Shown: in pieces, positions 1 through 64,000 of the stretch
Position numbering within the stretch: the stretch's first letter is position 1
Layout of the letters: the number at the start of each line of letters is the position of its first letter
Source of the DNA: Candidatus Gastranaerophilales bacterium
GTDB taxonomy: Bacteria > Cyanobacteriota > Vampirovibrionia > Gastranaerophilales > Gastranaerophilaceae
Direction of reading: 5' to 3'
Length of the DNA stretch: 64,000 nt
NCBI GenBank assembly: GCA_944323145.1
Contig: CALURJ010000005.1
Span: 1 to 64,000 of the forward strand
Position numbers and translations under genes: made by a program
The notes under the pieces: model-generated
Database searches by the model: none
The model's input: only the letters and a program-made list of their open reading frames with translations
Told to the model about the DNA's origin: nothing

Positions 1-143
1 TTCCTGTGGTTTAACACTCATTATGTTTTAGAGTATCTCTTTCTTTCCCTAAGGGTACAAATTATCGGATATAGAATAAATTCTATAAGCCCTTAATAAC
101 AACAATGATATTATTACATAAAGAATAAAAAAAGGCAATAGAT

Positions 144-608
144 TTATCCTAATAAAATATAAAAATGGAAGTAGTAAGCGAACACAATGCCGAAAAGTGC
201 TCCCATAATGACTTCAAACGGGGTATGACCGAGCAATTCTTTGAGTTTTCCGCCGATTGCCTGAACATCATGCTTATAAAAATCATCCATCATCCTGTTT
301 AGACAAGCTGCAGTTTTACCGGCAGCACGTCTTACACCCGCCGCATCATACATTGTTATTAAAGCATATCCTATAGCAACTGCAAATGCTATGGAATCCC
401 AACCTTCGATAATTCCGACTGCTGTAGATAGTCCCATTACTCCTGCAGAATGAGAACTAGGCATACCACCTGTTGTTGTAAAGATTTTAAAATTTACTCT
501 TCTTGTTTTTATAGTGAATATAATAAATTTAATAAGTTGAGCTATAAAAGCAGCTAAAACTCCGGCTGCTAAAGCTTCATAACCTGTATTTAAGATGCTT
601 TTTATCAT
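144..608 (-). CDS. Divergent PAP2 (DUF212/YuiD-like) membrane protein
   Basis: A 154-residue membrane protein of the divergent PAP2 family, related to acid phosphatases that act on lipid phosphates; its substrate is not known. The family signatures are all visible: GMPSSHSA near residue 48, DAAGVRRAAGK near residue 89, and KELLGHTPFEV near residue 123, with hydrophobic segments at both ends and in the middle. It follows ispA on the same strand, a pairing I recall from cyanobacterial genomes, so a role in isoprenyl-phosphate metabolism is possible but inferred. It has its own extended -10 promoter and an AAGGA ribosome site ahead of ATG. Confidence 0.85.
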   Translation of the reverse strand: MIKSILNTGYEALAAGVLAAFIAQLIKFIIFTIKTRRVNFKIFTTTGGMPSSHSAGVMGLSTAVGIIEGWDSIAFAVAIGYALITMYDAAGVRRAAGKTAACLNRMMDDFYKHDVQAIGGKLKELLGHTPFEVIMGALFGIVFAYYFHFYILLG

Positions 609-641
609 ATATATCCTTAATTTACTCTCTTACGTTATTAA

Positions 642-670
642 ATTATAGCATAAGAAAATAATTTGTGTAA
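642..670 (-). promoter_or_regulatory. Promoter of the PAP2-like gene
   Basis: On the minus strand an extended -10 box, TGCTATAAT, lies 17 nt downstream of a weak -35 (TTACAC). The gene starts about 35 nt after the -10, leaving room for the visible ribosome site. Confidence 0.5.
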
Positions 671-680
671 AATATGTGAA

Positions 681-1583
681 TCAATGGATTCTGATTTTAT
701 TCAATATTTCTTCAAATACTTCAGACTTAAGATTATTTTTTTCTAAAACATTAAAACACTTATCAATTAGCCTGTTTAATTCTTTTTTTGATTTTTCAAT
801 TCCGTAGAGGCTTGTATATGTAAGTTTGCCTTCTGCTTTATCCTTGCCGATTGTTTTACCCATTTGTTCAAAAGTCGAGGTTTCGTCTAAGATGTCATCA
901 GCAATTTGGAATGCTACGCCCAAGTTTTGTCCGAATTCTGTTATTTGTTCGATTTGTTCGTCTGGTGCTTCGGCAATTATTGCGCCTGTTCTCAATGTAA
1001 GTTTAAACAAATCTGCTGTTTTATGTGTATGAATATATTGAAGTGTTTTAGCAAGCTCTTCTGTTTCAACATCAATTTTCCCTGAAAATTCAAAAGACTG
1101 CATGAGTTTTTCGCTTTCAATATCAACAACCTGCCCTGCAATAACCCCGTAAGCACCTGCAGCTTGAAAATATTCTTCCATTATTCTTATTAATTTTTCA
1201 GCGCCTAGACTTTTAGAGTATTTTAAAATTATCTGTGGAGCGAAAGTTAAAAGAGCGTCGCCGGCAAGTACCGCATGAGCTTCCCCAAAAATTTTGTGGT
1301 TAGTTAATTTCCCGCGTCTGTAATCGTCATTATCCATACAGGGAAGATCATCATGAATAAGGGTTTGCGCATGAAGCATTTCTATAGCGCAGGCCGTAGG
1401 AATTGCATCCTCATAATTTCCGCCGAACATGCGGCAGGTTTCAAGGCACATTACAGGTCGCAGACGTTTCCCGGGTAAGGTCACAGTATATTTCATCGCT
1501 TTGAAAATTCTTTGCGGATACTGTACAGGCATAAATTTATCAATTTGTTTGTCTATTAATGCAATATAATCATTCATCTTCAT
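681..1583 (-). CDS. ispA: Polyprenyl (farnesyl/geranylgeranyl) diphosphate synthase
   Basis: A 300-residue trans-prenyl transferase that condenses IPP with allylic diphosphates in the cytoplasm. The first Asp-rich motif is DDLPCMDND (DDxxxxD, type II bacterial form), followed by RRGKLTNHKIFGE; the second is QIADDILD. Farnesyl synthases of this type usually carry an aromatic residue five places before the first motif; here that residue is Gln (HAQTLIHDD), so the product may be longer than FPP, for instance GGPP. The start overlaps the end of rsgA by 14 nt, so the two are probably translationally coupled. A second in-frame ATG lies two codons in. Confidence 0.93.
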   Translation of the reverse strand: MKMNDYIALIDKQIDKFMPVQYPQRIFKAMKYTVTLPGKRLRPVMCLETCRMFGGNYEDAIPTACAIEMLHAQTLIHDDLPCMDNDDYRRGKLTNHKIFGEAHAVLAGDALLTFAPQIILKYSKSLGAEKLIRIMEEYFQAAGAYGVIAGQVVDIESEKLMQSFEFSGKIDVETEELAKTLQYIHTHKTADLFKLTLRTGAIIAEAPDEQIEQITEFGQNLGVAFQIADDILDETSTFEQMGKTIGKDKAEGKLTYTSLYGIEKSKKELNRLIDKCFNVLEKNNLKSEVFEEILNKIRIH

Positions 1584-2568
1584 TGGTAATATCCTTATAA
1601 ATCTGTTGTTTCAGAGTATTTCTTGCACTTTGGCGTTTTTTTTCGCTTATTTTGGCAATATGTTTATTGTGTACGAGTTTTTTTGAATTTTCTTCTTTTT
1701 TCCCTTCATACTTAACTTTTTCTTTGTATTCTTTTGCTTCATTCACGAATTCAAGATAACTTTCATATCGAGTGTTGTCGATTTTATCAATATTTTCCAG
1801 CACATTACATCCATCTTCGTGTATGTGAAGACAGTCCGTGTATTTGCATCCATCGCGGAACTGTGAAATGTCTTCGAAAAGCAAATCTGTATCAGCAGGG
1901 AGTATAAAGTCAAATCTTACGTTGCTGAAGCCTGGAGTGTCAACTATTTTTGAGAATTCATTAATTTTGATTATTTCGCAATGGCGTGTTGTATGCGTAC
2001 CGCGTTGAGTTTTTTCACTTACTTTTTTTGTTTTGAGATTTAATTCCGGATTAATTGCATTAACAAGACTAGATTTCCCGACGCCGGAATTTCCGCATAA
2101 AACGGATATTTCCCCTTCAAGAAGCTTTTCAAAGGCTTTAATCCCTTTGTGTTCCGTTGCAGATGTAAATACTATTTTATATCCAAGCGGAGCGTAAATA
2201 TTTTGTATTTTATTTTTGAGCTTTTTCTCCCACTTTAAATCTTCTTTGTTAAAGCATAAAATTGCAGGAATGTTATAGTATTTGGCAAGGGCTATGTATC
2301 TGTTGAGCTGATGCAGGTTAAGATCGGGCGCTTTGAGGGCAGAAACAATAATAACTTGATCAATATTTGCTACACTGGGGCGTTTTATAAAATTTTTGCG
2401 CGGGAGGATATTTTTAATAACACCGTTTTCAAATTCTACAAAGTCTCCTACGAGGATTTTTTCTTTCTGTTTTTTTAGAACCTCGCGTATTTTACATTCG
2501 TGAGTATTTTGTCCATCATCAACATAGTAGAAATCAGAGTGAATTTTATAAATTTGTCCCTTTTCCAT
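1570..2568 (-). CDS. rsgA: Ribosome small subunit-dependent GTPase RsgA
   Basis: A 332-residue circularly permuted GTPase that helps late assembly of the 30S subunit. Order of parts: N-terminal OB-fold, G4 motif NKED, then P-loop GNSGVGKSSLVNAI, then DTPGF, then the zinc-binding stretch CKYTDCLHIHEDGC, and a Lys-rich tail. The permuted order (G4 before G1) is diagnostic. An extended -10 box TGCTATTAT ends only 8 nt before the ATG and no ribosome site is present, so the mRNA is predicted to be leaderless. It is first in a two-gene unit with ispA. Confidence 0.95.
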   Translation of the reverse strand: MEKGQIYKIHSDFYYVDDGQNTHECKIREVLKKQKEKILVGDFVEFENGVIKNILPRKNFIKRPSVANIDQVIIVSALKAPDLNLHQLNRYIALAKYYNIPAILCFNKEDLKWEKKLKNKIQNIYAPLGYKIVFTSATEHKGIKAFEKLLEGEISVLCGNSGVGKSSLVNAINPELNLKTKKVSEKTQRGTHTTRHCEIIKINEFSKIVDTPGFSNVRFDFILPADTDLLFEDISQFRDGCKYTDCLHIHEDGCNVLENIDKIDNTRYESYLEFVNEAKEYKEKVKYEGKKEENSKKLVHNKHIAKISEKKRQSARNTLKQQIYKDITNEDE

Positions 2569-2609
2569 ACAGGGTTATAATAGCATAAACAAAGTGATAT
2601 CGCAAATTC

Positions 2610-3431
2610 TTACCAGGGATAATCATCTTTAATTTTCCAGCCGTCATATTGAATCAATGCACCGCAATAGTAGCCGAGAGAATTTTTCTTACAGCCCCTG
2701 TTGCCGTCATTTAACAAGAAATCACGTGAAACATTAGAAAAATTGCCGTCTAATCCCCAAAAATTTTGTTTTGTAATTGTTTTAGAAGTATTGAGATAAT
2801 ATGTAAAAACATCTCTGCCAACTTTATTTGGATTTTTATTGCCATTTATATCAACGTGTATAATAACTGCATGCTTGTTGCTATCAATAGATAAAATCAG
2901 AGTAGTTCCATCTTGTAAAAATATTATGTAGTGCTGGGTTGTATTAAAAGGATTATTATTTAAAAAACTATACATTTCTGGAATTCTTTTGCATTGTGTG
3001 CCGCAGTTATCAGCAACTTTCAAATAAGGTATCATATATGTGTTAATAAAATCGCTTAATGATGCGTTTGTATCATCTGAACCTGTAAAATCAAAATTCC
3101 AACCTGATGGATCACCATTTTCATTTTGCGCCATTTGAAACATTTGGGATATAGTTGTATAACTCTTTTTAAGTTTGTTTACCGTGACGTCTTTTTGATA
3201 TTTAGTGATAAGCACGGGCATTGTAATTGCCGCAACAACTCCTATTATCCCGAGTGTTATTAATACCTCGGCAAGAGTAAAAGCTCGTTTGGTATATTGG
3301 AAAATATTGTGATGTATAATATCATTACTATGACATATGTTTTTTTTAACGTAAAGCCATTTGGCAGAAACGCTTATACTGCCACGTTTTGCGGGGGGGG
3401 GGGTAACTCTAAAAGCTGCTTCTCTATCCAT
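2610..3431 (-). CDS. Prepilin-like protein P1 with poly-C tract in leader
   Basis: A 273-residue protein with a type IV prepilin N-terminus, RAFTLAEVLITLGIIGV, at residues 49-65. It should be cut by prepilin peptidase before Phe51 and act in a surface fibre or pseudopilus; its exact role is unknown. Ala, not Gly, precedes the cleavage site, and the Glu at position +5 is kept. The leader is unusually long (50 residues) and contains a run of 11 C near its start, coding TPPP; at this length the start ATG is in frame. The C-terminal part has DINGNKNPNKVGRDVF and a CGALIQYDGWKIKDDYPW end shared with P3 and P5. It has its own strong promoter. Confidence 0.85.
   Translation of the reverse strand: MDREAAFRVTPPPAKRGSISVSAKWLYVKKNICHSNDIIHHNIFQYTKRAFTLAEVLITLGIIGVVAAITMPVLITKYQKDVTVNKLKKSYTTISQMFQMAQNENGDPSGWNFDFTGSDDTNASLSDFINTYMIPYLKVADNCGTQCKRIPEMYSFLNNNPFNTTQHYIIFLQDGTTLILSIDSNKHAVIIHVDINGNKNPNKVGRDVFTYYLNTSKTITKQNFWGLDGNFSNVSRDFLLNDGNRGCKKNSLGYYCGALIQYDGWKIKDDYPW
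3393..3403 (-). repeat. Homopolymer tract, 11 C on the coding strand of P1
   Basis: Eleven consecutive G on the plus strand (C in the gene), about ten codons after the P1 start codon. At 11 the reading frame from the ATG runs into the pilin; a change of one or two bases would break it. Tracts of this length are prone to slipped-strand mispairing. Confidence 0.8.
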
Positions 3432-3463
3432 TTCCCAGTACCTCTCATTCCTTAACTAAATTT

Positions 3464-3492
3464 ATTATTTACGATTTTTTGTTATTTGTCAA
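3464..3492 (-). promoter_or_regulatory. Promoter of pilin P1
   Basis: Consensus -35 TTGACA, a 17-nt spacer and -10 AATAAT read on the minus strand, about 30 nt before the P1 ATG. The gap between P1 and efp (324 nt) also holds the efp promoter; nothing else is recognisable there. Confidence 0.65.
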
Positions 3493-3684
3493 GCCTGTAT
3501 TGACGAAGCCTGCCACCTTATTTTTCCCTTTTTTAAGGTATTTACATTTTGTTTATTGTAGTTAAACCGGCTGTTACAACAATCTTTAAAAATTTTAAAG
3601 CTCTGTTTTATCGTCTGATTTGATAAAGCTGATTTTGATATTTTATGCTGTTTTGTTACTATTTTGCTAAATTGTTACAAATAT

Positions 3685-3725
3685 TTGAAGTTTTGAATGT
3701 TTATGGTATTATCTGTTTAACAGAT
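3685..3725 (+). promoter_or_regulatory. Promoter of efp with palindrome at the start site
   Basis: TTGAAG, a 16-nt spacer and an extended -10 (TGGTATTAT). A perfect short palindrome, ATCTGTT-T-AACAGAT, overlaps the -10 and expected start of transcription and could be an operator or a 5' hairpin. Confidence 0.5.
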
Positions 3726-3755
3726 GATTATAATTTATATAAAAAGGGGAAAAAT

Positions 3756-4313
3756 ATGATTTCAGTAAACGATTTAAAAACAGGCTTAACTCTACAATTA
3801 GACAACGGTTTATGGTCTGTTGTTGAATTTTTACACGTAAAACCCGGCAAAGGTGCTGCGTTTGTTAGATCTAAACTAAAAAATGTTGAAACCGGTCAGG
3901 TCGTTGAAAAAACATTCAGAGCGGGTGAAAAAGTCGCAAAAGCTATGCTTGACAGACGTGAAATGCAATATTTATATAAAGAAGGCAAAGAGTACGTTAT
4001 GATGGATAACGAAACCTATGAACAGCTTCAATTGACTGAAGACCAGATAGGTGACGGTATTAAATATTTAAAAGAAAATATGATTGTTCAGGTATTAATG
4101 CATGACGGCAGAATTATCGGTGTTGATCTTCCTGCTCATGTAATTCTTGAAGTTACTGATACTCCGCCGTCTGAAAAAGGAAATACTGCACAGGGCGGAA
4201 CAAAACCTGCAACTCTAGAAACAGGTGCTGTTGTTAATGTCCCGTTCTTTATTTCTAATGGTGACAAAATTAGAGTTGACACAAGAACTAATGAATATCT
4301 TGACCGTGCATAA
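3756..4313 (+). CDS. efp: Translation elongation factor P
   Basis: A 185-residue factor that helps ribosomes through polyproline stretches. The loop [13 protein letters not shown] carries Lys32, the position modified in other EF-Ps; the loop resembles the Bacillus type rather than E. coli. No modifying enzyme is in this window. The open frame extends 37 codons upstream, but this ATG has the ribosome site (AGGGG, 6-nt spacing) and gives the normal EF-P N-terminus [10 protein letters not shown]. It precedes accB, as in cyanobacteria. Confidence 0.96.
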
Positions 4314-4329
4314 TTACAAGTTTTTGAGT

Positions 4330-4378
4330 GTGAGGGGCAAAATCTTTTCAATGCTCCTTTTATTCGCCCCTCACTTTT
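4330..4378 (+). terminator. Hairpin between efp and accB
   Basis: A perfect 9-bp stem (GTGAGGGGC with GCCCCTCAC) around a 27-nt loop, followed by TTTTCT. It could be a weak terminator or attenuator that lowers accBC expression relative to efp. Confidence 0.4.
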
Positions 4379-4405
4379 CTCTATATTTAAAAGAAAGGCA
4401 AAAAT

Positions 4406-4849
4406 ATGAAATTTGATATTGAATATGTAGAAAAATTAGCCAAAGTTTTAGCTGATAATTCTTTAACTGAAATTTCTCTTGAAGATGGTGAACAGGCTAT
4501 TACTTTGAGAAAAGAAGTTATGGGTGTTGCTGCTCCTGTTGTTGCCGCTCCGGCTCCTCAGCAGGTTCAAACCGCTCCTGTTTCTTCTCCTGTTGAACAA
4601 AAAGAAGTTAAAAAAGGAAAACCTTTAACATCTCCTATGGTTGGAACATTCTATTCCGCACCGTCACCGGATGCTGAACCGTTTGTCAAAGTAGGTCAAA
4701 CAGTAAAAGAAGGCGATGTGGTTTGTATTGTTGAAGCTATGAAGCTTATGAATGAGATTGAAGCTGAATTCGCAGGAAAGATTACTGAAATTTGTGTTTC
4801 AGACGGTCAGCCTGTTGAGTTCGGTCAGGTTTTAATGTATATAGAATAG
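4406..4849 (+). CDS. accB: Biotin carboxyl carrier protein of acetyl-CoA carboxylase
   Basis: A 147-residue carrier subunit for the first step of fatty acid synthesis. It has an N-terminal helical region, an Ala/Pro/Val-rich linker (about residues 40-65) and a C-terminal biotinyl domain; the biotin attachment motif EAMKLMNEIEA puts the modified Lys at residue 113. The start follows a GAAAGG ribosome site. accC lies 92 nt downstream, so the two probably share a transcript. Confidence 0.96.
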   Translation: MKFDIEYVEKLAKVLADNSLTEISLEDGEQAITLRKEVMGVAAPVVAAPAPQQVQTAPVSSPVEQKEVKKGKPLTSPMVGTFYSAPSPDAEPFVKVGQTVKEGDVVCIVEAMKLMNEIEAEFAGKITEICVSDGQPVEFGQVLMYIE

Positions 4850-4941
4850 CAGTAAGGTAGGAAGATTAGAAGTTTGGAAGATAGGTAATTTACAAGCTTA
4901 TCCTCTTACCCTTTTAACTTCTTACCCTCAAAAGAGGGAAT
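4850..4941 (+). repeat. Purine-rich repeat spacer between accB and accC
   Basis: Purine-rich units such as GGAAGATTAGAAG and GGAAGATAGG are followed by a pyrimidine-rich complement-like half (CCTCTTACCC). The same GGAAGATTAGAAG string recurs in the leader of pilin P5, so this is a member of a dispersed repeat family rather than ordinary spacer. Confidence 0.45.
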
Positions 4942-6300
4942 ATGTTTAGAAAAGTATTAATAGCAAACCGCGGAGAAATTGCGGTAAGAATTATAAGAGC
5001 TTGCAGAGAAATCGGCATTCCAACTGTTGCAATTTATTCTCAGGCAGATGCTAATTCTCTTCACGTAAGACTTGCAACAGAGGCTTACTGTATAGGACCT
5101 GCTTCCAGCGCCAAAAGCTATTTGAGCATTCCTGCAATTATATCTGCTGCAATAGTTTCCGGTGCTGATGCTATTCACCCGGGCTACGGTTTTATGTCTG
5201 AAAGGGCAGATTTTGCAGAAATCTGTGCAAAACACGGGATTAAATTTATAGGGCCTACAGCCGAAGCTATGAGGAAAATGGGGGATAAAGCAACAGCCCG
5301 TAAGACAATGATTGAAAACAATGTTCCTGTTACTCCGGGTACAGGAATTTTGAAAACACCGGAAGAGGTAAAAGAATTTGCTCATAAAGTAGGTTATCCG
5401 ATAATTTTGAAAGCAACTGCAGGCGGGGGCGGAAAAGGTATGAGAATTTGCCGCTCGGATGATGATGTTGAAACAAACATGAATCTTTGCCAGTCTGAAG
5501 CTCAGAATTTCTTTGGAAATCCTGATGTTTATGCTGAAAAATATTTGGAAAATCCCCGTCATATTGAAGTACAAATTCTTGCTGACCAGTATGGTAATGT
5601 AGTTCACCTCGGGGAAAGAGATTGCTCTATCCAAAGACGCCACCAGAAACTTCTTGAAGAAGCTCCGTCACCTGCTATTGATGAAGCAACCCGTAAAGAA
5701 ATGGGTGCTGCAGCTGTTCGCGCTGCTAAGGCAATAAATTATGAAAGCGCAGGTACTTGTGAATTCTTGCTTGACCATGACGGAAAATGGTATTTTATGG
5801 AGATGAATACAAGAATTCAGGTAGAGCACTGCGTAACAGAGATGATTTCAAATGTTGATCTTGTAAGAGAGCAGATTATGATAGCGTCAGGGCAAAAGCT
5901 CGATTTTACTCAGGATGAAATTGTTCTTCGCGGGCATGCAATTGAATGCCGCATAAATGCTGAAAATCCTGAAAAAGACTTTATGCCTAATCCTGGAACA
6001 ATTACAGGTTACGTGACTCCGGGTGGTTTTGGAGTCAGAGTTGATTCTCACGCTTATCAGGATTATAAAATCCCGCCTTATTACGATTCAATGATAGGAA
6101 AGCTTATCTGTTGGGGCAGAACAAGAAATGAAGCCCGCCGCAGAATGTATAGAGCTTTGAAAGAATACGTTATAACAGGTGTTGAAACAACTCTTCCGTT
6201 CCATCAGGAAATCATAGAAGATCCTGTGTTTATGAGCGGTAATTTCAATACCGGATTTATCGAGGATTTCTATAAACGTACAGGCAAAAAGCAAAGTTGA
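4942..6300 (+). CDS. accC: Biotin carboxylase subunit of acetyl-CoA carboxylase
   Basis: A 452-residue ATP-grasp enzyme that carboxylates the biotin on AccB. The N-terminus [20 protein letters not shown] is typical, the glycine-rich ATP loop [12 protein letters not shown] sits near residue 157, and [15 protein letters not shown] near residue 289 holds the metal and bicarbonate-binding residues. Length is normal for the family. The pilin P2 start codon lies only 4 nt beyond its TGA, so P2 may be translated from accC read-through transcript. Confidence 0.97.
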
Positions 6301-6304
6301 GGTT

Positions 6305-7291
6305 ATGTATATGTGCAAACTAAGATATGCTAAGACCTTCGGGGGGGGGGACACTGTAGGCTCCACCGAGGTTCGGAAGGCAGGAGGACAGGCAAGTTTC
6401 AATAGCTATTTAGGTAAAACTGTGACAAAAGTTATTATTGATAATAGCTTTGCCTCTATGCCTCTTCGCATCTTTGCATCTAACTTTAGCTTGCCTTCCT
6501 GCCCTCCGAGCTTCTGTTCTTCTGACCTCACCCACCCCTTTACTTCCCCTCCCCTCAAGGGAGGGGAAAAAGAGTGCTCACACCACCCCTCTCCCATAGG
6601 TGAGGGTGCTACGCACGTAGCCAACTCTAACAATATTCGTCGAGCTGCGTTCACTCTTGCAGAGGTCCTCATCACCCTCGGCATAATTGGTGTGGTTGCG
6701 GCGATGACAATTCCTAACATCGTATCTAAATATCAAAAAAAGGTGCTTGTAAGCCAGTTTAAAAAATCTTATGCATCTGTTCAAAATGCAATAAATATGA
6801 CGATAGCTGAAAATGGAACCCCTTATGAGTGTTATAATATGGGATTTGGCGGCTATCATGTTACTGACTGTGCCGTATTTTGGAACGATTTGTTGAAGCA
6901 AATGAAAGTAATTAAGACCTGTAATTATGCAGCTGACGATAAAGAATGCGGGCAGGTAAGTTATAAAACAAAAGAACAAGTTTTAGCAGAAGGCGGCAGT
7001 ATAACAAATTCTTCATGTTCTTTTTTAAATGGAGAAGGTGGGCGAAAAATTAATATTTTATCTGATGGCAGTTATATTATAAATTATGGAGGAAGCGGTC
7101 TTAGAAGCCATCACAATGTCTATTTCGCAATAGATACAAATGGCGCAAAAGGGCCTAATAAATGGGGATACGATTTATTTTATATGGTTCTTAACCGTGA
7201 AAGTATGAGCAAAGATGTTGTTGTGATGGATGAAGTTTGTGCAATTAAAGAAAAAGGCGGTTATTACGTATCTGAAATAATGCAAGAATAA
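6305..7291 (+). CDS. Prepilin-like protein P2 with poly-G and repeat-derived leader
   Basis: A 328-residue prepilin-like protein; the motif RAAFTLAEVLITLGIIGV begins near residue 113, far later than the usual under-30-residue leader. The leader reads through a run of 10 G (FGGGD), an inverted GGAAGGCAGGAGG-type repeat, and two GC-rich palindromes coding SPPLKGGEK and PSPIGEGA. At 10 G the frame from ATG to pilin is open. A second ATG two codons in has better spacing to a GAGG site. The mature part has DTNGAKGPNKWGYDLF, a motif common to the family, and several Cys. The start abuts accC. Function beyond an expected place in a pilus-like fibre is unknown. Confidence 0.75.
   Translation: MYMCKLRYAKTFGGGDTVGSTEVRKAGGQASFNSYLGKTVTKVIIDNSFASMPLRIFASNFSLPSCPPSFCSSDLTHPFTSPPLKGGEKECSHHPSPIGEGATHVANSNNIRRAAFTLAEVLITLGIIGVVAAMTIPNIVSKYQKKVLVSQFKKSYASVQNAINMTIAENGTPYECYNMGFGGYHVTDCAVFWNDLLKQMKVIKTCNYAADDKECGQVSYKTKEQVLAEGGSITNSSCSFLNGEGGRKINILSDGSYIINYGGSGLRSHHNVYFAIDTNGAKGPNKWGYDLFYMVLNRESMSKDVVVMDEVCAIKEKGGYYVSEIMQE
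6341..6350 (+). repeat. Homopolymer tract, 10 G in the P2 leader
   Basis: Ten G preceded by TTC and followed by ACACTGTAGGCTCC. The downstream TAGGCTC is shared with the tracts of P3 and P5, so the tract is part of a repeated module. With 10 G the frame is open to the pilin. Confidence 0.8.
6371..6515 (+). repeat. Long inverted repeat inside the P2 leader
   Basis: The left arm CGGAAGGCAGGAGGACAGG is answered by a near-complementary right arm CTTGCCTTCCTGCCCTCCG about 100 nt later. Related sequences lie between tsf and rpsB and in the P5 leader. Confidence 0.55.
6544..6612 (+). repeat. Two GC-rich REP-like palindromes in the P2 leader
   Basis: TTCCCCTCCCC paired with GGGAGGGGAA around TCAA, then CACCCCTCTCCC paired with GGTGAGGGTG around ATA. 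These resemble palindromic repeats usually found between genes, yet here they lie inside an open frame and code SPPLKGGE and PSPIGEGA. Confidence 0.6.
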
Positions 7292-7327
7292 ATATGTATT
7301 CGGGATATATATCCCATGTATTAACAC

Positions 7328-7356
7328 TTGAAAAATATTTATAAATATGCTACAAT
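7328..7356 (+). promoter_or_regulatory. Promoter of the small metalloprotease gene
   Basis: TTGAAA, a 17-nt spacer and the extended -10 TGCTACAAT; the gene starts about 36 nt after the -10. Confidence 0.6.
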
Positions 7357-7391
7357 TATAGCAGGTAGTATATGTGTGTGAGGTTTCGAGT

Positions 7392-7799
7392 ATGGCAGGT
7401 ATTAATTTATTCTATAATTTTACAAACCCTTTTGAAAAGCAGAAGGAGCAGCGTCAGGCTCAAAAAGATGCATTGATAAAGAAAAATTATGATGAAATAT
7501 ATGCTCATGAACTTGCGCATAAAAGCGCAGGCGGTTCTTTAGCAGGCTCTATTGTGATAGAAAAAAATGCCGACGGAATTCCTGTGGGCGGTCATGTAAA
7601 TATAAAAATGCCGTCATTAGATCCCAACAATCCTCAAAAAACAATTGATGAGGCAAATACTGTAATTCGTTCAGCTATGGCTCCTGTAGATCCTTCTTCA
7701 CAAGATTTTAAGGTTAAAGCTCAGGCGGAAAATATAAAGATGCAGGCGCAGGCTGTAAAAAATAAAGGGGTTGGCGAAAAACTTGATTATTCCGCTTAA
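7392..7799 (+). CDS. Putative small metalloprotease (CJM1_0395/SprA-related family)
   Basis: A 135-residue protein whose only clear motif is a zinc-protease HExxH, YAHELAHKSAGGSLAG, with His39, Glu40 and His43. The following GGHVNIKMP, then a stretch ending VDPSSQD, fits the CJM1_0395-type putative metalloprotease family. No signal peptide is seen; the N-terminus is polar and Lys/Gln-rich. The substrate is unknown. I chose this ATG because GAGG lies 8 nt before it; an upstream GTG would add six residues. It stands between pilin P2 and the MATE gene with its own promoter. Confidence 0.75.
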   Translation: MAGINLFYNFTNPFEKQKEQRQAQKDALIKKNYDEIYAHELAHKSAGGSLAGSIVIEKNADGIPVGGHVNIKMPSLDPNNPQKTIDEANTVIRSAMAPVDPSSQDFKVKAQAENIKMQAQAVKNKGVGEKLDYSA

Positions 7800-7825
7800 A
7801 TTTGTTTGTAGTATAATCAAGATGC

Positions 7826-9139
7826 ATGAGCACACAATTTAAGTATTACGCTAAAGAACTTTTAAACATTGCCCTGCCGATTATTATGGGAAACCTCGGA
7901 TTTATTCTGATAGGTGCAGGTGACGTTCTTGTAGCAGGACATCATTCAACTGATACGCTTGCCGCTATTAGTATTGCAACAGCGATTACAAATTGTATTC
8001 AGACATTCGGCGTCGGATTGATTTCAAGTGTTTCTCCATTGCTTTCAAATTTCAGAGGAGAAAGAAAAAGTGCAAAAAAATATTTTTATCCGACTATAAG
8101 ATTTGCCATGCTTTTGGCTTTTATTATAATGCTTGCAGTGCTGGCATTTATTCCTTTGATTGATTATTTGCATTTTGACCCTAAACTTGTTCCAATGATT
8201 AAGGAATATATGTTTATTACTGCATTTGCAACATTTGGAGCATACTTGCACTCCGCATTAAAAGAATTTTTGCAGGCTTTTGAAATTGTTTTTATCCCTA
8301 ATTTGATAACCGCAATCGCTGTATTTTTAAATATTGCACTTTGTTTTGCAATGGTTTTCGGATTCGGGCCTATTCCTTCAATGGGAGTTATTGGTTTAGC
8401 TGTTGCAAGTTTTATAATCAGATATTTTATGGGTTTTGCCCTGCTTATTTATTGTTTCAAACTGATGAACTTCAAAAATTACAAAGACTTTGAATACTAT
8501 AAGAGTTTGATTAAAATAGGTATTCCTATATCATGTGCAGTTATGGTTGAATTTGTTGCCTTCAACAGCATTGCAATTCTTATGGGCAGAGTTGCCGGAG
8601 TTTATGCGGCTGCTCAGAATTTGGTGTGTACTTTGACAACAATATCGTTTATGGTTCCGTTTGCGGTATCAAATGCGATTGCGGTTAAAGTCGGATTTGC
8701 AAACGGTGCAGGTAATATCAAGGACTTAAAGAGATATTCTTTTGTTGGAATAGTTATATGTACAGGTTTTATGATGCTGAGCGCACTGGTATTTTCATCA
8801 TTTCCGCACTTCCTTGTCGGTTTGTTTACTCAGGATATTAATCTTGTGAAAATATCTGTTCCGATTTTGTATATATTATCGGTATTTCAAATATTTGACG
8901 GATTACAGATATCTCTTGCCGGAATATTTAAGGGAATGAAAAGAACCGGAATTGTGCTGTTGTCAAATTTTATAGCTTATTGGATGATTTCAATTCCTGT
9001 AGGGTGTACACTTGCATTTCATTTTCATTTAGATTTGAAAGGGTTCTGGTACGGGCTTGCGTCTGCGGCTGTAATCCTGTGTGTAATAATGGTTTTCATG
9101 TTAATCAAAAGTATTAAGAATTTGGAAACTGTCAAATAG
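7826..9139 (+). CDS. MATE-family multidrug/metabolite exporter
   Basis: A 437-residue inner-membrane transporter with about twelve hydrophobic segments in two similar halves, as in MATE antiporters that expel drugs or metabolites against Na+ or H+. The N-terminus KELLNIALPIIMGNLGF and the AGDVLVAGH segment fit helix 1 and helix 2 of the family. The substrate cannot be read from the sequence. A TATAAT box ends 8 nt before the ATG and no ribosome site is visible, so the mRNA is probably leaderless. Confidence 0.9.
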   Translation: MSTQFKYYAKELLNIALPIIMGNLGFILIGAGDVLVAGHHSTDTLAAISIATAITNCIQTFGVGLISSVSPLLSNFRGERKSAKKYFYPTIRFAMLLAFIIMLAVLAFIPLIDYLHFDPKLVPMIKEYMFITAFATFGAYLHSALKEFLQAFEIVFIPNLITAIAVFLNIALCFAMVFGFGPIPSMGVIGLAVASFIIRYFMGFALLIYCFKLMNFKNYKDFEYYKSLIKIGIPISCAVMVEFVAFNSIAILMGRVAGVYAAAQNLVCTLTTISFMVPFAVSNAIAVKVGFANGAGNIKDLKRYSFVGIVICTGFMMLSALVFSSFPHFLVGLFTQDINLVKISVPILYILSVFQIFDGLQISLAGIFKGMKRTGIVLLSNFIAYWMISIPVGCTLAFHFHLDLKGFWYGLASAAVILCVIMVFMLIKSIKNLETVK

Positions 9140-9177
9140 CTTATTTTTATGGTAGTATAAACTTGAATGGAGGATTT

Positions 9178-9651
9178 ATGCATACAGAAGAAAGAACATT
9201 TGTGGCTATTAAGCCTGACGGAGTAATCAGAGGTTGTGTCGGAGAGATTATAAGCCGTTTTGAAAAGAAGGGTTATAAACTAATCGGCATGAAAATGCTT
9301 CAGGTAAACGAAGAAATTGCTGCAAAACACTATGAAGAACATATTAATAAACCTTTTTACCCGAGTCTTGTAAAATATATTACAAGCGGCCCGATTGTAG
9401 CTATGGTATTTCAGGGTTATAAGGCTGTTCAGGGTATCCGTCATCTTTTAGGTGCAACTGACCCTTGTGAAGCTGACGTCGGCTCAATTAGAGCTGATTA
9501 TGCGCAGCTTAAGGAATATAATACAATTCACGGTTCTGACAGCGTTGAAAGTGCTGAAAGAGAAATCAACATTTACTTTAAGCCGGAAGAACTATGCCCT
9601 GATTACAAAAATATGATGGAAATTGTAACAGAGGATATTGATGCGAGATAA
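9178..9651 (+). CDS. ndk: Nucleoside diphosphate kinase
   Basis: A 157-residue enzyme that balances NTP pools by phosphate transfer through a His. ERTFVAIKPDGVIRG is the N-terminal signature and NTIHGSDS holds the active-site His. This ATG follows GGAGG at close spacing; earlier in-frame starts (TTG, ATG) would put the ribosome site inside the gene. It overlaps tgt by 11 nt, indicating a two-gene operon. Confidence 0.96.
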   Translation: MHTEERTFVAIKPDGVIRGCVGEIISRFEKKGYKLIGMKMLQVNEEIAAKHYEEHINKPFYPSLVKYITSGPIVAMVFQGYKAVQGIRHLLGATDPCEADVGSIRADYAQLKEYNTIHGSDSVESAEREINIYFKPEELCPDYKNMMEIVTEDIDAR

Positions 9652-10765
9652 TGCTCACGAGTATTTTAGTTATGAATTAGTTCATGAATGTAAACAGACA
9701 GGCGCAAGAGCAGGAATTTTGACTACTCCGCACGGAATGATTAAAACTCCTATCTTTATGCCTGTCGGAACTAATTCTGCCGTGAAAACGTTGACCTGTG
9801 ATCAGGTAGCTGATACGGGTGCGCAAATTATTCTTGCAAATTCTTACCATCTTTATTTGAGAGCCGGTACAAAATTAATAAAACAGTTTGGCGGAATACA
9901 CGGGTGGATGAACTGGCATAAACCTGTTTTGACTGATTCTGGCGGTTTTCAGGTCTTTTCGTTGAGCCATTTAAACAAAATTACGGAAGACGGTGTTGAA
10001 TTCCGCGATCCCAAAGACGGTAAAAAACATTTTATAAATCCTGAAGTTTCTATGGAAATTCAGCAGGACATAGGTGCTGATATAATTATGGCTTTTGATC
10101 AGTGTGCGCCTTATCCTTGTGATTATGATACCGCTAAGAAGGCAATGGAACGTACTCACAGATGGTTGGAAAGATGTTTTAAAGCTAAAACAAATCCAAA
10201 GCAGGCATTATTCCCTATTGTACAGGGTGCTTTTTACGATGATTTGAGGCGTGAAAGTGCTTCTGTCATATCTTCTTACGACGCTGTGGGTTATGCAATA
10301 GGGGGCTTAAGTGTAGGCGAAACAAAAGATATAATGAATCATTTTACGGAATTTACGGCTCCTCTGCTTCCCAAGTATAAACCGCGTTACCTTATGGGGG
10401 TCGGAACGCCTGAAGATTTGCTTGACGGAATTAAGCGCGGTATTGATATGTTTGACTGCGTTTTACCGACCCGTAATGCCCGTCATGGCTCGTTTTTTAC
10501 ATGGGAAGGAAAATCAAATATTAAAACAAAACAGTATTATGATGATGAGCGTCCGCTTGTTGAAGGATGTAATTGCTATGCCTGCAAAAATCACTCAAGG
10601 GCATATATCAGACATTTGTGGCGATGCGGTGAAGCTACTGCATCAACTTTGTTATCAATACATAATATAAAATTTCTGGTTGATTTTTCTCAAAAATGCC
10701 GTGAGGCAATTCTGCAAGACAAGTTTGGGGATTTTTACAACGAACATTACAAAAAACTTATTTGA
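9641..10765 (+). CDS. tgt: Queuine/preQ1 tRNA-ribosyltransferase
   Basis: A 374-residue enzyme that swaps guanine 34 for preQ1 in tRNAs with GUN anticodons. The motif LTDSGGFQVFS near residue 100 and MFDCVLPTRNARHG hold the two catalytic Asp residues; the zinc site is CNCYACKNH followed by a distal His. GAGG sits 6 nt before the ATG, inside ndk. No other queuosine genes are in the window. The gene ends with TGA, showing that TGA works as a stop here. Confidence 0.97.
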   Translation: MRDNAHEYFSYELVHECKQTGARAGILTTPHGMIKTPIFMPVGTNSAVKTLTCDQVADTGAQIILANSYHLYLRAGTKLIKQFGGIHGWMNWHKPVLTDSGGFQVFSLSHLNKITEDGVEFRDPKDGKKHFINPEVSMEIQQDIGADIIMAFDQCAPYPCDYDTAKKAMERTHRWLERCFKAKTNPKQALFPIVQGAFYDDLRRESASVISSYDAVGYAIGGLSVGETKDIMNHFTEFTAPLLPKYKPRYLMGVGTPEDLLDGIKRGIDMFDCVLPTRNARHGSFFTWEGKSNIKTKQYYDDERPLVEGCNCYACKNHSRAYIRHLWRCGEATASTLLSIHNIKFLVDFSQKCREAILQDKFGDFYNEHYKKLI

Positions 10766-10770
10766 CTTGT

Positions 10771-10822
10771 TTAAAAATTTCATTATTATAAAAACAAATG
10801 TTGGTTATAATGAAATTTTTAA
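10771..10822. other. AT-rich hairpin after tgt
   Basis: An 18-21-nt inverted repeat, TTAAAAATTTCATTATTATAA with TTATAATGAAATTTTTAA, apart from three unpaired bases. It could end the tgt transcript or control the small gene that starts four bases beyond it. Confidence 0.5.
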
Positions 10823-10825
10823 AAT

Positions 10826-10990
10826 ATGAAAGATATATTAAAAGCTTTGCTGAAAACGGTTTCGGCTCTCAACAAATCAGTTGAGCCGGTTACTATGTCA
10901 GATAATTCAGCAGATGAAAAGCTAATTCAATCATCTGACAAACTAAGAGATTTGAAAAGTGTTTCAAAAGACGAGGATAAATCTAATTAA
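10826..10990 (+). CDS. Small hypothetical protein
   Basis: A 54-residue reading frame, MKDILKALLKTVSALNKSVE at the N-terminus and a charged Lys/Asp/Ser-rich C-terminus. It has no clear ribosome site, and its 3' end overlaps the end of mutS (opposite strand) by 8 nt. The amphipathic start and hydrophilic tail recall the small protein at 31179. It may be real or chance. Confidence 0.4.
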   Translation: MKDILKALLKTVSALNKSVEPVTMSDNSADEKLIQSSDKLRDLKSVSKDEDKSN

Positions 10991-13559
10991 ATAAATTTAA
11001 CTGTGGGACTTCCACATTTGGAACATCAGAATTACGCTTGCGTGTTGCAAGATTGTTTGAATAATCCTTCTGCATTCTCGTCATTAAGTCCTCCGAACGT
11101 TTTATAACCGCATTTGGAAGCCCTGCCATTTTGGCAACCTGAATCCCGTAACTCTTGCTTGCTCCGCCCTGAACAATTTTTCGTAAAAATTCAATTTCTC
11201 CGTTTTCTTCAGATATTGTAATTCTGTAATTTTTTATCTGAGGATAAGTTTGAGTCATTACATTTAATTCATGATAATGTGTTGCAAATATGCAGCGAGC
11301 CTTGATTTTAGTTGCAATATATTCTGCAACAGCCCATGCAATGGCAACTCCGTCATACGTACTTGTGCCTCTGCCGATTTCATCCAGTAAAATCAGACTT
11401 CTTTCCGTAGCTGAATTTAAAATACATGCGGTTTCAACCATTTCAACCATAAATGTTGACTGCCCGAGGGTTAAATCGTCTGATGCACCGACTCTTGTGA
11501 AGATTTTGTCAATTATACCTATTTTTGCAAAATCCGCAGGAACCCATGAACCTATTTGAGCTAAAATTGCAATCAGGGCATTTTGCCTCATATACGTTGA
11601 CTTACCTGCCATATTTGGTCCGGTTAAAATCATAAACTGTGTTGCTTCAGATGAATTGCATTTTAATTCCAAATCGTTCGGCACATATTCACCCAATGGA
11701 AGAATTTTCTCCAAAACCGGATGACGACCGTTTTTAACAATAAAATCGTCAGATTCATCAATTATCGGTTTACAATAGTTATTTTCAACGGCTGCCTGTG
11801 CAAGACCAGCATAGACATCACATAATGAGATGCACTGAGCAATTTCCCTTATTTTCGTGACAAATTCTTTTGAATACTCTCTGAAATCACAGAAGAGTTT
11901 GTATTCAAGCTCGGTTGATTTAAATTTGGCAGAAAGTACATCATCTTCATGTTTTTTTAATTCTTCCGTAATAAATCTTTCACCGTTAGTAAGAGTTTGT
12001 TTTCTTATGTAACCTTCAGGAATTTGATTAAGGTAAGAATTTGAAATTTCAATAAAGTAGCCGAAAACTTTGTTAAATCCGACTTTAAGAGATTTAATTC
12101 CGGTTCTTTCTTTTTCCTGCTCTTCAAAATTTTTGAGCCATTGTTCACCGCCTGTCAGAAGTTCGCGGAAATAATCAAGTTCTCCTGACACTCCGTCTTT
12201 TAGTATCCCGCCGTCTTTTATCAGTGCGGGGGCCTCATCTGATATTGTTTTATCAATAAGTGCCGTATATTCGACAATTTCATCTTTATATTTTTCTATT
12301 TGCTCAAGCGGATTATATTGAAGTGTTGATGAAGCCTGTAAAAGCTCCGGCAGCATCGCAAGCGATGTTTTTAAACTCAAAAAATCTCTGGGGTTTGCAG
12401 AGTTGTTAGACATCCTTGTTGCGAGTCTTTGAATATCATAAACTTTTTCTAAAAGATTACAGAGATTAATCCTTTCATCATTTTTTTCAACGAGTTCGGA
12501 AATACAATTTTGTCTTGCAATAATATCTTCTGCTCTTTTTAACGGCTGACAAATCCAGTTTTTTAAAAGCCTTGCTCCCATATTGGTTTTGGTTTTATCT
12601 ACAGCCCATAAAAGCGACCCGAACTTATTCTTATCCCTTAAAGTTTCTGTTAATTCAAGGTTTCTTCTTGTACTGCCGTCCAAAATCATAAATTCGGAAA
12701 GTTCGTAGGGCTCAATACGTTCAAATTTTGGAACGTTTTCCATCATATTTTCCCAGACATAAGCAAGTAAAGCTCCTGCAGCTCTGAATCCAAGCTTGTA
12801 GCGGCTGTAACCGAAAGCTTCAAGACTTTCTGTTTTAAAAACAGCTTTTAAATTATTTGTAGCAAAATTTTCATCAAAAACTGATGTAGGAATTTTGGAG
12901 CAGTTATAAAGTTTGGTAATTCTTTCAGGAAGGTTTATTTTTTCATCGGGAACAATCTGAAAAGGCATAATTTTTGCTCTTATTGAAGGCCCTAAAACTT
13001 CAGTCGGGGCTATTCTTGCAAGTTCATCCATAATGAGATTTAGAGGGGCCTGAGTAACCTTAAATTCTCCTGTTGAAATATCTGAGTAAGAAAATCCGTA
13101 AAAATCACTTTTTTCATCTTTAAAAAGCGCACAAATGTAGTTGTTTGAATTCTGCTTTAAAAAATCGCTTTCTGTAAGTGTTCCCGATGTGATAATTCTT
13201 GTAATACCGCGTTTTACAATTCCTTTAGCAAATTTCGGGTCTTCAAGCTGATCGCATATAATGACTTTGTAATTTTTTTGAACAAGTTTTTCCAAATAGG
13301 AATTTATAGCCTTAGCAGGAATTCCCGCAAGCGGAATTCTTCCGAATTTACCCTGTTCTCTACCTGTAAGGGTAAGTTCAAGTTCTTTTGACATTGTAAC
13401 AGCGTCTTCAAAAAAAGTTTCATAAAAGTCGCCGAGTCTGTAAAGCAGAATTTTGTCCGGATGCTGGTGTTTTATTTTTAAATATTCCTGCATAGCAGGG
13501 GTAAGGTCTTCTACCTTTATATCCGCAGTATTGATGTAATTGATTTCAGGTTTTTTCAT
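10983..13559 (-). CDS. mutS: DNA mismatch repair ATPase MutS
   Basis: An 858-residue mismatch-recognition protein. The N-terminal mismatch-binding loop is GDFYETF (the Phe-x-Glu pair), the C-terminal ATPase has Walker A GPNMAGKSTYMRQ, Walker B LILLDEIGRGTSTYDG and ATHYHEL. The open frame extends 13 codons further, but MKKPEINYIN is the natural start. Upstream is an extended -10, TGTTATACT, 12 nt before the ATG with no ribosome site, so the leader is very short or absent. The intergenic space to the divergent gene is only 37 bp. If the pilin tracts are phase-variable, MutS activity would affect their switching rate. Confidence 0.96.
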   Translation of the reverse strand: MKKPEINYINTADIKVEDLTPAMQEYLKIKHQHPDKILLYRLGDFYETFFEDAVTMSKELELTLTGREQGKFGRIPLAGIPAKAINSYLEKLVQKNYKVIICDQLEDPKFAKGIVKRGITRIITSGTLTESDFLKQNSNNYICALFKDEKSDFYGFSYSDISTGEFKVTQAPLNLIMDELARIAPTEVLGPSIRAKIMPFQIVPDEKINLPERITKLYNCSKIPTSVFDENFATNNLKAVFKTESLEAFGYSRYKLGFRAAGALLAYVWENMMENVPKFERIEPYELSEFMILDGSTRRNLELTETLRDKNKFGSLLWAVDKTKTNMGARLLKNWICQPLKRAEDIIARQNCISELVEKNDERINLCNLLEKVYDIQRLATRMSNNSANPRDFLSLKTSLAMLPELLQASSTLQYNPLEQIEKYKDEIVEYTALIDKTISDEAPALIKDGGILKDGVSGELDYFRELLTGGEQWLKNFEEQEKERTGIKSLKVGFNKVFGYFIEISNSYLNQIPEGYIRKQTLTNGERFITEELKKHEDDVLSAKFKSTELEYKLFCDFREYSKEFVTKIREIAQCISLCDVYAGLAQAAVENNYCKPIIDESDDFIVKNGRHPVLEKILPLGEYVPNDLELKCNSSEATQFMILTGPNMAGKSTYMRQNALIAILAQIGSWVPADFAKIGIIDKIFTRVGASDDLTLGQSTFMVEMVETACILNSATERSLILLDEIGRGTSTYDGVAIAWAVAEYIATKIKARCIFATHYHELNVMTQTYPQIKNYRITISEENGEIEFLRKIVQGGASKSYGIQVAKMAGLPNAVIKRSEDLMTRMQKDYSNNLATRKRNSDVPNVEVPQLNLFN

Positions 13560-13596
13560 AGTTATAATAATAGTATAACATGACAAGGATTTCAAC

Positions 13597-14196
13597 ATGG
13601 GTTGTTTAAAAAATATTTTGAGAGCAATAATACTTACACTGGCTGTTATAGGTTTTCTTTCGTTAGGCGGAAAAGAACTTATTGCCGGCTTAATTCACAA
13701 TTACATAAATCCTTCAAAAGAAACAGTTCTTGAAAGAGCTCAAAAGGTAGGGGATTTTTCAAAAATTAACGATGAATTTGAAATAGAAAAGGCCGCGGGG
13801 ATAATGGGTTATAATGCTGTTGTTGCCGAGCACAAGGCTACAGGGCAAAAAATGTTTGTTGTTGAATCAGGTGATAAGGCCATATTGACTGCTGAAGATA
13901 TAAAATCTGATGATGTTGAAGAGAAGTTAAGAAAAGCTTTGAGTAAGGTTAAATATCAGGCAGTATCGGTGGATGAGCTTAAGGTCACAAAGCACGGAAC
14001 AATGAATTCATACGGGAAAGAGGTTCCGTTTGTGAAATTTGAAGCAAAAGTAAAGAAACTCCCGATAGGTGAGGTCGGCGGGATTATTTCTGTAGCGCAG
14101 ACAAAAGACGGAGAACCGAGACTTTTAATATCCGCAAATGAAAAAAATAAATATTCCCAGTTGATTTCTGATGAATTTTTCAGAAAAATAAAATAA
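13597..14196 (+). CDS. Membrane-anchored hypothetical protein
   Basis: A 199-residue protein with one N-terminal hydrophobic segment (about residues 8-32, AIILTLAVIGFLSLGG) and a soluble remainder of mixed alpha/beta character. I do not recognise the family. The start follows AAGGA at 7-nt spacing. It is divergent from mutS and shares a compact promoter region: a plus-strand TATAAT overlaps the minus-strand -10 candidates. Confidence 0.75.
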   Translation: MGCLKNILRAIILTLAVIGFLSLGGKELIAGLIHNYINPSKETVLERAQKVGDFSKINDEFEIEKAAGIMGYNAVVAEHKATGQKMFVVESGDKAILTAEDIKSDDVEEKLRKALSKVKYQAVSVDELKVTKHGTMNSYGKEVPFVKFEAKVKKLPIGEVGGIISVAQTKDGEPRLLISANEKNKYSQLISDEFFRKIK

Positions 14197-14263
14197 TAAC
14201 CCGATAAATATTCGTATGATATGGACATATTGTATTGTTTGTGTTATTTTTGGGTTATGGAAT

Positions 14264-14395
14264 GTTTATGTCGAAGTGGCACTCTGCCGAAAAAAATGAT
14301 TGATAATCATTTTTTGAGAGGGCGCACAGCGCATCCGCCACAGACAATCTGACATGTACCGTAACAATTGAATAATATTTATGTCGAAGTGGCGG
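14264..14395 (+). repeat. 16-bp direct repeat copying the tRNA-Leu 5' end
   Basis: TTTATGTCGAAGTGGC occurs just before the tRNA gene body and again about 115 bp upstream. Between the copies lie a perfect hairpin (AAAAAATGATT with AATCATTTTTT) and a GC-rich stem. The layout resembles the trace of an insertion or recombination at the tRNA 5' end. Confidence 0.55.
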
Positions 14396-14467
14396 AATTG
14401 GTAGACGCGCACGATTCAGGTTCGTGTGGTTAACGCCTTGAGGGTTCGAGTCCCTTCTTCGACACCA
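14383..14467 (+). tRNA. tRNA-Leu (CAG)
   Basis: Acceptor arms GTCGAAG and CTTCGAC pair fully. The D arm GGCGGAATTGGTAGACGC is the Leu type; the anticodon stem CACGA/TCGTG encloses loop TTCAGGT with anticodon CAG; a long variable arm and the T arm GGTTCGAGTCCC follow. The 3' CCA is encoded. A terminator follows within a few bases. Confidence 0.97.
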
Positions 14468-14471
14468 TAAA

Positions 14472-14505
14472 AATAAAAGCGGTTTTATCTCCGCTTTTAT
14501 TTTTA
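14472..14505 (+). terminator. Terminator of tRNA-Leu
   Basis: An 11-bp stem (AATAAAAGCGG with CCGCTTTTATT) with an 8-nt loop, leading into a T-rich run. Confidence 0.75.
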
Positions 14506-14636
14506 TTATTAGCACGATAACTTAAGAAAAAATATTTATTACAAGCCTTTATATCCTTGTAATTCCATTAATACTGCTGATTATATTATTTTTTGTTAAT
14601 ATTAAGGTAACTATTATTGTTGACAAGGAACAGGAT

Positions 14637-14852
14637 TTGTTAATTATTAAAAACAAACGAATTATCGGTGTAAAAAACGATAAAATTCCTCTGAACAGAA
14701 TAAAAGATATTGAAGTAGTTAACACCGGAAAATACGGTATTGTTAATTACAGATTAAAAAGCGGCGTTGACTATGAGATTTTGAGATTAGACAATTTTGA
14801 AGAAGAGGAAAGAGTCTGCAATAAGATAAAAGGGGTTATTTTTGATGAATAG
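14637..14852 (+). CDS. Small membrane-linked protein, start uncertain
   Basis: At least 71 residues, with a predicted beta-rich body (RIIGVKNDKIPLNRIKDIEVV) that resembles the PH-like domains of small bacterial membrane proteins. The same frame stays open back to 14526 and there codes a strong hydrophobic segment, but that stretch has no ATG, GTG or TTG. Either a rare start is used, the 5' end was lost when the tRNA-Leu/terminator block came next to it, or translation begins at this TTG. It overlaps the next gene by 8 nt. Confidence 0.5.
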   Translation: MLIIKNKRIIGVKNDKIPLNRIKDIEVVNTGKYGIVNYRLKSGVDYEILRLDNFEEEERVCNKIKGVIFDE

Positions 14853-15192
14853 AAATGATTTAATAAAACGTTGTCTTGTGTTTGATGATGCGGTTGAAAC
14901 TTATCCTTTTAAAGATAAAACTTACGGTGAGTATGCTGTGTTAAGGCATAAGAGTAACGGGAAATGGTTTGGTCTTGTTTTTTATCTTAATGAAAAATTA
15001 TGTTTAAATTTAAAATGTAATCCGGTGGATTCTGCAATTTTGCGTGACGAGTATAAATTTATAACGCCGGCATGGCATATGAACAAGGTTCACTGGATTA
15101 TGATTGATGTGAATAAATGTCCTGTTGATTTGCTTGATGCATTAATAGAAGCAAGTTTTAATTTAACCGCTCCAAAGCGCAAAAGAAAATAG
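14845..15192 (+). CDS. MmcQ/YjbR-family protein
   Basis: A 115-residue protein of the MmcQ/YjbR DNA-binding-fold family: FPFKDKTYGEYAVLR-like N-terminus (here YPFKDKTYGEYAVLRHKSN), KLCLNLKCNP and the PAWHMNKVHWI stretch typical of the family. Its biological role is unknown. AGGGG lies about 9 nt before the ATG. It overlaps the preceding small gene, and uvrA follows 35 nt later with its own promoter. Confidence 0.85.
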   Translation: MNRNDLIKRCLVFDDAVETYPFKDKTYGEYAVLRHKSNGKWFGLVFYLNEKLCLNLKCNPVDSAILRDEYKFITPAWHMNKVHWIMIDVNKCPVDLLDALIEASFNLTAPKRKRK

Positions 15193-15193
15193 T

Positions 15194-15221
15194 TTGAAAT
15201 CCGATTTTTACATGCAATAAT
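15194..15221 (+). promoter_or_regulatory. Promoter of uvrA, leaderless type
   Basis: TTGAAA, 16-nt spacer and extended -10 TGCAATAAT. Only 6 nt separate the -10 from the uvrA ATG and no ribosome site is present. Confidence 0.6.
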
Positions 15222-15227
15222 ATAGTT

Positions 15228-18110
15228 ATGTTAGATACAATTACGATTAAAGGTGCTAAAGAACATAACTTACAAGACATTTCACTCCAGCTGCCGAAGA
15301 ATGAATTAATAGTATTTACAGGGGTATCAGGCTCGGGGAAATCCTCTCTTGCCTTTGATACTATTTTTGCGGAAGGTCAAAGACGTTATATTGAAAGCCT
15401 TTCAACTTATGCAAGACAATTTTTGGGCCAAATGGATAAGCCTAATGTTGAATACATCGACGGGCTTTCGCCTGCAATATCTATAGACCAGAAATCAACC
15501 AGCAACAATCCGCGTTCAACTGTCGGAACCGTTACGGAAATTTATGATTACTTAAGGCTTTTGTATGCCCGCGTCGGAGTCCCTCATTGCCCTGAGTGCG
15601 GAGCGGAGATTAAACCGCAGAGTATTGACGAAATCGTAAACAGTATTATGAAGCTCGGAGAAGGTACAAAAATTCAGATTTTGGCGCCTATTGCAAGAGG
15701 TAAAAAAGGGGAATTTTCGTCAACTTTTGAAGAATTACGTCAGGAAGGTTTTGTTCGTGTAAAGGTTGACGGTGAAATTTACAATCTTGATGAAGATGAT
15801 ATTGAGCTTGCAAAAACAAAAAAACATGACATTTCGGTTGTTGTTGACAGAATTGTTGTAAAGGAACAGGCACGTTCAAGAATTGCCGACAGTGTGCAAA
15901 TTGCACTGAAAAAAGCCGATGGAATTGCAGTTGTTGATGTTGTCGGCAATAAGACCTTCACCCCTGCCACCTCTCCCAAAGGTAGAGGGGAAAATTCAGA
16001 AATAATTTATAGCGAAAAACTTGCTTGTCCTAATTGTAATTTAAGTTTTGAGGAACTTGCACCTAGGATTTTCTCATTCAATGCGCCTTACGGTGCCTGT
16101 GAAAGATGCTCCGGTCTGGGGGCAGATTTTGTAATTGATCCTGATTTGATAGTCCCTGACAGAAAAAAAAACATAAAAGACGGGGCAATTTATCCCTGGT
16201 CAAAAACTTCAACAAACTACTATGAAGATGTTTTAAAGTCGGTTTGTCATCATTTTAATATTGATATGGACAAACCGTTTGAAAAACTTACCGAAAAAGA
16301 ACAGCAAATAATTCTTTACGGAAGTGATGATATTGTAAAATTTACTGTAATGCGTTTTGGAACACATCGCTACGAAACTAAATACAGAAGGTTTGAAGGT
16401 GTAATTCCGTATCTTGAAAAGCGTTACAACGAATCAAACGGTGAATACTGGCGGGAAGAAATAGAAAAATATATGACAACAACTCCATGTCCTGCCTGCA
16501 AAGGTGCAAGGTTGAAGCCTTTTCCGCTTGCCGTAACAATTAAAGATAAAAATATTTATGAATTCACGTTGATGTCAATAGATGATGAACTTGAATTTAT
16601 ATCTGATTTATATCTGGAATTAAGCGAATTTCAACTTCATATAGCAAAACAAATTTTGGATGAAATTAGAGCACGCTTACGATTTTTGAAAGATGTAGGC
16701 CTGAGTTACCTGAATCTTGCAAGAAGGGCGGGTACATTATCCGGCGGAGAGGCTCAGCGTATAAGACTTGCAACCCAAATAGGCAGCGGACTGTCCGGAG
16801 TTTTGTATGTCCTTGATGAGCCGTCAATAGGTCTGCATCAGCGTGATAACGACAGACTGATAAAAACCCTTATAAAACTTCGTAATCTCGGCAATACACT
16901 TATTGTTGTAGAACATGACGAAGATACAATCAGAAATGCTGATTATATTGTTGATATAGGCCCAAAAGCAGGGGTTAAAGGCGGAAAAGTCATTGCCTGC
17001 GGAAGTGTTGATGATATTATTAAGGCAAAATCATCTATAACAGGAAAGTATTTGAGCGGTGAAAAGTATATTCCTGTGCCGGAAAAGGTCAGAGAAGGAA
17101 ACGGGCACTTTTTACATGTTAAAAATGCGCATATAAACAATCTTAAAAATATAGATGTTGATATTCCTCTTGGAAAAATTGTCTGCTTAACAGGTGTTTC
17201 AGGTTCCGGAAAATCATCTTTAATGCAGGATTTAATTTATGAATATGCTGTCCATAAACTTCGCGGAAACAAACCTAAACCGCAGGGCGTTGATGAGATT
17301 ACAGGATTTGAGCATATAGATAAAATTATCGACATTGACCAGTCGCCAATCGGCAGAACTCCGCGTTCAAACCCTGCAACTTACACGGACTTGTTTACGC
17401 ATATAAGGGAATTGTATTCCAAAACTAACGAGGCAAAACTAAGAGGTTACAAACCCGGAAGATTTAGCTTTAATGTAAAAGGCGGCCGCTGCGAAGCCTG
17501 CAAAGGGGACGGTTTAATAAAAATTGAGATGAACTTCCTTTCAGATGTTTATGTTAAATGCGATGTCTGTAAGGGTAAGCGCTACAACAGAGAAACTCTT
17601 GAAGTTAAATATAAAGGGAAAACAATATCAGATGTTCTTGATATGAGCGTAAAAGAAGCACTTGAATTTTTTGACAGTATCCCTTCAATTAAAAATAAAC
17701 TTCAAACACTGAACGATGTCGGACTTGATTATATGAAATTAGGTCAGAGTGCAACAACGCTATCGGGCGGAGAAGCGCAAAGAATAAAGCTTGCCTCTGA
17801 ATTAAACAAACGTTCTACCGGTAAAACTCTGTATCTGTTAGATGAACCATCTGTCGGGCTTCACTGGTATGATTTGGATAAACTCATTAAAATTCTTCAA
17901 AAACTTGCGGATCAGGGAAACACAATTTTGGTAATTGAACACAATCTTGATTTTATTAAAATTGCAGACCATATAATAGATTTGGGCCCTGAAGGCGGTA
18001 TTGGCGGCGGACAGATAGTTGCTCAAGGTACTCCTCTGGAAGTTTCGAAGTGCAAATCGTCATATACAGGGCAGTACCTTAAACCTATATTGACAAACCA
18101 TATTAAATAA
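15228..18110 (+). CDS. uvrA: Excinuclease ABC subunit A
   Basis: A 960-residue damage-recognition ATPase of nucleotide excision repair. Two ABC modules are clear: Walker [14 protein letters not shown] and [13 protein letters not shown], signatures LSGGEAQRI (twice), Walker [13 protein letters not shown] and [12 protein letters not shown], and zinc-finger Cys pairs CPECG, CPNC, CERC, CPAC, CEAC, CDVC. Near residues 240-257 a segment [16 protein letters not shown] interrupts the loop before the CPNC pair; its DNA is a palindromic repeat like those in the P2 leader. The frame is preserved, so the protein is probably active. The predicted mRNA is leaderless. Confidence 0.97.
15951..15996 (+). repeat. 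REP-like palindrome read in frame inside uvrA
   Basis: CCTTCACCCCTGCC followed by an 8-bp stem (CCTCTCCC with GGTAGAGG, one mismatch). It codes [14 protein letters not shown]. Peptides of the form SPKGRGE, SPPLKGGE and PSPIGEG are what these palindromes give when translated; the P2 leader has two others. Confidence 0.65.
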
Positions 18111-18144
18111 TATATTCTCTTCTTAAAAAGAAAGCGGGGTAATA

Positions 18145-18867
18145 ATGAGGAAAATTTTAATTCTTTTTGCTTTGATAATAGGTTTTATGGTTCAGCCTGC
18201 TATGGCAAAAACAATTCCTGTTCAGGCATTGGATGATTTTACTACGGAAAAACCTTCCGAATATATGTCTGTAAAGGCAATGGATGATCTTATTCTTGAT
18301 GAAAATTTATCGATAAAAAACGGTTGTATTATAAAAGGTCAAATAACGGATGTAAAAAGCCCGAAAAGATTAAAAAGAAACGCGAACTTTAAATTTATAC
18401 CTCTTTCATATACTGATGAAAACGGTAAAGTTACCGATATAAAAGGATATTACCCAGCCAAATATACAACAAAACTCAATAAAGGCGAACTTGCTAAATC
18501 TGCTGCTTTGAGTGTTGGTAATTATTTTGTAAAAGGTCTTTCAATGGGTTACAGTGCAATTGAAGGGGCTGTTAAAAATGAAAAAGATAACCGTTTTAAA
18601 TCAAGTGTGAATGCAGTATATGAAGATTCACCGTTTTCTTACGTCGAAAAAGGCAAAGATATCGTAATTGAGAAGGATCAACTATTTTTGTTGAATTTTA
18701 AAGCAAAAGGAGAACCAGAAGAAGATGAGGAAGAAGACGCTCCTAATTATGAATATGAAAAACTTCCTCCTGAAAATAATGTACAGGAAAATAACCAAAA
18801 TAGCCTGCCTTCTGAAATAAATCCTGAATTGCTTAAAGATGTTAACTCCGAACAATCCTCAAACTAA
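18145..18867 (+). CDS. Exported hypothetical protein, paralogue 1
   Basis: A 240-residue protein with a clear Sec signal peptide (MRKILILFALIIGFMVQPAMAK, cut probably after AMA). After it come PVQALDDF and a domain with GCIIKGQITDV and FIPLSYTDE, then an acidic, Pro/Asn-rich tail. The next gene is a paralogue with the same signal peptide and PVQTLQDF. The family is unknown; the beta-rich core with a short GQI.DV motif resembles periplasmic or envelope proteins. Confidence 0.8.
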   Translation: MRKILILFALIIGFMVQPAMAKTIPVQALDDFTTEKPSEYMSVKAMDDLILDENLSIKNGCIIKGQITDVKSPKRLKRNANFKFIPLSYTDENGKVTDIKGYYPAKYTTKLNKGELAKSAALSVGNYFVKGLSMGYSAIEGAVKNEKDNRFKSSVNAVYEDSPFSYVEKGKDIVIEKDQLFLLNFKAKGEPEEDEEEDAPNYEYEKLPPENNVQENNQNSLPSEINPELLKDVNSEQSSN

Positions 18868-18936
18868 ACTGTATAGTGTATTTTGATTGACTGATTTGTT
18901 AAATTATGTTATTATCCTAATATGGAGAAAAGTATT

Positions 18937-19569
18937 ATGAAAAAAGTTTTATTCTTATTTGCGTTATTAATCGGATTTGCATTTCAGCCGGCGTTTGCAA
19001 AAACTACTCCGGTTCAAACATTGCAGGATTTCTCTATACAAAATCCTTCCAAAACATTACTTATAAGAATTTTATCCAATGTTCAACTCGGTGACGGTGT
19101 AATGCTTCATGAGGGTTATTATGTTTTAGGTCAAATTATGGATGTTTCAAATTCTACATTTGTTTTCATGCCTATTAAATACCAGAATTTTCATAATGAA
19201 GTCTTTCAAATAAACGGTAATTTCCCGGCTAAATTTGTAGGCATGATTGATTCAAAAACAAAAACTCCGGCAAACGGTGTTATTGCGAAAGATTCAAAGT
19301 TTATACTTGATTTTATAGAAACAAATAATAAGCCGGAACAGCCTGTAAGTTCTAAATACCAAAATATGCAAAATACAGAGGGAGGAATTTCTGCAGTAGT
19401 TAACAGATCTGAGCCTGTTTTATATGACGGTTCTATCCCGCAAACTATGAAAGATTTCCCTGGTATTCAATTAGATTCATTTGATAACGGAAGCAATTTT
19501 AATATTCCTGATAAATTAATTATTGAATCAGAAATCCGCGACAATAATATTAACTCTTTAAAACAGTAA
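18937..19569 (+). CDS. Exported hypothetical protein, paralogue 2
   Basis: A 210-residue protein with signal peptide KKVLFLFALLIGFAFQPAFA and then KTTPVQTLQDF, GYYVLGQIMDV and FVFMPIKYQN, matching paralogue 1 in order and spacing but lacking its acidic tail. I chose this ATG because GGAG lies 9 nt before it; the upstream ATG in the same frame overlaps that site. A tandem duplication is likely; the function is unknown. Confidence 0.8.
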   Translation: MKKVLFLFALLIGFAFQPAFAKTTPVQTLQDFSIQNPSKTLLIRILSNVQLGDGVMLHEGYYVLGQIMDVSNSTFVFMPIKYQNFHNEVFQINGNFPAKFVGMIDSKTKTPANGVIAKDSKFILDFIETNNKPEQPVSSKYQNMQNTEGGISAVVNRSEPVLYDGSIPQTMKDFPGIQLDSFDNGSNFNIPDKLIIESEIRDNNINSLKQ

Positions 19570-19576
19570 GTTGTTT

Positions 19577-19720
19577 TTATACTTCAATGGCAGCTTTAAG
19601 TTTTCCGTCGCCTTCAAGGATGATTTCGGTATCTTTACCATTTTCACAGATGATTAGACGTGTTTTTTCAACATCATTTTCAGTAAAACGAGAAATTTCT
19701 TTTATCTTTAAATTATTCAT
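19577..19720 (-). CDS. Small conserved-looking hypothetical protein
   Basis: A 47-residue protein on the minus strand starting MNNLKIKEISRFTENDVEKT and ending LEGDGKLKAAIEV. It has a good ribosome site (AAGGGA, 7-nt spacing) and no overlap with its neighbours, which supports it being real. It is convergent with the exported paralogue pair and lies downstream of the tsf terminator. No family recognised. Confidence 0.6.
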   Translation of the reverse strand: MNNLKIKEISRFTENDVEKTRLIICENGKDTEIILEGDGKLKAAIEV

Positions 19721-19820
19721 ATATAATCCCTTTCAAGCTTGTATATTATATGATAACAGATTTTTGAGGAATTTCAACCCTCTCGGGAATTAAAAATCAT
19801 AAATATTATTTTTTGTTAAC

Positions 19821-19848
19821 AAAAAGTCCGGATCATTCCGGACTTTTT
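19821..19848 (-). terminator. Terminator after tsf
   Basis: A perfect 11-bp stem, AAAAAGTCCGG with CCGGACTTTTT, loop of 6 nt. The A/T flanks let it work on either strand; tsf ends about 20 nt away. Confidence 0.85.
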
Positions 19849-19870
19849 GTCATTATATTTATCAAATAAA

Positions 19871-20734
19871 TTAACCTTTAACCTGGCTCATAACTTCGTC
19901 AGCAAAGTTGTCCTGACGTTTTTCCAAACCTTCGCCGAGAACAAATCTCGTGAAAGCTTTTACCGTTAATTTGCCTTCAATTAATTGTCCTACTGTTACA
20001 TCCGGATTTTTGATAAACGGCTGTTCAAGAAGAACTCTTGATGCCATTAATTTGTTTACTCTGCCTTCAACAATTTTTGCTCTGATTTGTTCAGGTTTTT
20101 TCAACAAATCTTCTTTACCCATTTCAATTTCAGTTTCATGGTCAATAACTGATTGAGGAATTTCTTCTCTTGAAATAAATTCCGGAGCAGAAGATGCGAT
20201 ATGTAAGCAGATATCGTTCATTAATTCATCATCTTTTTTATCTGTTTGAATTAATACACCGATTTTACCGTTGTGAACGTAAGATGCTGTGTTACCTTCA
20301 TAGCGTACAAATCTTCTGAAAGTAATTTTTTCACCGATAGAAGCGATTTTTTCTTTAATAACTTCAGAAATTACTTTGCCGCATTTTGGACAAGTTGAAG
20401 CAAGTAATGAATCTACATCGGCAGGGTTTGTTGTTGCTACAACTTCTGCAAGGCCGTTTGCTAATTCTTTGAACTCGTCATTTTTAGCAACGAAGTCAGT
20501 TTCGCAGTTAACTTCTACCATAGCTCCGCAATCTGATTGAACAGAAGATGCAACAAGACCTTCTGCTGCTATTCTTCCCATTTTTTTGTCTGCGGAAGCC
20601 ATACCTTTCTGGCGGAGAACTTCCATTGCTTTTTCCATATCTCCGTCGGTTTCAACAAGTGCTTTTTTAGCATCCATCATGCCTGCGCCTGTTTTGTCGC
20701 GGAGTTCTTTAACCATTTGAGCTGTAATGTTCAT
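19871..20734 (-). CDS. tsf: Translation elongation factor Ts
   Basis: A 287-residue nucleotide exchange factor for EF-Tu. N-terminus ITAQMVKELRDKTGAGMMDAKKAL is the family signature, and VEVNCETDFVAKNDEF is the core motif. A CPKCGKVI segment near residue 114 gives a Cys-x-x-Cys pair that I do not expect in typical EF-Ts. It follows rpsB in the usual order, but the 115-nt gap is filled by a dispersed repeat. Confidence 0.96.
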   Translation of the reverse strand: MNITAQMVKELRDKTGAGMMDAKKALVETDGDMEKAMEVLRQKGMASADKKMGRIAAEGLVASSVQSDCGAMVEVNCETDFVAKNDEFKELANGLAEVVATTNPADVDSLLASTCPKCGKVISEVIKEKIASIGEKITFRRFVRYEGNTASYVHNGKIGVLIQTDKKDDELMNDICLHIASSAPEFISREEIPQSVIDHETEIEMGKEDLLKKPEQIRAKIVEGRVNKLMASRVLLEQPFIKNPDVTVGQLIEGKLTVKAFTRFVLGEGLEKRQDNFADEVMSQVKG

Positions 20735-20751
20735 TATAATCTCCTTATTTA

Positions 20752-20847
20752 TCGGAAGTCAGGAGGAACAGATGTCAGGATGTCAAGCTATTATATTTTA
20801 GTTTTTTAGGCTTGCCTTCCTTTCTTCCTGCCCTCCGATCTTCTATT
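20752..20847 (-). repeat. Inverted purine/pyrimidine repeat between rpsB and tsf
   Basis: GGAAGTCAGGAGG...TCAAGC on one side is answered by GCTTGCCTTCC...CTGCCCTCCGATCTTC on the other. The same family appears in the P2 and P5 leaders and between accB and accC. Confidence 0.55.
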
Positions 20848-20849
20848 AA

Positions 20850-21650
20850 TTATTCTGCAACTGTTTCTGTTTTTTCTTCTTCTTTTGAAGCTTCAACTTC
20901 TGCTGATGAAACGCCTGCATCTTCAGGTTTAATTTCTTCTAATTTTTTAGAATTTGCATTAGCTTCTCTGAGCTGTTTGCCTTCTAATACGGCGTCAGCT
21001 AATTTAGAAGTAATTAACTTGATAGAGCGGATAGCATCATCGTTACCCGGAATAATGTAGTTAATTCCGTCCGGATCAGCATTTGTATCTGCCAAACAGA
21101 TAACAGGAATGTTTAATTTGTTAGCTTCTTTAATTGCAATGTCTTCTTTTTTCTGGTCAACGATAAAGATAATATCAGGCAAGCCTCTCATATCTTTAAT
21201 ACCGCCTAACGTTTTGCTCAATTTACCTAATTCTCTGTTCAATTTAGCAATTTCTTTTTTAGGTAATTTTTCAGCGTGACCTGAATTCATGAAGTCTTCT
21301 AATTCTCTGAGTTTGTTAATACGGCCTCTGATAGTATCAAAGTTTGTAAGCATACCGCCTAACCATCTTCTGTTAATATAGTAAGCGCCTGCTCTTAAAG
21401 CTTCTTCAGCTACAACTTCTGCGGCCTGTTTTTTAGTTCCTACAAAAAGAACGTTTTTATTTTTAGCTGCGAAATCTCTTACAACAGCGTAAGCTTCATC
21501 AAGCAAATCTGTTGTTTTACGCAAATCTAATACATAAATACCGTTTCTTGCACCGTAAATATACGGTTTCATTTTAGGGTTCCATCTTTGAGTCTGGTGT
21601 CCGAAGTGTACACCTGCTTCTAAAAGTTCAATCATAGATGCTGTTGGCAT
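20850..21650 (-). CDS. rpsB: 30S ribosomal protein S2
   Basis: A 266-residue ribosomal protein. [20 protein letters not shown] and [12 protein letters not shown] are diagnostic, and [14 protein letters not shown] closes the core. The C-terminal 40 residues are an acidic Glu/Ala-rich extension. AAAGGAG precedes the ATG. It heads the rpsB-tsf unit and has its own promoter and a long leader. Confidence 0.97.
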
Positions 21651-21808
21651 CGGTTTTCTCCTTTTGTTTTAACTTGTTGTACTACGGGTTATACTGTCTC
21701 ATTCAGCGAGTTGTATGGATTTTTTATGGCGGCTGGGTTTTCTGTCTTTCCCCCTTCACCGTCCTGCACCCCCTGAACTAGGGCGAAACCTATCAGACTA
21801 GTGTAACC
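21651..21808 (-). promoter_or_regulatory. Probable structured 5' leader of rpsB
   Basis: About 155 nt between the predicted start of transcription and the rpsB ATG, much richer in GC than its surroundings. Possible stems include CTA-GTCTGA-TAG and CCCT-AGTTC-AGGG, followed by GGTGCAGGACGGTGAAGGGGG. S2 is known to repress its own operon in E. coli, so an S2-binding leader is a fair guess, but I recognise no Rfam motif. Confidence 0.4.
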
Positions 21809-21814
21809 AATTTT

Positions 21815-21842
21815 ATCATAATACAAACATGCCTTTATGCAA
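21815..21842 (-). promoter_or_regulatory. Promoter of rpsB-tsf
   Basis: Minus-strand TTGCAT, 16-nt spacer and TATGAT, about 165 nt before rpsB. Confidence 0.55.
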
Positions 21843-21879
21843 ATTTATTATTGAGTTTTATTACATAAGGTAATCTCCA

Positions 21880-22120
21880 GGTGGGAACTATGCGTCCCCG
21901 CACCCCGCACCAAATATTCTTTCTCTTTGTTGCGATGCAAAGAGAAAGAATACTGGGCAAGAAAAAGAAACACGCAGACCGTTTAATTACTGCTAAACTC
22001 AACCAGAAACGAATGAACTCGCTATATATTTTGTCATTGCGCACTCGTTGCGCAATCTTTACCGCTCAAACAACACTCGTTTTGTTGTCGTTTCGTTAAG
22101 CAGTAATTATCCAAAAATAT
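21880..22120. repeat. Non-coding island of nested palindromes
   Basis: Between the rpsB promoter and cobO (over 450 nt without a gene) lie a perfect 15-bp hairpin (TATTCTTTCTCTTTG with CAAAGAGAAAGAATA), then an 11-bp inverted repeat (TAATTACTGCT with AGCAGTAATTA) that encloses about 104 nt, inside which is a perfect 8-bp palindrome ATTGCGCA-CTCGT-TGCGCAAT. Short open frames here are repeat-derived and have no ribosome sites. A MITE-like or REP-like element is likely. Confidence 0.55.
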
Positions 22121-22129
22121 TTCGTGCGC

Positions 22130-22161
22130 AAAAAAAAACGGACTATCAAAAAGCTAGTCCG
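22130..22161 (-). terminator. Intrinsic terminator downstream of cobO copy 1
   Basis: Read on the minus strand: a 7-bp stem (CGGACTA with TAGTCCG) followed by nine T. It lies about 150 nt past the cobO stop; a second perfect 9-bp hairpin (CTTAACCGG with CCGGTTAAG) lies immediately after the stop but lacks a T run. Confidence 0.6.
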
Positions 22162-22309
22162 GCATTTCATTTTCTGAAACAAAAAGGATTTACATTAACT
22201 TATATTGTGTTGTATTTTAAATCTTTTTCATCACCTTTTATACTAATTAAAAATCATCACTATTATTATTTTTTGTTTTGCTTAACCGGTTTTATAGCCG
22301 GTTAAGATT

Positions 22310-22843
22310 TTAGTATTCAATACCCTGTCTTGCCATTACGCCCATATCAAAATAATGTTTGATAGGTTTCATTTCTGTTACAAGATGAGCCATAGCTTTT
22401 AATTCAGGGTGAGCATAACGTCCTGTTAATACTATTTCAAGATTTTCAGGTTTATGCAAAAGCGCATCTTTAACATCTGACACCTTAATCATGTTCATTG
22501 CAGTGCAGATATTAATTTCATCCAAAATAATTAACTGATATTCGCCGGAATTAATTGCCTTTTTAGCGAATTCCCAGCCTCTTTGTGCTTCTTTAAAATC
22601 TTCCATACAAACATTGTGCGAATAGCATACTCTATCCATTCCGAATTGAACAACGTCAAGGTTCGGAAGAAATTTTGAAGATGAAACAATTTCTCCGTAT
22701 GAAGTTGCACTATCACCTTTTGTAAATTGAATAATTAATACTTTCCAGCCGTGTCCTAATGCTCTTAATGCCAATCCTAAAGAAGCGGTAGTTTTCCCTT
22801 TTCCGTCTCCTGTATAAATTTGTATGTAACCATGCTCTAACAC
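22310..22843 (-). CDS. cobO: Cob(I)alamin adenosyltransferase, CobO/BtuR type (copy 1)
   Basis: A 177-residue P-loop enzyme that attaches the adenosyl group to cobalamin precursors or scavenged B12. The ATP loop YTGDGKGKTTASLGLALRALG, the segment IILDEIN and the C-terminus GIEY are typical. No cobalamin synthesis or transport genes are nearby, and a second copy lies at 31363, so one may serve a different corrinoid or condition. No cobalamin riboswitch is visible upstream. Confidence 0.92.
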   Translation of the reverse strand: MLEHGYIQIYTGDGKGKTTASLGLALRALGHGWKVLIIQFTKGDSATSYGEIVSSSKFLPNLDVVQFGMDRVCYSHNVCMEDFKEAQRGWEFAKKAINSGEYQLIILDEINICTAMNMIKVSDVKDALLHKPENLEIVLTGRYAHPELKAMAHLVTEMKPIKHYFDMGVMARQGIEY

Positions 22844-23577
22844 GACTCACTACCTCCAAATAAACTGATAAGTTCCTCTATCCTTATTTTAACGAATTTT
22901 TCTCACTGTTTAATCGTTCCAAGGATGTATAATTTTCTAGAGCAAAAGATGGATAAATGTATCTATCCCCGCTCCCAAGATTTTGTATATTCATCATAAA
23001 ACTAAATTAAAAAAAATAAACACATTTAACATTTCCATGCCAATCTTTTTACAATTATTTTTTCTCTAAAACTAAAGATGAGCGTTTAGCAAGTTTTTCG
23101 AGTATAAAATTTCTTCCGAAAAAATTTACATAATTTTTGTAAACTAAATGTTAAAATCTCTTGCAAAATTCTAAACAAGTCTGAGCATGGTAATTTTGCC
23201 CTGATTTTGAAATATTAATATTGTTAATAAATAACTGCCTGATGTCGTTGCTGGTAAAGTGGAGAAATGAAAGGTTGAGTTAATACGGCCGTGCTGCGAC
23301 TGCGGATTATGTTCGCAAGAAACGCACAGAAAAATAAATTCCTTCCATATATGGGGAAGGTTAGAGTGGGTTGCAATCAATTTCTTTAAGTTTGTTATCC
23401 GCCCTTAATCCCTCCCTAATCAGGGATGGAGAACAGAAAGCCTTCACTTTTTATTGTGTTCATTTTTTATAAAAACGGGAATAAAAATTTTAGGGGAGTA
23501 TAAAATAGCAAAAACATGAAATCCCCCGTGGTGCATGTATTTTACCATGTTAACTTTTGTAACAAAAAAGGATGTTT
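22844..23577. other. Long non-coding region upstream of cobO
   Basis: About 730 nt without a supported gene. The first half is plain AT-rich DNA containing only a likely cobO upstream region. The second half (from about 23320) carries the orphan pilin-leader module listed separately. A 69-codon minus-strand frame here lacks a ribosome site and overlaps repeat DNA, so I do not call it. Confidence 0.5.
23320..23455 (+). repeat. Orphan copy of the pilin P3 leader module
   Basis: In order it shares with the P3 leader: AAAAATAAATTCCTTC, an AAGGTTAGAGTG/AAGGTAAGGATG block, a CAAT, then CTAATCAGGG, and finally AGAAAGC-CTTCACTTT, which matches the P3 bases coding KKAAFTL except for a short gap. The match stops right at the start of the prepilin motif, and no pilin follows. 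This looks like a decayed or truncated pilin cassette. Confidence 0.5.
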
Positions 23578-23634
23578 ATGAAATTAGCCGAAATTGTAAG
23601 TTTTTATATTATTAGAGTTATAAGAGAGAGATGA
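23578..23634 (+). CDS. Possible 18-residue leader peptide
   Basis: ATG after an AAAAAGG site codes MKLAEIVSFYIIRVIRER and stops 8 nt before the next gene, which itself has only a weak ribosome site. Translational coupling is possible. Too short to be sure. Confidence 0.3.
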   Translation: MKLAEIVSFYIIRVIRER

Positions 23635-23642
23635 GCAGATAA

Positions 23643-25082
23643 ATGAGTTACAGCGCAGGAATTGTAAAACCTAAAATAACTTCAAACTCTTCAATAAAGA
23701 GGAGTGTATCAAGCTCTATGGCTTCTGCAACGAGAAGCACAGGTGCTTCATCTGCTATGTCTAGAACAGGTTCATTGTTCGGGATTTATGCCCAGCGTTC
23801 AACAACAGGCCTTGGACTTCATAATAACTATTTGAATTATAATAGTTCCTCAACATCGGATTTAAGACATTCTTTGAATGATAATAGAATTCCGTTATTT
23901 AATAACATAGGTTTTGCTCCTATGCCGCATCATCATGAAGATAATTCTAATAAATTTATGGGAATTATGATGGGTATTGGCATGGGTATTGGACTTTTGA
24001 ATACAATAATGAAAGGTATCTCTGATCTTAAAGCAGCTGACGGTACAGATGGTACTGAAGGTGCTAAATCTAAAAAAGATGTAAGCAGTAATAATGATAC
24101 TGGAGCAAAAGGAATTAATGGCGGCTCAAGCAAGGCTGATAGTTTAGGTGATTTACAGGCTCAAGAAAAGGGCATTGATACTAAATTGAATAGTTTTGGT
24201 GCTGAATATAAAGAAGTTAACAGAGAAGAAAAACAAGCAATTCAGGATGCATTAAGCGAGGCTAACGTACAGGCCGGCTTAAAAAATGCTGGAATTGATA
24301 ACATTGATTTCAGCAAACTTGATTTGAATGAAATTAATATTGGTGCAGAGAGTGAAGAAGCTGATTTTGATACAGCACTGGGCTCTATAGATACTGATAT
24401 TAAAGAAGTAAAAAGTTTCAAAGATGATACATTAGGTCCTGCTAAAGAGAAATTAAGTGATAAAGCAGGAGAGATTCAAAAAGATATTAAATCTACTGAG
24501 AGTTCTATCAAAAAAAATGAAAGTAAACTTTATAATTTAAAGAGCCAACTGAGTACAGCTCCTAGTGAGCAAAAAGCAGCAATTCAAAAGCAAATAACTG
24601 AATTACAAGCTCAAATAGATAAAGATAAAAATAAGCTTCAAGATTTGCAAAAACAAAAAGAAGAGGTTTCTGCCGCTCAAACTGCAATTCAATCGGCAGA
24701 AAGCAATTGTGATAATTTGGTAAAACAATTAAATGAACAAAAAACACAATTAGAAGATTTGAAAGATCAAAAATCTGAGATTGATAAAAAACAATATAAA
24801 CTTGCAGAACAGCAAAGTGAAGATTTTCAAAAAAATAAAACAAAAATGAATGCATTAGAAACAAAAATAAAATATGAAACTGATCCTGAAAAGAAATCTA
24901 AACTTATCGGACAATGGAATGAACTTACCGGTGAAATGTCTTCGTTATATGAATCATTATCTTCCGTAAATGGTCAGACATTTAATGGTAAAAAAGGCTC
25001 TGTACAAGTATCAATTGATAGTGGAGATATTAAATATACGCGCCAGTTAAATGACGGCGGTTTAGCTGTTCTTGATAATTAA
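23643..25082 (+). CDS. Large coiled-coil hypothetical protein
   Basis: A 479-residue protein of unknown function. The first 60 residues are rich in Ser/Thr and probably disordered; residues about 95-125 hold a His-rich patch (MPHHHED) and a Met/Gly-rich hydrophobic stretch (MGIMMGIGMGIGLLNTIMKG) that could be a membrane segment. From about residue 270 to 430 the sequence is a long Lys/Gln/Glu coiled coil. No Sec signal. It is followed by a small protein 18 nt later, probably one operon. Confidence 0.75.
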   Translation: MSYSAGIVKPKITSNSSIKRSVSSSMASATRSTGASSAMSRTGSLFGIYAQRSTTGLGLHNNYLNYNSSSTSDLRHSLNDNRIPLFNNIGFAPMPHHHEDNSNKFMGIMMGIGMGIGLLNTIMKGISDLKAADGTDGTEGAKSKKDVSSNNDTGAKGINGGSSKADSLGDLQAQEKGIDTKLNSFGAEYKEVNREEKQAIQDALSEANVQAGLKNAGIDNIDFSKLDLNEINIGAESEEADFDTALGSIDTDIKEVKSFKDDTLGPAKEKLSDKAGEIQKDIKSTESSIKKNESKLYNLKSQLSTAPSEQKAAIQKQITELQAQIDKDKNKLQDLQKQKEEVSAAQTAIQSAESNCDNLVKQLNEQKTQLEDLKDQKSEIDKKQYKLAEQQSEDFQKNKTKMNALETKIKYETDPEKKSKLIGQWNELTGEMSSLYESLSSVNGQTFNGKKGSVQVSIDSGDIKYTRQLNDGGLAVLDN

Positions 25083-25100
25083 GAGTCAAAAGGAATATCT

Positions 25101-25367
25101 TTGGCTGATAATATGCAAATGATTAATAAAATAAAAGGAACTCAAATTGGCGGGACAGTTCAAGTAAATGGAGCTACATATACAAAAATGTTTGATGGTA
25201 CCTTCAGCCTAACTTCTAAATCTCCATTTGATACTAATATGCCGTCAGTAAATGATATGAAGTCGCAATCAATAGGTATAACACCTAATATGAATCAAGG
25301 TGGATTAAAAACTTACACTGAAAATGAATTAATAGCAATGGCAACTATAGATTTAGGACAAAATTAA
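25101..25367 (+). CDS. Small hypothetical protein downstream of the coiled-coil gene
   Basis: An 88-residue protein with GTVQVNGATYTKMFDGTFSL in the middle and a Met/Asn/Ser-rich second half. A TTG start follows AAGGA at 7-nt spacing; the next ATG is four codons in. It is probably co-transcribed with the coiled-coil gene and shares its low-complexity style. No family recognised. Confidence 0.6.
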   Translation: MADNMQMINKIKGTQIGGTVQVNGATYTKMFDGTFSLTSKSPFDTNMPSVNDMKSQSIGITPNMNQGGLKTYTENELIAMATIDLGQN

Positions 25368-25385
25368 GATAATTTTACATTAACC

Positions 25386-25414
25386 TTTACTTTTAAAATT
25401 ACTTAAGTTATAAT
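25386..25414 (+). promoter_or_regulatory. Promoter of rimP-nusA
   Basis: TTTACT, 17-nt spacer and TATAAT. Transcription should begin about 20 nt before an intrinsic terminator. Confidence 0.6.
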
Positions 25415-25425
25415 AAATTCATAAG

Positions 25426-25503
25426 ACAGTATTGTCACTCAAAAAAGAACGGGAATTCCCCGTTCTTTTTTAGCTAATACTGTTCCTTCCATTATTAGGA
25501 AGG
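25426..25503 (+). promoter_or_regulatory. Attenuator-like leader of rimP-nusA
   Basis: Directly after the promoter stands a perfect 13-bp terminator hairpin (AAAAAAGAACGGG with CCCGTTCTTTTTT), enclosed by an outer pair ACAGTATT/AATACTGT. A second hairpin, CCTTCC-ATTATTA-GGAAGG, follows and covers the ribosome site of a three-codon ORF (ATG AAA GGG TAA, 25508-25519). The hairpin could alternatively end the upstream transcript, but the promoter lies before it. NusA is known to attenuate its own operon in Bacillus, which makes this a good candidate for autoregulation. Confidence 0.55.
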
Positions 25504-25531
25504 TGTTATGAAAGGGTAAGGTTTAGTTTTT

Positions 25532-26014
25532 ATGAAACAGGATATAAACAGGCATGAAATTTTAGAAAAGATTACGCCATTAATCGAAAATACAGCCATG
25601 CGTTTTGGTTATATCCCTATAGAAATTGAATTTGTAAAAGAAAATCATCGCTGGTTTTTGAGGATTTACCTCTATTCCAGAGAAAAAGACGTTACTCTTG
25701 ATGACTGTGAAAATGTAACAAGGAGCCTTTCTGATTTTCTTGATGAACTTATTCCTGTTAAATATTATCTTGAGGTTTCCTCGCCAGGCTTAGAGAGAAA
25801 GTTTAAATCAGATAAGGAATTTGTATATTTTAACGGCAGAAGAATAAGTTTAAAACTAAAACAGCCGCTGGATGGTGAGACAGAAAAGATATTTAAAGGT
25901 GAGATTCTTGATTATGATGAAAATGAGGGATTAAAATTTTTCAGATTTGATGACGGGAAAGAATTCCAGATTCCGCGAAATAATATTCAGTCTGCAAAAT
26001 TATATATTGATTAG
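25532..26014 (+). CDS. rimP: Ribosome maturation factor RimP
   Basis: A 160-residue 30S assembly factor. The family signatures are FLRIYLYSREKDVTLDDCE and YYLEVSSPGLERKFKS near residue 80; a small Sm-like C-terminal domain follows. nusA starts 26 nt downstream, the standard arrangement. Confidence 0.94.
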   Translation: MKQDINRHEILEKITPLIENTAMRFGYIPIEIEFVKENHRWFLRIYLYSREKDVTLDDCENVTRSLSDFLDELIPVKYYLEVSSPGLERKFKSDKEFVYFNGRRISLKLKQPLDGETEKIFKGEILDYDENEGLKFFRFDDGKEFQIPRNNIQSAKLYID

Positions 26015-26040
26015 GAATAAAAAGAAAGGAAACAATAAAC

Positions 26041-27273
26041 ATGATTAAAATCGGAACAGCGCTTTTTGAAGCTTGTGAAGAACTTGAAAGAGAAAGAGGT
26101 ATTTCTAAAGAAGTTCTTATTGCATCTTTATGTGACGCAATGGTTGCAGCTTACAAAAAACATATGAGAATCAGAGAAGCCACAAATATTGAGGCTATTT
26201 TAGACGAACAGTCAGGTGAAATCGGTGTTTTCAGAACAAAACTTGTCGTTGATAATGTTGAAGATCCCGATACACAGATTTCTCTGAATGACGCTATGGA
26301 AATTGCAGAAGATGTTGAAGTCGGCGATGAAGTTAAAATTGAAGTTACTCCGGAACAATTCGGACGTATTGCCGCTCAATCTGCTAAGCAGGTTATTACT
26401 CAAAGAATCAGAGAAGCTGAAAGAAATCTTGTATTGCAAGAGTTTATGGATAAAAAAGGCACTCTGACAACAGGTATTATTCAGAGAGTTGAAAACCGCA
26501 ACGTAATTGTAAATATCGGCAAAATCGATGCAATTATGCCGCAGAAAGAACAAATTCCGGGAGAATATTATAAGCCGGGAAACAGAATCAGAGTTTTTGT
26601 TCTTAACGTAAAAGAAACAACAAGATTGCCGCAGGTAATTGTTTCTCACGCGCATGCCGAAATAGTCAGAGAATTGTTTGAGCTTGAAGTTCCTGAAATT
26701 GAAGACGGTATTGTTGAAATTAAATCAATATCTAGAGAAGCCGGCTACAGAACAAAAATTGCGGTCTGGTCAAACGATCCTGAAGTCGACAGTGTAGGAG
26801 CATGTATCGGCCCCCGCGGTTCAAGAATTCAGACTATTGTTTCAGAATTGAAAAACGAAAAAATTGATATCGTAAGATATTCTGAAGACCCTGTTGAATA
26901 TATTGTTAACGCATTGTCACCTGCAAGAGTTGTGTCAGTAGATATTTTAGCTGATGATGAATATGCTCATGAAGCTATGGTTGTTGTTCCTGACGATCAA
27001 TTGAGCCTCGCAATCGGCAGAGAAGGACAGAATGTCAGACTCGCTCATAAATTGACCGGTTGGAAAATAGATATTAAGAGTGTTTCTCAAATGGAAAAGG
27101 CTGAAGCTGCTAATTTTGACAACTACGAAGAACCGGCAGAAGAAGCTGATGAAATTGAAGAACAAGACGAACTCCAACAGGAAATAGAAGAAGAAATGAA
27201 CCAGCAGGCCGTTGATGAAGAAGATTTTCAAGATGAACCGGCTTCAGAAGAAGTTGAAGAAACAGAAGAATAG
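26041..27273 (+). CDS. nusA: Transcription termination/antitermination factor NusA
   Basis: A 410-residue RNA polymerase-binding factor. Order: N-terminal domain, S1 domain (TTGIIQRVENRNVIVNIGK), two KH domains with GACIGPRGSRIQ and SLAIGREGQNVRLA, then a Glu-rich acidic tail of about 55 residues. It lacks the E. coli acidic repeats; the short form is normal outside proteobacteria. The usual ylxR-infB genes do not follow; a terminator and then tuf do. Confidence 0.97.
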   Translation: MIKIGTALFEACEELERERGISKEVLIASLCDAMVAAYKKHMRIREATNIEAILDEQSGEIGVFRTKLVVDNVEDPDTQISLNDAMEIAEDVEVGDEVKIEVTPEQFGRIAAQSAKQVITQRIREAERNLVLQEFMDKKGTLTTGIIQRVENRNVIVNIGKIDAIMPQKEQIPGEYYKPGNRIRVFVLNVKETTRLPQVIVSHAHAEIVRELFELEVPEIEDGIVEIKSISREAGYRTKIAVWSNDPEVDSVGACIGPRGSRIQTIVSELKNEKIDIVRYSEDPVEYIVNALSPARVVSVDILADDEYAHEAMVVVPDDQLSLAIGREGQNVRLAHKLTGWKIDIKSVSQMEKAEAANFDNYEEPAEEADEIEEQDELQQEIEEEMNQQAVDEEDFQDEPASEEVEETEE

Positions 27274-27279
27274 TTTATA

Positions 27280-27317
27280 AAAAATCATGGCTGTTATAAT
27301 TATCAGCCATGATTTTT
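27280..27317 (+). terminator. Terminator of rimP-nusA
   Basis: A perfect 14-bp stem, AAAAATCATGGCTG with CAGCCATGATTTTT, 10-nt loop, ending in T run. Confidence 0.85.
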
Positions 27318-27325
27318 CTGTTCTG

Positions 27326-27353
27326 TTGACAAAAAATATTGAGCAAATATTAT
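27326..27353 (+). promoter_or_regulatory. Promoter of tuf
   Basis: Consensus TTGACA, 16-nt spacer and TATTAT; a perfect TATAAT begins 5 nt further on and could serve instead with a long 21-nt spacer. Confidence 0.6.
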
Positions 27354-27419
27354 ATAATAGTATGGCTTAAAATACCAAATTAGTATTGTAGTATAAGTAG
27401 AAAAAAGGAGATTAATCTC

Positions 27420-28628
27420 ATGGCTAGAGAAAAGTACGAACGTACCAAACCGCACGTTAACATCGGTACAATTGGCCACGTTGACCACGGTAAAACAACA
27501 TTAACAGCAGCTATCACAGCTGTATTGGCTGCTGCAGGACAAGCTGCATTGAAAAAATTTGATGAAATCGATGCTGCTCCTGAAGAAAAAGCAAGAGGTA
27601 TTACCATCTCTACTGCTCACGTAGAATACGAAACAGCTTCTAGACACTATGCTCACGTTGACTGCCCGGGCCACGCTGACTATGTTAAAAACATGATTAC
27701 AGGTGCTGCTCAGATGGACGGAGCTATCCTCGTTGTAGCTGCTACTGACGGTGCTATGCCTCAGACTCGTGAACACATCTTGTTAGCTCGTCAGGTTGGC
27801 GTTCCTAACTTGGTTGTATTCCTTAACAAATGTGATATGGTTGATGATCCGGAATTGTTAGAATTAGTTGAAATGGAAGTTAGAGAACTTCTTTCTTCTT
27901 ACGAATTTGACGGAGATAACATTCCGTTCATCCACGGTTCAGCTTTGAAAGCTCTTGAAGCTGCTCAAGCTAATCCGAAAATCCAACGCGGTGAAGATAA
28001 ATGGGTTGACAAAATTTGGGAATTGATGGATGCTATCGATTCTTACTTCCCGACACCTGTTCGTGATTTGGACAAACCGTTCTTGATGCCTGTTGAAGAC
28101 GTATTCTCTATCACAGGTCGTGGTACTGTTGCTACAGGCCGTGTAGAACGTGGTGTTGTTAAAGTTGGCGACGAAGTTGAAATCGTTGGTTTAGGCGAAA
28201 CTAAGAAAACAACAGTTACCGGTGTTGAAATGTTCAGAAAATCTCTTGACCAAGGTCAAGCAGGTGACAACATTGGTGCATTGCTTCGTGGTGTTGACAA
28301 AACTGAAATTCAACGCGGTCAAGTTCTTGCTAAACCGGGAACAATTCATCCGCACACTAAATTTACTGCTAACGTTTACGTATTGACTAAAGAAGAAGGC
28401 GGACGTCACACTCCATTCTTCCCTGGTTACAGACCTCAGTTCTATATCAGAACAACTGACGTAACTGGTTCAATCAAATTCGACGGTCAAATGGTTATGC
28501 CTGGCGACAACGTTGTAATGGAAGTTGAACTTATCGCTCCTGTAGCTATTGAAGAAGGTATGAGATTTGCTATCAGAGAAGGCGGTCATACAGTTGGTGC
28601 AGGTGTTGTTGACAAAATTATTGAATAA
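27420..28628 (+). CDS. tuf: Elongation factor Tu
   Basis: A 402-residue GTPase that delivers aminoacyl-tRNA to the ribosome. [23 protein letters not shown] and the C-terminal [19 protein letters not shown] are all present. It is preceded by AAAAAGGAG and flanked by its own promoter and terminator, without fusA or rpsG. Codon use is visibly more biased (AAC, CGT, GGT) than in its neighbours, as expected for a very highly expressed gene. Confidence 0.98.
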
Positions 28629-28651
28629 TTGTTAACAATAATTAAAATTTT

Positions 28652-28685
28652 AAAAAGGGCTATAGCATTCTATAGCTCTTTTTTT
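28652..28685 (+). terminator. Terminator of tuf
   Basis: Stem AAAAAGGGCTATAG with CTATAGCTCTTTTT (one G-T pair), 4-nt loop, then a run of T. Confidence 0.85.
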
Positions 28686-28686
28686 G

Positions 28687-28715
28687 TTGAAAATTTCTTG
28701 TAAATATGTTAAAAT
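28687..28715 (+). promoter_or_regulatory. Promoter of pilin P3
   Basis: TTGAAA, 17-nt spacer and extended -10 TGTTAAAAT, the same form as the P4 promoter. The likely start codon GTG at 28753 follows a GGGAG site. Confidence 0.65.
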
Positions 28716-28765
28716 ATACATGTTAAATATGAAAATGAAAGGGAGTTTTAGAGTGAAAAGATTGA

Positions 28766-29758
28766 TTGAGAGCTTCGGGGGGGGGAGTTCTAGGCTCCGC
28801 TGTAGGATTAGAGGTCACGAAGTCAGGAAGGCGAGCCGTTATCTGTGTGCAGTGCCCGCGTAAAAATAAATTCCTTCACTTATTAGGTAAGGTAAGGATG
28901 ATTTTTTTTCAATACCTACCCCTAACTTTTATCCTAATCAGGGCGAGGAAGAGTAATTCCCCGAAACGAACTAATTCTTCTAAACTCTCTTTAATCTTCA
29001 CATTTCACACTTCACTTAAAAAGAAAGCTGCGTTCACTTTAGCCGAAGTTTTAATTACCCTGGGAATTATTGGTGTAGTTGCAGCAATTACTTTACCGAC
29101 ACTTATTACAAAGCACCAAAAGCATGTAACGGTCAACAGATTAAAAAAGGCAGTATCAAGTTTTGAACAGGCTATAACACGTGCTCAGGCTGATTATGGT
29201 GATATGTCAGGCTGGACATTTTTACAATCGGGCACGGATTTATCAACTGATTCTTATTCGGTAAGAGCAGAACGTGAAATATTTATTAAGAATTACATAA
29301 TGAAATATATGCAGATATCAAAGGATTGCGGATTGGATAATGTTAATAAATGCCAGACCTATACTACAACATCTTTGGATAAATCTTCTTTTAAGCTTAA
29401 TATAAATTATGGCAGAATGTTTATTACTTCTGACGGAACATTATATAGTATAATGGTTGATAATTATATGATTACGGATGATGATGGAGATCAAACACCT
29501 GTAACAAACGGACATTTACTTGTTACCGTAGATTTAAACGGAGCGGGCGGCCCTAATATATACGGTAGGGATCTGTTTATAATAGATGTTTCTTCCGCTA
29601 ATAAAAAAATTGCTCTGTATGGCGCGGGACGTGACAGGGAAACTTTAAAAAATAATTCAGGATGGGGCTGTAACAGCAGAACGTCTAAACGCTATTACTG
29701 CGGTGCATTAATTCAGCAAGACGGATGGCAGATAAAAGAGGATTATTTATGGCGATAA
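28766..29758 (+). CDS. Prepilin-like protein P3, apparently out of frame with its start
   Basis: A prepilin-like protein with KAAFTLAEVLITLGIIGV and, near the end, DLNGAGGPNIYGRDLF and CGALIQQDGWQIKEDYLWR, close to P5. The pilin frame is open from a TTG at this position. The better start is a GTG at 28753 (GGGAG site, MKRLIESF), but with 9 G in the tract it is out of frame and stops after 36 codons; 8 or 11 G would join it to the pilin. An internal ATG at 28898 (51 codons before... the motif lies 45 residues later) could give a basal product. The leader is made of dispersed repeats. Expected in a pilus-like fibre if made. Confidence 0.7.
   Translation: MRASGGGVLGSAVGLEVTKSGRRAVICVQCPRKNKFLHLLGKVRMIFFQYLPLTFILIRARKSNSPKRTNSSKLSLIFTFHTSLKKKAAFTLAEVLITLGIIGVVAAITLPTLITKHQKHVTVNRLKKAVSSFEQAITRAQADYGDMSGWTFLQSGTDLSTDSYSVRAEREIFIKNYIMKYMQISKDCGLDNVNKCQTYTTTSLDKSSFKLNINYGRMFITSDGTLYSIMVDNYMITDDDGDQTPVTNGHLLVTVDLNGAGGPNIYGRDLFIIDVSSANKKIALYGAGRDRETLKNNSGWGCNSRTSKRYYCGALIQQDGWQIKEDYLWR
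28777..28785 (+). repeat. Homopolymer tract, 9 G in the P3 leader
   Basis: Nine G after CTTC and before AGTTCTAGGCTCCGC. From GTG 28753 this length leads to a stop (TAA at 28861). Eight or eleven G would restore the frame into the pilin. Confidence 0.8.
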
Positions 29759-29765
29759 AATACAA

Positions 29766-29794
29766 AAACGGCTTACACAATTTGTAAGCCGTTT
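29766..29794 (+). terminator. Terminator of pilin P3
   Basis: A perfect 12-bp stem, AAACGGCTTACA with TGTAAGCCGTTT, 5-nt loop, followed by T-rich sequence. Confidence 0.7.
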
Positions 29795-29860
29795 ACATTT
29801 TAAATTGTTTTCCCCTAAAAATTTTTCCCTTTTCCCAAAATAATCTATGACCTTGACATT

Positions 29861-30022
29861 TTATTTAGCGATTTGAAGTGATTGAAATTTTGTTTTTTCT
29901 TTTGTTTGCTGCAAATATTTGACCAGAGATTTTGCAACAAGTTCGGAACGTTTTTTATTTTCTCTGTCTAAAATTTGAAAGTATTCATCAAGTGATGACA
30001 TAATGTATTCTGTATTTTCCAT
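29861..30022 (-). CDS. Small protein resembling a ribbon-helix-helix fold
   Basis: A 53-residue protein beginning MENTEYIMSSLDEYFQILDR and continuing with KKRSELVAKSLVKYLQ, a helix pattern like the C-terminal part of ribbon-helix-helix (RHH) proteins. AAAGGGG lies 9 nt before its ATG. It follows the RHH gene by 26 nt. In toxin-antitoxin pairs this second position usually holds a toxin; here no toxin motif is visible. Confidence 0.6.
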   Translation of the reverse strand: MENTEYIMSSLDEYFQILDRENKKRSELVAKSLVKYLQQTKEKTKFQSLQIAK

Positions 30023-30048
30023 TTCTTTTTTCCCCTTTAAAATTTTTG

Positions 30049-30237
30049 TTATCCGAGCAGTGTGTCTAAGATTTCTGCATTTTTGATTGCTTTTTGAGAA
30101 TTTCTGATTTGATTTCTGTACATATAAGTTCTTAATGCTTCTCTGATTAATTCTGAACGTGTACGATTTTCATTCCCTGCAACTTTGTCAATTTCGTCTA
30201 AAAATCTTTCCGGCATTGATATTAAAACTCTGGCCAT
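30049..30237 (-). CDS. Ribbon-helix-helix transcriptional regulator/antitoxin (CopG-like)
   Basis: A 62-residue RHH protein. MARVLISMPERFLDEID gives the beta strand and first helix, NRTRSELIREALRTYM the turn and second helix. Such proteins bind DNA as dimers, as antitoxins or regulators. AAAAGGAG precedes the ATG. The upstream DNA has two copies of GTATATAT about 42 nt apart (plus strand) that could be its operators. Confidence 0.85.
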   Translation of the reverse strand: MARVLISMPERFLDEIDKVAGNENRTRSELIREALRTYMYRNQIRNSQKAIKNAEILDTLLG

Positions 30238-30364
30238 ATTGTTCTCCTTTTTGTTATCCCTTTGTAAATTCCCCTTGTATATATAAAGGAAATTATTAAT
30301 TAAAAATTGCGTAAAGTGTATATATTTGTTATAAACTTCTTAACAAAAATTAATATAAAGAGTA

Positions 30365-31051
30365 TTAATACCGCCTTACATAATAGTTTCGGTCACTTTT
30401 TAATTCTTGTTTAATTGTTAATAATTCTTTATCATCATGTGCTTTTGAAAGAATTTTGGCCGTTTTCTCCCGAATAGTGTAATCATTAATATCTTTTGTC
30501 TGTGAAAGGATTTTTATTAGCGTATTTTTTTCTATAAATGTGCAAAACTCATAAATTGTTTCAAGGTACCAGTATAGTTTAAAAACCTCTTTGTTAATTT
30601 TATATTTACCATCTTGGATATCAAAGGATTTAACCTTTTCAATCGATTCTTCAGTTTTGGTACAAAGCTTTTTACAAAAATCAATATAAAATTCCGGATA
30701 ATTTTTAAGGCTGTATATGGCACAAAGCATATTTCTACAAATATTGCCGTTTATATCAATTATTGCATCCATTATTGTATTTTGAAATTCAGTGTAGAAT
30801 TTTGGATTTTCCGGTATAAATTCTTTAAGTCTGAATGATACAGCTTCTCTAATTTTCCCGTCGCATCCGGTAAGATTTTTCATTAAGATTTTTGCTTCTT
30901 CTTTATTCCAAATTGTATCCAGTTTTAATACTGCCGCTTGTTTTTCGGCTACAGATCCGTTATTAAGCAAACTAATCAAATCTTCATGTGAATATTCATT
31001 TTCATATATATTTAAAGCTGTATTAAAATCTTCATTATGCTTGTTGTTCAA
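30365..31051 (-). CDS. HEAT-like helical repeat hypothetical protein
   Basis: A 228-residue protein made almost wholly of amphipathic helices (for example SVAEKQAAVLKLDTI, KIREAVSFRLKEFI, YTIREKTAKILSKA), as in HEAT-like repeat proteins that mediate protein contacts. No signal peptide. I do not recognise a specific family; a role as adaptor is only a guess. It stands alone between the RHH pair and a divergent small gene. Confidence 0.65.
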   Translation of the reverse strand: MNNKHNEDFNTALNIYENEYSHEDLISLLNNGSVAEKQAAVLKLDTIWNKEEAKILMKNLTGCDGKIREAVSFRLKEFIPENPKFYTEFQNTIMDAIIDINGNICRNMLCAIYSLKNYPEFYIDFCKKLCTKTEESIEKVKSFDIQDGKYKINKEVFKLYWYLETIYEFCTFIEKNTLIKILSQTKDINDYTIREKTAKILSKAHDDKELLTIKQELKSDRNYYVRRY

Positions 31052-31178
31052 ATTGTGCTCCCAATGCTGTTATATCAATAATATAACATAAAATACAATG
31101 TTTTTTGAGTTGAAAATAGGTTTAATAAATGATATAAATTATAGTACAGAAGGTTATAATAAGTTCAGGAGAAAACTT

Positions 31179-31358
31179 ATGAAAGAATTAATTGCATTTT
31201 TTAAAGATATTTTTATGATAGGCGATCAGAATTCAAATATAAAAGTCGGATTATCACAATTTAAGAATGAGCAGGTCGAAAAAAAACAGCCTGTAAAAAA
31301 TATTAAAAAAGAAAATAAAGAAGTAAAACTATCTGATCTTATGAGAAGAAGTGCATAA
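31179..31358 (+). CDS. Small hypothetical protein
   Basis: A 59-residue protein starting MKELIAFFKDIFMIGD, with an amphipathic or hydrophobic N-terminus and a very Lys/Glu/Gln-rich rest ending KLSDLMRRSA. AGGAG lies 7 nt before this ATG; the frame is open 27 codons further up but without a ribosome site. Convergent with cobO copy 2, 4 nt apart. No family recognised. Confidence 0.55.
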   Translation: MKELIAFFKDIFMIGDQNSNIKVGLSQFKNEQVEKKQPVKNIKKENKEVKLSDLMRRSA

Positions 31359-31362
31359 TTGA

Positions 31363-31941
31363 TTAATATTCAATCCCTCTGCGGGCTGCAATGCCAGTAT
31401 CCCAATAATGTTTAACAGGTTTAATTTCAGATACCAGATGCGCTATATCAATAATTTTTTGATTAGCATTTCTTCCTGTTAAGACTATTTCCATTTCTTC
31501 GGGTTTATTTTTTAAAACTTCGACGACTTCATCAACATCTATAAAGCCTAAATCAATTGCGATATTTGCTTCATCAAGGATTATAAGGTTGTATTCATCA
31601 TTTTTAATAGCTTTTTTAGCAAGTTCCCAACCTTTTTTAATTTCTTCCTCATCGTTTTTATTTTTATTATCTGAATAAACTATTCTGTCTAAACCTGCCT
31701 GAACAATTGTTAGATTTTGTGATATCTGTTCTGATAAATTTCTGAACGAAATCAGTTCTCCGTAATCATCCCCGCCTTTTGTAAACATTATAATAAGGAC
31801 TTTCCAGCAGCGTCCAAGGGCCCTCATTGCAAGCCCTAAAGAAGCAGTAGTCTTGCCTTTGCCGTCACCTGTATAGACCTGAATATAACCGTGTTTCGCC
31901 CAGTTAGGATTTATTAAATCATTGTTGCAAAAGTCTTTCAT
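31363..31941 (-). CDS. cobO: Cob(I)alamin adenosyltransferase, CobO/BtuR type (copy 2)
   Basis: A 192-residue paralogue of the enzyme at 22310: YTGDGKGKTTASLGLAMRALG, IILDEAN, and the same GIEY end. It has a 14-residue N-terminal extension (MKDFCNNDLINPNW) and a Cys in RCWKVLI. A TATAAT box lies 6 nt before its ATG, so the mRNA is probably leaderless; this box overlaps the -10 of the divergent folate gene. Confidence 0.9.
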   Translation of the reverse strand: MKDFCNNDLINPNWAKHGYIQVYTGDGKGKTTASLGLAMRALGRCWKVLIIMFTKGGDDYGELISFRNLSEQISQNLTIVQAGLDRIVYSDNKNKNDEEEIKKGWELAKKAIKNDEYNLIILDEANIAIDLGFIDVDEVVEVLKNKPEEMEIVLTGRNANQKIIDIAHLVSEIKPVKHYWDTGIAARRGIEY

Positions 31942-31947
31942 ATTTTT

Positions 31948-31957
31948 ATTATATACT
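31948..31957. promoter_or_regulatory. Overlapping divergent -10 boxes
   Basis: ATTATATACT contains TATACT for the plus strand and TATAAT for the minus strand, sharing two bases. Each lies 6 nt from the start codon of its gene; the two ATGs are separated by 22 bp. RNA polymerase could occupy only one side at a time. Confidence 0.55.
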
Positions 31958-31963
31958 AAAATT

Positions 31964-32476
31964 ATGGATAATAAAACAGACTTAAGAGTACGTGCAAAAA
32001 CTATACGAAAAGGGCTTGATATCTCGCTTATTAGTGCAAATATGGTAAATTTAATAAGAAAAAATGAAAGTTATTTAAAAGCTCAAAATATTATGCTTTA
32101 TTATCCTATGAAGTATGAAATAAATCTGCTTTCTCTTTTGACTGATAATAAAAATTTTTATCTTCCAAAAGTTTTTGGTAAAGATATGCTTGTTTGTCCT
32201 TTTAAAGAGGGGGATAGACTCGGATTATCCGAATTCAATACAAATGAACCCTGTTCAAATCCTGTAAATCCTGAAATCTTAGATTTAATATTTGTTCCTG
32301 CTTTAATGGCTGATAAGGAAGGATACAGGCTTGGTTACGGCGGCGGGTTTTATGACAGATTTCTCGCAAAATATAAAAATATTAAGACTATAACTCCTAT
32401 AGCTTCAAAGCTTTTAGTTAACAAACTTCCGGTTGATGTCTTTGACTGCAGGGTTAATGAAATTATTTCATGTTAA
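31964..32476 (+). CDS. 5-formyltetrahydrofolate cyclo-ligase family protein
   Basis: A 170-residue enzyme that returns 5-formyl-THF to the folate pool with ATP. YYPMKYEIN, DLIFVPALMADKEGYRLGYGGGFYDRFL is the family signature split across residues 30-140; the glycine-rich GYGGGFYDRF is the key site. The N-terminal RxxAKTIRKGL fits. The upstream frame adds 14 codons but lacks any ribosome site; the -10 box 6 nt before this ATG suggests a leaderless mRNA. Confidence 0.9.
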   Translation: MDNKTDLRVRAKTIRKGLDISLISANMVNLIRKNESYLKAQNIMLYYPMKYEINLLSLLTDNKNFYLPKVFGKDMLVCPFKEGDRLGLSEFNTNEPCSNPVNPEILDLIFVPALMADKEGYRLGYGGGFYDRFLAKYKNIKTITPIASKLLVNKLPVDVFDCRVNEIISC

Positions 32477-32504
32477 AAAGGAGTCCGCTTTTAGCGAACT
32501 CCTT
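32475..32504 (-). terminator. Terminator of the Met/Gln-rich protein gene
   Basis: Read on the minus strand: AAGGAGTTCGC and its complement form a stem that ends in TTTTT. It also immediately follows the folate gene on the other strand. Confidence 0.65.
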
Positions 32505-32548
32505 GAAAAGGTTAGTCAAGGATAGGGGGTTAGTAGATTAAATCCTTA

Positions 32549-33058
32549 TTAATATTCAGGTTTAAATAATTTAATAGAATCCTGTTCAGCTTGTTTAACT
32601 GATTCATATTCTTGTTCAATCATTTTCAGCTGGGTTTCTATTTTAGCTTTTTCTGCCTGAATTTGTTTTTCTTGTTCATTTAAAAGTTTCGATTCTTGTT
32701 TACCCATGTTTTCACGAGCTTGACTGTATAAACTTTTAAATATCCATTGCTGATACATAGCCTGATATTGCGGATTTGGCATTTGCTGCATTTGCATTGC
32801 AATCATCGGCTGCATCATTGCCATATTTTGCTGCGCACTCATTAATGCTCCGTTATGCGCATACTGCATGTACATCATCTGTCGACCGAACATTGAACCC
32901 GGAGTGTTCATCATATCGCTCATGGATACGGATCCATCGCCTATATTTGCAGAGTATTGCTGCAAATCGGACAATTTTTTGGTCAGATCCATTAAACGAT
33001 ATTGTAAATCGTTCCGTTGATGGATGAGCTGCAATTTTCGATACGCGAAAATTAACAT
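32549..33058 (-). CDS. Met/Gln-rich coiled-coil hypothetical protein
   Basis: A 169-residue protein with helical ends and a central low-complexity region rich in Met, Gln and Ala (MAMMQPMIAMQMQQMPNPQ). The first 35 residues (IHQRNDLQYRLMDLTKKLSD) and last 60 are coiled coil. No signal peptide. AGGTAGGAGTAAAGG-type ribosome site precedes the ATG. Function unknown; proteins of this look occur with secretion or surface systems, but that is not evidence here. Confidence 0.7.
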   Translation of the reverse strand: MLIFAYRKLQLIHQRNDLQYRLMDLTKKLSDLQQYSANIGDGSVSMSDMMNTPGSMFGRQMMYMQYAHNGALMSAQQNMAMMQPMIAMQMQQMPNPQYQAMYQQWIFKSLYSQARENMGKQESKLLNEQEKQIQAEKAKIETQLKMIEQEYESVKQAEQDSIKLFKPEY

Positions 33059-33115
33059 TTCCTTTACTCCTACCTAATTTGTTATAACTAACCTTTTTTA
33101 ACCTTACATTTATAT

Positions 33116-33149
33116 AAAAACATGCAATTCCTTGAAATTGCATGTTTTT
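33116..33149 (-). terminator. Terminator of clpP
   Basis: A perfect 14-bp stem, AAAAACATGCAATT with AATTGCATGTTTTT, 6-nt loop. Confidence 0.85.
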
Positions 33150-33178
33150 GGCCATATTGTTAAGTTTTGTTAATATTT

Positions 33179-33793
33179 TTATCTTTCGCTTTTAGTTATG
33201 ACCTTATCAATAAGTCCGTATTCTAAAGCTTGTTGAGCTGTTAAGAAGTGATCACGTTCGCAGTCTTCTTTAACTTTTTCAACCGGCTGACCTGAATTTT
33301 TAGCAATAATTTCAATTAACATATCTTTCATTCTTAAGATTTCTTTTGCTTCAATTTCAATATCTGTAGCCTGCCCCTTAGCTCCGCCTAGCGGTTGGTG
33401 AATCATAACTCTTGCGTTCGGAAGAGCCATTCTTTTGCCTTTAGCACCTGAGCAGAGAAGAAATGCCCCCATTGATGCTGCATCTCCCAGACAAATAGTT
33501 GAAACGTCTGATTTTATAAGCTGCATTGTATCATAAATTGCCATACCTGCAGTGATTACACCGCCAGGACTGTTAATATACAGCATAATATCTTTTTCTG
33601 AATTTTCACTGTCAAGTAAAAGAAGCTGTGCAACAATAGAATTTGCAACATCATCGTCAATTTCCGTACCTAAAAAGACTATTCTTTCTCTTAAAAGTCT
33701 TGAAAAAATATCAAATGAACGTTCGCCTCTGGATGATGCTTCAATAACTGTCGGAACATAACCCATTATTTTCATGTAAGTTTCTTGATCCAT
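33179..33793 (-). CDS. clpP: ATP-dependent Clp protease proteolytic subunit
   Basis: A 204-residue serine protease that forms a barrel with Clp ATPases. The active Ser is in [11 protein letters not shown] near residue 100, the His in MIHQPLGG, and the Asp in the helix after it. [16 protein letters not shown] is the N-terminal signature. Its partner ATPase is not next to it. A GGAG site precedes the ATG. Confidence 0.96.
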
Positions 33794-33872
33794 ATTCGCT
33801 CTCCTATATAATTATATATTATAGTATAAAAATAAATAAATACATAATAAAATATTATCGGTATAGAAAATA

Positions 33873-36449
33873 TTAAGGCTTTACTATTGATAAAACATAA
33901 TTGTTATTGAAATATTTATTTGCAACTTCTATTATATCAGATTCTGTTACACTGTTGATAAGTTTTGCGTATTCTTCATCAAACTCATAGCCTCTGCCCG
34001 ATGCTTCAAACCAGCCTAAAGTTGTTGCTTTATCGAGATTTGTTTCCTGCCCTATTATGTAGTGCCCAAGGAGTTTGTCTTTTGCTTCATGAAGTTCTTT
34101 TGTTCCTACAAATTCTGTTTTTAGCCTGAAAACTTCTTCCTGAAGTCTTTTTACGGCATAGTCAAGGTTTTGCGGGTTTGTTCCTATGTAGACAATAAAA
34201 GATCCTTTTAATACGTTGGGGGAATACTGTGAACCGAGCTGATATGCAAGCCCGTCTTTATCTCTAAGGTTTTTAAATAAGCGTGAGCTCATTCCTGTTC
34301 CTAACAGAGAATCAATAACTTCTAAAGTTGCATATTCTTTTTTGTTTAAAAGCCCCGATGTCTGCCAGCCCATAAAAATCCAGTCTGTTTTAAGATCCTT
34401 TATGGAAGTTGAAACTTTTTTGCCTTCCTTTAGTGATGGTATTGAATATTTGGCGTAGTCAAATTTTTTGCCTTTTTTGTTATTAAATATTTTGGTAAAT
34501 TCGTCTATGGTCTTGTCTTTATCAATGTTCCCGTTAATAGAGATTATAACATTTTGCGGATAGAAAGCTTTTGCATAATAATTTCTTATATCTTCAAACT
34601 GAATTTGCGGGAGTGTTTTTTCGAGTTTTGAATTAGAAATTGAATACGGCGTATTTTCAAATATATAGTTTTTGAAATTATCTATGGCAATATTCAGTGG
34701 AATATCTTTACTCTTTTTTATTGCGTTAAGTTTATCGGTTCTTGATTTTTCTATTTCGTAATCGTCCAGAGTTGCGTTGTTAATAACCTCGTTTAAAAGC
34801 TCAAGAGTTTTGTCGTATTCATTTTTAGTTGTAAGAACAGTTATCATAAAGCTGTCGGCTTTTACTGACGGAACAATTTTTATTCCGTTATCTTCAAGAG
34901 TTTGGGCAAATTCAAGGGATGAATATTTTTTTGTTCCTTTTGTCAAAACAGATGCTGTTAAATCTGCAGTTCCCGGAATGGTTTCTGTGAATTCTCCGCC
35001 TTTTGAGAATATTGAAATTGCAATAATATCATTTGCCTGATTTGGAGTAAGCAGAAGTGTTGCACCGTTTGAAAGCTGGTATTTTTGAGTATTTTGATTT
35101 TCATTTATTAATTTTGCCGGAGAATTTTTTACGGCAGTGTTTGAGATTTTAACTTCTTTGCAGGAATTCGGAAGTAGAATTGAAACTGCGCTCTTTTCTT
35201 TACCTAAATATTTATCAGCGACTCTTTTTACGTCATCTGCGGTAACTTTTTTAATATTGTCAATATATGTTTCGTAATATTTTATATCATCAGTAGTTAC
35301 GTAGATGTATCCTATTTCTCCTGCGATGTTGGAAATTGACTCTCTTGCGTAATAGGTATCCCTTTCAATGATATTTTTGGCAAGCCTCAGCTGATCCTGT
35401 GTTACTCCGTTTTTCTGAATATTTTTTATTTCGTCAAAAATTGTCTGCTCGAGTTTTGAACATTTTTCAGGGTTAAAGGTCGCTGAGATATAAAAAATCC
35501 CGTCATCTCTAAATCCTGTATTCGAAGCACTTATAGAAGCAGCGAGCTGTTTTTGCTCTTTAATAGTTCTGTAAAAAACAGATGAGCGTCCGTCCCCGAG
35601 AATTGTTGAAAGTACATCAAGTGCATAAGAATCTTTGTCATCAACTTTTGTCCCGCGAAAGCCTATGAGCATATACCCTGTTTGTGTATCTGAGTAAGCA
35701 ATGTTTTTTGCTTGTGATGTAAGTATTTTTTCTTTTGGAAAAGTATTTTTTACCGGTTTTTTATATTCGGAATTAAAATCCTGTTTTACTTTTTCAAGTG
35801 CTGATGCGGAGTCAACATCTCCTACTATTACTGTAACCATGTTTGATGGAGAGTAATGGTTATTGTAATAATCAAGAATTTGATCCCGGTGAATTGTGCT
35901 TATTATATCGGCTTTTCCTATCACTTTCCTTTTATAAGGGTGCTGTGTGTAAAGCATGTTTACAAGATTGTCGTAAACTATAGTGTTAGGAGAATTTGCA
36001 TCCTTCATAATTTCTTCAATTACTACTTTTCTTTCCTTTTCAAGTTCTTTTCTCGGGATAAGCGGATGTAGAAGCATATCCGAGTGCATATCAAGAGCCA
36101 GATCAAAATCTTTGGATGGAATAGTTATATAGTAGTGTGTAAAATCTTTGCTTGTCGCAGCATTTGTGACGGCCCCTTTAGTTTCAAGGATTTTATCAAA
36201 TTCTCCGGGGGCATGGTTTGTTGAGCCTTTAAAAAATAGATGTTCCAAAAAGTGGGAAACCCCGTTATTTTGATCATTTTCGTTGATAGAACCTGTTTTT
36301 ATCCAGGTGTCTATTGTGACGATAGGGTTTGTTTTAACCTCTTTTATAACAACAGTTTGACCGTTATCAAGTTTATAAACGTTAAAATCGGCAGCTATTG
36401 AAAATTGTGCAACTAATAAAACTGCCAGTGTAATTATAAATTTTTTCAT
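33873..36449 (-). CDS. Secreted M16-family zinc peptidase, two-domain
   Basis: An 858-residue M16 peptidase with two fused halves. A Sec signal peptide (KKFIITLAVLLVAQFSIAA) sends it to the periplasm. The first half has the inverted zinc motif HFLEH (His66, Glu69, His70) and a downstream ERKVVIEE with the third ligand; the second half (from about residue 440) has the same fold but no zinc motif, as usual for the inactive partner domain. It probably degrades small peptides; bound substrates cannot be predicted. Confidence 0.93.
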   Translation of the reverse strand: MKKFIITLAVLLVAQFSIAADFNVYKLDNGQTVVIKEVKTNPIVTIDTWIKTGSINENDQNNGVSHFLEHLFFKGSTNHAPGEFDKILETKGAVTNAATSKDFTHYYITIPSKDFDLALDMHSDMLLHPLIPRKELEKERKVVIEEIMKDANSPNTIVYDNLVNMLYTQHPYKRKVIGKADIISTIHRDQILDYYNNHYSPSNMVTVIVGDVDSASALEKVKQDFNSEYKKPVKNTFPKEKILTSQAKNIAYSDTQTGYMLIGFRGTKVDDKDSYALDVLSTILGDGRSSVFYRTIKEQKQLAASISASNTGFRDDGIFYISATFNPEKCSKLEQTIFDEIKNIQKNGVTQDQLRLAKNIIERDTYYARESISNIAGEIGYIYVTTDDIKYYETYIDNIKKVTADDVKRVADKYLGKEKSAVSILLPNSCKEVKISNTAVKNSPAKLINENQNTQKYQLSNGATLLLTPNQANDIIAISIFSKGGEFTETIPGTADLTASVLTKGTKKYSSLEFAQTLEDNGIKIVPSVKADSFMITVLTTKNEYDKTLELLNEVINNATLDDYEIEKSRTDKLNAIKKSKDIPLNIAIDNFKNYIFENTPYSISNSKLEKTLPQIQFEDIRNYYAKAFYPQNVIISINGNIDKDKTIDEFTKIFNNKKGKKFDYAKYSIPSLKEGKKVSTSIKDLKTDWIFMGWQTSGLLNKKEYATLEVIDSLLGTGMSSRLFKNLRDKDGLAYQLGSQYSPNVLKGSFIVYIGTNPQNLDYAVKRLQEEVFRLKTEFVGTKELHEAKDKLLGHYIIGQETNLDKATTLGWFEASGRGYEFDEEYAKLINSVTESDIIEVANKYFNNNYVLSIVKP

Positions 36450-36520
36450 AATATCCCCTTCTCATTAAACATATATATAATAAAATCATATTACAATAAA
36501 TTTTTAAATTAGAAAACAGT

Positions 36521-36793
36521 TTATTTTTTTATTAATTTTTTTATAAATGGGAATGTGAACGCCAGAGCACCTAGTCCGAGAACGGCAAAAACAGATTTTG
36601 GAGTTTTTTTCTTTGTAATACTCTCGCTGTTTTGTATTGATACATAAACATCATGATTAATTGCACCAAGTTCTCTCTCTGCCTGCACAGGAGAATACAG
36701 CACCGGTTTGTAATATTTATCCGGCGGATTTATAATACCGACATTAAGCGGCTGATTTCTCATGTGCTGATTTACACTAACACTTCCCGTCAT
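36521..36793 (-). CDS. Small tail-anchored membrane protein
   Basis: A 90-residue protein with a polar N-terminus (MTGSVSVNQHMRNQP), a Tyr/Pro-rich middle, and one C-terminal membrane segment (SVFAVLGLGALAFTFPFI) followed by KKLIKK. This looks like a tail-anchored protein. I start it at the second Met because the first lies in a very different, Ile/Phe-rich upstream stretch; no ribosome site is visible before either. Confidence 0.6.
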   Translation of the reverse strand: MTGSVSVNQHMRNQPLNVGIINPPDKYYKPVLYSPVQAERELGAINHDVYVSIQNSESITKKKTPKSVFAVLGLGALAFTFPFIKKLIKK

Positions 36794-36858
36794 AATTTTA
36801 TAAAAACAAAAGATATAAATAAATTGCGTTATATGTGTATTTATATTAAGTTTTATCC

Positions 36859-36901
36859 TTGACAAAAAACAAAAAATTTTATAAAATGAGAATTATTATT
36901 A
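36859..36901 (+). promoter_or_regulatory. perR promoter overlapped by a Fur/PerR-type box
   Basis: Consensus TTGACA, 17-nt spacer and TAAAAT. The 15-mer TGAGAATTATTATTA (36887-36901) begins on the last base of the -10 and covers the start of transcription; it differs from the 7-1-7 consensus TGATAAT-N-ATTATCA at two positions. This placement fits negative autoregulation. Confidence 0.75.
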
Positions 36902-36916
36902 TTTTTGGAAGGGAAT

Positions 36917-37309
36917 ATGAATTATTCAAGACAAAGAGAAGTTATTTTGCAAACCTTAAAGTCAAATGTTGTTCATCCGACAGCAGAGTATCTTTATGCA
37001 ATTTTAAAAGAAAAAGAACCGAATATTAGTCTTGCAACTTTATACAGAAACTTGAATCAACTTGCAGAAAATGATATAATAAAAAAAATTGACGGTCTGG
37101 AACCTTCATCGCATTTTGATCATAATACGCATGAACATTACCATTTTATATGTGAAAAATGTAAGAGAGTTTATGACATAAGTGCGGATGTCGCTCCGGA
37201 TGTTATCAGGAAAACCGAAGAAAATACAGGTTTTCTTGTAAAAAAACATGATATTGTATTCAGCGGTTTATGCCGAGAATGTTTGGAACAGATAAAAGAG
37301 AGTAATTAG
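36917..37309 (+). CDS. perR: Fur-family peroxide-type repressor (PerR-like)
   Basis: A 130-residue Fur-family metal-dependent repressor. The N-terminal winged helix is HPTAEYLYAILKEKEPNISLATLYRNLNQL; the regulatory region is HFDHNTHEHYHFICEKC, where the Asp after HF matches the Asp that marks PerR rather than Fur. Two Cys-x-x-Cys pairs (CEKC, CREC) form the structural zinc site. The start follows GGAAGGG. It is first in a peroxide-defence cluster: rubredoxin, two rubrerythrins and a flavodiiron protein. Confidence 0.9.
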   Translation: MNYSRQREVILQTLKSNVVHPTAEYLYAILKEKEPNISLATLYRNLNQLAENDIIKKIDGLEPSSHFDHNTHEHYHFICEKCKRVYDISADVAPDVIRKTEENTGFLVKKHDIVFSGLCRECLEQIKESN

Positions 37310-37331
37310 GAAAAGTAAAGGAGAAATTTAA

Positions 37332-37469
37332 ATGGAAAAGTATGTTTGCACAGTTTGCGGTTATGTTTATGATCCGGAAGAAAATGGCGGAGTAAAATTT
37401 GAAGATTTACCGGATGATTATGTATGCCCTTTATGCGGTGTGGGTAAAGATTTATTTGAAAAACAATAA
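37332..37469 (+). CDS. Rubredoxin
   Basis: A 45-residue iron protein with the two CxxC knuckles CTVCG and CPLCG, plus [10 protein letters not shown] and [11 protein letters not shown]. It is slightly short for the family but complete. It carries electrons to rubrerythrin or the flavodiiron protein encoded downstream. GGAG precedes the ATG, which starts 22 nt after perR. Confidence 0.95.
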
Positions 37470-37511
37470 TAGGATTTTTTGCTATTTAAATAATTTTAGA
37501 AAGGAAGTGTT

Positions 37512-38054
37512 ATGCCTGAATTAAAGGGAACAAAAACAGAACAAAACTTGTGGACGGCTTTTGCAGGCGAGTCGCAGGCAAGAAATAAGTATACTTATTA
37601 TGCATCTCAGGCTAAAAAAGAAGGTTTTGTTCAAATTAGCAGAATTTTTGAAGAAACTGCAAATAATGAAAAAGAACATGCAAAAATTTGGTTTAAAGCT
37701 TTGCATGGAGATAAAATTCCTGATACTTTGAAAAATCTTGAAGATGCAGCAGAAGGTGAAAATTACGAATGGACTGATATGTATGCAACTTTTGCAAGAG
37801 AAGCTAAAGAAGAAGGGTTTGACACTCTTTCTGCATTGTTTGAACTTGTCGGAAAGATTGAAAAAGAACATGAAGAAAGATATAGAGCTCTTTTAGAGGC
37901 TGTAAAAAACAGTACAGTTTTTGCAAAAAATGAGGTTGTAGTCTGGGAATGCGGAAACTGCGGTCATATCCATACCGGAGAAAAAGCTCCGCAGCTTTGC
38001 CCTGTTTGCAAACATCCTCAAGCCTATTTTTTTATGAAAGCTAAAAATTATTAA
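37512..38054 (+). CDS. rbr: Rubrerythrin
   Basis: A 180-residue peroxide-reducing di-iron enzyme. The ferritin-like domain has [22 protein letters not shown] and [10 protein letters not shown] (iron-ligand Glu and His); the C-terminal rubredoxin domain has CGNCG and CPVC. It removes H2O2 using electrons from rubredoxin. It is followed by a strong terminator. Confidence 0.96.
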
Positions 38055-38058
38055 ACGA

Positions 38059-38091
38059 AAAAAAGGCTTTGTTTATAACAAAGCCTTTTTT
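38059..38091 (+). terminator. Terminator after rubrerythrin
   Basis: A perfect 13-bp stem, AAAAAAGGCTTTG with CAAAGCCTTTTTT, 7-nt loop. It separates perR-rubredoxin-rbr from the second rubrerythrin. Confidence 0.85.
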
Positions 38092-38131
38092 ATGATAAAA
38101 TATTAATGTGTATAAATAAGAGGGAAATTTT

Positions 38132-38671
38132 GTGGAACTAAGGGGAACAGAAACTGAAAATAATTTGATTAAAGCTTTCGAGATTAATGCAAAAAGACGC
38201 ATGGAATACGATATTTACGCTTTAGTTGCTGAAAAATACGGATTTAATGATGTCGCCCGCCTTTTAACCAGATTTGCAAACCACGAAAAGGAGCATGCAA
38301 AATTGTGGTATAAATGGTTAAAATGTGAGAGCGGAAGCCTTCCTAACCTGCTTGATTGTGTTAAAAATGCTCTTAGTCAGGAAAAGGATGAAATAGAAGG
38401 TTTATATGAAAATTTTGCCCGTAAAGCTAAAGAAGAAGGATTGGAGCATATTGCGGGGCTTCTGGAAAACATTGAAAATATTGAAAAAATACATTATGAC
38501 AGGTTAAAAAAACTAATCTGGAAGCTGGAAGATTCTGTTGAACCTAACAGCGACGGAACATATAACTGGGTTTGCAGTACATGCGGCGCAGTTTTTGTTC
38601 AAAAGGAAGAACCCCAGTATTGCCCGCTTTGTCTGAAAGAAGAAGTATTTTTTTATAAAAAGCCAAATTAA
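38132..38671 (+). CDS. Rubrerythrin-like protein
   Basis: A 179-residue paralogue of rubrerythrin: NHEKEHAKLW and NIEKIHYDRL keep the second and third ferritin-type ligand motifs, and CSTCG/CPLC form the rubredoxin site. In the first helix, GES of the normal enzyme aligns with EIN, so one iron-ligand Glu may be missing or shifted. It starts with GTG after an AGAGGG site. Its peroxidase activity is therefore less certain. The flavodiiron gene follows 19 nt later. Confidence 0.85.
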   Translation: MELRGTETENNLIKAFEINAKRRMEYDIYALVAEKYGFNDVARLLTRFANHEKEHAKLWYKWLKCESGSLPNLLDCVKNALSQEKDEIEGLYENFARKAKEEGLEHIAGLLENIENIEKIHYDRLKKLIWKLEDSVEPNSDGTYNWVCSTCGAVFVQKEEPQYCPLCLKEEVFFYKKPN

Positions 38672-38690
38672 ATAGTAAAGGAGAAATGAA

Positions 38691-39875
38691 ATGAAATTTC
38701 AGGAAATTAAAAACAATATTTTTTATTGCGGATTGAACGACTGCGACAGAAGAATTTTTGATGAACTTATTCCTCTGGAGCACGGAACAAGCTATAATTC
38801 TTATCTTGTTAAAGGTTCTGAGAAAACAGCAATTATTGATACAATGTACCCCCCGAAAACTAAAGAATATTTAAAAAGATTAGTTGAAAATCAGGTTGGT
38901 AAAGTTGATTATATTATCGCAAATCATGGCGAGCAAGATCATTCAGGTTCTATCCCTGCACTTTTGGAAAAATATCCGAATGCTATTGTTTTAACAAATC
39001 CTAAATGTGCGGAAAATATTAAATCAATGCTTCATGTTTCAGATGAAAAAATCAGGGTTATATCTGACGGAGAAGAAGTTTCTCTCGGAGATAAAACGTT
39101 GAAATTTATCTTTGCCCCGGGGGTTCACTGGCCTGATACAATGTTCACTTATATAAAAGAAGATAATGTAATTTGTACTTGTGACTTTTTAGGTGCACAT
39201 TATACATTTTCGGATGTTTTTGCAGTTGAAAGCCTTGAATTGGAAAAAAGTGCAAAACGTTATTACGCAGAAATTATGATGCCATTTAGAACAATGTGTA
39301 AAAAATATACACAGATGATTAAGGATATGAAGGTTGATATGATTTTGCCAAGCCATGGCCCTGTTTATAAAAATCCTGATTTTATTCTTGATTTATATAC
39401 TGATTGGGCATCAGATACTCCGAAAAATCTTGTGGTTCTTCCTTATGTTTCAATGTATGAAAGTACAAAGGATATGATTGATTATCTAAGTGAAAAATTG
39501 GAAGCTAAGGGTGTTAAAACATTTAAATTCGATATCGTAGATGACGATTTGGGTGATTTGGCGATGGCATTAGTTGATGCTGCTACAATTGTTATGGGTA
39601 CATCAATGGTTCTTGCAGGCCCTCACCCTATGGCTGTAAATGTTGCTTATCTTGCTGCTGTATTAAGACCAAAGGCTAAATTCGCATCACTTGTTGGTTC
39701 GTACGGTTGGGGCGGAAAGCTTTTTGATTTACTCGCACAGATTTTGGCACCTTTAAAGCTTGATATAATAGAGCCTGTACAAGTAAAAGGTAAACCAAAT
39801 GCTGAAGATTACGAAAAACTTGATGCTATGGTTGATGCTATATATAATAAGCATAAATCAATTAATTTAGTATAA
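38691..39875 (+). CDS. Flavodiiron protein (A-type, FprA-like)
   Basis: A 394-residue oxygen or nitric oxide reductase of anaerobes. The metallo-beta-lactamase domain binds two irons through HGEQDHSG, HWPDT and PSHGP; the C-terminal flavodoxin domain (from about residue 250) has the FMN loop around MYESTKD and GSYGWGG. With rubredoxin and rubrerythrin it forms a complete oxygen/peroxide detoxification set. Confidence 0.95.
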   Translation: MKFQEIKNNIFYCGLNDCDRRIFDELIPLEHGTSYNSYLVKGSEKTAIIDTMYPPKTKEYLKRLVENQVGKVDYIIANHGEQDHSGSIPALLEKYPNAIVLTNPKCAENIKSMLHVSDEKIRVISDGEEVSLGDKTLKFIFAPGVHWPDTMFTYIKEDNVICTCDFLGAHYTFSDVFAVESLELEKSAKRYYAEIMMPFRTMCKKYTQMIKDMKVDMILPSHGPVYKNPDFILDLYTDWASDTPKNLVVLPYVSMYESTKDMIDYLSEKLEAKGVKTFKFDIVDDDLGDLAMALVDAATIVMGTSMVLAGPHPMAVNVAYLAAVLRPKAKFASLVGSYGWGGKLFDLLAQILAPLKLDIIEPVQVKGKPNAEDYEKLDAMVDAIYNKHKSINLV

Positions 39876-39895
39876 GATTAATTAATATGGATTAA

Positions 39896-39923
39896 TCGGG
39901 CGATTCTTTATAAGATCGCCCGA
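39896..39923 (+). terminator. Terminator of the flavodiiron gene
   Basis: A 9-bp stem (TCGGGCGAT with ATCGCCCGA), 10-nt loop, then AT-rich sequence with no strong T run. Confidence 0.6.
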
Positions 39924-39994
39924 TATATTTAAATATTTGTAAAATGAATTCTAAATTTTAGCAAATTTAAACTTTCACAGCCTTTAACAAAATT

Positions 39995-40798
39995 ATGATT
40001 AATAAAATTAGTATAACCCCGAATTTTCAAATATATAAATCTCCTCAAACTAATAATAAAAATTCAGGAGTTTCAAGTCCATATCAAGTTGAAACATCCT
40101 TGTATGACTTAAAGGGAGGCAATGTCTATTTTGGTGCTCTTGTAAAGCCTCATAATTCAATAGAGGCTGATTGTATTCAATTTTTGAGAAAAATAAGAGA
40201 AAATTGTTGCCGGAAGTTTACTGAACCTGACATTGATGATATGCTTCAATCTTTAAACAAGGAAAAAAATTCTGAAGAGAAAGTAAATGTTTTAAAAGAA
40301 ATTTTCTGTTTAGAATGTGATGAATATGGTAAAACTCCAAATAAAAATTTTCTTAAGCAAACTCTTGATTTAATATCCGGACGCAAAGAAGATGATAGAT
40401 TTGCAATTCTGGCGTTTGCACAGCATGAGCTTAATAATGCTGTAAAACCGCTTGAACCATTTTATTCACTGCCTGCAGAAAAGCAAAATAAGCTTATAAA
40501 CATATTAAAAGATATTAATAATGTTACTGATATGGGTTATCAAGGAATGTTAAATTCTTCCGATTATAATCTAGAAGCATTGTACGATACCTTTAGAATT
40601 TTGGTATATGCTGAGGATGATCTTGCAAAGCTTAGCAAACAGGAGGCTGTGAATACCTATAAAGTTGAAACGTTTCATACTTTGAAAGATAGTATAGAGT
40701 ATTTTAAAAGTTATAATTATCCAAATGAAAATATAAAACAAAAAGTAAAAGCTGCGGTAGATAATATTCAGCAATATTTTCTTGAAAATATTTTATAA
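39995..40798 (+). CDS. Hypothetical protein
   Basis: A 267-residue protein of unknown function. The first 50 residues look disordered and contain GGNVYFGALV; the rest is helical (FLRKIRENC, FAQHELNNAVKPLEPFY, YNLEALYDTFRILVYAEDDL) with seven Cys. No signal or membrane segment. It stands alone between two terminators; no ribosome site is clear before the ATG. Confidence 0.65.
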   Translation: MINKISITPNFQIYKSPQTNNKNSGVSSPYQVETSLYDLKGGNVYFGALVKPHNSIEADCIQFLRKIRENCCRKFTEPDIDDMLQSLNKEKNSEEKVNVLKEIFCLECDEYGKTPNKNFLKQTLDLISGRKEDDRFAILAFAQHELNNAVKPLEPFYSLPAEKQNKLINILKDINNVTDMGYQGMLNSSDYNLEALYDTFRILVYAEDDLAKLSKQEAVNTYKVETFHTLKDSIEYFKSYNYPNENIKQKVKAAVDNIQQYFLENIL

Positions 40799-40832
40799 AA
40801 AAGCTCCCGTTTAAACTAACGGGAGCTTTTTT
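40797..40832. terminator. Bidirectional terminator between the hypothetical gene and thrS
   Basis: A perfect 15-bp stem, AAAAAAGCTCCCGTT with AACGGGAGCTTTTTT. Confidence 0.9.
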
Positions 40833-40833
40833 A

Positions 40834-42639
40834 TTATGCTTTTGCAAGTTGTTTTGCGAAGGATTCAGAACTGCGGGAATGAATTTCATCTTCAATTTTT
40901 GAAATAAATTCATCAACGCTTATTGTTCCAACCTGTCCTATGCCTCTTGCACGGACTGCCACAGCGTTTGCTTCAATTTCTTTGTCGCCGATTACGCATA
41001 CATAAGGGATTTTCTTATCCTGCAGGCTTTCTCTGATTTTGTAATTCATACTTTCTGAACGATCGTCAAGATGTACTCTAATTCCTGCATCGCGCATTTT
41101 TTTGTACACTTTTTCCGCAAAATCAATGTGTTTTTCGTTACTGATAGGAACTATTGCGACCTGTGTCGGAGCAAGCCAGGTCGGGAAAGCTCCTGCATAG
41201 TGTTCTATTAATATCCCGTGGAAACGTTCCATAGACCCAAATACTACGCGGTGAAGCATTACAGGTGTTTTCATCTGTCCGTCTTTGTCTTGATATTTTA
41301 TGTTAAATCTTTCAGGAAGGTTGAAATCAAGCTGAATTGTTGCACACTGCCATGTTCTGCCGATTGCATCTTTAACCTTGAAGTCGATTTTCGGCCCGTA
41401 GAATGCACCGTCGCCTTCGTTGATTTCGTATTTCATGCCGCGTCTGTCCATGGCTTCTTTTAATCCTGCTTCAGCCCTGTTCCAGTTTTCGATTTCACCG
41501 ACATAACTTTCAGGACGGGTTGAAAGTTCAACTTCAAACGACATATTAAAGATTTTCATTGTATCTGCTACAAAGTCAATAATCTCATTAATCTCATCAA
41601 CTAATTGTTCGGGGGTGCAGAAGATATGGGCATCATCCTGCGTAAATCCCTGAACACGGGTTAAGCCTGAAAGAGCGCCTGATTTTTCTTTTCTGTATAC
41701 GGTTCCGAGTTCTGCCATTCTTAAAGGTAAAGACCTGTATGAATATCTGTTTGCCTGATAAATCAAGATATGGAACGGACAGTTCATTGGTTTTAAGATA
41801 AATTGATCGTCACTGTCTTCATCTTTCTGTATAAAGAACATATTTTCACGGTAGTGATCATAGTGCCCTGAAATTTCCCAGAGTTTTGATTTTGCTATAT
41901 GCGGAGTATTTACAATTACATAACCGCGTTTTCTGTGTTCTGTTCTCCAGTAGTTTTCAATTTCTTCTCTGACAACTGCAAGATTCGGGTGCCACAAAAC
42001 AAGTCCGCCGCCTAGTTCTTCTCTTGTTGAAAATAAATCAAGTTTAGCGCCTAATTTTCTGTGGTCGCGTTTTTCTGCTTCTTCAAGAAAATGCAGATAA
42101 TCAGCTAAGTCTTCTTTTGTCCAGAAAGCTGTTGCATAAATTCTCTGGAGCATTTTATTGTTTTCATTCCCTCTCCAGTATGCTCCTGCTACTTTAAGGA
42201 GTTTAAATGCATTAGCTTTAATATATGAGGTATTCGGAAGGTGAGGTCCTGCGCAAAGGTCGTTGAACAATACATTACCGTCTTTATCTTTTGTTAAGTA
42301 TAAAGTCGGGTTGTCATTTTTGTGTTCTTCCAACAATTCTGCTTTGTAAATTTCACCTTCTGCTTTAAATTCAGCGATTTGTTTTTCAACATCAGGAATT
42401 ACATATTTTTCAAATGTAAGATTTTGTTTAACGATGTTTTTCATTTCTTCTTCAATTTTTACAAGATCTTCCTGAGTAAAGGCATGACCATCGGTTAAAT
42501 CAAAATCGTAATAAAAACCGTTTTCAACAGCCGGCCCGATTGCCAACTTCGCAGACGGAAACAGCTTTTGAACAGCCTGTGCCATGATGTGAGATGTTGA
42601 GTGTCTTAAAACACTTAAAGTTTTGTTGTTTTTTTCCAT
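40834..42639 (-). CDS. thrS: Threonyl-tRNA synthetase lacking the TGS domain
   Basis: A 601-residue class II synthetase. It begins directly with the editing domain (VLRHSTSHIMAQ and CAGPHLPNT, the His-His and Cys-His of the editing site) and lacks the about 60-residue N-terminal TGS domain found in E. coli ThrRS. The catalytic core has MNCPFHI with zinc-binding Cys, TRVQGFTQDDAHIF, and the anticodon domain at the end. AAAGGA precedes the ATG, so this start looks right and the short form is probably natural. Confidence 0.95.
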   Translation of the reverse strand: MEKNNKTLSVLRHSTSHIMAQAVQKLFPSAKLAIGPAVENGFYYDFDLTDGHAFTQEDLVKIEEEMKNIVKQNLTFEKYVIPDVEKQIAEFKAEGEIYKAELLEEHKNDNPTLYLTKDKDGNVLFNDLCAGPHLPNTSYIKANAFKLLKVAGAYWRGNENNKMLQRIYATAFWTKEDLADYLHFLEEAEKRDHRKLGAKLDLFSTREELGGGLVLWHPNLAVVREEIENYWRTEHRKRGYVIVNTPHIAKSKLWEISGHYDHYRENMFFIQKDEDSDDQFILKPMNCPFHILIYQANRYSYRSLPLRMAELGTVYRKEKSGALSGLTRVQGFTQDDAHIFCTPEQLVDEINEIIDFVADTMKIFNMSFEVELSTRPESYVGEIENWNRAEAGLKEAMDRRGMKYEINEGDGAFYGPKIDFKVKDAIGRTWQCATIQLDFNLPERFNIKYQDKDGQMKTPVMLHRVVFGSMERFHGILIEHYAGAFPTWLAPTQVAIVPISNEKHIDFAEKVYKKMRDAGIRVHLDDRSESMNYKIRESLQDKKIPYVCVIGDKEIEANAVAVRARGIGQVGTISVDEFISKIEDEIHSRSSESFAKQLAKA

Positions 42640-42777
42640 TTTATATCCTTTCGTACCCTGTTTGGGTTATGGTAAATTCTGTTTAAATAACAACTCTTTA
42701 TATAAACTTCCTTTACCCCCGGGGTGGATCCCCCTAACTGCTACGATTAAGGTTATACTACTAAAACAGAATAATTA
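42640..42777 (-). promoter_or_regulatory. Upstream region of thrS with GC-rich hairpins
   Basis: Read toward thrS it contains GGGG-GATCCA-CCCC followed by GGGGG, and ACCC-AAAC-AGGGT just before the ribosome site, in an otherwise AT-rich stretch. A TATAAC box lies near the far end. A translational control leader is possible; no T-box core motif is present. Confidence 0.35.
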
Positions 42778-42782
42778 CAAGT

Positions 42783-43154
42783 TTATTTAAGAAGTTTTCC
42801 CGGTACAAACAGCCCGACAAGTAATGCCCCGATGCTTACAAAATAAAATTTAGTTGTTATAAAAATGACAATAGCAATAATTATTCCCCATTTTAATGCA
42901 CCTGTAATATCATAAAATCTTTTAGCCAAACCTGCATAATACAGCCAAATTGCAATCAATAATAGTATGATACAAATCGGGAACAAAACTGTAGCTAACC
43001 CTATTAATTTTAGCAAGATTACAGGTAATGCAAAGAATATACTGCCGGCAAAGGCTCAGAAAAAATCCAGCCTGCCGATAGGCCCGTCAATTTTCCATAT
43101 ACTTTCACTTTTTTCTACTTGATAACCATCGGTCTGCTCAACATCATATTCCAT
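42783..43154 (-). pseudogene. DUF805-like membrane protein interrupted by an in-frame TGA
   Basis: Translating from an ATG with an AAGGGAG site gives 32 residues ending DGPIGRLDFF, then TGA (43056-43058), then the same frame continues AFAGSIFFALPVILLKLIGL to a 77-codon stretch with AKRFYDITG and a closing VPGKLLK. Read through, it is a 123-codon membrane protein of DUF805 type, and the N-terminal GRLDFF matches GRLEFF in the gene at 56269. One base change (TGG to TGA) would explain it. It may be a pseudogene, or be read through; restart at the downstream TTG is also possible. Confidence 0.7.
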
Positions 43155-43326
43155 AAATAACTCCCTTTTTGGTAAATATTATACATATATTAAATTTTAT
43201 AGTATATTTTCTATATTATTTCATCATTTACATGAATTATATTGTTACAAAAAGTAATGAATATTTTGTTTTGTCAAAGTTTTTTGTTGTAAAATATCTA
43301 TTATTAAAGAAAAGAGGTAATATAAT

Positions 43327-43662
43327 ATGAATACAGCTGTTTTGGTAGGCAGAGTCGGCAGAGATGCTGAAATAAGATATTTTGAATCCGGAAAGGTTAA
43401 GGCTAATTTTTCAATTGCTGTAAACCGCTGGGATCCTAAAACAAAGTCAGAAGTCGCTGACTGGTTTAATATTGATGTGTGGGATAAACTTGCTGAATTC
43501 GCAGGGGAATATGTAAAAAAAGGGGTTCAGGTTGTTGTAGACGGAAGAATTGGTCAGAATAAATGGACAGACAAGGCTACCGGCAACGACAGAGAAAATT
43601 TCTTAATTATTGCAAACAGTATAAGATTATTAGGTTCAAAAAGAGATGTTCAGGAAATATGA
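43327..43662 (+). CDS. ssb: Single-stranded DNA-binding protein, short form
   Basis: A 111-residue OB-fold protein: MNTAVLVGRVGRDAEIRY, FSIAVNRWDPKTK, ADWFNIDVW and GVQVVVDGRIGQNKW are the usual core. The acidic C-terminal tip that recruits repair proteins in other SSBs is absent; the protein stops right after the fold (SKRDVQEI). It may therefore be a secondary SSB. AGAGG precedes the ATG, and the next gene overlaps the stop codon (ATGA). Confidence 0.92.
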   Translation: MNTAVLVGRVGRDAEIRYFESGKVKANFSIAVNRWDPKTKSEVADWFNIDVWDKLAEFAGEYVKKGVQVVVDGRIGQNKWTDKATGNDRENFLIIANSIRLLGSKRDVQEI

Positions 43663-44981
43663 TAATCAATTCTAACATTGTAGGGATAATTGCAGATGAT
43701 TTGACAGGTGCTAATGATACCGCTTTACAGTTTCATTTGAAAGGAGCTAATACACAAATTTTACTTTCTGATGAACTTGAACCGTTTAATATTAAAGGTA
43801 CGCAGACCTGGGCAATTTCAACGGAATCACGTAATGTCGAACCAAAGGAAGCTTACGAAAAAGTTGTTCGTGCGGCAAAAATGCTTCAGGAAAAAATTAA
43901 TCCTGACTTTGTTTATAAAAAAATAGATTCTACGGTCAGAGGGAATATTTCTGTTGAAGTGTTAGGTCTTATGAATGCTTTGGATTATGATGCCGCAATT
44001 GTTGTTCCTGCTTTCCCCGCTGAAATGCGGACAACGGTCGGCGGCTATCATCTGTTGAAGGGTGTTCCTATTGAGAGAACGGAGATGGCAAGAGATCCGC
44101 ATTCTCCGATATTTGAATCTCATCTGCCTACACTTTTAAAATCACAGATTTTGCCAGAATATCAGGATTTGGTAAGCCAGATTGAACTTAAAACTGTAAT
44201 GAAGGGTGCAGGCCCGATTTTGCAAAAAATAAATGAATTAGTCAAAGCAGGCAAAAAGCTTATTGTCGCAGATGCTGTTTCTACTGTTGATATTGAACAG
44301 ATTGCACTTGCAATTAAAAAAAGTGAAAATAAAATCCTTCCTGCGGGAACCTCTGCTTTTGCTCAGGCTTTGAGTGAATTTTGGCTTGCGGATTTGGATA
44401 GTCAGCATATAATAAAAACTTTCCCCAGACTGCCGAAATTTATTGTATCAGGCAGCGCCACGCAGATTACCGCAAACCAGATAGATAGGCTTGAAAAAAG
44501 TGATGAATTTGATGATGTCCTTTCAATCAGTCTTGATTTAAAAACAGTTCTGAACGGTGTTACGGATGATTTAGTAAACAGAGTGGTTGCAAATCTTCGT
44601 TTTGACAATACTGTTATTGTCCATACTTCAAATTTAATAAAAGAATTCGACGGCTTTTCGGAAGATTCTTTAAATGCGGAATTAACCAAATCTAATCTCG
44701 CAACTGTTATTACGGATTTTCTTGCAGAGCTTACAAAACGTGTTATAAGCCGTAAGGAAACAATCCTTATTACTCTCGGCGGGGAAACATCTTACAAATG
44801 CTGTAATGCAATTGATGCCTGCCAATTACAGCTTGTAGATGAGGTCGCTCCTGCTATCGCATTATGTTTGGATCATAACGCGCAGTGGATTGTTACAAAG
44901 TCGGGAAATCTCGGTAATGCGAATACATTAGTGGATATTCTAAAATATTTTGATACTCATGGCGGTTTGCAGGATGTATAA
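43659..44981 (+). CDS. Four-carbon acid sugar kinase family protein (DUF1537)
   Basis: A 440-residue kinase-like protein. GIIADDLTGANDTALQF at the N-terminus and VYKKIDSTVRGNI are the DUF1537 signatures for sugar-acid binding; LITLGGETSYKC and the final KSGNLGNANTLVDIL fit the nucleotide-binding C-domain. Known members phosphorylate D-threonate or D-erythronate and sit next to PdxA-like dehydrogenases, as here. The ATG overlaps the ssb stop, and pdxA overlaps its end, so all three are probably co-translated. Confidence 0.9.
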   Translation: MIINSNIVGIIADDLTGANDTALQFHLKGANTQILLSDELEPFNIKGTQTWAISTESRNVEPKEAYEKVVRAAKMLQEKINPDFVYKKIDSTVRGNISVEVLGLMNALDYDAAIVVPAFPAEMRTTVGGYHLLKGVPIERTEMARDPHSPIFESHLPTLLKSQILPEYQDLVSQIELKTVMKGAGPILQKINELVKAGKKLIVADAVSTVDIEQIALAIKKSENKILPAGTSAFAQALSEFWLADLDSQHIIKTFPRLPKFIVSGSATQITANQIDRLEKSDEFDDVLSISLDLKTVLNGVTDDLVNRVVANLRFDNTVIVHTSNLIKEFDGFSEDSLNAELTKSNLATVITDFLAELTKRVISRKETILITLGGETSYKCCNAIDACQLQLVDEVAPAIALCLDHNAQWIVTKSGNLGNANTLVDILKYFDTHGGLQDV

Positions 44982-45861
44982 GATTGCAATTACAACCGGT
45001 GATCCTAACGGTATCGGGGCGGAGATTACTATAAAAGCTCTGAATAAGCTTGATTTACCCGAGGATAGGGTTCTGCTTGTATCTAATAAAAAAATACTTG
45101 ATTTTTACGGCAGATTAAATCGCAATTATGAGATTATTGAAATTCCGTATCAAGCCCGTATTTTACCGGGTCAAATAGACAAAGATGCAGGCGAATTTTC
45201 GTTTAAATCGGTAAAGAAAGCATGTGAGATAAAACCGCGTGCAATTGTTACAGCTCCTGTCGCCAAGAACGCTTTATACCTTGCAGGACATAAATTTAAC
45301 GGACAGACGGAAATTTTGCAAAAGTATCTTGCACATGACAGTCAGCTTGCTGAAATGTTGTTTGTTGCGGGAAACTTCAGAGTTCTCCTTCTGACACGTC
45401 ATGTTGCGCTAAAAGATGTTCAACTTACAAAAAGTATGGTTGTTGAAAAAGTTTTGAACTTAAAAGACTTTTTTGTGGAAAAACTCGGGATAATTGAACC
45501 TGAATTTGCACTTTGCGGTTTTAATCCTCATGCAGGTGAGGACGGAATTTTGGGGCGTGAAGAAATCGATATTTTAATCCCTGCGGCAGAAGAATTGCGG
45601 GCTAAAGGAGTGAATATTACAAATCCGCTACCTGCTGATACGTTGTTTATAAAGGCTTTAAAGTATGACTGTTGTATTGCAAATTATCATGATCAAGGAT
45701 TAATTCCAATAAAAACAATTGCCGGTGATAAGACTGTTAATATGACAATAGGATTGGATATTATACGAACATCGCCCGGTCATGGAACAGCTTTTGATAT
45801 TGCAGGGAAAAATATAGCTGATGAAACAGGAATGATTGAGGCAATAAAAGCAGTTTTATAA
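44974..45861 (+). CDS. pdxA: PdxA-family 4-phospho-hydroxyacid dehydrogenase
   Basis: A 295-residue NAD-dependent enzyme. ITTGDPNGIGAEI is the N-terminal signature; TAPVAKNAL, AGHKFNGQTEIL, FNPHAGEDG and YHDQGLIPIK carry the metal and substrate residues; TSPGHGTAFDIAG ends the site. PdxA oxidises 4-phosphohydroxy-threonine in B6 synthesis; relatives next to DUF1537 kinases act on phospho-threonate or -erythronate. The overlap with the kinase favours the second role, but B6 synthesis is not excluded. Confidence 0.9.
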   Translation: MYKIAITTGDPNGIGAEITIKALNKLDLPEDRVLLVSNKKILDFYGRLNRNYEIIEIPYQARILPGQIDKDAGEFSFKSVKKACEIKPRAIVTAPVAKNALYLAGHKFNGQTEILQKYLAHDSQLAEMLFVAGNFRVLLLTRHVALKDVQLTKSMVVEKVLNLKDFFVEKLGIIEPEFALCGFNPHAGEDGILGREEIDILIPAAEELRAKGVNITNPLPADTLFIKALKYDCCIANYHDQGLIPIKTIAGDKTVNMTIGLDIIRTSPGHGTAFDIAGKNIADETGMIEAIKAVL

Positions 45862-45879
45862 ATTATTATATGCCATTAA

Positions 45880-45912
45880 AAATAACAACCTCTGTTTCAG
45901 AGGTTGTTATTT
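45880..45912. terminator. Bidirectional terminator between pdxA and secF
   Basis: A perfect 15-bp stem, AAATAACAACCTCTG with CAGAGGTTGTTATTT, 3-nt loop. Confidence 0.9.
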
Positions 45913-45929
45913 TAGTGTGTTATTTTTTA

Positions 45930-46934
45930 TTATGCCGTTACTTTAGCTTTTGTTTTTTTATCGTTCCAGAAATCAACAAGCATTGAACAGAAGAATATAC
46001 TTGAATATGTTCCGATTGCAATACCGAGTATCATACAAAGAACGAAATCTTTTGTTGTAACCCCGCCGAAGAAGTATAATGCAAGCAATGTTATTAACGT
46101 TGTTAAAGATGTATTGATACTTCTTGTTAATGTTTGGTTAACGGATGCGTCAACAATTTCTCCGAATGACATTTTCTTTGAGTAATATCTTAGGTTTTCT
46201 CTTATTCTGTCAAATACAACGATTGTATCGTGAACTGAAAAACCTATAACTGTTAATACAGCAGTGATAAACAAACCGTCAATCTGTACGTTATACAATA
46301 GTCCTAGTATTGAGAAAATCCCGCATACAAAAAGCACATCATGTAAAACACCTAATATTGCAGCAAGCGCATAATCAAATCTAAATCTGAAAGAAAGATA
46401 TGCAACAATTCCTAAGAATGCAAGAGTTACTGCAAGCAATGAATTTTTGAATAACTCTTTACCCATTGTCGGGCCTACGGAGCTAACTGAAATCAATTCA
46501 GGATTTGTGTAATCCTTTTGAAGCTGTTCTGTGATAACTTCAGTTGTGTTAGAATTTTTGTCAATAAATTTTGTTCTTATCGAAATAATAGAATTGATAT
46601 TTGATTTTGTATTTTTCTGCTGTTCGCTGTTTACATTTAAAATTTGGATGTAAGGATTTTCTATCCCTGCTTTTTCAAGATCTTCTCTTGTTTTTGCAAC
46701 ATCACTATTTGAAAGTTTCTGTTCAAGCCCATATTGCAAAATTGTTCCGCCTGTGTAGTCAATACCGACTTTCATTGGTGCATGGTTAGGATATGTTACC
46801 GAAGAATAAATCATTGCTATAATTCCCGGTACAAGAAGTAAGCATGTTAATGCCATCCACCACCATCTGTATTTGACTATATGAACTAAATGTTTTCTTC
46901 CTGTATTAATCATTTTTTTTATCCTTTCTGACAA
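45930..46934 (-). CDS. secF: Protein translocase subunit SecF
   Basis: A 334-residue inner-membrane subunit that, with SecD, uses the proton force to help protein export. One N-terminal membrane helix, a periplasmic domain with GIDYTGGTILQY, then five helices; FSVHDTIVVFDRIRENLR and SINTSLTTLITLLALYFFGG are diagnostic. It lies 89 nt after secD, the usual order. Confidence 0.96.
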   Translation of the reverse strand: MSERIKKMINTGRKHLVHIVKYRWWWMALTCLLLVPGIIAMIYSSVTYPNHAPMKVGIDYTGGTILQYGLEQKLSNSDVAKTREDLEKAGIENPYIQILNVNSEQQKNTKSNINSIISIRTKFIDKNSNTTEVITEQLQKDYTNPELISVSSVGPTMGKELFKNSLLAVTLAFLGIVAYLSFRFRFDYALAAILGVLHDVLFVCGIFSILGLLYNVQIDGLFITAVLTVIGFSVHDTIVVFDRIRENLRYYSKKMSFGEIVDASVNQTLTRSINTSLTTLITLLALYFFGGVTTKDFVLCMILGIAIGTYSSIFFCSMLVDFWNDKKTKAKVTA

Positions 46935-47023
46935 TTTAAGTCAGTACTTTTTATTTTTTTGTCAGTCGCTTTGCACATACGCTCGCGTCCGTTTTTTTAT
47001 CCTCTTTATCAATTTAATTTTTA

Positions 47024-48331
47024 TTAATCCAAAATTCCGAAACGAGCTTTTTCACGTTTGGTTTCGGTTGCTTCATAGCTTTGTCCGATTTCATCTTTCC
47101 TCAAACCGAACAAGCCGGGATGTTTAAGTTCCCCCGTTCCGAATATTAAGTGCATAAAGTTTTTAGTAACCGTAATTGCGCTGAACATTGAAACAAGAAC
47201 ACCGATAGCAAGTGTTAATGCAAAACCTTTAACAACACTTGTACCTAAAAGATAAAGTATTGTACATGTAATGATAGTTGTCATATTTGAGTCAAAGATA
47301 CTTGTAAATGCTCTGTCAAAGCCTGAATTGATAGCAGTGAAGAGGTTTCTTCCCGCCCGTAATTCTTCTTTGGTTCTTTCGAAGATAAGGATATTGGCAT
47401 CAACCGCCATACCGATTGAAAGAATGAAACCTGCTATACCTGCAAGTGTTAGAGTTACCGGTATTGTTTTAAACAAAGCAAACAAAATTAAACTGTATAT
47501 TACAAGAGCAATGTCTGCAATTAAACCGGGTACATGGTAGAAAGCAATCATAAATATCATAACTGCAGAAAGCCCGATGATACCTGCTTTTTTAGATTTA
47601 GCAATACTGTCTGCACCAAGTGTCGGGCCTACTGTATTTTCTTCAACAATTTTAGCCGGAACCGGCAATGCACCGGCATTAAGAAGGTTTACCATACGTT
47701 CTGCTTCATCGTAAGCAAAACCGCTTTCTCCTCCTGAAATTTGGGCTTTACCGCCGTAGATTGCTTCATTTACTCTCGGAGCGGACTGGAGTTCCCCGTC
47801 AAAGAAAATTGCCATTTGCTGTCCGACAAGCGCTTTTGTTAAATCAGCAAATTTTTTTGCACCTTCTCCGTTAAATTCCAGAGATACAACCCATTGGCCT
47901 GTTGCATCTGTACTGAGAGTTGATTTCGCAAGGTCTTGACCTGTCAGACCGGTTGAAACCCAAATTGGTGTCCCGTCTTCTGCTTTTCCTTCTTTTTTAA
48001 ATTCCAACTGTGCAGTTTCTCCGATAAAAGCTTTTGCTTCTTTTAAATCGGTTACGTTTGGAATTTCTACCATTAATCTTTTGTCGCCAACCTGTTGAAC
48101 AACAGTTTCTGCAACACCGAGTTTGTTAACGCGCTGTTCAATCGCAAATTGCAGTCTGCTCATAACATCAGGTGTAATTTTTGCGATACTGTCGGTTGTT
48201 TCTGCTTCAAGAACAAGTCTTGAACCACCGACAAGATCCAGCCCTAATTTGGTTGGTTTAACGAAGATAAGTATTGTTGAAACAATTACTATCGCTACGA
48301 TAAACCAGAACATTAAAATTTTGTTTTTCAT
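47024..48331 (-). CDS. secD: Protein translocase subunit SecD
   Basis: A 435-residue partner of SecF. KPTKLGLDLVGGSRLVLEAE marks the N-terminal periplasmic domain; the membrane part has GMAVDANILIFERTKEELRAGR and FDSNMTTIITCTILYLLGT. Shorter than E. coli SecD (615) because the periplasmic domain is compact, as in many other phyla. Confidence 0.96.
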   Translation of the reverse strand: MKNKILMFWFIVAIVIVSTILIFVKPTKLGLDLVGGSRLVLEAETTDSIAKITPDVMSRLQFAIEQRVNKLGVAETVVQQVGDKRLMVEIPNVTDLKEAKAFIGETAQLEFKKEGKAEDGTPIWVSTGLTGQDLAKSTLSTDATGQWVVSLEFNGEGAKKFADLTKALVGQQMAIFFDGELQSAPRVNEAIYGGKAQISGGESGFAYDEAERMVNLLNAGALPVPAKIVEENTVGPTLGADSIAKSKKAGIIGLSAVMIFMIAFYHVPGLIADIALVIYSLILFALFKTIPVTLTLAGIAGFILSIGMAVDANILIFERTKEELRAGRNLFTAINSGFDRAFTSIFDSNMTTIITCTILYLLGTSVVKGFALTLAIGVLVSMFSAITVTKNFMHLIFGTGELKHPGLFGLRKDEIGQSYEATETKREKARFGILD

Positions 48332-48406
48332 TTTTTTATAACCTCTTTATTGTATTTTTTTATATTATTTTAATAAAAATCAGAAATTTGTTATAACCCT
48401 TTCAGG

Positions 48407-49300
48407 CTAATCTTCATCAAATTCATCCAGAACCATAAAAAGTTCTTTCTTTTCAATCGAAGAAAGCTCTACAAGCGGTCGTCTGACAATATCTTCAATC
48501 AAGCCTTTACGAGCAAGTGCGGCTTTAACAGGCACAGGATTTGGTGCCATAAACAATTTTCTGAATACGGGATATAATTTTTTGTGCATATTAACTGCTG
48601 CCACAAAATCTCCGGTTTTATAGTTTCTTATCATTGATTTGATTTCCGAGCCGAAAATGTGTGATGCAACGGAAACAACTCCTCTTGCTCCGAGTGACAT
48701 CATCGGAAGAGTTAAACTGTCATCACCCGAATAGATTGAAAAATCTGAAGGACAGCAGATTTTCATTTCCGTAATCGCATCCATATCGCCGAAACTTTGT
48801 TTGATTGCAACAATATTTTGATATTTTTCTGCAAGGGCGGCAACCGTTTCCGGAAGCATATTAACCCCTGTTCTGCCCGGGATATTGTAAATAATTACGG
48901 GGATGTCAACACTTTCTGCAACTGCCGAAAAATGTTCAATCATTCCCTGTTGTGATGGTTTATTATAATATGGTACAACGGAAAGTATTGCATCAACGTT
49001 TTCTTTTTGAGCCCATTTTGCAGCCATTACAGCTGTTTCTGTGCTGTTTGAGCCCGCATTCATAATAACCTTAGCCTTATTTACGGCGGCTCTTTTTACG
49101 GTGCTTAAAAGTTCAAATTCTTCTTCATGTGTTAATGTCGGTCCTTCGCCGGTAGTTCCCGCAACGAGAACGGCATCGCTTCCGTGACTGATAAGATATT
49201 TGGTTAGTTCTTCAGCTTTGTCATAATCAATTTCTCTTTTACTGTTAAACGGTGTAACCATTGCGGTTATGACTTCGCCTGCATCGTATCTTAGTGCCAT
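48407..49300 (-). CDS. dapA: 4-hydroxy-tetrahydrodipicolinate synthase
   Basis: A 297-residue aldolase-like enzyme for lysine and meso-diaminopimelate synthesis. GTTGEGPTLTHEEE, YYNKPSQQG, IIYNIPGRTGVN and the Schiff-base Lys in VAIKQSFGDM are present; most homologues have IKEASGD at the last site. This ATG follows AGAGG; the longer frame adds 17 residues without a ribosome site. Confidence 0.95.
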   Translation of the reverse strand: MALRYDAGEVITAMVTPFNSKREIDYDKAEELTKYLISHGSDAVLVAGTTGEGPTLTHEEEFELLSTVKRAAVNKAKVIMNAGSNSTETAVMAAKWAQKENVDAILSVVPYYNKPSQQGMIEHFSAVAESVDIPVIIYNIPGRTGVNMLPETVAALAEKYQNIVAIKQSFGDMDAITEMKICCPSDFSIYSGDDSLTLPMMSLGARGVVSVASHIFGSEIKSMIRNYKTGDFVAAVNMHKKLYPVFRKLFMAPNPVPVKAALARKGLIEDIVRRPLVELSSIEKKELFMVLDEFDED

Positions 49301-49437
49301 AAAAACCTCTTTCCCTAATCTGTCTATCCCTATAGCAGAATTATAAAACAAACCAAAAGAAAATGTATAAAATATTAAGTTATTTATTAAGAAGTGACAG
49401 ATGGTAATGATTTTTATTTGTTTTTATGTTTAAATTA

Positions 49438-49956
49438 TCAGAATTTATATGATACTATTGCATTAATTCCCCAATTTGCAGAACTGTTATCTTTAATATC
49501 CTGCAGGTTGTATCTTTGTCCTTCAAGGGATACCGAAAGATTTTTGTTAACTTTTTGTGTTACTCCGGCAAAAACTCCTATGCTGTTTGTCCATTTATTT
49601 GTCGTAAAATCCATCTGGCCTGAATAATGCGGGTTCATGTATAAATTTGTGCTTTTCCCGACCGGGATATCCAAGGATATTGGAGAATATCTGATTTGTA
49701 TTGATTCTCCTTTTCCAAATTTTGTTCTGACCCTTAAGTTTTGATTTGCAATTCCTTTATCATCATAATTAAGACCGCCTTTAATATCAAAGACTCCTCC
49801 GTATGTATTCTGGAAATCAGTTCCAAAACCTAAAAATCCTGATGCATATCCGCGTCTGGTTGAAAACTTTTCTTCAATTCCTGCTACTGTGTAATTAGAA
49901 CCGTCTAAGTTCTGGTAAGTTGACACAGAACAACTTTCTGTTTTATTTACAGGCAT
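49438..49956 (-). CDS. Beta-barrel-like protein of unknown function
   Basis: A 172-residue protein built of alternating polar/non-polar strands (VFDIKGGLNYDD, SIQIRYSPISLD, NLSVSLEGQRYN) and ending IVSYKF, with a terminal Phe like the assembly signal of outer-membrane barrels. However, the N-terminus (MPVNKTESCSVSTYQ) shows no signal peptide. It could be an outer-membrane protein whose start is missed or a soluble beta protein. A GGAG site precedes this ATG. Confidence 0.6.
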   Translation of the reverse strand: MPVNKTESCSVSTYQNLDGSNYTVAGIEEKFSTRRGYASGFLGFGTDFQNTYGGVFDIKGGLNYDDKGIANQNLRVRTKFGKGESIQIRYSPISLDIPVGKSTNLYMNPHYSGQMDFTTNKWTNSIGVFAGVTQKVNKNLSVSLEGQRYNLQDIKDNSSANWGINAIVSYKF

Positions 49957-50035
49957 AAATTCTCCTTTAATTATTATCCCCTTTTATATATAAACGTTTT
50001 CTGTTTATAAAAATTGCCTTTTGTAAATAAATATT

Positions 50036-50062
50036 TAAAAAGGCGGGTTAAAAACCCGCCTT
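50036..50062 (-). terminator. Terminator of the M49-like peptidase gene
   Basis: A perfect 10-bp stem, AAGGCGGGTT with AACCCGCCTT, followed on the minus strand by T-rich sequence. Confidence 0.8.
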
Positions 50063-50064
50063 AG

Positions 50065-51789
50065 TTATTCTTTCAGTAATTTTTCCGCAAGTTCGGATTC
50101 TGTTCTGCCGTTCAGAGTTTTGCTGACCTTTTGGAGTTTTTGTGCGATAAGTTCCATATTGTCCGTCCAGACAAAGTTATCAAGAACATATTTTTCAGCC
50201 TTATCAAAATCTCCTTCAATTTGAATTCTTACAATTTCTGCAAGCATTTCTTTTGCAATATGGACAACTTTATCTATATTAACGTGAATTTTTCCGTCAA
50301 CAATATCATAAGCTCCGCGTTCTGCAAAATATTTGTTCTGCATAACAGTTCTTACTCTGTGTGCCTGACTTAATGTCGGTTTTGATTTTAAGAAGTTATC
50401 AGCAACAGTTGTGACAATGATTTGTTTTCTCTGTTCTTCGGTATACATACCGAGTTCGGTTAATAAATCAACAAAAGCAAGAGAGCCCATATCAGCTTTG
50501 TTTTCTTCAATAATGTTGCGGTATTTGCCGAGAGTTTCGCAAGCTTTTTTAGGCCCCAGAGAATGTGCATTTTCATGTCCTATTGTAAACCAGTGATCAG
50601 CTTCATCAAGGTAGTATTTATGCTGATTTTTGTCTAAGATTTCATCCAGTCTTTCCTGAAGTTTTTTCATATCACTTATAAAACGTATTTGTCTGTGATA
50701 AACATTTCTTCTTCCGCCGCCGATTGTAAGTGATAGTTTGTCGTCATTAGGAAGGTTTTCAGCAAGAGTTATCCCGCCTCTGTAAGCTCCGACGTCACCT
50801 GTTACGGCAACAAGGTCAACATCAACCATTGTCTGTTTTGTATCGCTGTCAGGATTTATATTCTGTTCATATTCGTCAGCGTAAGGCATATTTTTTGCAA
50901 GTGTCGGAAGATATTTTTTTATTGCCATCAGGGCATCTGTTCCTTTTTTATTAACAATCCCGACGCGTCCGCCTAGAAAATCTTTTGGAATAGGCTTGAT
51001 ACCATGTGTTTCAAGAAGTGCGGCTAGTTCTTTGTTTTCAACAATTGTGCCGGTCATTTCATCTTCATAATTTTCTCTTGTTATTGTAAATTCAAGTGGG
51101 GTGTCCTGAAGAGCTGCCCATTTTTTATCCGCGTATGCATCAAGCATAGGATCTGCTGTACGAAGAGCTTTTGCCTGAAGTTTTAAATATTCGGTAAAAT
51201 CTGCATTGGTTGAAGTTTCAGCGGCTTTGTCAATTTCATCAGCCATTTTGGAAAAGTCCTCTTTGAACTTGTCTATATAATCAATTCCGATAAGTTCATC
51301 CCCGTTTCTTTCAACAACTGAACGCTGGGTCAGAATTTTTTTTACTTCTTCAATTTTTCCATCATTAACCATTCCGGTCAGAATTTTATGAAATTCTTCT
51401 TTTGAAAGATCTTCAGGGTAAACCCCTTTGCCCGGAAGTTCTTTTATCCCTTTTGCAAGGTTAATTTTGTTTGACATAGTGTCTATGGCGTTCATTCCTT
51501 TTTGAGCATCAAAGAGTACTTTTGTTAATTTTGCCTGTTCATTGCCTTTTGTTATTTCGTTTTCAAGAAATTCTTTGAATTCCAGATTGTGATGGCAGTC
51601 AATTTGCATATTGATTTTTTCTAATATATATGCTGCTTTGACGAGGTGTTTTAAAGTTTCTTTATCTCCGTCGGCAAGTTCAAGATATTCCGGAGCATCA
51701 CACTTTAGCATCTTTTTTGTTATTAAGTAATCTTTGTTTGTTCGTTTTTCAAGTTCTTCCATAGAAAGATTTAGTTCAAACTTTGTCAT
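50065..51789 (-). CDS. Distant M49 (dipeptidyl-peptidase III-like) zinc peptidase
   Basis: A 574-residue soluble protein. WFTIGHENAHSLGPK holds His405, Glu406 and His409 (HExxH), and IIEENKADMGSL 20 residues on holds a further Glu pair (428-429). This pairing resembles M49 peptidases (dipeptidyl-peptidase III), where the third zinc ligand is a Glu in an EE(x)xA motif, but classic members have the longer HExxGH. Shorter bacterial relatives with HExxH and LGP are known to me. The first 240 residues are helical and unassigned. No signal peptide, so cytoplasmic. The substrate is unknown. Confidence 0.7.
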   Translation of the reverse strand: MTKFELNLSMEELEKRTNKDYLITKKMLKCDAPEYLELADGDKETLKHLVKAAYILEKINMQIDCHHNLEFKEFLENEITKGNEQAKLTKVLFDAQKGMNAIDTMSNKINLAKGIKELPGKGVYPEDLSKEEFHKILTGMVNDGKIEEVKKILTQRSVVERNGDELIGIDYIDKFKEDFSKMADEIDKAAETSTNADFTEYLKLQAKALRTADPMLDAYADKKWAALQDTPLEFTITRENYEDEMTGTIVENKELAALLETHGIKPIPKDFLGGRVGIVNKKGTDALMAIKKYLPTLAKNMPYADEYEQNINPDSDTKQTMVDVDLVAVTGDVGAYRGGITLAENLPNDDKLSLTIGGGRRNVYHRQIRFISDMKKLQERLDEILDKNQHKYYLDEADHWFTIGHENAHSLGPKKACETLGKYRNIIEENKADMGSLAFVDLLTELGMYTEEQRKQIIVTTVADNFLKSKPTLSQAHRVRTVMQNKYFAERGAYDIVDGKIHVNIDKVVHIAKEMLAEIVRIQIEGDFDKAEKYVLDNFVWTDNMELIAQKLQKVSKTLNGRTESELAEKLLKE

Positions 51790-51867
51790 ATTACTCTCTC
51801 CTTTACTTTTTTAGGTAATTATAACATATTTTATGAAATTTAAATTAGGCCATTTAGATGAATAAGG

Positions 51868-51896
51868 TTGAAAATCGTTTCAGGTTTTGGTAAAAT
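51868..51896 (+). promoter_or_regulatory. Promoter of pilin P4
   Basis: TTGAAA, 17-nt spacer and extended -10 TGGTAAAAT, the same layout as the P3 promoter. Confidence 0.65.
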
Positions 51897-51926
51897 AATT
51901 GTAAACTATAAGGCATGGAGCTCAGT

Positions 51927-52757
51927 ATGAAAAGAGAAATTATTAATCTTATTTATCATCCTAACGTCCTAACGTCTTCACGTCTAAAAAAATGTGCGTT
52001 TACATTATCGGAAGTTTTAATCACTCTCGGAATTATCGGTGTAGTTGCGGCAATTACAATGCCCGCAATTGTTGCAAATGTTCAAAATGTTATTTTAAAA
52101 AATCAATTTAAGAAAGCATATAATACATTTTATAACGGTGTAATGCAGGCACAGACAAATCTGGGTTACCCTGTAGGATGTTCTTACTGGCTAAGCGGAA
52201 GCTTATGCAAGGAAGTTTGCAAGGAATGGGATCCTGTAGTAGAAGGTGTATGTTCAGGCGGGTTTGAATGTGAAGATGGTTCTCCTTTGCCTGCAGATCA
52301 AAACGGTTTAAGAGGTGATTGTGCAAAATTTGATGAAGAATTATTTAATAATGTTTTTAAAACTGTAAAGTTCTGTGAAAAAGATGCTCTTGCAAACGGT
52401 TGTATAACAGATAATTATCGTGGTACGGATAAAGTATGGTCTGATAATAATCCTGATTCTGACAAAGAGGCAAATCCCAACAGGGGTTTTTCTGAGAGTG
52501 GCATAAAAAATAGATATTCATCATGGATTTTATCTGATGGTATAGTTGTTATTAAATACGGTGAGTATAAAAATTCTATACCCATTTATACAGTTGACAT
52601 AAATGGGCATAGAGGTCCAAATAAGTGGGGATATGATTTGTTTACTTTTGAGCTTCAGGGAGATTATGATGGTATAAGAAAAATTATAGGTATATCATAC
52701 GCAACGGAGACGGGTGGAAAAAATACAGCCGATATGATTAAAGAAATGGGTAAATAA
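51927..52757 (+). CDS. Prepilin-like protein P4, no homopolymer
   Basis: A 276-residue prepilin-like protein with KKCAFTLSEVLITLGIIGV after a leader of only 23 residues. It starts MKREII, like MKRL in P3 and P5, after a GGAG site; an in-frame ATG 12 nt upstream overlaps that site. The mature part has ten Cys, several in pairs (LCKEVCKEW), and DINGHRGPNKWGYDLF, linking it to P2. There is no G or C run, so this may be the family's constitutive form. The leader DNA has a short CTAACGTC direct repeat. Confidence 0.85.
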   Translation: MKREIINLIYHPNVLTSSRLKKCAFTLSEVLITLGIIGVVAAITMPAIVANVQNVILKNQFKKAYNTFYNGVMQAQTNLGYPVGCSYWLSGSLCKEVCKEWDPVVEGVCSGGFECEDGSPLPADQNGLRGDCAKFDEELFNNVFKTVKFCEKDALANGCITDNYRGTDKVWSDNNPDSDKEANPNRGFSESGIKNRYSSWILSDGIVVIKYGEYKNSIPIYTVDINGHRGPNKWGYDLFTFELQGDYDGIRKIIGISYATETGGKNTADMIKEMGK

Positions 52758-52825
52758 TTTTGATTATTATTCATATAAATTAAACTTTTAACTTGCAAGG
52801 TTGTTTTCATGTTAAAATTTTATAT

Positions 52826-53428
52826 ATGGACTTTTTAGAAAAAATAAAAAATCTCAGCAAGAAACAAAAGGCATATATCGGAGCTTTAGCTGCTATAATT
52901 GGTCTTTTGGCGTGGGCTTTTATTTCGGCAGGGGTTATTACTCATAACTTTAATAGAAGCCAGCTTCAAACCGATCAGGATAGGCAGGAAGCTTTGATCC
53001 ACGGTATTATTCTTACAGAAACAAAAGATGAAAAAAAATACTGGGAAATATATGGCGAAACAGGTAATTATGACAGCAAAAACGGTGTTGCCATACTTGA
53101 TAATGTAATCGGGAATTTTTATGACGACGATAATCAGGTTTCTATGAGCTTTGAATCTTCAAAAGGAACGTATAATGAAAATAAAAAACAAATAATACTT
53201 TATGAAGATACGTTTATAGTATTAAAGGATTTAACAACTCTGCATGCAAATAAACTGGTTTGGTCAGGCCGTGATATCCCTGTTATTGCTGAGGGGAATG
53301 TCAGAATTACAAGAACTGATGAATTTCTTGCAACTGCTTCTAAAGTTGAAATCAGTCCTGATTATGATAAATTTAAGATTACGGGGAATACAGTTTCCAA
53401 AATGTATGATAATAAGGAGAAAAAGTGA
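52826..53428 (+). CDS. lptC: LPS export periplasmic protein LptC
   Basis: A 200-residue protein with one N-terminal membrane helix (YIGALAAIIGLLAWAFISAGV) and a periplasmic beta-jellyroll, the bridge between LptB2FG and LptA. The beta-rich repeats FYDDDNQVSMSFESSKGTYN and LHANKLVWSGRDIPVIAEGN are typical. An extended -10 (TGTTAAAAT) ends 7 nt before the ATG with no ribosome site. It overlaps lptA by 4 nt, which confirms the assignment by context. Confidence 0.85.
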   Translation: MDFLEKIKNLSKKQKAYIGALAAIIGLLAWAFISAGVITHNFNRSQLQTDQDRQEALIHGIILTETKDEKKYWEIYGETGNYDSKNGVAILDNVIGNFYDDDNQVSMSFESSKGTYNENKKQIILYEDTFIVLKDLTTLHANKLVWSGRDIPVIAEGNVRITRTDEFLATASKVEISPDYDKFKITGNTVSKMYDNKEKK

Positions 53429-54411
53429 AAAAGATTTTTATAGCTTTAATGATATCTTTGTTTACGGCGGGTCTTGTTGTTCAGGCTTCGGATTTGATTA
53501 TTGAATCTAAGACTCAGAGTTATGAGGAAAAAGAAAATAAAATAAAATTTGAAGGCGATGTAAAAGTTTCCGTTGATGATTTACGAGTTGTCGGCGATAA
53601 GGCTGATGTCAGCATGGACGAAAATCAAAAACTTGATACGGCAACTTTTTATGACAAACCTTATGCCTATGAAATCAAAAAAAATAAAAAACGTGAAGTT
53701 AAAGCAAATATTTTAAAACTTTCTCTTATTACAAAGGTTGTAAAAGCTCAGGGAGATACGCAGTCCATTGTATTTGACGGTAAAGTCCCTGTGGTTGTAA
53801 TTAACGCTGATGAACAGGAATACAATACGAACACAGGTGTTATGATTGCGACGGGAGCTGTTACCATAAAGTATAAAGATTTGGATACTTTTTCAAATAA
53901 AGCAAAAATTAAAACCGATAAAAACGGCGATTTGAAAGACATAGAACTCATAGGAGATGCAAGAATCAAACAGCAGGGAAGTGATTCGCTGGCTGACAAT
54001 TTTTACTACAATGCTGATACAAAAGTTTTGACGGCAATAGGAAACACAACTTCTAACGCGCTTATGGAAGACGGAACAAAGCTTGTTTTAAAGTCAAACC
54101 GTCAGGAATACTATCAGGATAAAAATGTATTTAATGCTTCCGGTAATGTTCGTGTCTGGTATCAGGACTATTATGCGGAAGGTCCGAAAATTACTATTTA
54201 TCCTAATAAAGAAGGTAAGCCAAACGATGTTTATTTTGTCGGGCGTTCCAGCATTACTCAGGGCGTCAGAACAATTTACGCAGACAGAATTAAAATGACT
54301 ATGAAACCGAAAGATTTTCACGCCGACGGCAATACAAGAACAGTAATTAAAAATATCGGCTCGGGCGATAACGGCGGGAATTCCGAAGGCGGAATAGGGT
54401 TAGGATTATAA
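53425..54411 (+). CDS. lptA: LptA/OstA-family lipopolysaccharide transport protein
   Basis: A 328-residue periplasmic protein with a Sec signal peptide (KKIFIALMISLFTAGLVVQA) and OstA-type repeats: IIESKTQSYEEKENKIKFEG, DADEQEYNTNTGVMIATG, and KSNRQEYYQDKNVFNASGNV. Nearly twice the length of E. coli LptA, suggesting two or more jellyroll units. GTG start within the lptC stop. Together the pair implies an outer membrane with LPS or a related glycolipid; lptB/F/G are not in the window. Confidence 0.88.
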   Translation: MKKIFIALMISLFTAGLVVQASDLIIESKTQSYEEKENKIKFEGDVKVSVDDLRVVGDKADVSMDENQKLDTATFYDKPYAYEIKKNKKREVKANILKLSLITKVVKAQGDTQSIVFDGKVPVVVINADEQEYNTNTGVMIATGAVTIKYKDLDTFSNKAKIKTDKNGDLKDIELIGDARIKQQGSDSLADNFYYNADTKVLTAIGNTTSNALMEDGTKLVLKSNRQEYYQDKNVFNASGNVRVWYQDYYAEGPKITIYPNKEGKPNDVYFVGRSSITQGVRTIYADRIKMTMKPKDFHADGNTRTVIKNIGSGDNGGNSEGGIGLGL

Positions 54412-54413
54412 TT

Positions 54414-55187
54414 ATGAGTGAAAAAGAAAAAGTTGATAAAGCAATAGAGTTGTACCAGAAGGGAAATTATAAAGAGGCAATAGATGCTTTCAGTTCAGTG
54501 CTTGAAACCTGTCAGGATAATGCGGAGCTTTATAACAACATTGCTCTTTGTTATGCAAATTTGGGCGACTACGACAAGGCTGAAAAACATTATTTAAAGG
54601 CTCTGCATTTAAATCCGAAACTGCCTCAGGTTTATATAAATCTTGCCGACATTTATTATCGCAGAAAAGATATGGGAAGCGGTATTGAGCTTGTTACTCA
54701 GGGTATATATGAAATTCCTGACAATCTTGTTCTCAGGCATTATCTTGCAAGATTTTATATGGAAGATGCAAAGCTTGATCTTGCAATAGATGAACTTGAA
54801 CATATTTTAGAAAAACAGCCCGATAATTATGATGTTTACTATGATTTGGGAAAAGTTCATTTTGAACTCGGAAATTATGAATGTGCTATAGAAAATTTTG
54901 AGAATGTTCTTCAATACAAGAGTGAAAATCCCTGGATATATTATTATCTCGGGGAAGCATACGAAGCAAATGATGAGATAGATAAAGCGCTTTCAAACTA
55001 CTTAAAAGCTATAGCACACAATGATATGTTTTCTCCGGCTTACAAAAAAGCGGGAATTCTTTTCCTTGCCCGCGGGGACTATGAGGATGCAATAGAATAT
55101 TTTGAGGATTATACAAAGCTCGATATCCCCGAAGAAGAAGCAGGCAAAATAAGAGAGCTGATAGAAAGAATTAGAAAGAAACAATGA
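54414..55187 (+). CDS. Tetratricopeptide repeat protein
   Basis: A 257-residue protein of about seven TPR units (YQKGNYKEAIDAFSSVLE, YANLGDYDKAEKHYLKAL, HFELGNYECAIENFENVL, FLARGDYEDAIEYFEDYT). No signal peptide or membrane segment. TPRs hold protein partners; the partner is unknown. It starts 2 nt after lptA and overlaps dprA by 4 nt, so it is within the lptC-topA transcription unit. Confidence 0.9.
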   Translation: MSEKEKVDKAIELYQKGNYKEAIDAFSSVLETCQDNAELYNNIALCYANLGDYDKAEKHYLKALHLNPKLPQVYINLADIYYRRKDMGSGIELVTQGIYEIPDNLVLRHYLARFYMEDAKLDLAIDELEHILEKQPDNYDVYYDLGKVHFELGNYECAIENFENVLQYKSENPWIYYYLGEAYEANDEIDKALSNYLKAIAHNDMFSPAYKKAGILFLARGDYEDAIEYFEDYTKLDIPEEEAGKIRELIERIRKKQ

Positions 55188-56269
55188 CATCAGATAAATA
55201 CTGGATAGCTTTATCATCAATAGAGGAAATTGACAGCCGTTTTATTCAGAGGCTGTACAATTATTTCGGGGATATTGAAAAAGCTTTTAATGCAAATGAT
55301 TTGTCTTCGATTGACGGTTTGAGCGTTAAAAAAGCCGAAAAATTTTTAAGACTGCGTGATAAAGTAAATCCTGATAACGCTTTGCAGAAAGTTGCAGATA
55401 AGGGTATAAGCTACCTTACTTTTGACAGCGAAAAATATCCTTATATGCTTAAAAATATTGATAATCCGCCTTCCGTACTTTATTATAAAGGTGACTTATT
55501 CTCTTGTAATCTTGAAAGAACTCTTGCGGTTGTCGGCTCAAGGCGTGCAACTTCTTACGCTAAAGAGGCATTATCAAAGATAATATCGGAACTTGGCGGC
55601 ACCGATATTTGTATTGTATCAGGGCTTGCTTCGGGAATTGATACGACGGCGCATGTTTCGGCAGTTGATAACAATTTAAAAACAATCGGTGTAATTGCAA
55701 GCGGTTTTGATTTTACTTATCCGGCAGCAAACAAGGAATTATATAAAAAAATAGAAAACGGTTCGGGCGCTGTGGTAACGGAATACTATCCGACATTTGA
55801 ACCTTTAAAATTCAGATTCCCTCAGAGAAACAGAATTGTATCTGGTTTGTCTTTCGGAACGCTTGTTGCAGAAGCATCTTTGAAAAGCGGAGCTTTGATA
55901 ACCTCAAATTTAACGCTTGAACAGGGCAGAGAGTTGATGTGTATTCCGGGGTTGATTACAAATCCGAATACCGAAGGGATTTATAAGCTTTTGAAAAACG
56001 GAGCAACGCTTGTTACCTGTGCGGATGATATTTTGGAGGCTCTAGGGTGGGAGGTTAAGATTGAGCAGCAAACTTTGTTTAATCTTCCTGATTTAAACGA
56101 TGATGAAAAGGTTATTTATGAAGCGCTTGAAATAGAAGAAAAAGGTGTGGATGAACTTCAGGCGTTTACAAAATTGAGTATAGATAATTTGTTGATGTAC
56201 TTGACAACAATGGAGCTTAAAGGCATAATTAAACAGGTCGACGGGGACAGGTATAAAAAGGTATACTGA
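55184..56269 (+). CDS. dprA: DNA-processing protein DprA
   Basis: A 361-residue protein that protects incoming single strands and loads RecA during natural transformation. An N-terminal helical domain, then the Rossmann-like core with VGSRRATSYAKEAL and VSGLASGIDTTAHVSA, VAEASLKSGALITSN, and a C-terminal winged-helix domain. Together with prepilin genes it makes natural competence plausible, but uptake genes (comEC, pilQ) are not visible here. Confidence 0.95.
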   Translation: MTSDKYWIALSSIEEIDSRFIQRLYNYFGDIEKAFNANDLSSIDGLSVKKAEKFLRLRDKVNPDNALQKVADKGISYLTFDSEKYPYMLKNIDNPPSVLYYKGDLFSCNLERTLAVVGSRRATSYAKEALSKIISELGGTDICIVSGLASGIDTTAHVSAVDNNLKTIGVIASGFDFTYPAANKELYKKIENGSGAVVTEYYPTFEPLKFRFPQRNRIVSGLSFGTLVAEASLKSGALITSNLTLEQGRELMCIPGLITNPNTEGIYKLLKNGATLVTCADDILEALGWEVKIEQQTLFNLPDLNDDEKVIYEALEIEEKGVDELQAFTKLSIDNLLMYLTTMELKGIIKQVDGDRYKKVY

Positions 56270-56733
56270 TGAAAAATTTTTTGAAAACGCTTTTTATAAT
56301 CAATGAACCTATAGGGAGATTGGAATTTTTTTTCATATCACTTGCAGTTTCTTTTATAGTTTTTATATTATGGTATGTGTCGGTTTATCTTCTTTATTAT
56401 ATTAATGTTTTTAAAGTGGAAGCTCCCTTATTGTTAATGCTGTGTGAATTTACGTTATTGGCTTTTATACTATTATTTGGTTTGGCATTGCTAGTAGTAA
56501 ATTTTGTTTGTATTACAAAAAGATGCTGGGATATTATATCTGATAAATTATTATCTGTTATTATCGGGATTATTTTAATGGCTTTAAATTTATTAATACA
56601 TAATATTGTAATCAATGTAACTTGTTATTTGATTTGGTGTTTGTTCCCCGGACAAATATTCAAAAGACAAAAAGATATATCTGTTTTAGATATACTTAAA
56701 AAAGAAAAAGAGCATAGTTCTGAAGAAGGTTAG
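56269..56733 (+). CDS. DUF805-like membrane protein
   Basis: A 154-residue protein with four hydrophobic segments and family features EPIGRLEFFFI near the start, TKRCWDI in the middle and WCLFPGQIFKRQ at the end. It is the intact relative of the TGA-interrupted gene at 42783. Its start overlaps the dprA stop by one base. The function of DUF805 proteins is unknown. Confidence 0.75.
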   Translation: MKNFLKTLFIINEPIGRLEFFFISLAVSFIVFILWYVSVYLLYYINVFKVEAPLLLMLCEFTLLAFILLFGLALLVVNFVCITKRCWDIISDKLLSVIIGIILMALNLLIHNIVINVTCYLIWCLFPGQIFKRQKDISVLDILKKEKEHSSEEG

Positions 56734-56738
56734 AATAA

Positions 56739-59048
56739 ATGGCAGAGGCAAAAAGTAAAAGTAAAGAAAAAGCATTAGTAATAGTTGAGTCGCCGGCAAA
56801 ATCAAAAACAATCAGAAAAATTCTTGGCGACAGTTATCAGATTGAAGCAAGTTTCGGGCATGTTAGAAATTTGCCGACAAAAGATCCTTCAACAGAAAAT
56901 TTAGGATTTGATATAAATAACCATTTTCAACCAAAGTTTGAAGTAATCCCCGGAAAACAGGCGGTTGTTAAAAAATTGAATGATCTGGCTAAAAAAGCTG
57001 ATAAAATCTATCTTGCTTCCGACCCAGACCGCGAGGGAGAAGCTATAGCCTGGCATGTAAGACAGATTTTAAAAGTGCCTGATGATAAGATTTTAAGAAT
57101 TGTATTCAACGAAATTACTCCGAAAGCTGTTAAACATTCGGTTGAAAATCCCCGCGCTATTGATATGGATATGGTTCAGGCGCAGCAGACAAGACAAATT
57201 CTGGATAAACTCGTAGGTTACAAATTGAGTCCTGTGCTCTGGAAACAAATTGGTAACAGAAACCTTTCTGCGGGACGTGTTCAATCTGTTGCGCTTAGGA
57301 TGATATGCGAACGCGAGGAAGAAATTGAAGCGTTTGTACCGCAGGAATACTGGTCAATCCATACGGATTTGGAAAAAGACGGAAAAACTTTTGAAGCTGA
57401 ACTTTCTAAAATTAAAGATAAAGCAGTTGAAAAAACTATTAAAAATCAGGAAGAAGCTCAAAAAATAGTAGACTATCTTCAAAACCCATCAAGAGAGTTT
57501 GAGGTTTCCAAAGTTACTAAAAAGACAATGAAAAGAAAGCCGACAGCTCCTTTTATAACTTCAACCATGCAGAGGGCTGCAAGCTCAAAACTTGGTTTCG
57601 GAGTTCAAAAGACAATGCAGGTTGCCCAAAAACTCTACGAAGGTATTGAAATTGACGGAACTCCTGTCGGTTTGATTACTTATATGAGAACGGACAGTGT
57701 AAGGGTGTCAGACGATGCTCAAGCGATGGCCAAAGATTTTATTTTTGCTAACTACGGAGAAAAGTATTATCCGGAAACGCCGAATATTTATGCAAAAGGA
57801 AAGCAAAATGTTCAGGACGCGCACGAAGCTATCAGGCCTTCTTACCCTGAAAGAACTCCTGAAAGTATTAAAAAATATCTTGACAGCGACCAGTATAAAC
57901 TTTATAAGCTTATCTGGGATAAGTTTATGTCCTCACAGATGGCAAACGCTGAAATAGCAAATAAATCAATTGAAATTAAAGCAGGCGATTACACTTTGAA
58001 AGCAGGCACAAGCAAAGTTACTTTTGACGGCTTTTTGAAGCTTTATAATGATGCAGATGAAGAAGAAAAAGACGCAGATGCTAAAATTCCTGATCTGGAA
58101 AAAGGCGATAAGGTTAACTGTAAAAAAGTAAATCCTAAACAGCATTTTACACAGCCTCCGCCGAGATATAACGAAGCTTCGCTTGTTAAAGCTCTGGAAG
58201 AATACGGCATAGGACGTCCGTCTACTTATGCAACTATTATTACGGTTATTCAAACCCGTAAATATGTTGAAAAGAAAGACAAGGCGCTTCATCCGACCCT
58301 TTTGGGCCGAACTGTTTCAAAACAGCTTGTACAGCAGTTTGCAGATATTATGGATTATAAATTTACTGCGGGCATGGAAACAAAACTTGATAAAATTGCC
58401 GAAAAAAAAGCTGTTTGGAATGATGTTTTGCAGGAATTTTATATTCCGTTCATTGAAGAGGTTAATAAGGCGCTTCAAAATAATGAACGTGTTAAGATTG
58501 AAAGTAAAATTAAATGCCCGAACTGCGGAAAGCCTATGGTATTAAGAATAGGTAAAAACGGCTCGCAGTTTTTGGGCTGTTCGGGGTATCCGGAATGCAA
58601 AACAATGATGTCTTTAAATGCGCTTTCCGAACAATCTGATGAGGAACAGGCAGGAGAACCCGAGGTTTGTGAAGAAAAATGCGAAAAATGTGGTTCTGAT
58701 ATGATATTTAAAACTGGGCCCTACGGCAAGTATATGGAATGTACAAACGAAAACTGCAAACACAGAAAGCCTTACAGAAAATCAACCGGCGTAAAATGTC
58801 CTAAATGCGGAGAGGGTACTATTGTTGAGAGAAAATCAAAACGCGGGACGGTATTTTTCGGCTGTGATAAATATCCTGACTGTGATTTTGTCCTCTGGAA
58901 CGAGCCTACCGGCGAAAAATGCCCTGAATGCGGTTCGCTTCTTGTAAAAAAAGTTTTGAAAAAAGGCGATGTAATTACATGTTCCAATATAAAATGCCAT
59001 TACAAGAAAGAAGTTGATGATGCATCTGTTCAGACGGAAAGTCTATAA
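56739..59048 (+). CDS. topA: DNA topoisomerase I
   Basis: A 769-residue type IA topoisomerase that removes negative supercoils. Toprim domain with VIVESPAKSKTIRKIL and SDPDREGEAIAWH; active Tyr in ITYMRTDSVRVS near residue 312; LVKALEEYGIGRPSTYATII. Four C-terminal zinc motifs follow: CPNCGK, CEKCGS, CPKCGE and CPECGS. Complete and of normal length. It is 5 nt after the DUF805-like gene. Confidence 0.97.
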   Translation: MAEAKSKSKEKALVIVESPAKSKTIRKILGDSYQIEASFGHVRNLPTKDPSTENLGFDINNHFQPKFEVIPGKQAVVKKLNDLAKKADKIYLASDPDREGEAIAWHVRQILKVPDDKILRIVFNEITPKAVKHSVENPRAIDMDMVQAQQTRQILDKLVGYKLSPVLWKQIGNRNLSAGRVQSVALRMICEREEEIEAFVPQEYWSIHTDLEKDGKTFEAELSKIKDKAVEKTIKNQEEAQKIVDYLQNPSREFEVSKVTKKTMKRKPTAPFITSTMQRAASSKLGFGVQKTMQVAQKLYEGIEIDGTPVGLITYMRTDSVRVSDDAQAMAKDFIFANYGEKYYPETPNIYAKGKQNVQDAHEAIRPSYPERTPESIKKYLDSDQYKLYKLIWDKFMSSQMANAEIANKSIEIKAGDYTLKAGTSKVTFDGFLKLYNDADEEEKDADAKIPDLEKGDKVNCKKVNPKQHFTQPPPRYNEASLVKALEEYGIGRPSTYATIITVIQTRKYVEKKDKALHPTLLGRTVSKQLVQQFADIMDYKFTAGMETKLDKIAEKKAVWNDVLQEFYIPFIEEVNKALQNNERVKIESKIKCPNCGKPMVLRIGKNGSQFLGCSGYPECKTMMSLNALSEQSDEEQAGEPEVCEEKCEKCGSDMIFKTGPYGKYMECTNENCKHRKPYRKSTGVKCPKCGEGTIVERKSKRGTVFFGCDKYPDCDFVLWNEPTGEKCPECGSLLVKKVLKKGDVITCSNIKCHYKKEVDDASVQTESL

Positions 59049-59068
59049 GTTTAATAAGGAGACAAAAG

Positions 59069-60307
59069 ATGAATCCTGAGTTGTATGAACGTTATCTGGC
59101 AAAGAAAGCAAAAAAATTAGGTATAACAGTAGAAGAATTGAAGGCACAAGGGACTTCTTCTCCTGTGACTGAAGAAAAAACTGTTGTTCAAACGCCTGTT
59201 CAACCGCAGGAAGAATCTGCAGTTCAGCTTAACAATATTCCTTCGGCTCAGCCTCAATATGTTCAGAGAACGATTCAGGAAGAATTAAATAATGAACAGA
59301 AGCAGGAAAATATTCATCAGCTTTTCAGCGGTATGCAGCCTGAAACTGTTAGGACAGAAGTCCCGTCATATATTTTCGGTCCTTCAAGGATGGATGAAAC
59401 GCCAAAATATAACAGCAATCCTATAAATGAACCGGTAAAACCGGAAATCAAGGATACCAGAGAGAATAAATTCGGACTTATCGGATATCCTCTCGGGCAT
59501 TCGCTTTCAAAAGTTATACACGAAGCAGGATTTAAAAGCCTTGGAATTAATGCAACTTATGATATATTGGAAACTCCGCCGGACAGCCTTGTGGATAGAA
59601 TTAAATGGCTGAAATCGAACGGATATAAAGGATTTAACGTTACAATTCCTTTAAAACTTCCGGTTTCTCTGTTTGTAAATGAGGTTGATAAATATGCTGA
59701 TCTTGCCCGTGCAGTTAATACTGTTTATATCGGCGCAGATAAATCTTTGAAAGCTTATAATACCGATGTAATAGGGTTTAAAAGAGCAATTCCTTCAGAT
59801 ATCAATTTACGCGGTAAAAAAGTTGCAATTCTTGGAACCGGCGGGGCCGCGCATGCTGCCTGCGTTGCGCTGACAGAATGCGGAGTTGAGGAGATTGCAT
59901 TTTTTACCCGCAATATACCTAATTCTATAGAATTGATGAATTATGTAAGACGGAAATTCCCTTCTGTAAACTTCAATGTTTATCAGATAGAAAATATAAG
60001 ACACTTAGGTGAATATTCTATGCTTGTCAATACAACTCCAATCGGAATGCTCGGGAAAGCCGGAGATATGATGCCGGTTGAGGAGTATGCACTTAAAACA
60101 TTAAATCCTGAAGCTGTTGTATACGATGTTATTTATAATCCTAAAAAAACTGTTTTGATAAAAGCTGCTGAACAGTTAAATTTAAGGACTATAACAGGTC
60201 TGGATATGCTTATTTTTCAAGCGGTTGCGGCTCAGGAAATATGGTTTGGTCCAGGCAGAACTCCGGATTGGAAAGATATGAAAATCGCAGCACTGGAAGC
60301 TTTGTAG
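59069..60307 (+). CDS. aroE: Shikimate dehydrogenase with long N-terminal extension
   Basis: A 412-residue protein whose C-terminal 280 residues are shikimate dehydrogenase: FGLIGYPLGHSLSKVIHEAGF, FNVTIPLKLPV (catalytic Lys), NTVYIGADKSLKAYNTD, and LGTGGAAHAACVAL for NADP. The first about 130 residues are Pro/Gln/Glu-rich and probably disordered, apart from a short helical start (MNPELYERYLAKKAKKLGIT). GGAG precedes the ATG. The extension is not part of the known enzyme and its role is unknown. Confidence 0.92.
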   Translation: MNPELYERYLAKKAKKLGITVEELKAQGTSSPVTEEKTVVQTPVQPQEESAVQLNNIPSAQPQYVQRTIQEELNNEQKQENIHQLFSGMQPETVRTEVPSYIFGPSRMDETPKYNSNPINEPVKPEIKDTRENKFGLIGYPLGHSLSKVIHEAGFKSLGINATYDILETPPDSLVDRIKWLKSNGYKGFNVTIPLKLPVSLFVNEVDKYADLARAVNTVYIGADKSLKAYNTDVIGFKRAIPSDINLRGKKVAILGTGGAAHAACVALTECGVEEIAFFTRNIPNSIELMNYVRRKFPSVNFNVYQIENIRHLGEYSMLVNTTPIGMLGKAGDMMPVEEYALKTLNPEAVVYDVIYNPKKTVLIKAAEQLNLRTITGLDMLIFQAVAAQEIWFGPGRTPDWKDMKIAALEAL

Positions 60308-60327
60308 TTAAAAAATCTAAAATGTGT

Positions 60328-60333
60328 TATAGT
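60328..60333 (+). promoter_or_regulatory. Likely -10 of pilin P5
   Basis: TATAGT preceded by TGT, an extended -10 type, about 40 nt before the ATG at 60375. No good -35 is seen. Confidence 0.35.
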
Positions 60334-60404
60334 TTTAATATAGAATTAATATTTGATGCGGAAAGGAGCGGTGTATGAAAAGATTAAGAGATATTAAGAA
60401 TGTC

Positions 60405-60414
60405 GGGGGGGGGG
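60405..60414 (+). repeat. Homopolymer tract, 10 G in the P5 leader
   Basis: Ten G follow ATG 60375 (GGAG site; MKRLRDIKNV) and are followed by CACTCTAGGCTCGGC. At 10 G this start ends at TAG after 15 codons; 8 or 11 G would put it in frame with the pilin. Confidence 0.8.
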
Positions 60415-60475
60415 CACTCTAGGCTCGGCTGGAGGGCCGGTAGCCCCGAAGGCAGGAGGTCAGGCCAATATCGTC

Positions 60476-61366
60476 ATGCTGAACTTGGTTCAGTATCTCT
60501 TATTTGGAAGATTAGAAGATAAGAGGGTCGGAAGGTATGCTAGTATCGGCGTTCAAAGCCTGTTTAAAAATAAACAAAAATCTGCTTTCACATTAGTGGA
60601 AGGCGCTGTGCCTGTAGCTCTGCCGAACAGTCAACGTCAAGCCGCATTCACTTTAGCAGAGGTTTTAATCACCCTAGGCATTATTGGTGTAATCGCCGCA
60701 ATGACAGTACCAGCACTGATTACCAAGTATCAAAAAGAGGTTACTGTTAATGAATTGAAAAAATCTGTTTCAAGTCTTGAACAGGCATTGACCCGTGCAC
60801 AAGTTGATTATGGTGATATGACAGGGTGGAGTTATATACAGTCTGGAATTGAAAGTTCGTCTGATCTAATTAAAATTGAACGTGATAAATTTGTCGAGGT
60901 TTATATAATGCAATATATGCAGATTGCGACTGATTGTGGCTCAGATAACGTGAATAAATGCTCTAATTATATGATAACATCTTTGGATAAAACTTCATAC
61001 AAAATGAATATAACTAACGGAAGAATATTTATTACTACGAACGGTACTTTATATAATATTGCAAGTGATACTATCGTTCAAAAAGATGATAAAGGAAATT
61101 CTAAATATGTTTCAAATGGTCGTCTTCTGATTACTGTCGATATAAATGGTAAGTCTGGCCCTAATATATACGGGCGTGATGTATTTGTATTGAGTGTTGA
61201 TTCATCTGCTAAAAAGCTCCAAATGTTCGGGACTGGAAAATCTAGAGATGATTTGAAAGATGGATCAGAGTTTAGTTGTAACAGTAGAACAGCAAAACGT
61301 TTTTATTGTGGTGCACTTATTCAACAAGATGGTTGGCAAATCAAAGATGATTATCTCTGGAGATAA
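60476..61366 (+). CDS. Prepilin-like protein P5, apparently out of frame with its start
   Basis: A 296-residue frame with AAFTLAEVLITLGIIGV at residue 56 onward, DINGKSGPNIYGRDVF, and CGALIQQDGWQIKDDYLWR, close to P3. The listed ATG lies inside a GTCATGCTGAACTTGGTTCAG-type repeat and has no ribosome site. The natural start, ATG 60375 with GGAG, is cut off by the 10-G frame. The leader also carries a partial earlier copy of the prepilin motif, SAFTLVEG, 20 residues before the real one. It ends 1 nt from the convergent permease stop. If expressed, it should be a pilin. Confidence 0.7.
   Translation: MLNLVQYLLFGRLEDKRVGRYASIGVQSLFKNKQKSAFTLVEGAVPVALPNSQRQAAFTLAEVLITLGIIGVIAAMTVPALITKYQKEVTVNELKKSVSSLEQALTRAQVDYGDMTGWSYIQSGIESSSDLIKIERDKFVEVYIMQYMQIATDCGSDNVNKCSNYMITSLDKTSYKMNITNGRIFITTNGTLYNIASDTIVQKDDKGNSKYVSNGRLLITVDINGKSGPNIYGRDVFVLSVDSSAKKLQMFGTGKSRDDLKDGSEFSCNSRTAKRFYCGALIQQDGWQIKDDYLWR
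60587..60664 (+). repeat. Partial tandem copy of the prepilin motif in P5
   Basis: CTTTCACATTAGTGGAAG and CATTCACTTTAGCAGAGG, 60 nt apart in frame, code AFTLVEG and AFTLAEV. The 43-nt insert between includes CTCTGCCGAA, also found beside tRNA-Leu. Confidence 0.6.
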
Positions 61367-61367
61367 C

Positions 61368-62594
61368 TTATTCATATCTTAATGCATCAATCGGATTTAA
61401 AAGGGATGCTTTGTACGCGGGATAATAACCGAATAGCACGCCTATAGCTCCTGAAAAGCCGAGTGAAAGCAGAATTGAAAATAACGATATTGAAACAGTC
61501 ATTACACCTGAAATCTGGACTAGTTGAGCGCCGATTATGCCGACAGCAACTCCGATTAACCCGCCGATGACGGATAATAAAAATGATTCTATCAAAAATT
61601 GAATTCTGATATCAGAAGGTTTTGCTCCGATTGCCATTCTTATCCCGATTTCTTTTGTACGTTCGGTTACGGACACAAGCATTATGTTCATAATACCTAT
61701 CCCTCCGACGAGAAGCGATACGGAAGCAATTGATGCAAGAAGAATTGCGAATGTCTGGACTGTTGATTTCATTCTTTCCTGAAATTCTGCGGAGTTCCTT
61801 ATTTCAAAATCGTTTTCCTGATTTTTACCTATTCTGTGACGTTCAATGAGTAGTTCTTCGATATCCTGTTCGGCAAGCGAAACATCATCGGGATCCGTGC
61901 CTTTCACAACAATCATTGAAACGGTTCCCGGGAAAGCTGTACCGAAAACTTTTTTCTGTGCGGTGGTTATTGGGATGAAGATTAAATCGTCCTGATCCAT
62001 AGGTCCCATACTACCCTTTGATTTAAGAGTTCCGATTACTTTGAAAGGTATTCCGCCGACTCTCATAATTCTTCCGATAGGATCCAAATCTCCGAAAAGT
62101 TCAGAAGCTACGGTTGAACCTATAACTGCGACTTTTGCCGAGTTTTTGATATCTTCGGGAATAAAACCTCTGCCAGCATTAACTTCATAATTTTTTATGT
62201 AAAAATATTCAGGTTCTGTTCCGTAAACTGTACTTGCCCAGTTCTGATTTCCGTATGTGAGTTGTTTAGATTCCGAGCTGACGGAGGCTACTGCTGCAAC
62301 TCCCCTTGCGTTTTTCTTGATAGCCTCTGCATCTTTAATGGTTAAAGTCGGACGGGTGCCAAGCCCCATTCTTACACCGCCGGTTTTGGCCGACGCTGAA
62401 CGGATAGTAAGAAGATTGCTGCCCATTGATTCCATATCTTTTTGAACTTTTTCGCGGGCGCCTGTACCTACTGCAAGCATTATAATTACAGCGCTGACAC
62501 CAATGATTATACCTAAGCTTGTAAGTATAGAACGCATTTTATTTATTTTCAGCGAAACTACCGCCATTTTTACTAAAGATTTAAAATCAATCAT
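61368..62594 (-). CDS. ABC transporter permease (MacB/FtsX-type)
   Basis: A 408-residue permease of the MacB type: one N-terminal membrane helix (KMRSILTSLGIIIGVSAVII), a large periplasmic domain, and three C-terminal helices after GGIGIMNIMLVSVTERTKEIGI, the family signature. It should work with the ATPase and adaptor encoded upstream as an efflux or lipoprotein-type export pump. The substrate is unknown. Confidence 0.93.
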   Translation of the reverse strand: MIDFKSLVKMAVVSLKINKMRSILTSLGIIIGVSAVIIMLAVGTGAREKVQKDMESMGSNLLTIRSASAKTGGVRMGLGTRPTLTIKDAEAIKKNARGVAAVASVSSESKQLTYGNQNWASTVYGTEPEYFYIKNYEVNAGRGFIPEDIKNSAKVAVIGSTVASELFGDLDPIGRIMRVGGIPFKVIGTLKSKGSMGPMDQDDLIFIPITTAQKKVFGTAFPGTVSMIVVKGTDPDDVSLAEQDIEELLIERHRIGKNQENDFEIRNSAEFQERMKSTVQTFAILLASIASVSLLVGGIGIMNIMLVSVTERTKEIGIRMAIGAKPSDIRIQFLIESFLLSVIGGLIGVAVGIIGAQLVQISGVMTVSISLFSILLSLGFSGAIGVLFGYYPAYKASLLNPIDALRYE

Positions 62595-62604
62595 GACCCC
62601 TCCT

Positions 62605-62683
62605 CGAAATCTTCAAACCAGACATGTTTCGATTTCACTTTCTGTTGGCTTTTGAAGATTTCGGTTCCTCCCGCAAGGGGAGG
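62605..62683 (-). repeat. Inverted repeats between the permease and ATPase genes
   Basis: CGAAATCTTCAAA and TTTGAAGATTTCG (13 bp, 33 nt apart), followed by CCTCCC-GCAA-GGGGAGG. Palindromic repeat DNA lying within what should be one operon; it may affect mRNA processing. Confidence 0.55.
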
Positions 62684-62696
62684 ACATAGTTTTACG

Positions 62697-63401
62697 TTAG
62701 TATGGAATTGTTGTGTGTGTGTTAATTTCATCAGAAATTATGTTTCCGTCTTTAAATCTGACAACACGTTTGCAATACTGTGCAATATCAGGTTCGTGAG
62801 TTACAAGAACTATTGTTTTACCCATTTCTTTGTTAAGGTTAACAAAAAATTCCATAACTTCAATACTTGTTTTTGTATCAAGGTTTCCTGTCGGTTCGTC
62901 TGCAAGAATAAGCGGCGGGTCATTTACGATAGCACGGGCTATGGCAACTCTTTGCTGCTGTCCGCCTGACATCTGGTTTGGCATGTGATCTTCTCTTTTT
63001 TCGAGCCCGACTATCTCTAAAGCTTTTTTAGCCCTTATTATTCTTTCTTCTTCGGGGATCCCTTTGTAAATCATCGGCAGTTCAACATTTTCCAGTGCGG
63101 TTGTTCTTGATATAAGATTAAATCCCTGAAATACAAATCCCATTTTTTCATTTCTAACCATTGCAAGGTTGTCTGTATCCAGAGAAAGCATATCAATACC
63201 ATCAAGATAGTAGCTTCCGGAATTCGGCTTATCAAGTGTTCCGAGCATATTCATAAAAGTTGATTTGCCTGACCCCGAAGCGCCCATAATTGCTACAAAT
63301 TCGCCTTTTTCAACGGATAATGAAACACAGTTTAGGGCATTGAAGCTGTCTTCACCTGTCTGGTATGTTTTTATTGCATCTTTGACTTCTATTAAACTCA
63401 T
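62697..63401 (-). CDS. ABC transporter ATP-binding protein (LolD/MacB type)
   Basis: A 234-residue ATPase: Walker [17 protein letters not shown]-loop VFQGFNLI, signature [14 protein letters not shown], Walker [13 protein letters not shown], and His loop VTHEPD. It pairs with the MacB-type permease; the adaptor gene ends 2 nt before its start. Confidence 0.95.
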
Positions 63402-63403
63402 AT

Positions 63404-64000
63404 TTATAACCTTGGCATCGGCGGTCTGCCGCTATTTCCTGACTTTGCATTTTTACTTCTTATGCCTGTGATAACTTCTGTTCCTTCTTGAATTTTATCG
63501 GAAATAATTTCAGTGGATGTATCGTTGTTTGCGCCTGTTTCAATTTCGATACGCTTTGGTTTTCCTTTTTCTAAAATCCATATACCCTGATTTTTGTATT
63601 TAGGTCCGTTGATATCCGGAGTGAATTTTAATGCCATATTAGGTACACATTTTACGTTTTCGCTTTTGTCCGTAATTATAGAAACGTTAGCTGTCATTCC
63701 CGGTTTAAGTTTCAAATCTTCATTATTAACATCAACAATTACTGTGTATGTTACGACGTTTGATTCTGTTGTCGGGGATAATCTCACTTGTGTAACTTTT
63801 CCGTTAAAAGTTAAATCAGGGTACCCGTCAAGAGTATATGTAACATCCTGTCCTTCTGCAACCTGTCCGATATCGGCTTCCGAGACGCTTACCTCAATTT
63901 GCATATTTGTCAAATCCTGAGCGATTGTGAACAATTCCGGAGCTTGAAAGCTTGCAGCAACAGGAGAACCAAGGTCGATTTCTCTTGAAATGACGGTTCC
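63404..64000 (-). CDS. MacA/HlyD-type periplasmic adaptor, partial
   Basis: The C-terminal 198 residues of a membrane-fusion adaptor; the frame stays open to the window edge, so the start lies outside. GTVISREIDLGSPVAASF and LFTIAQDLTNMQIEV are typical MacA strands; RLSPTTESNVVTYTV and KLKPGMTANVSI complete the barrel. It ends in a Pro/Gly/Arg-rich tail. Together with the ATPase and permease this is a MacAB-like tripartite efflux operon. Confidence 0.92.
   Translation of the reverse strand, partial: GTVISREIDLGSPVAASFQAPELFTIAQDLTNMQIEVSVSEADIGQVAEGQDVTYTLDGYPDLTFNGKVTQVRLSPTTESNVVTYTVIVDVNNEDLKLKPGMTANVSIITDKSENVKCVPNMALKFTPDINGPKYKNQGIWILEKGKPKRIEIETGANNDTSTEIISDKIQEGTEVITGIRSKNAKSGNSGRPPMPRL

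Follow-up and report, generated by a model that had tools for sequence, protein, structure and literature searches.

A large set of putatively slippage-switched type IV pilins with repeat-filled leaders in Candidatus Gastranaerophilales

How can a type IV pilin be produced from a gene whose start codon is out of frame with the pilin, and why does a long stretch of repeats separate the two? The question is raised by P3, a pilin-like gene in a 64,000-nucleotide stretch of DNA (the window; positions 1 to 64,000 of contig CALURJ010000005.1) from Candidatus Gastranaerophilales bacterium. The source genome (G000) is a draft assembly of 1.885 Mb that is 99.95% complete. The window contains five pilin-like genes, P1 to P5 (Table 1), all of which score above the cut-off for both PF07963 (5/5) and TIGR02532 (5/5), and the N-terminal methylation and cleavage motif of type IV prepilins, with E5, is present. 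For a prepilin peptidase, the genome has one Peptidase_A24 match over the cut-off, at C8:5390.

Table 1. Features of the pilin genes in the window; ON and OFF give the frame state as assembled.
Feature	Position	Strand	Remark
P1 leader and mature pilin	2610..3392	-	leader 3282-3392
P1 head and C11 tract (coding strand)	3393..3431	-	in frame (ON)
P2 head and G10 tract	6311..6350	+	in frame (ON)
P2 long repeat-built leader and mature pilin	6351..7291	+	leader 6351-6649
P3 likely promoter, TTGAAA-17-TAAAAT with extended -10	28687..28715	+	downstream of tuf
P3 head, codons up to the tract	28753..28776	+	GTG AAA AGA start at 28753
P3 G9 tract, putative switch	28777..28785	+	G10 in the G015 ortholog
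P3 stub of the presumed ancestral short leader, agttctaggctccgc	28786..28800	+	VLGSA in pilin frame
P3 repeat block inserted in the leader	28801..29026	+	open in pilin frame only; edges approximate
P3 mature pilin, FTLAEVLITLG..., stop included	29033..29758	+	Pfam N_methyl and DUF6613
P4 pilin without tract	51927..52757	+	ATG AAA AGA start; 24 codons before F
P5 head and G10 tract	60375..60414	+	ATG AAA AGA start; tract 60405-60414; OFF
P5 long leader and mature pilin	60415..61366	+	leader 60415-60646; second FTLVEGA motif copy in leader

P3 and the other pilins of the window

The tuf gene upstream of P3 was named by eye from its sequence. The promoter-like site between the two agrees with the consensus at 10 of 12 positions, and the region mean in shuffles was 0.8. 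The pilin motif AFTLAEVLITLG lies at 29033, and the distance from the start codon (280 nt, about 90 codons) is not a multiple of 3; P3 is OFF (out of frame) as assembled. In P5 the same motif lies at 60647, 272 nt (about 90 codons) from the start, which again is not a multiple of 3 and leaves the gene OFF. The initial annotation had described leaders of this length, carrying a G tract, for these two genes, and this was confirmed. The ortholog of P3 in the sister genome G015 is 94% identical, with 95% amino acid identity in the mature pilin, and starts with ATG in place of GTG. In BLASTN searches (E ≤ 1e-3) the P3 leader matched 13 other pilin leaders of the genome and nothing outside pilin leaders, and 20 shuffled copies gave 0 matches, in agreement with the proposal that the leaders are built of dispersed repeats.

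P3, P4 and P5 had been noted to share their first codons, and P4, with a short leader lacking a homopolymer, had been taken as the ancestral form. The shared codons are there as read, but they do not serve as evidence, since other tract pilins start with MRN, MNI, MAR or MEK. Likewise, the P4 leader is indeed short and tract-free, but it is not repeat-free: its end (51957-51998, HPNVLTSSRLKKCA) is the terminal module of the long leaders, and matches the end of the C4:99430 leader with 92% identity across 39 nt. As heads vary and P4 has a long-leader module, we rejected an insertion deduced from the shared MKR start, and P4 can no longer be regarded as ancestral.

Repeat-related sequence was also seen elsewhere in the window. 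A module of about 20 codons at 60587-60646 duplicates FTLAE just ahead of the true motif (FTLAEGATHVA...RRAA/FTLAEV), and is also found elsewhere in the source genome at C1:77566, C3:24310 and C3:53613. The leader at C1:77566 is short and tract-free, indicating that modules can enter without a tract. Positions 23325-23432, between long reading frames, match pilin leaders and then a stretch resembling the start of the motif; this is perhaps the relic of a pilin gene.

Tract pilins, reading frames and tract length

We searched the source genome for the pilin motif, allowing up to one mismatch, and counted as a tract any G/C run of at least 8 within 700 nt upstream. There are 47 motif sites and 47 G/C runs of at least 8, and such a run precedes 32 of the 47 sites; nine of the 15 sites without a tract have ordinary leaders of 4-7 codons. 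The comparison genomes were the sister genome G015, G004 from the same genus, and G014, every one a draft assembly. Four-genome counts (163 tract pilins) refer to the fetched parts of these genomes and of G000, with the G015 figures resting on 100 of its 117 motif sites, and those for G004 and G014 on part of their tracts. Against the 32 tract pilins of G000, at least 77 are present in the part read of one relative's genome. Runs of G9 or longer number at least 11 in 28 of 33 genomes of the genus, and 0-6 in 11 genomes from other families of the order; runs were checked as preceding pilins in the fetched parts of the four genomes and in 14 tracts of further loci. G022 has 0 pilin-motif matches and was of no use as a tract-free comparison genome.

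The DNA from tract to motif is free of stops in the pilin frame in 31 of the 32 tract pilins of G000. Stops in this frame number 3 among 2056 codons, all in one gene, whereas the other two frames have 173 among 2047 and 155 among 2034; the gene at C2:3156 is a tract pilin with a broken leader. Leaders of at least 60 nt in G015 are open in the pilin frame in 68 of 69 cases, and in the other frames in 2 and 0. Such openness indicates selection for translation through this stretch, even where, as is often the case, the start ahead of the tract is not in frame with the pilin. A -10-like box was found for 129 of 132 genes (72/132 by the same rule 100 nt further upstream), and an ATG or GTG with a Shine-Dalgarno match lies ahead of the tract in 128 of 163 tract pilins. 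These counts support the earlier view of the pilins as scattered and individually promoted, and do not describe a Neisseria-type arrangement of silent promoterless donors feeding one expression locus. No in-frame ATG, GTG or TTG follows the tract in 58 of the 163 leaders, which would therefore need read-through from the head. Internal leader codons were rejected as the true starts in the general case on account of these 58 leaders, and with an ATG or GTG plus Shine-Dalgarno match in 31 of 163 leaders, as against the 128 before the tract.

Six G000/G015 leader pairs could be aligned over nearly their full length. None has an indel in the leader besides the tract, and tract length is off by one base in three of the six: P3 (G9 in G000, G10 in G015), P1 (C11, C10) and C3:139742 (C11, C10). 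P1 and C3:139742 are thereby ON in G000 but OFF in G015, in support of the proposal that the leaders are frame-switchable. A homopolymer tract in the 5' coding region, a start upstream, a single open frame downstream, and a length that varies between close relatives and shifts the frame, features of phase-variable simple-sequence-repeat contingency loci, are seen here.

Across the four genomes the tract is exactly 10 long in 137 of 163 pilins. Among the 134 to which our rule assigned a start (29 of the 163 are left out of frame-state counts), 19 are in frame, 99 need +1 and 16 need -1; by length, 11 of 112 pilins with 10 bases are in frame, and 5 of 7 with 11. As a control we took non-pilin tract genes of the same assemblies, which are glycosyltransferase-like, radical-SAM-like and others as judged by eye from translations. 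Rows were picked by hand; we excluded those that were pilin-like, those whose leader was truncated by the end of a contig, and those with less than 20 nt in the upstream arm or 240 nt in the downstream arm. By this hand count, 15 of 16 non-pilin tracts of 10 bases are in frame (Fisher p 8e-12 against pilins at length 10). Passages of PMC4235727 and PMC9187656 note that G runs of 8 or more may be called wrongly in draft assemblies, but the control implies that a general undercount of G runs cannot account for the pilins. Some points speak against a slippage switch. Lengths are tighter than expected for hypermutable tracts, the class to which a passage of PMC4235727 assigns poly-G runs above 7, and OFF pilins mostly need +1 and not -1, as recoding would likewise predict.

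Other tract genes were observed alongside these pilins. Six non-pilin genes of G000 (C1:33062, C1:83575, C6:10030, C9:24663, C19:12062 and C19:17486; L062, L065, L088, L095, L105 and L106) have G/C tracts of 10 or 11 bases and are in frame; several resemble glycosyltransferases or a methyltransferase, and the six are likely to be further switch genes. Another pilin-like type (YTLAEIVIVMLI) has a long frame downstream, G10 and a need for +1; it occurs as L080 in G000 (C4:61813) and as L234 and L247 in G004. At C20:19598, C4:37073 and C21:2427 of G000 the run is shortened to G5-G6 and the frame is continuous from the start codon; these leaders are probably switches locked ON. Two MutS_V matches are found in the genome, one of them inside the window, where a long reading frame at 10983-13598 on the minus strand carries it. 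With MutS present, slippage is not due to its absence, and missing mismatch repair was rejected as a cause so far as MutS is concerned.

Entry of repeats and exchange of leaders

The empty site is preserved in G004, where at most 45 nt follow the tract in 21 of 38 tract pilins (median 33), and where the module patterns tested were found in 0 of 38 leaders. Here G10 is followed by cgcactttaggctcagctcctgcc, giving GGG-RTLGSAPA/FTLAEV, and the stub of P3 (agttctaggctccgc) resembles such module-free leaders. Many long G-type leaders of G000 show the filled form, with a near-identical start (cactytaggctc, TLGSA), then repeats, and then an alanine or two before F (AA/FTLAEV); most long G015 leaders start with a diverged stub (such as DSELxx). 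Leaders range from the short forms of G004 to the roughly 90 codons of P3 and P5. The leader alignment across the genome that the initial annotation called for places the insertion boundary between the TLGSA stub and the last codons, and empty and filled sites uphold its idea of a single site at which repeat modules entered short leaders. Its further idea that the modules brought the G tract was not borne out: the tract is already present in short module-free leaders of G004, and short-leader alleles with a tract occur at the same locus in G015, indicating that the tract predates the repeats.

The palindrome TTCCCT-N4-AGGGAA (up to one mismatch) occurs at 38 places in the genome, 17 of them within pilin leaders, which total only about 6 kb. 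Leader copies of it in the four genomes use two reading frames; the third, in which the commonest form has a stop, is used by none of them. Within the fetched part of the sequence, where the surroundings of pilin genes are over-represented, leader segments match non-leader DNA at 14 places after merging. A KICYNSDxxHH-like stretch recurs in mid-length leaders of G004 (L234, L245, L247), G015 and G000, and these may represent an older leader type.

Over 21 equal-length pairs, which are not independent, dN/dS was 0.65 in the leader versus 0.07 in the adjacent 20 mature codons, and about 0.87 for the cross-species rows alone (sum of six rows). Conservation of the long leaders as protein, which had been named as the observation that would overturn repeat insertion, is therefore not seen, and the leaders appear to evolve almost freely as protein. 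Synonymous differences were 0.098 (pS) in the leader versus 0.351 in the adjacent mature codons; the low value would fit recent leader exchange, and suggests that DNA-level constraint or exchange acts on the leaders too.

Two loci have homologous flanks in G000 and G015, and their mature proteins are 93% and 95% identical, yet the entire 5' part is different in the two genomes; each version has a tract. C3:139742 shows the reverse pattern, with a retained 5' part and a C-terminal part that is either diverged or replaced. Nine leader pairs within G015 are 89-97% identical; in seven, the shared block extends from the promoter region or near the tract to about 70-190 nt into the mature gene, with dissimilar flanks beyond it, and in the other two it reaches the gene end. 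Mosaic pilin genes made by recombination are present, and the shared blocks suggest that whole 5' cassettes are exchanged between loci.

Interpretation and known systems

Judged from sequence, the type IV pilins of these genomes probably form a very large slippage-switched set that is OFF by default and has repeat-filled and swappable leaders. The anatomy, the openness of the frame, the tract differences between sisters, the empty and filled sites and the mosaics are direct observations. Each pilin-like gene would have its own promoter and, about 10 codons after the start, a G/C run of about 10 within the prepilin leader; replication slippage in living cells would shift this run by one base and bring the pilin into or out of frame, and this would contribute to surface diversity. 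At the modal length of 10 most pilins would be one base short, and hence OFF by default, and a run of 11 would turn them ON; non-pilin tract genes would be set ON at 10. The ancestral leader would have been short, consisting of head, tract, TLGSAPA and F. In some species palindromic repeats would then have piled up between the TLGSA stub and the cleavage site, tolerated because prepilin peptidase should remove the leader, with selection mainly keeping the stretch open. Recombination may swap 5' cassettes (promoter or tract, leader and first mature part) between paralogs.

Programmed recoding, by ribosomal -1 frameshifting or transcriptional slippage on G10/C10, would instead yield a constant small fraction of pilin from a genome set one base short by design. 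It could explain that 99 of 134 pilins need exactly +1 and 137 of 163 tracts are exactly 10, a rule common to G and C tracts with different head lengths. We consider it unlikely because three of six sister leader pairs have tracts one base apart, and 11 of 31 G000 and 5 of 15 G014 pilins are already in frame. A frameshift-stimulating RNA structure was also rejected, with no signal downstream of the tracts (mean z -0.34 for G-type, n = 70; +0.37 for C-type, n = 18). A combined scheme, to which we give a similarly low chance, would have the genes held one base short by design, with a recoding trickle from G10/C10 in every cell, slippage to 11 locking single pilins ON, and the tract serving as the left joint for leader cassettes.

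That the leaders are functional conserved protein domains, and not tolerated repeat DNA, seems very improbable. Many long leaders do have common peptide blocks in one frame, and short ones the KICYNSDxxHH-like stretch, but the dN/dS values given above, the reading of one palindrome in two frames, the unrelated leaders of genes with 93-95% identical mature proteins, and the absence of modules from G004 all argue otherwise. We give still less credence to the view that many of the genes are pseudogenes, or that tract lengths are assembly errors, even though most are out of frame as assembled and some contigs end at or near tracts, since leaders and mature genes stay open, mature dN/dS is about 0.19, and the non-pilin 10-base tracts of these assemblies are in frame in 15 of 16 cases.

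If a slippage-switched pilin set is the correct reading, an uncultured gut lineage would have an unusually large pilin switch set in which each gene can flip alone, and its pilus repertoire would be tied to the slippage-switch type of Campylobacter, Neisseria and Bifidobacterium. As it should be cut off, the prepilin leader would lend itself to both a switch and harmless repeat build-up. For annotators, most tract pilins look broken in a one-genome assembly, or receive false internal starts.

Parts of this arrangement have counterparts elsewhere. In Rickettsia, palindromic elements lie in frame inside proteins; they are another repeat family, alike in being palindromes in coding DNA, whereas here the repeats occupy the leader of one gene family. 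Neisseria PilC undergoes phase variation through a poly-G tract in the part of a pilus gene that encodes the signal peptide, but PilC is a two-copy adhesin not known to have repeat-built leaders, while the genes described here encode pilins. Antigenic variation by pilE/pilS in Neisseria builds mosaic pilin genes by recombination, with the N-terminus conserved. In that system a single expression locus receives sequence from silent partial copies, whereas in the present set almost every gene checked has a promoter-like site of its own and the moving part is the 5' cassette. A passage of PMC4235727 also informs this comparison.

Poly-G/C contingency loci of Campylobacter jejuni have tracts of G8-G12 inside reading frames, with G10 the commonest in counts quoted in a part of PMC4965091, and 29 tracts in one genome, mostly in surface-modification genes (PMC4965091). 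Tracts of about 10 inside reading frames are thus common to both, but those of C. jejuni do not form a pilin family. A literature search that covered few subscription papers found nothing that joins Gastranaerophilales with phase variation, and nothing on such pilins in work on Melainabacteria pilins or homopolymer tracts, including a passage of PMC4040986. The closest system found is the G-tract replication-slippage switch in sortase-dependent pili of Bifidobacterium breve (PMC9187656). According to the relevant part of that report, this too is a gut commensal, with a G tract between the start and signal part and the rest of the pilin, in genes annotated out of frame and restored by slippage. 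The strain studied there has two sortase pilus clusters, as against dozens of type IV pilins here, and the same part of PMC9187656 mentions no repeat-filled or swapped leaders, unlike the tract pilins described here. The slippage mechanism has precedents in other bacteria; what look new are its scale, its location in the prepilin leader and the swappable, repeat-filled leaders.
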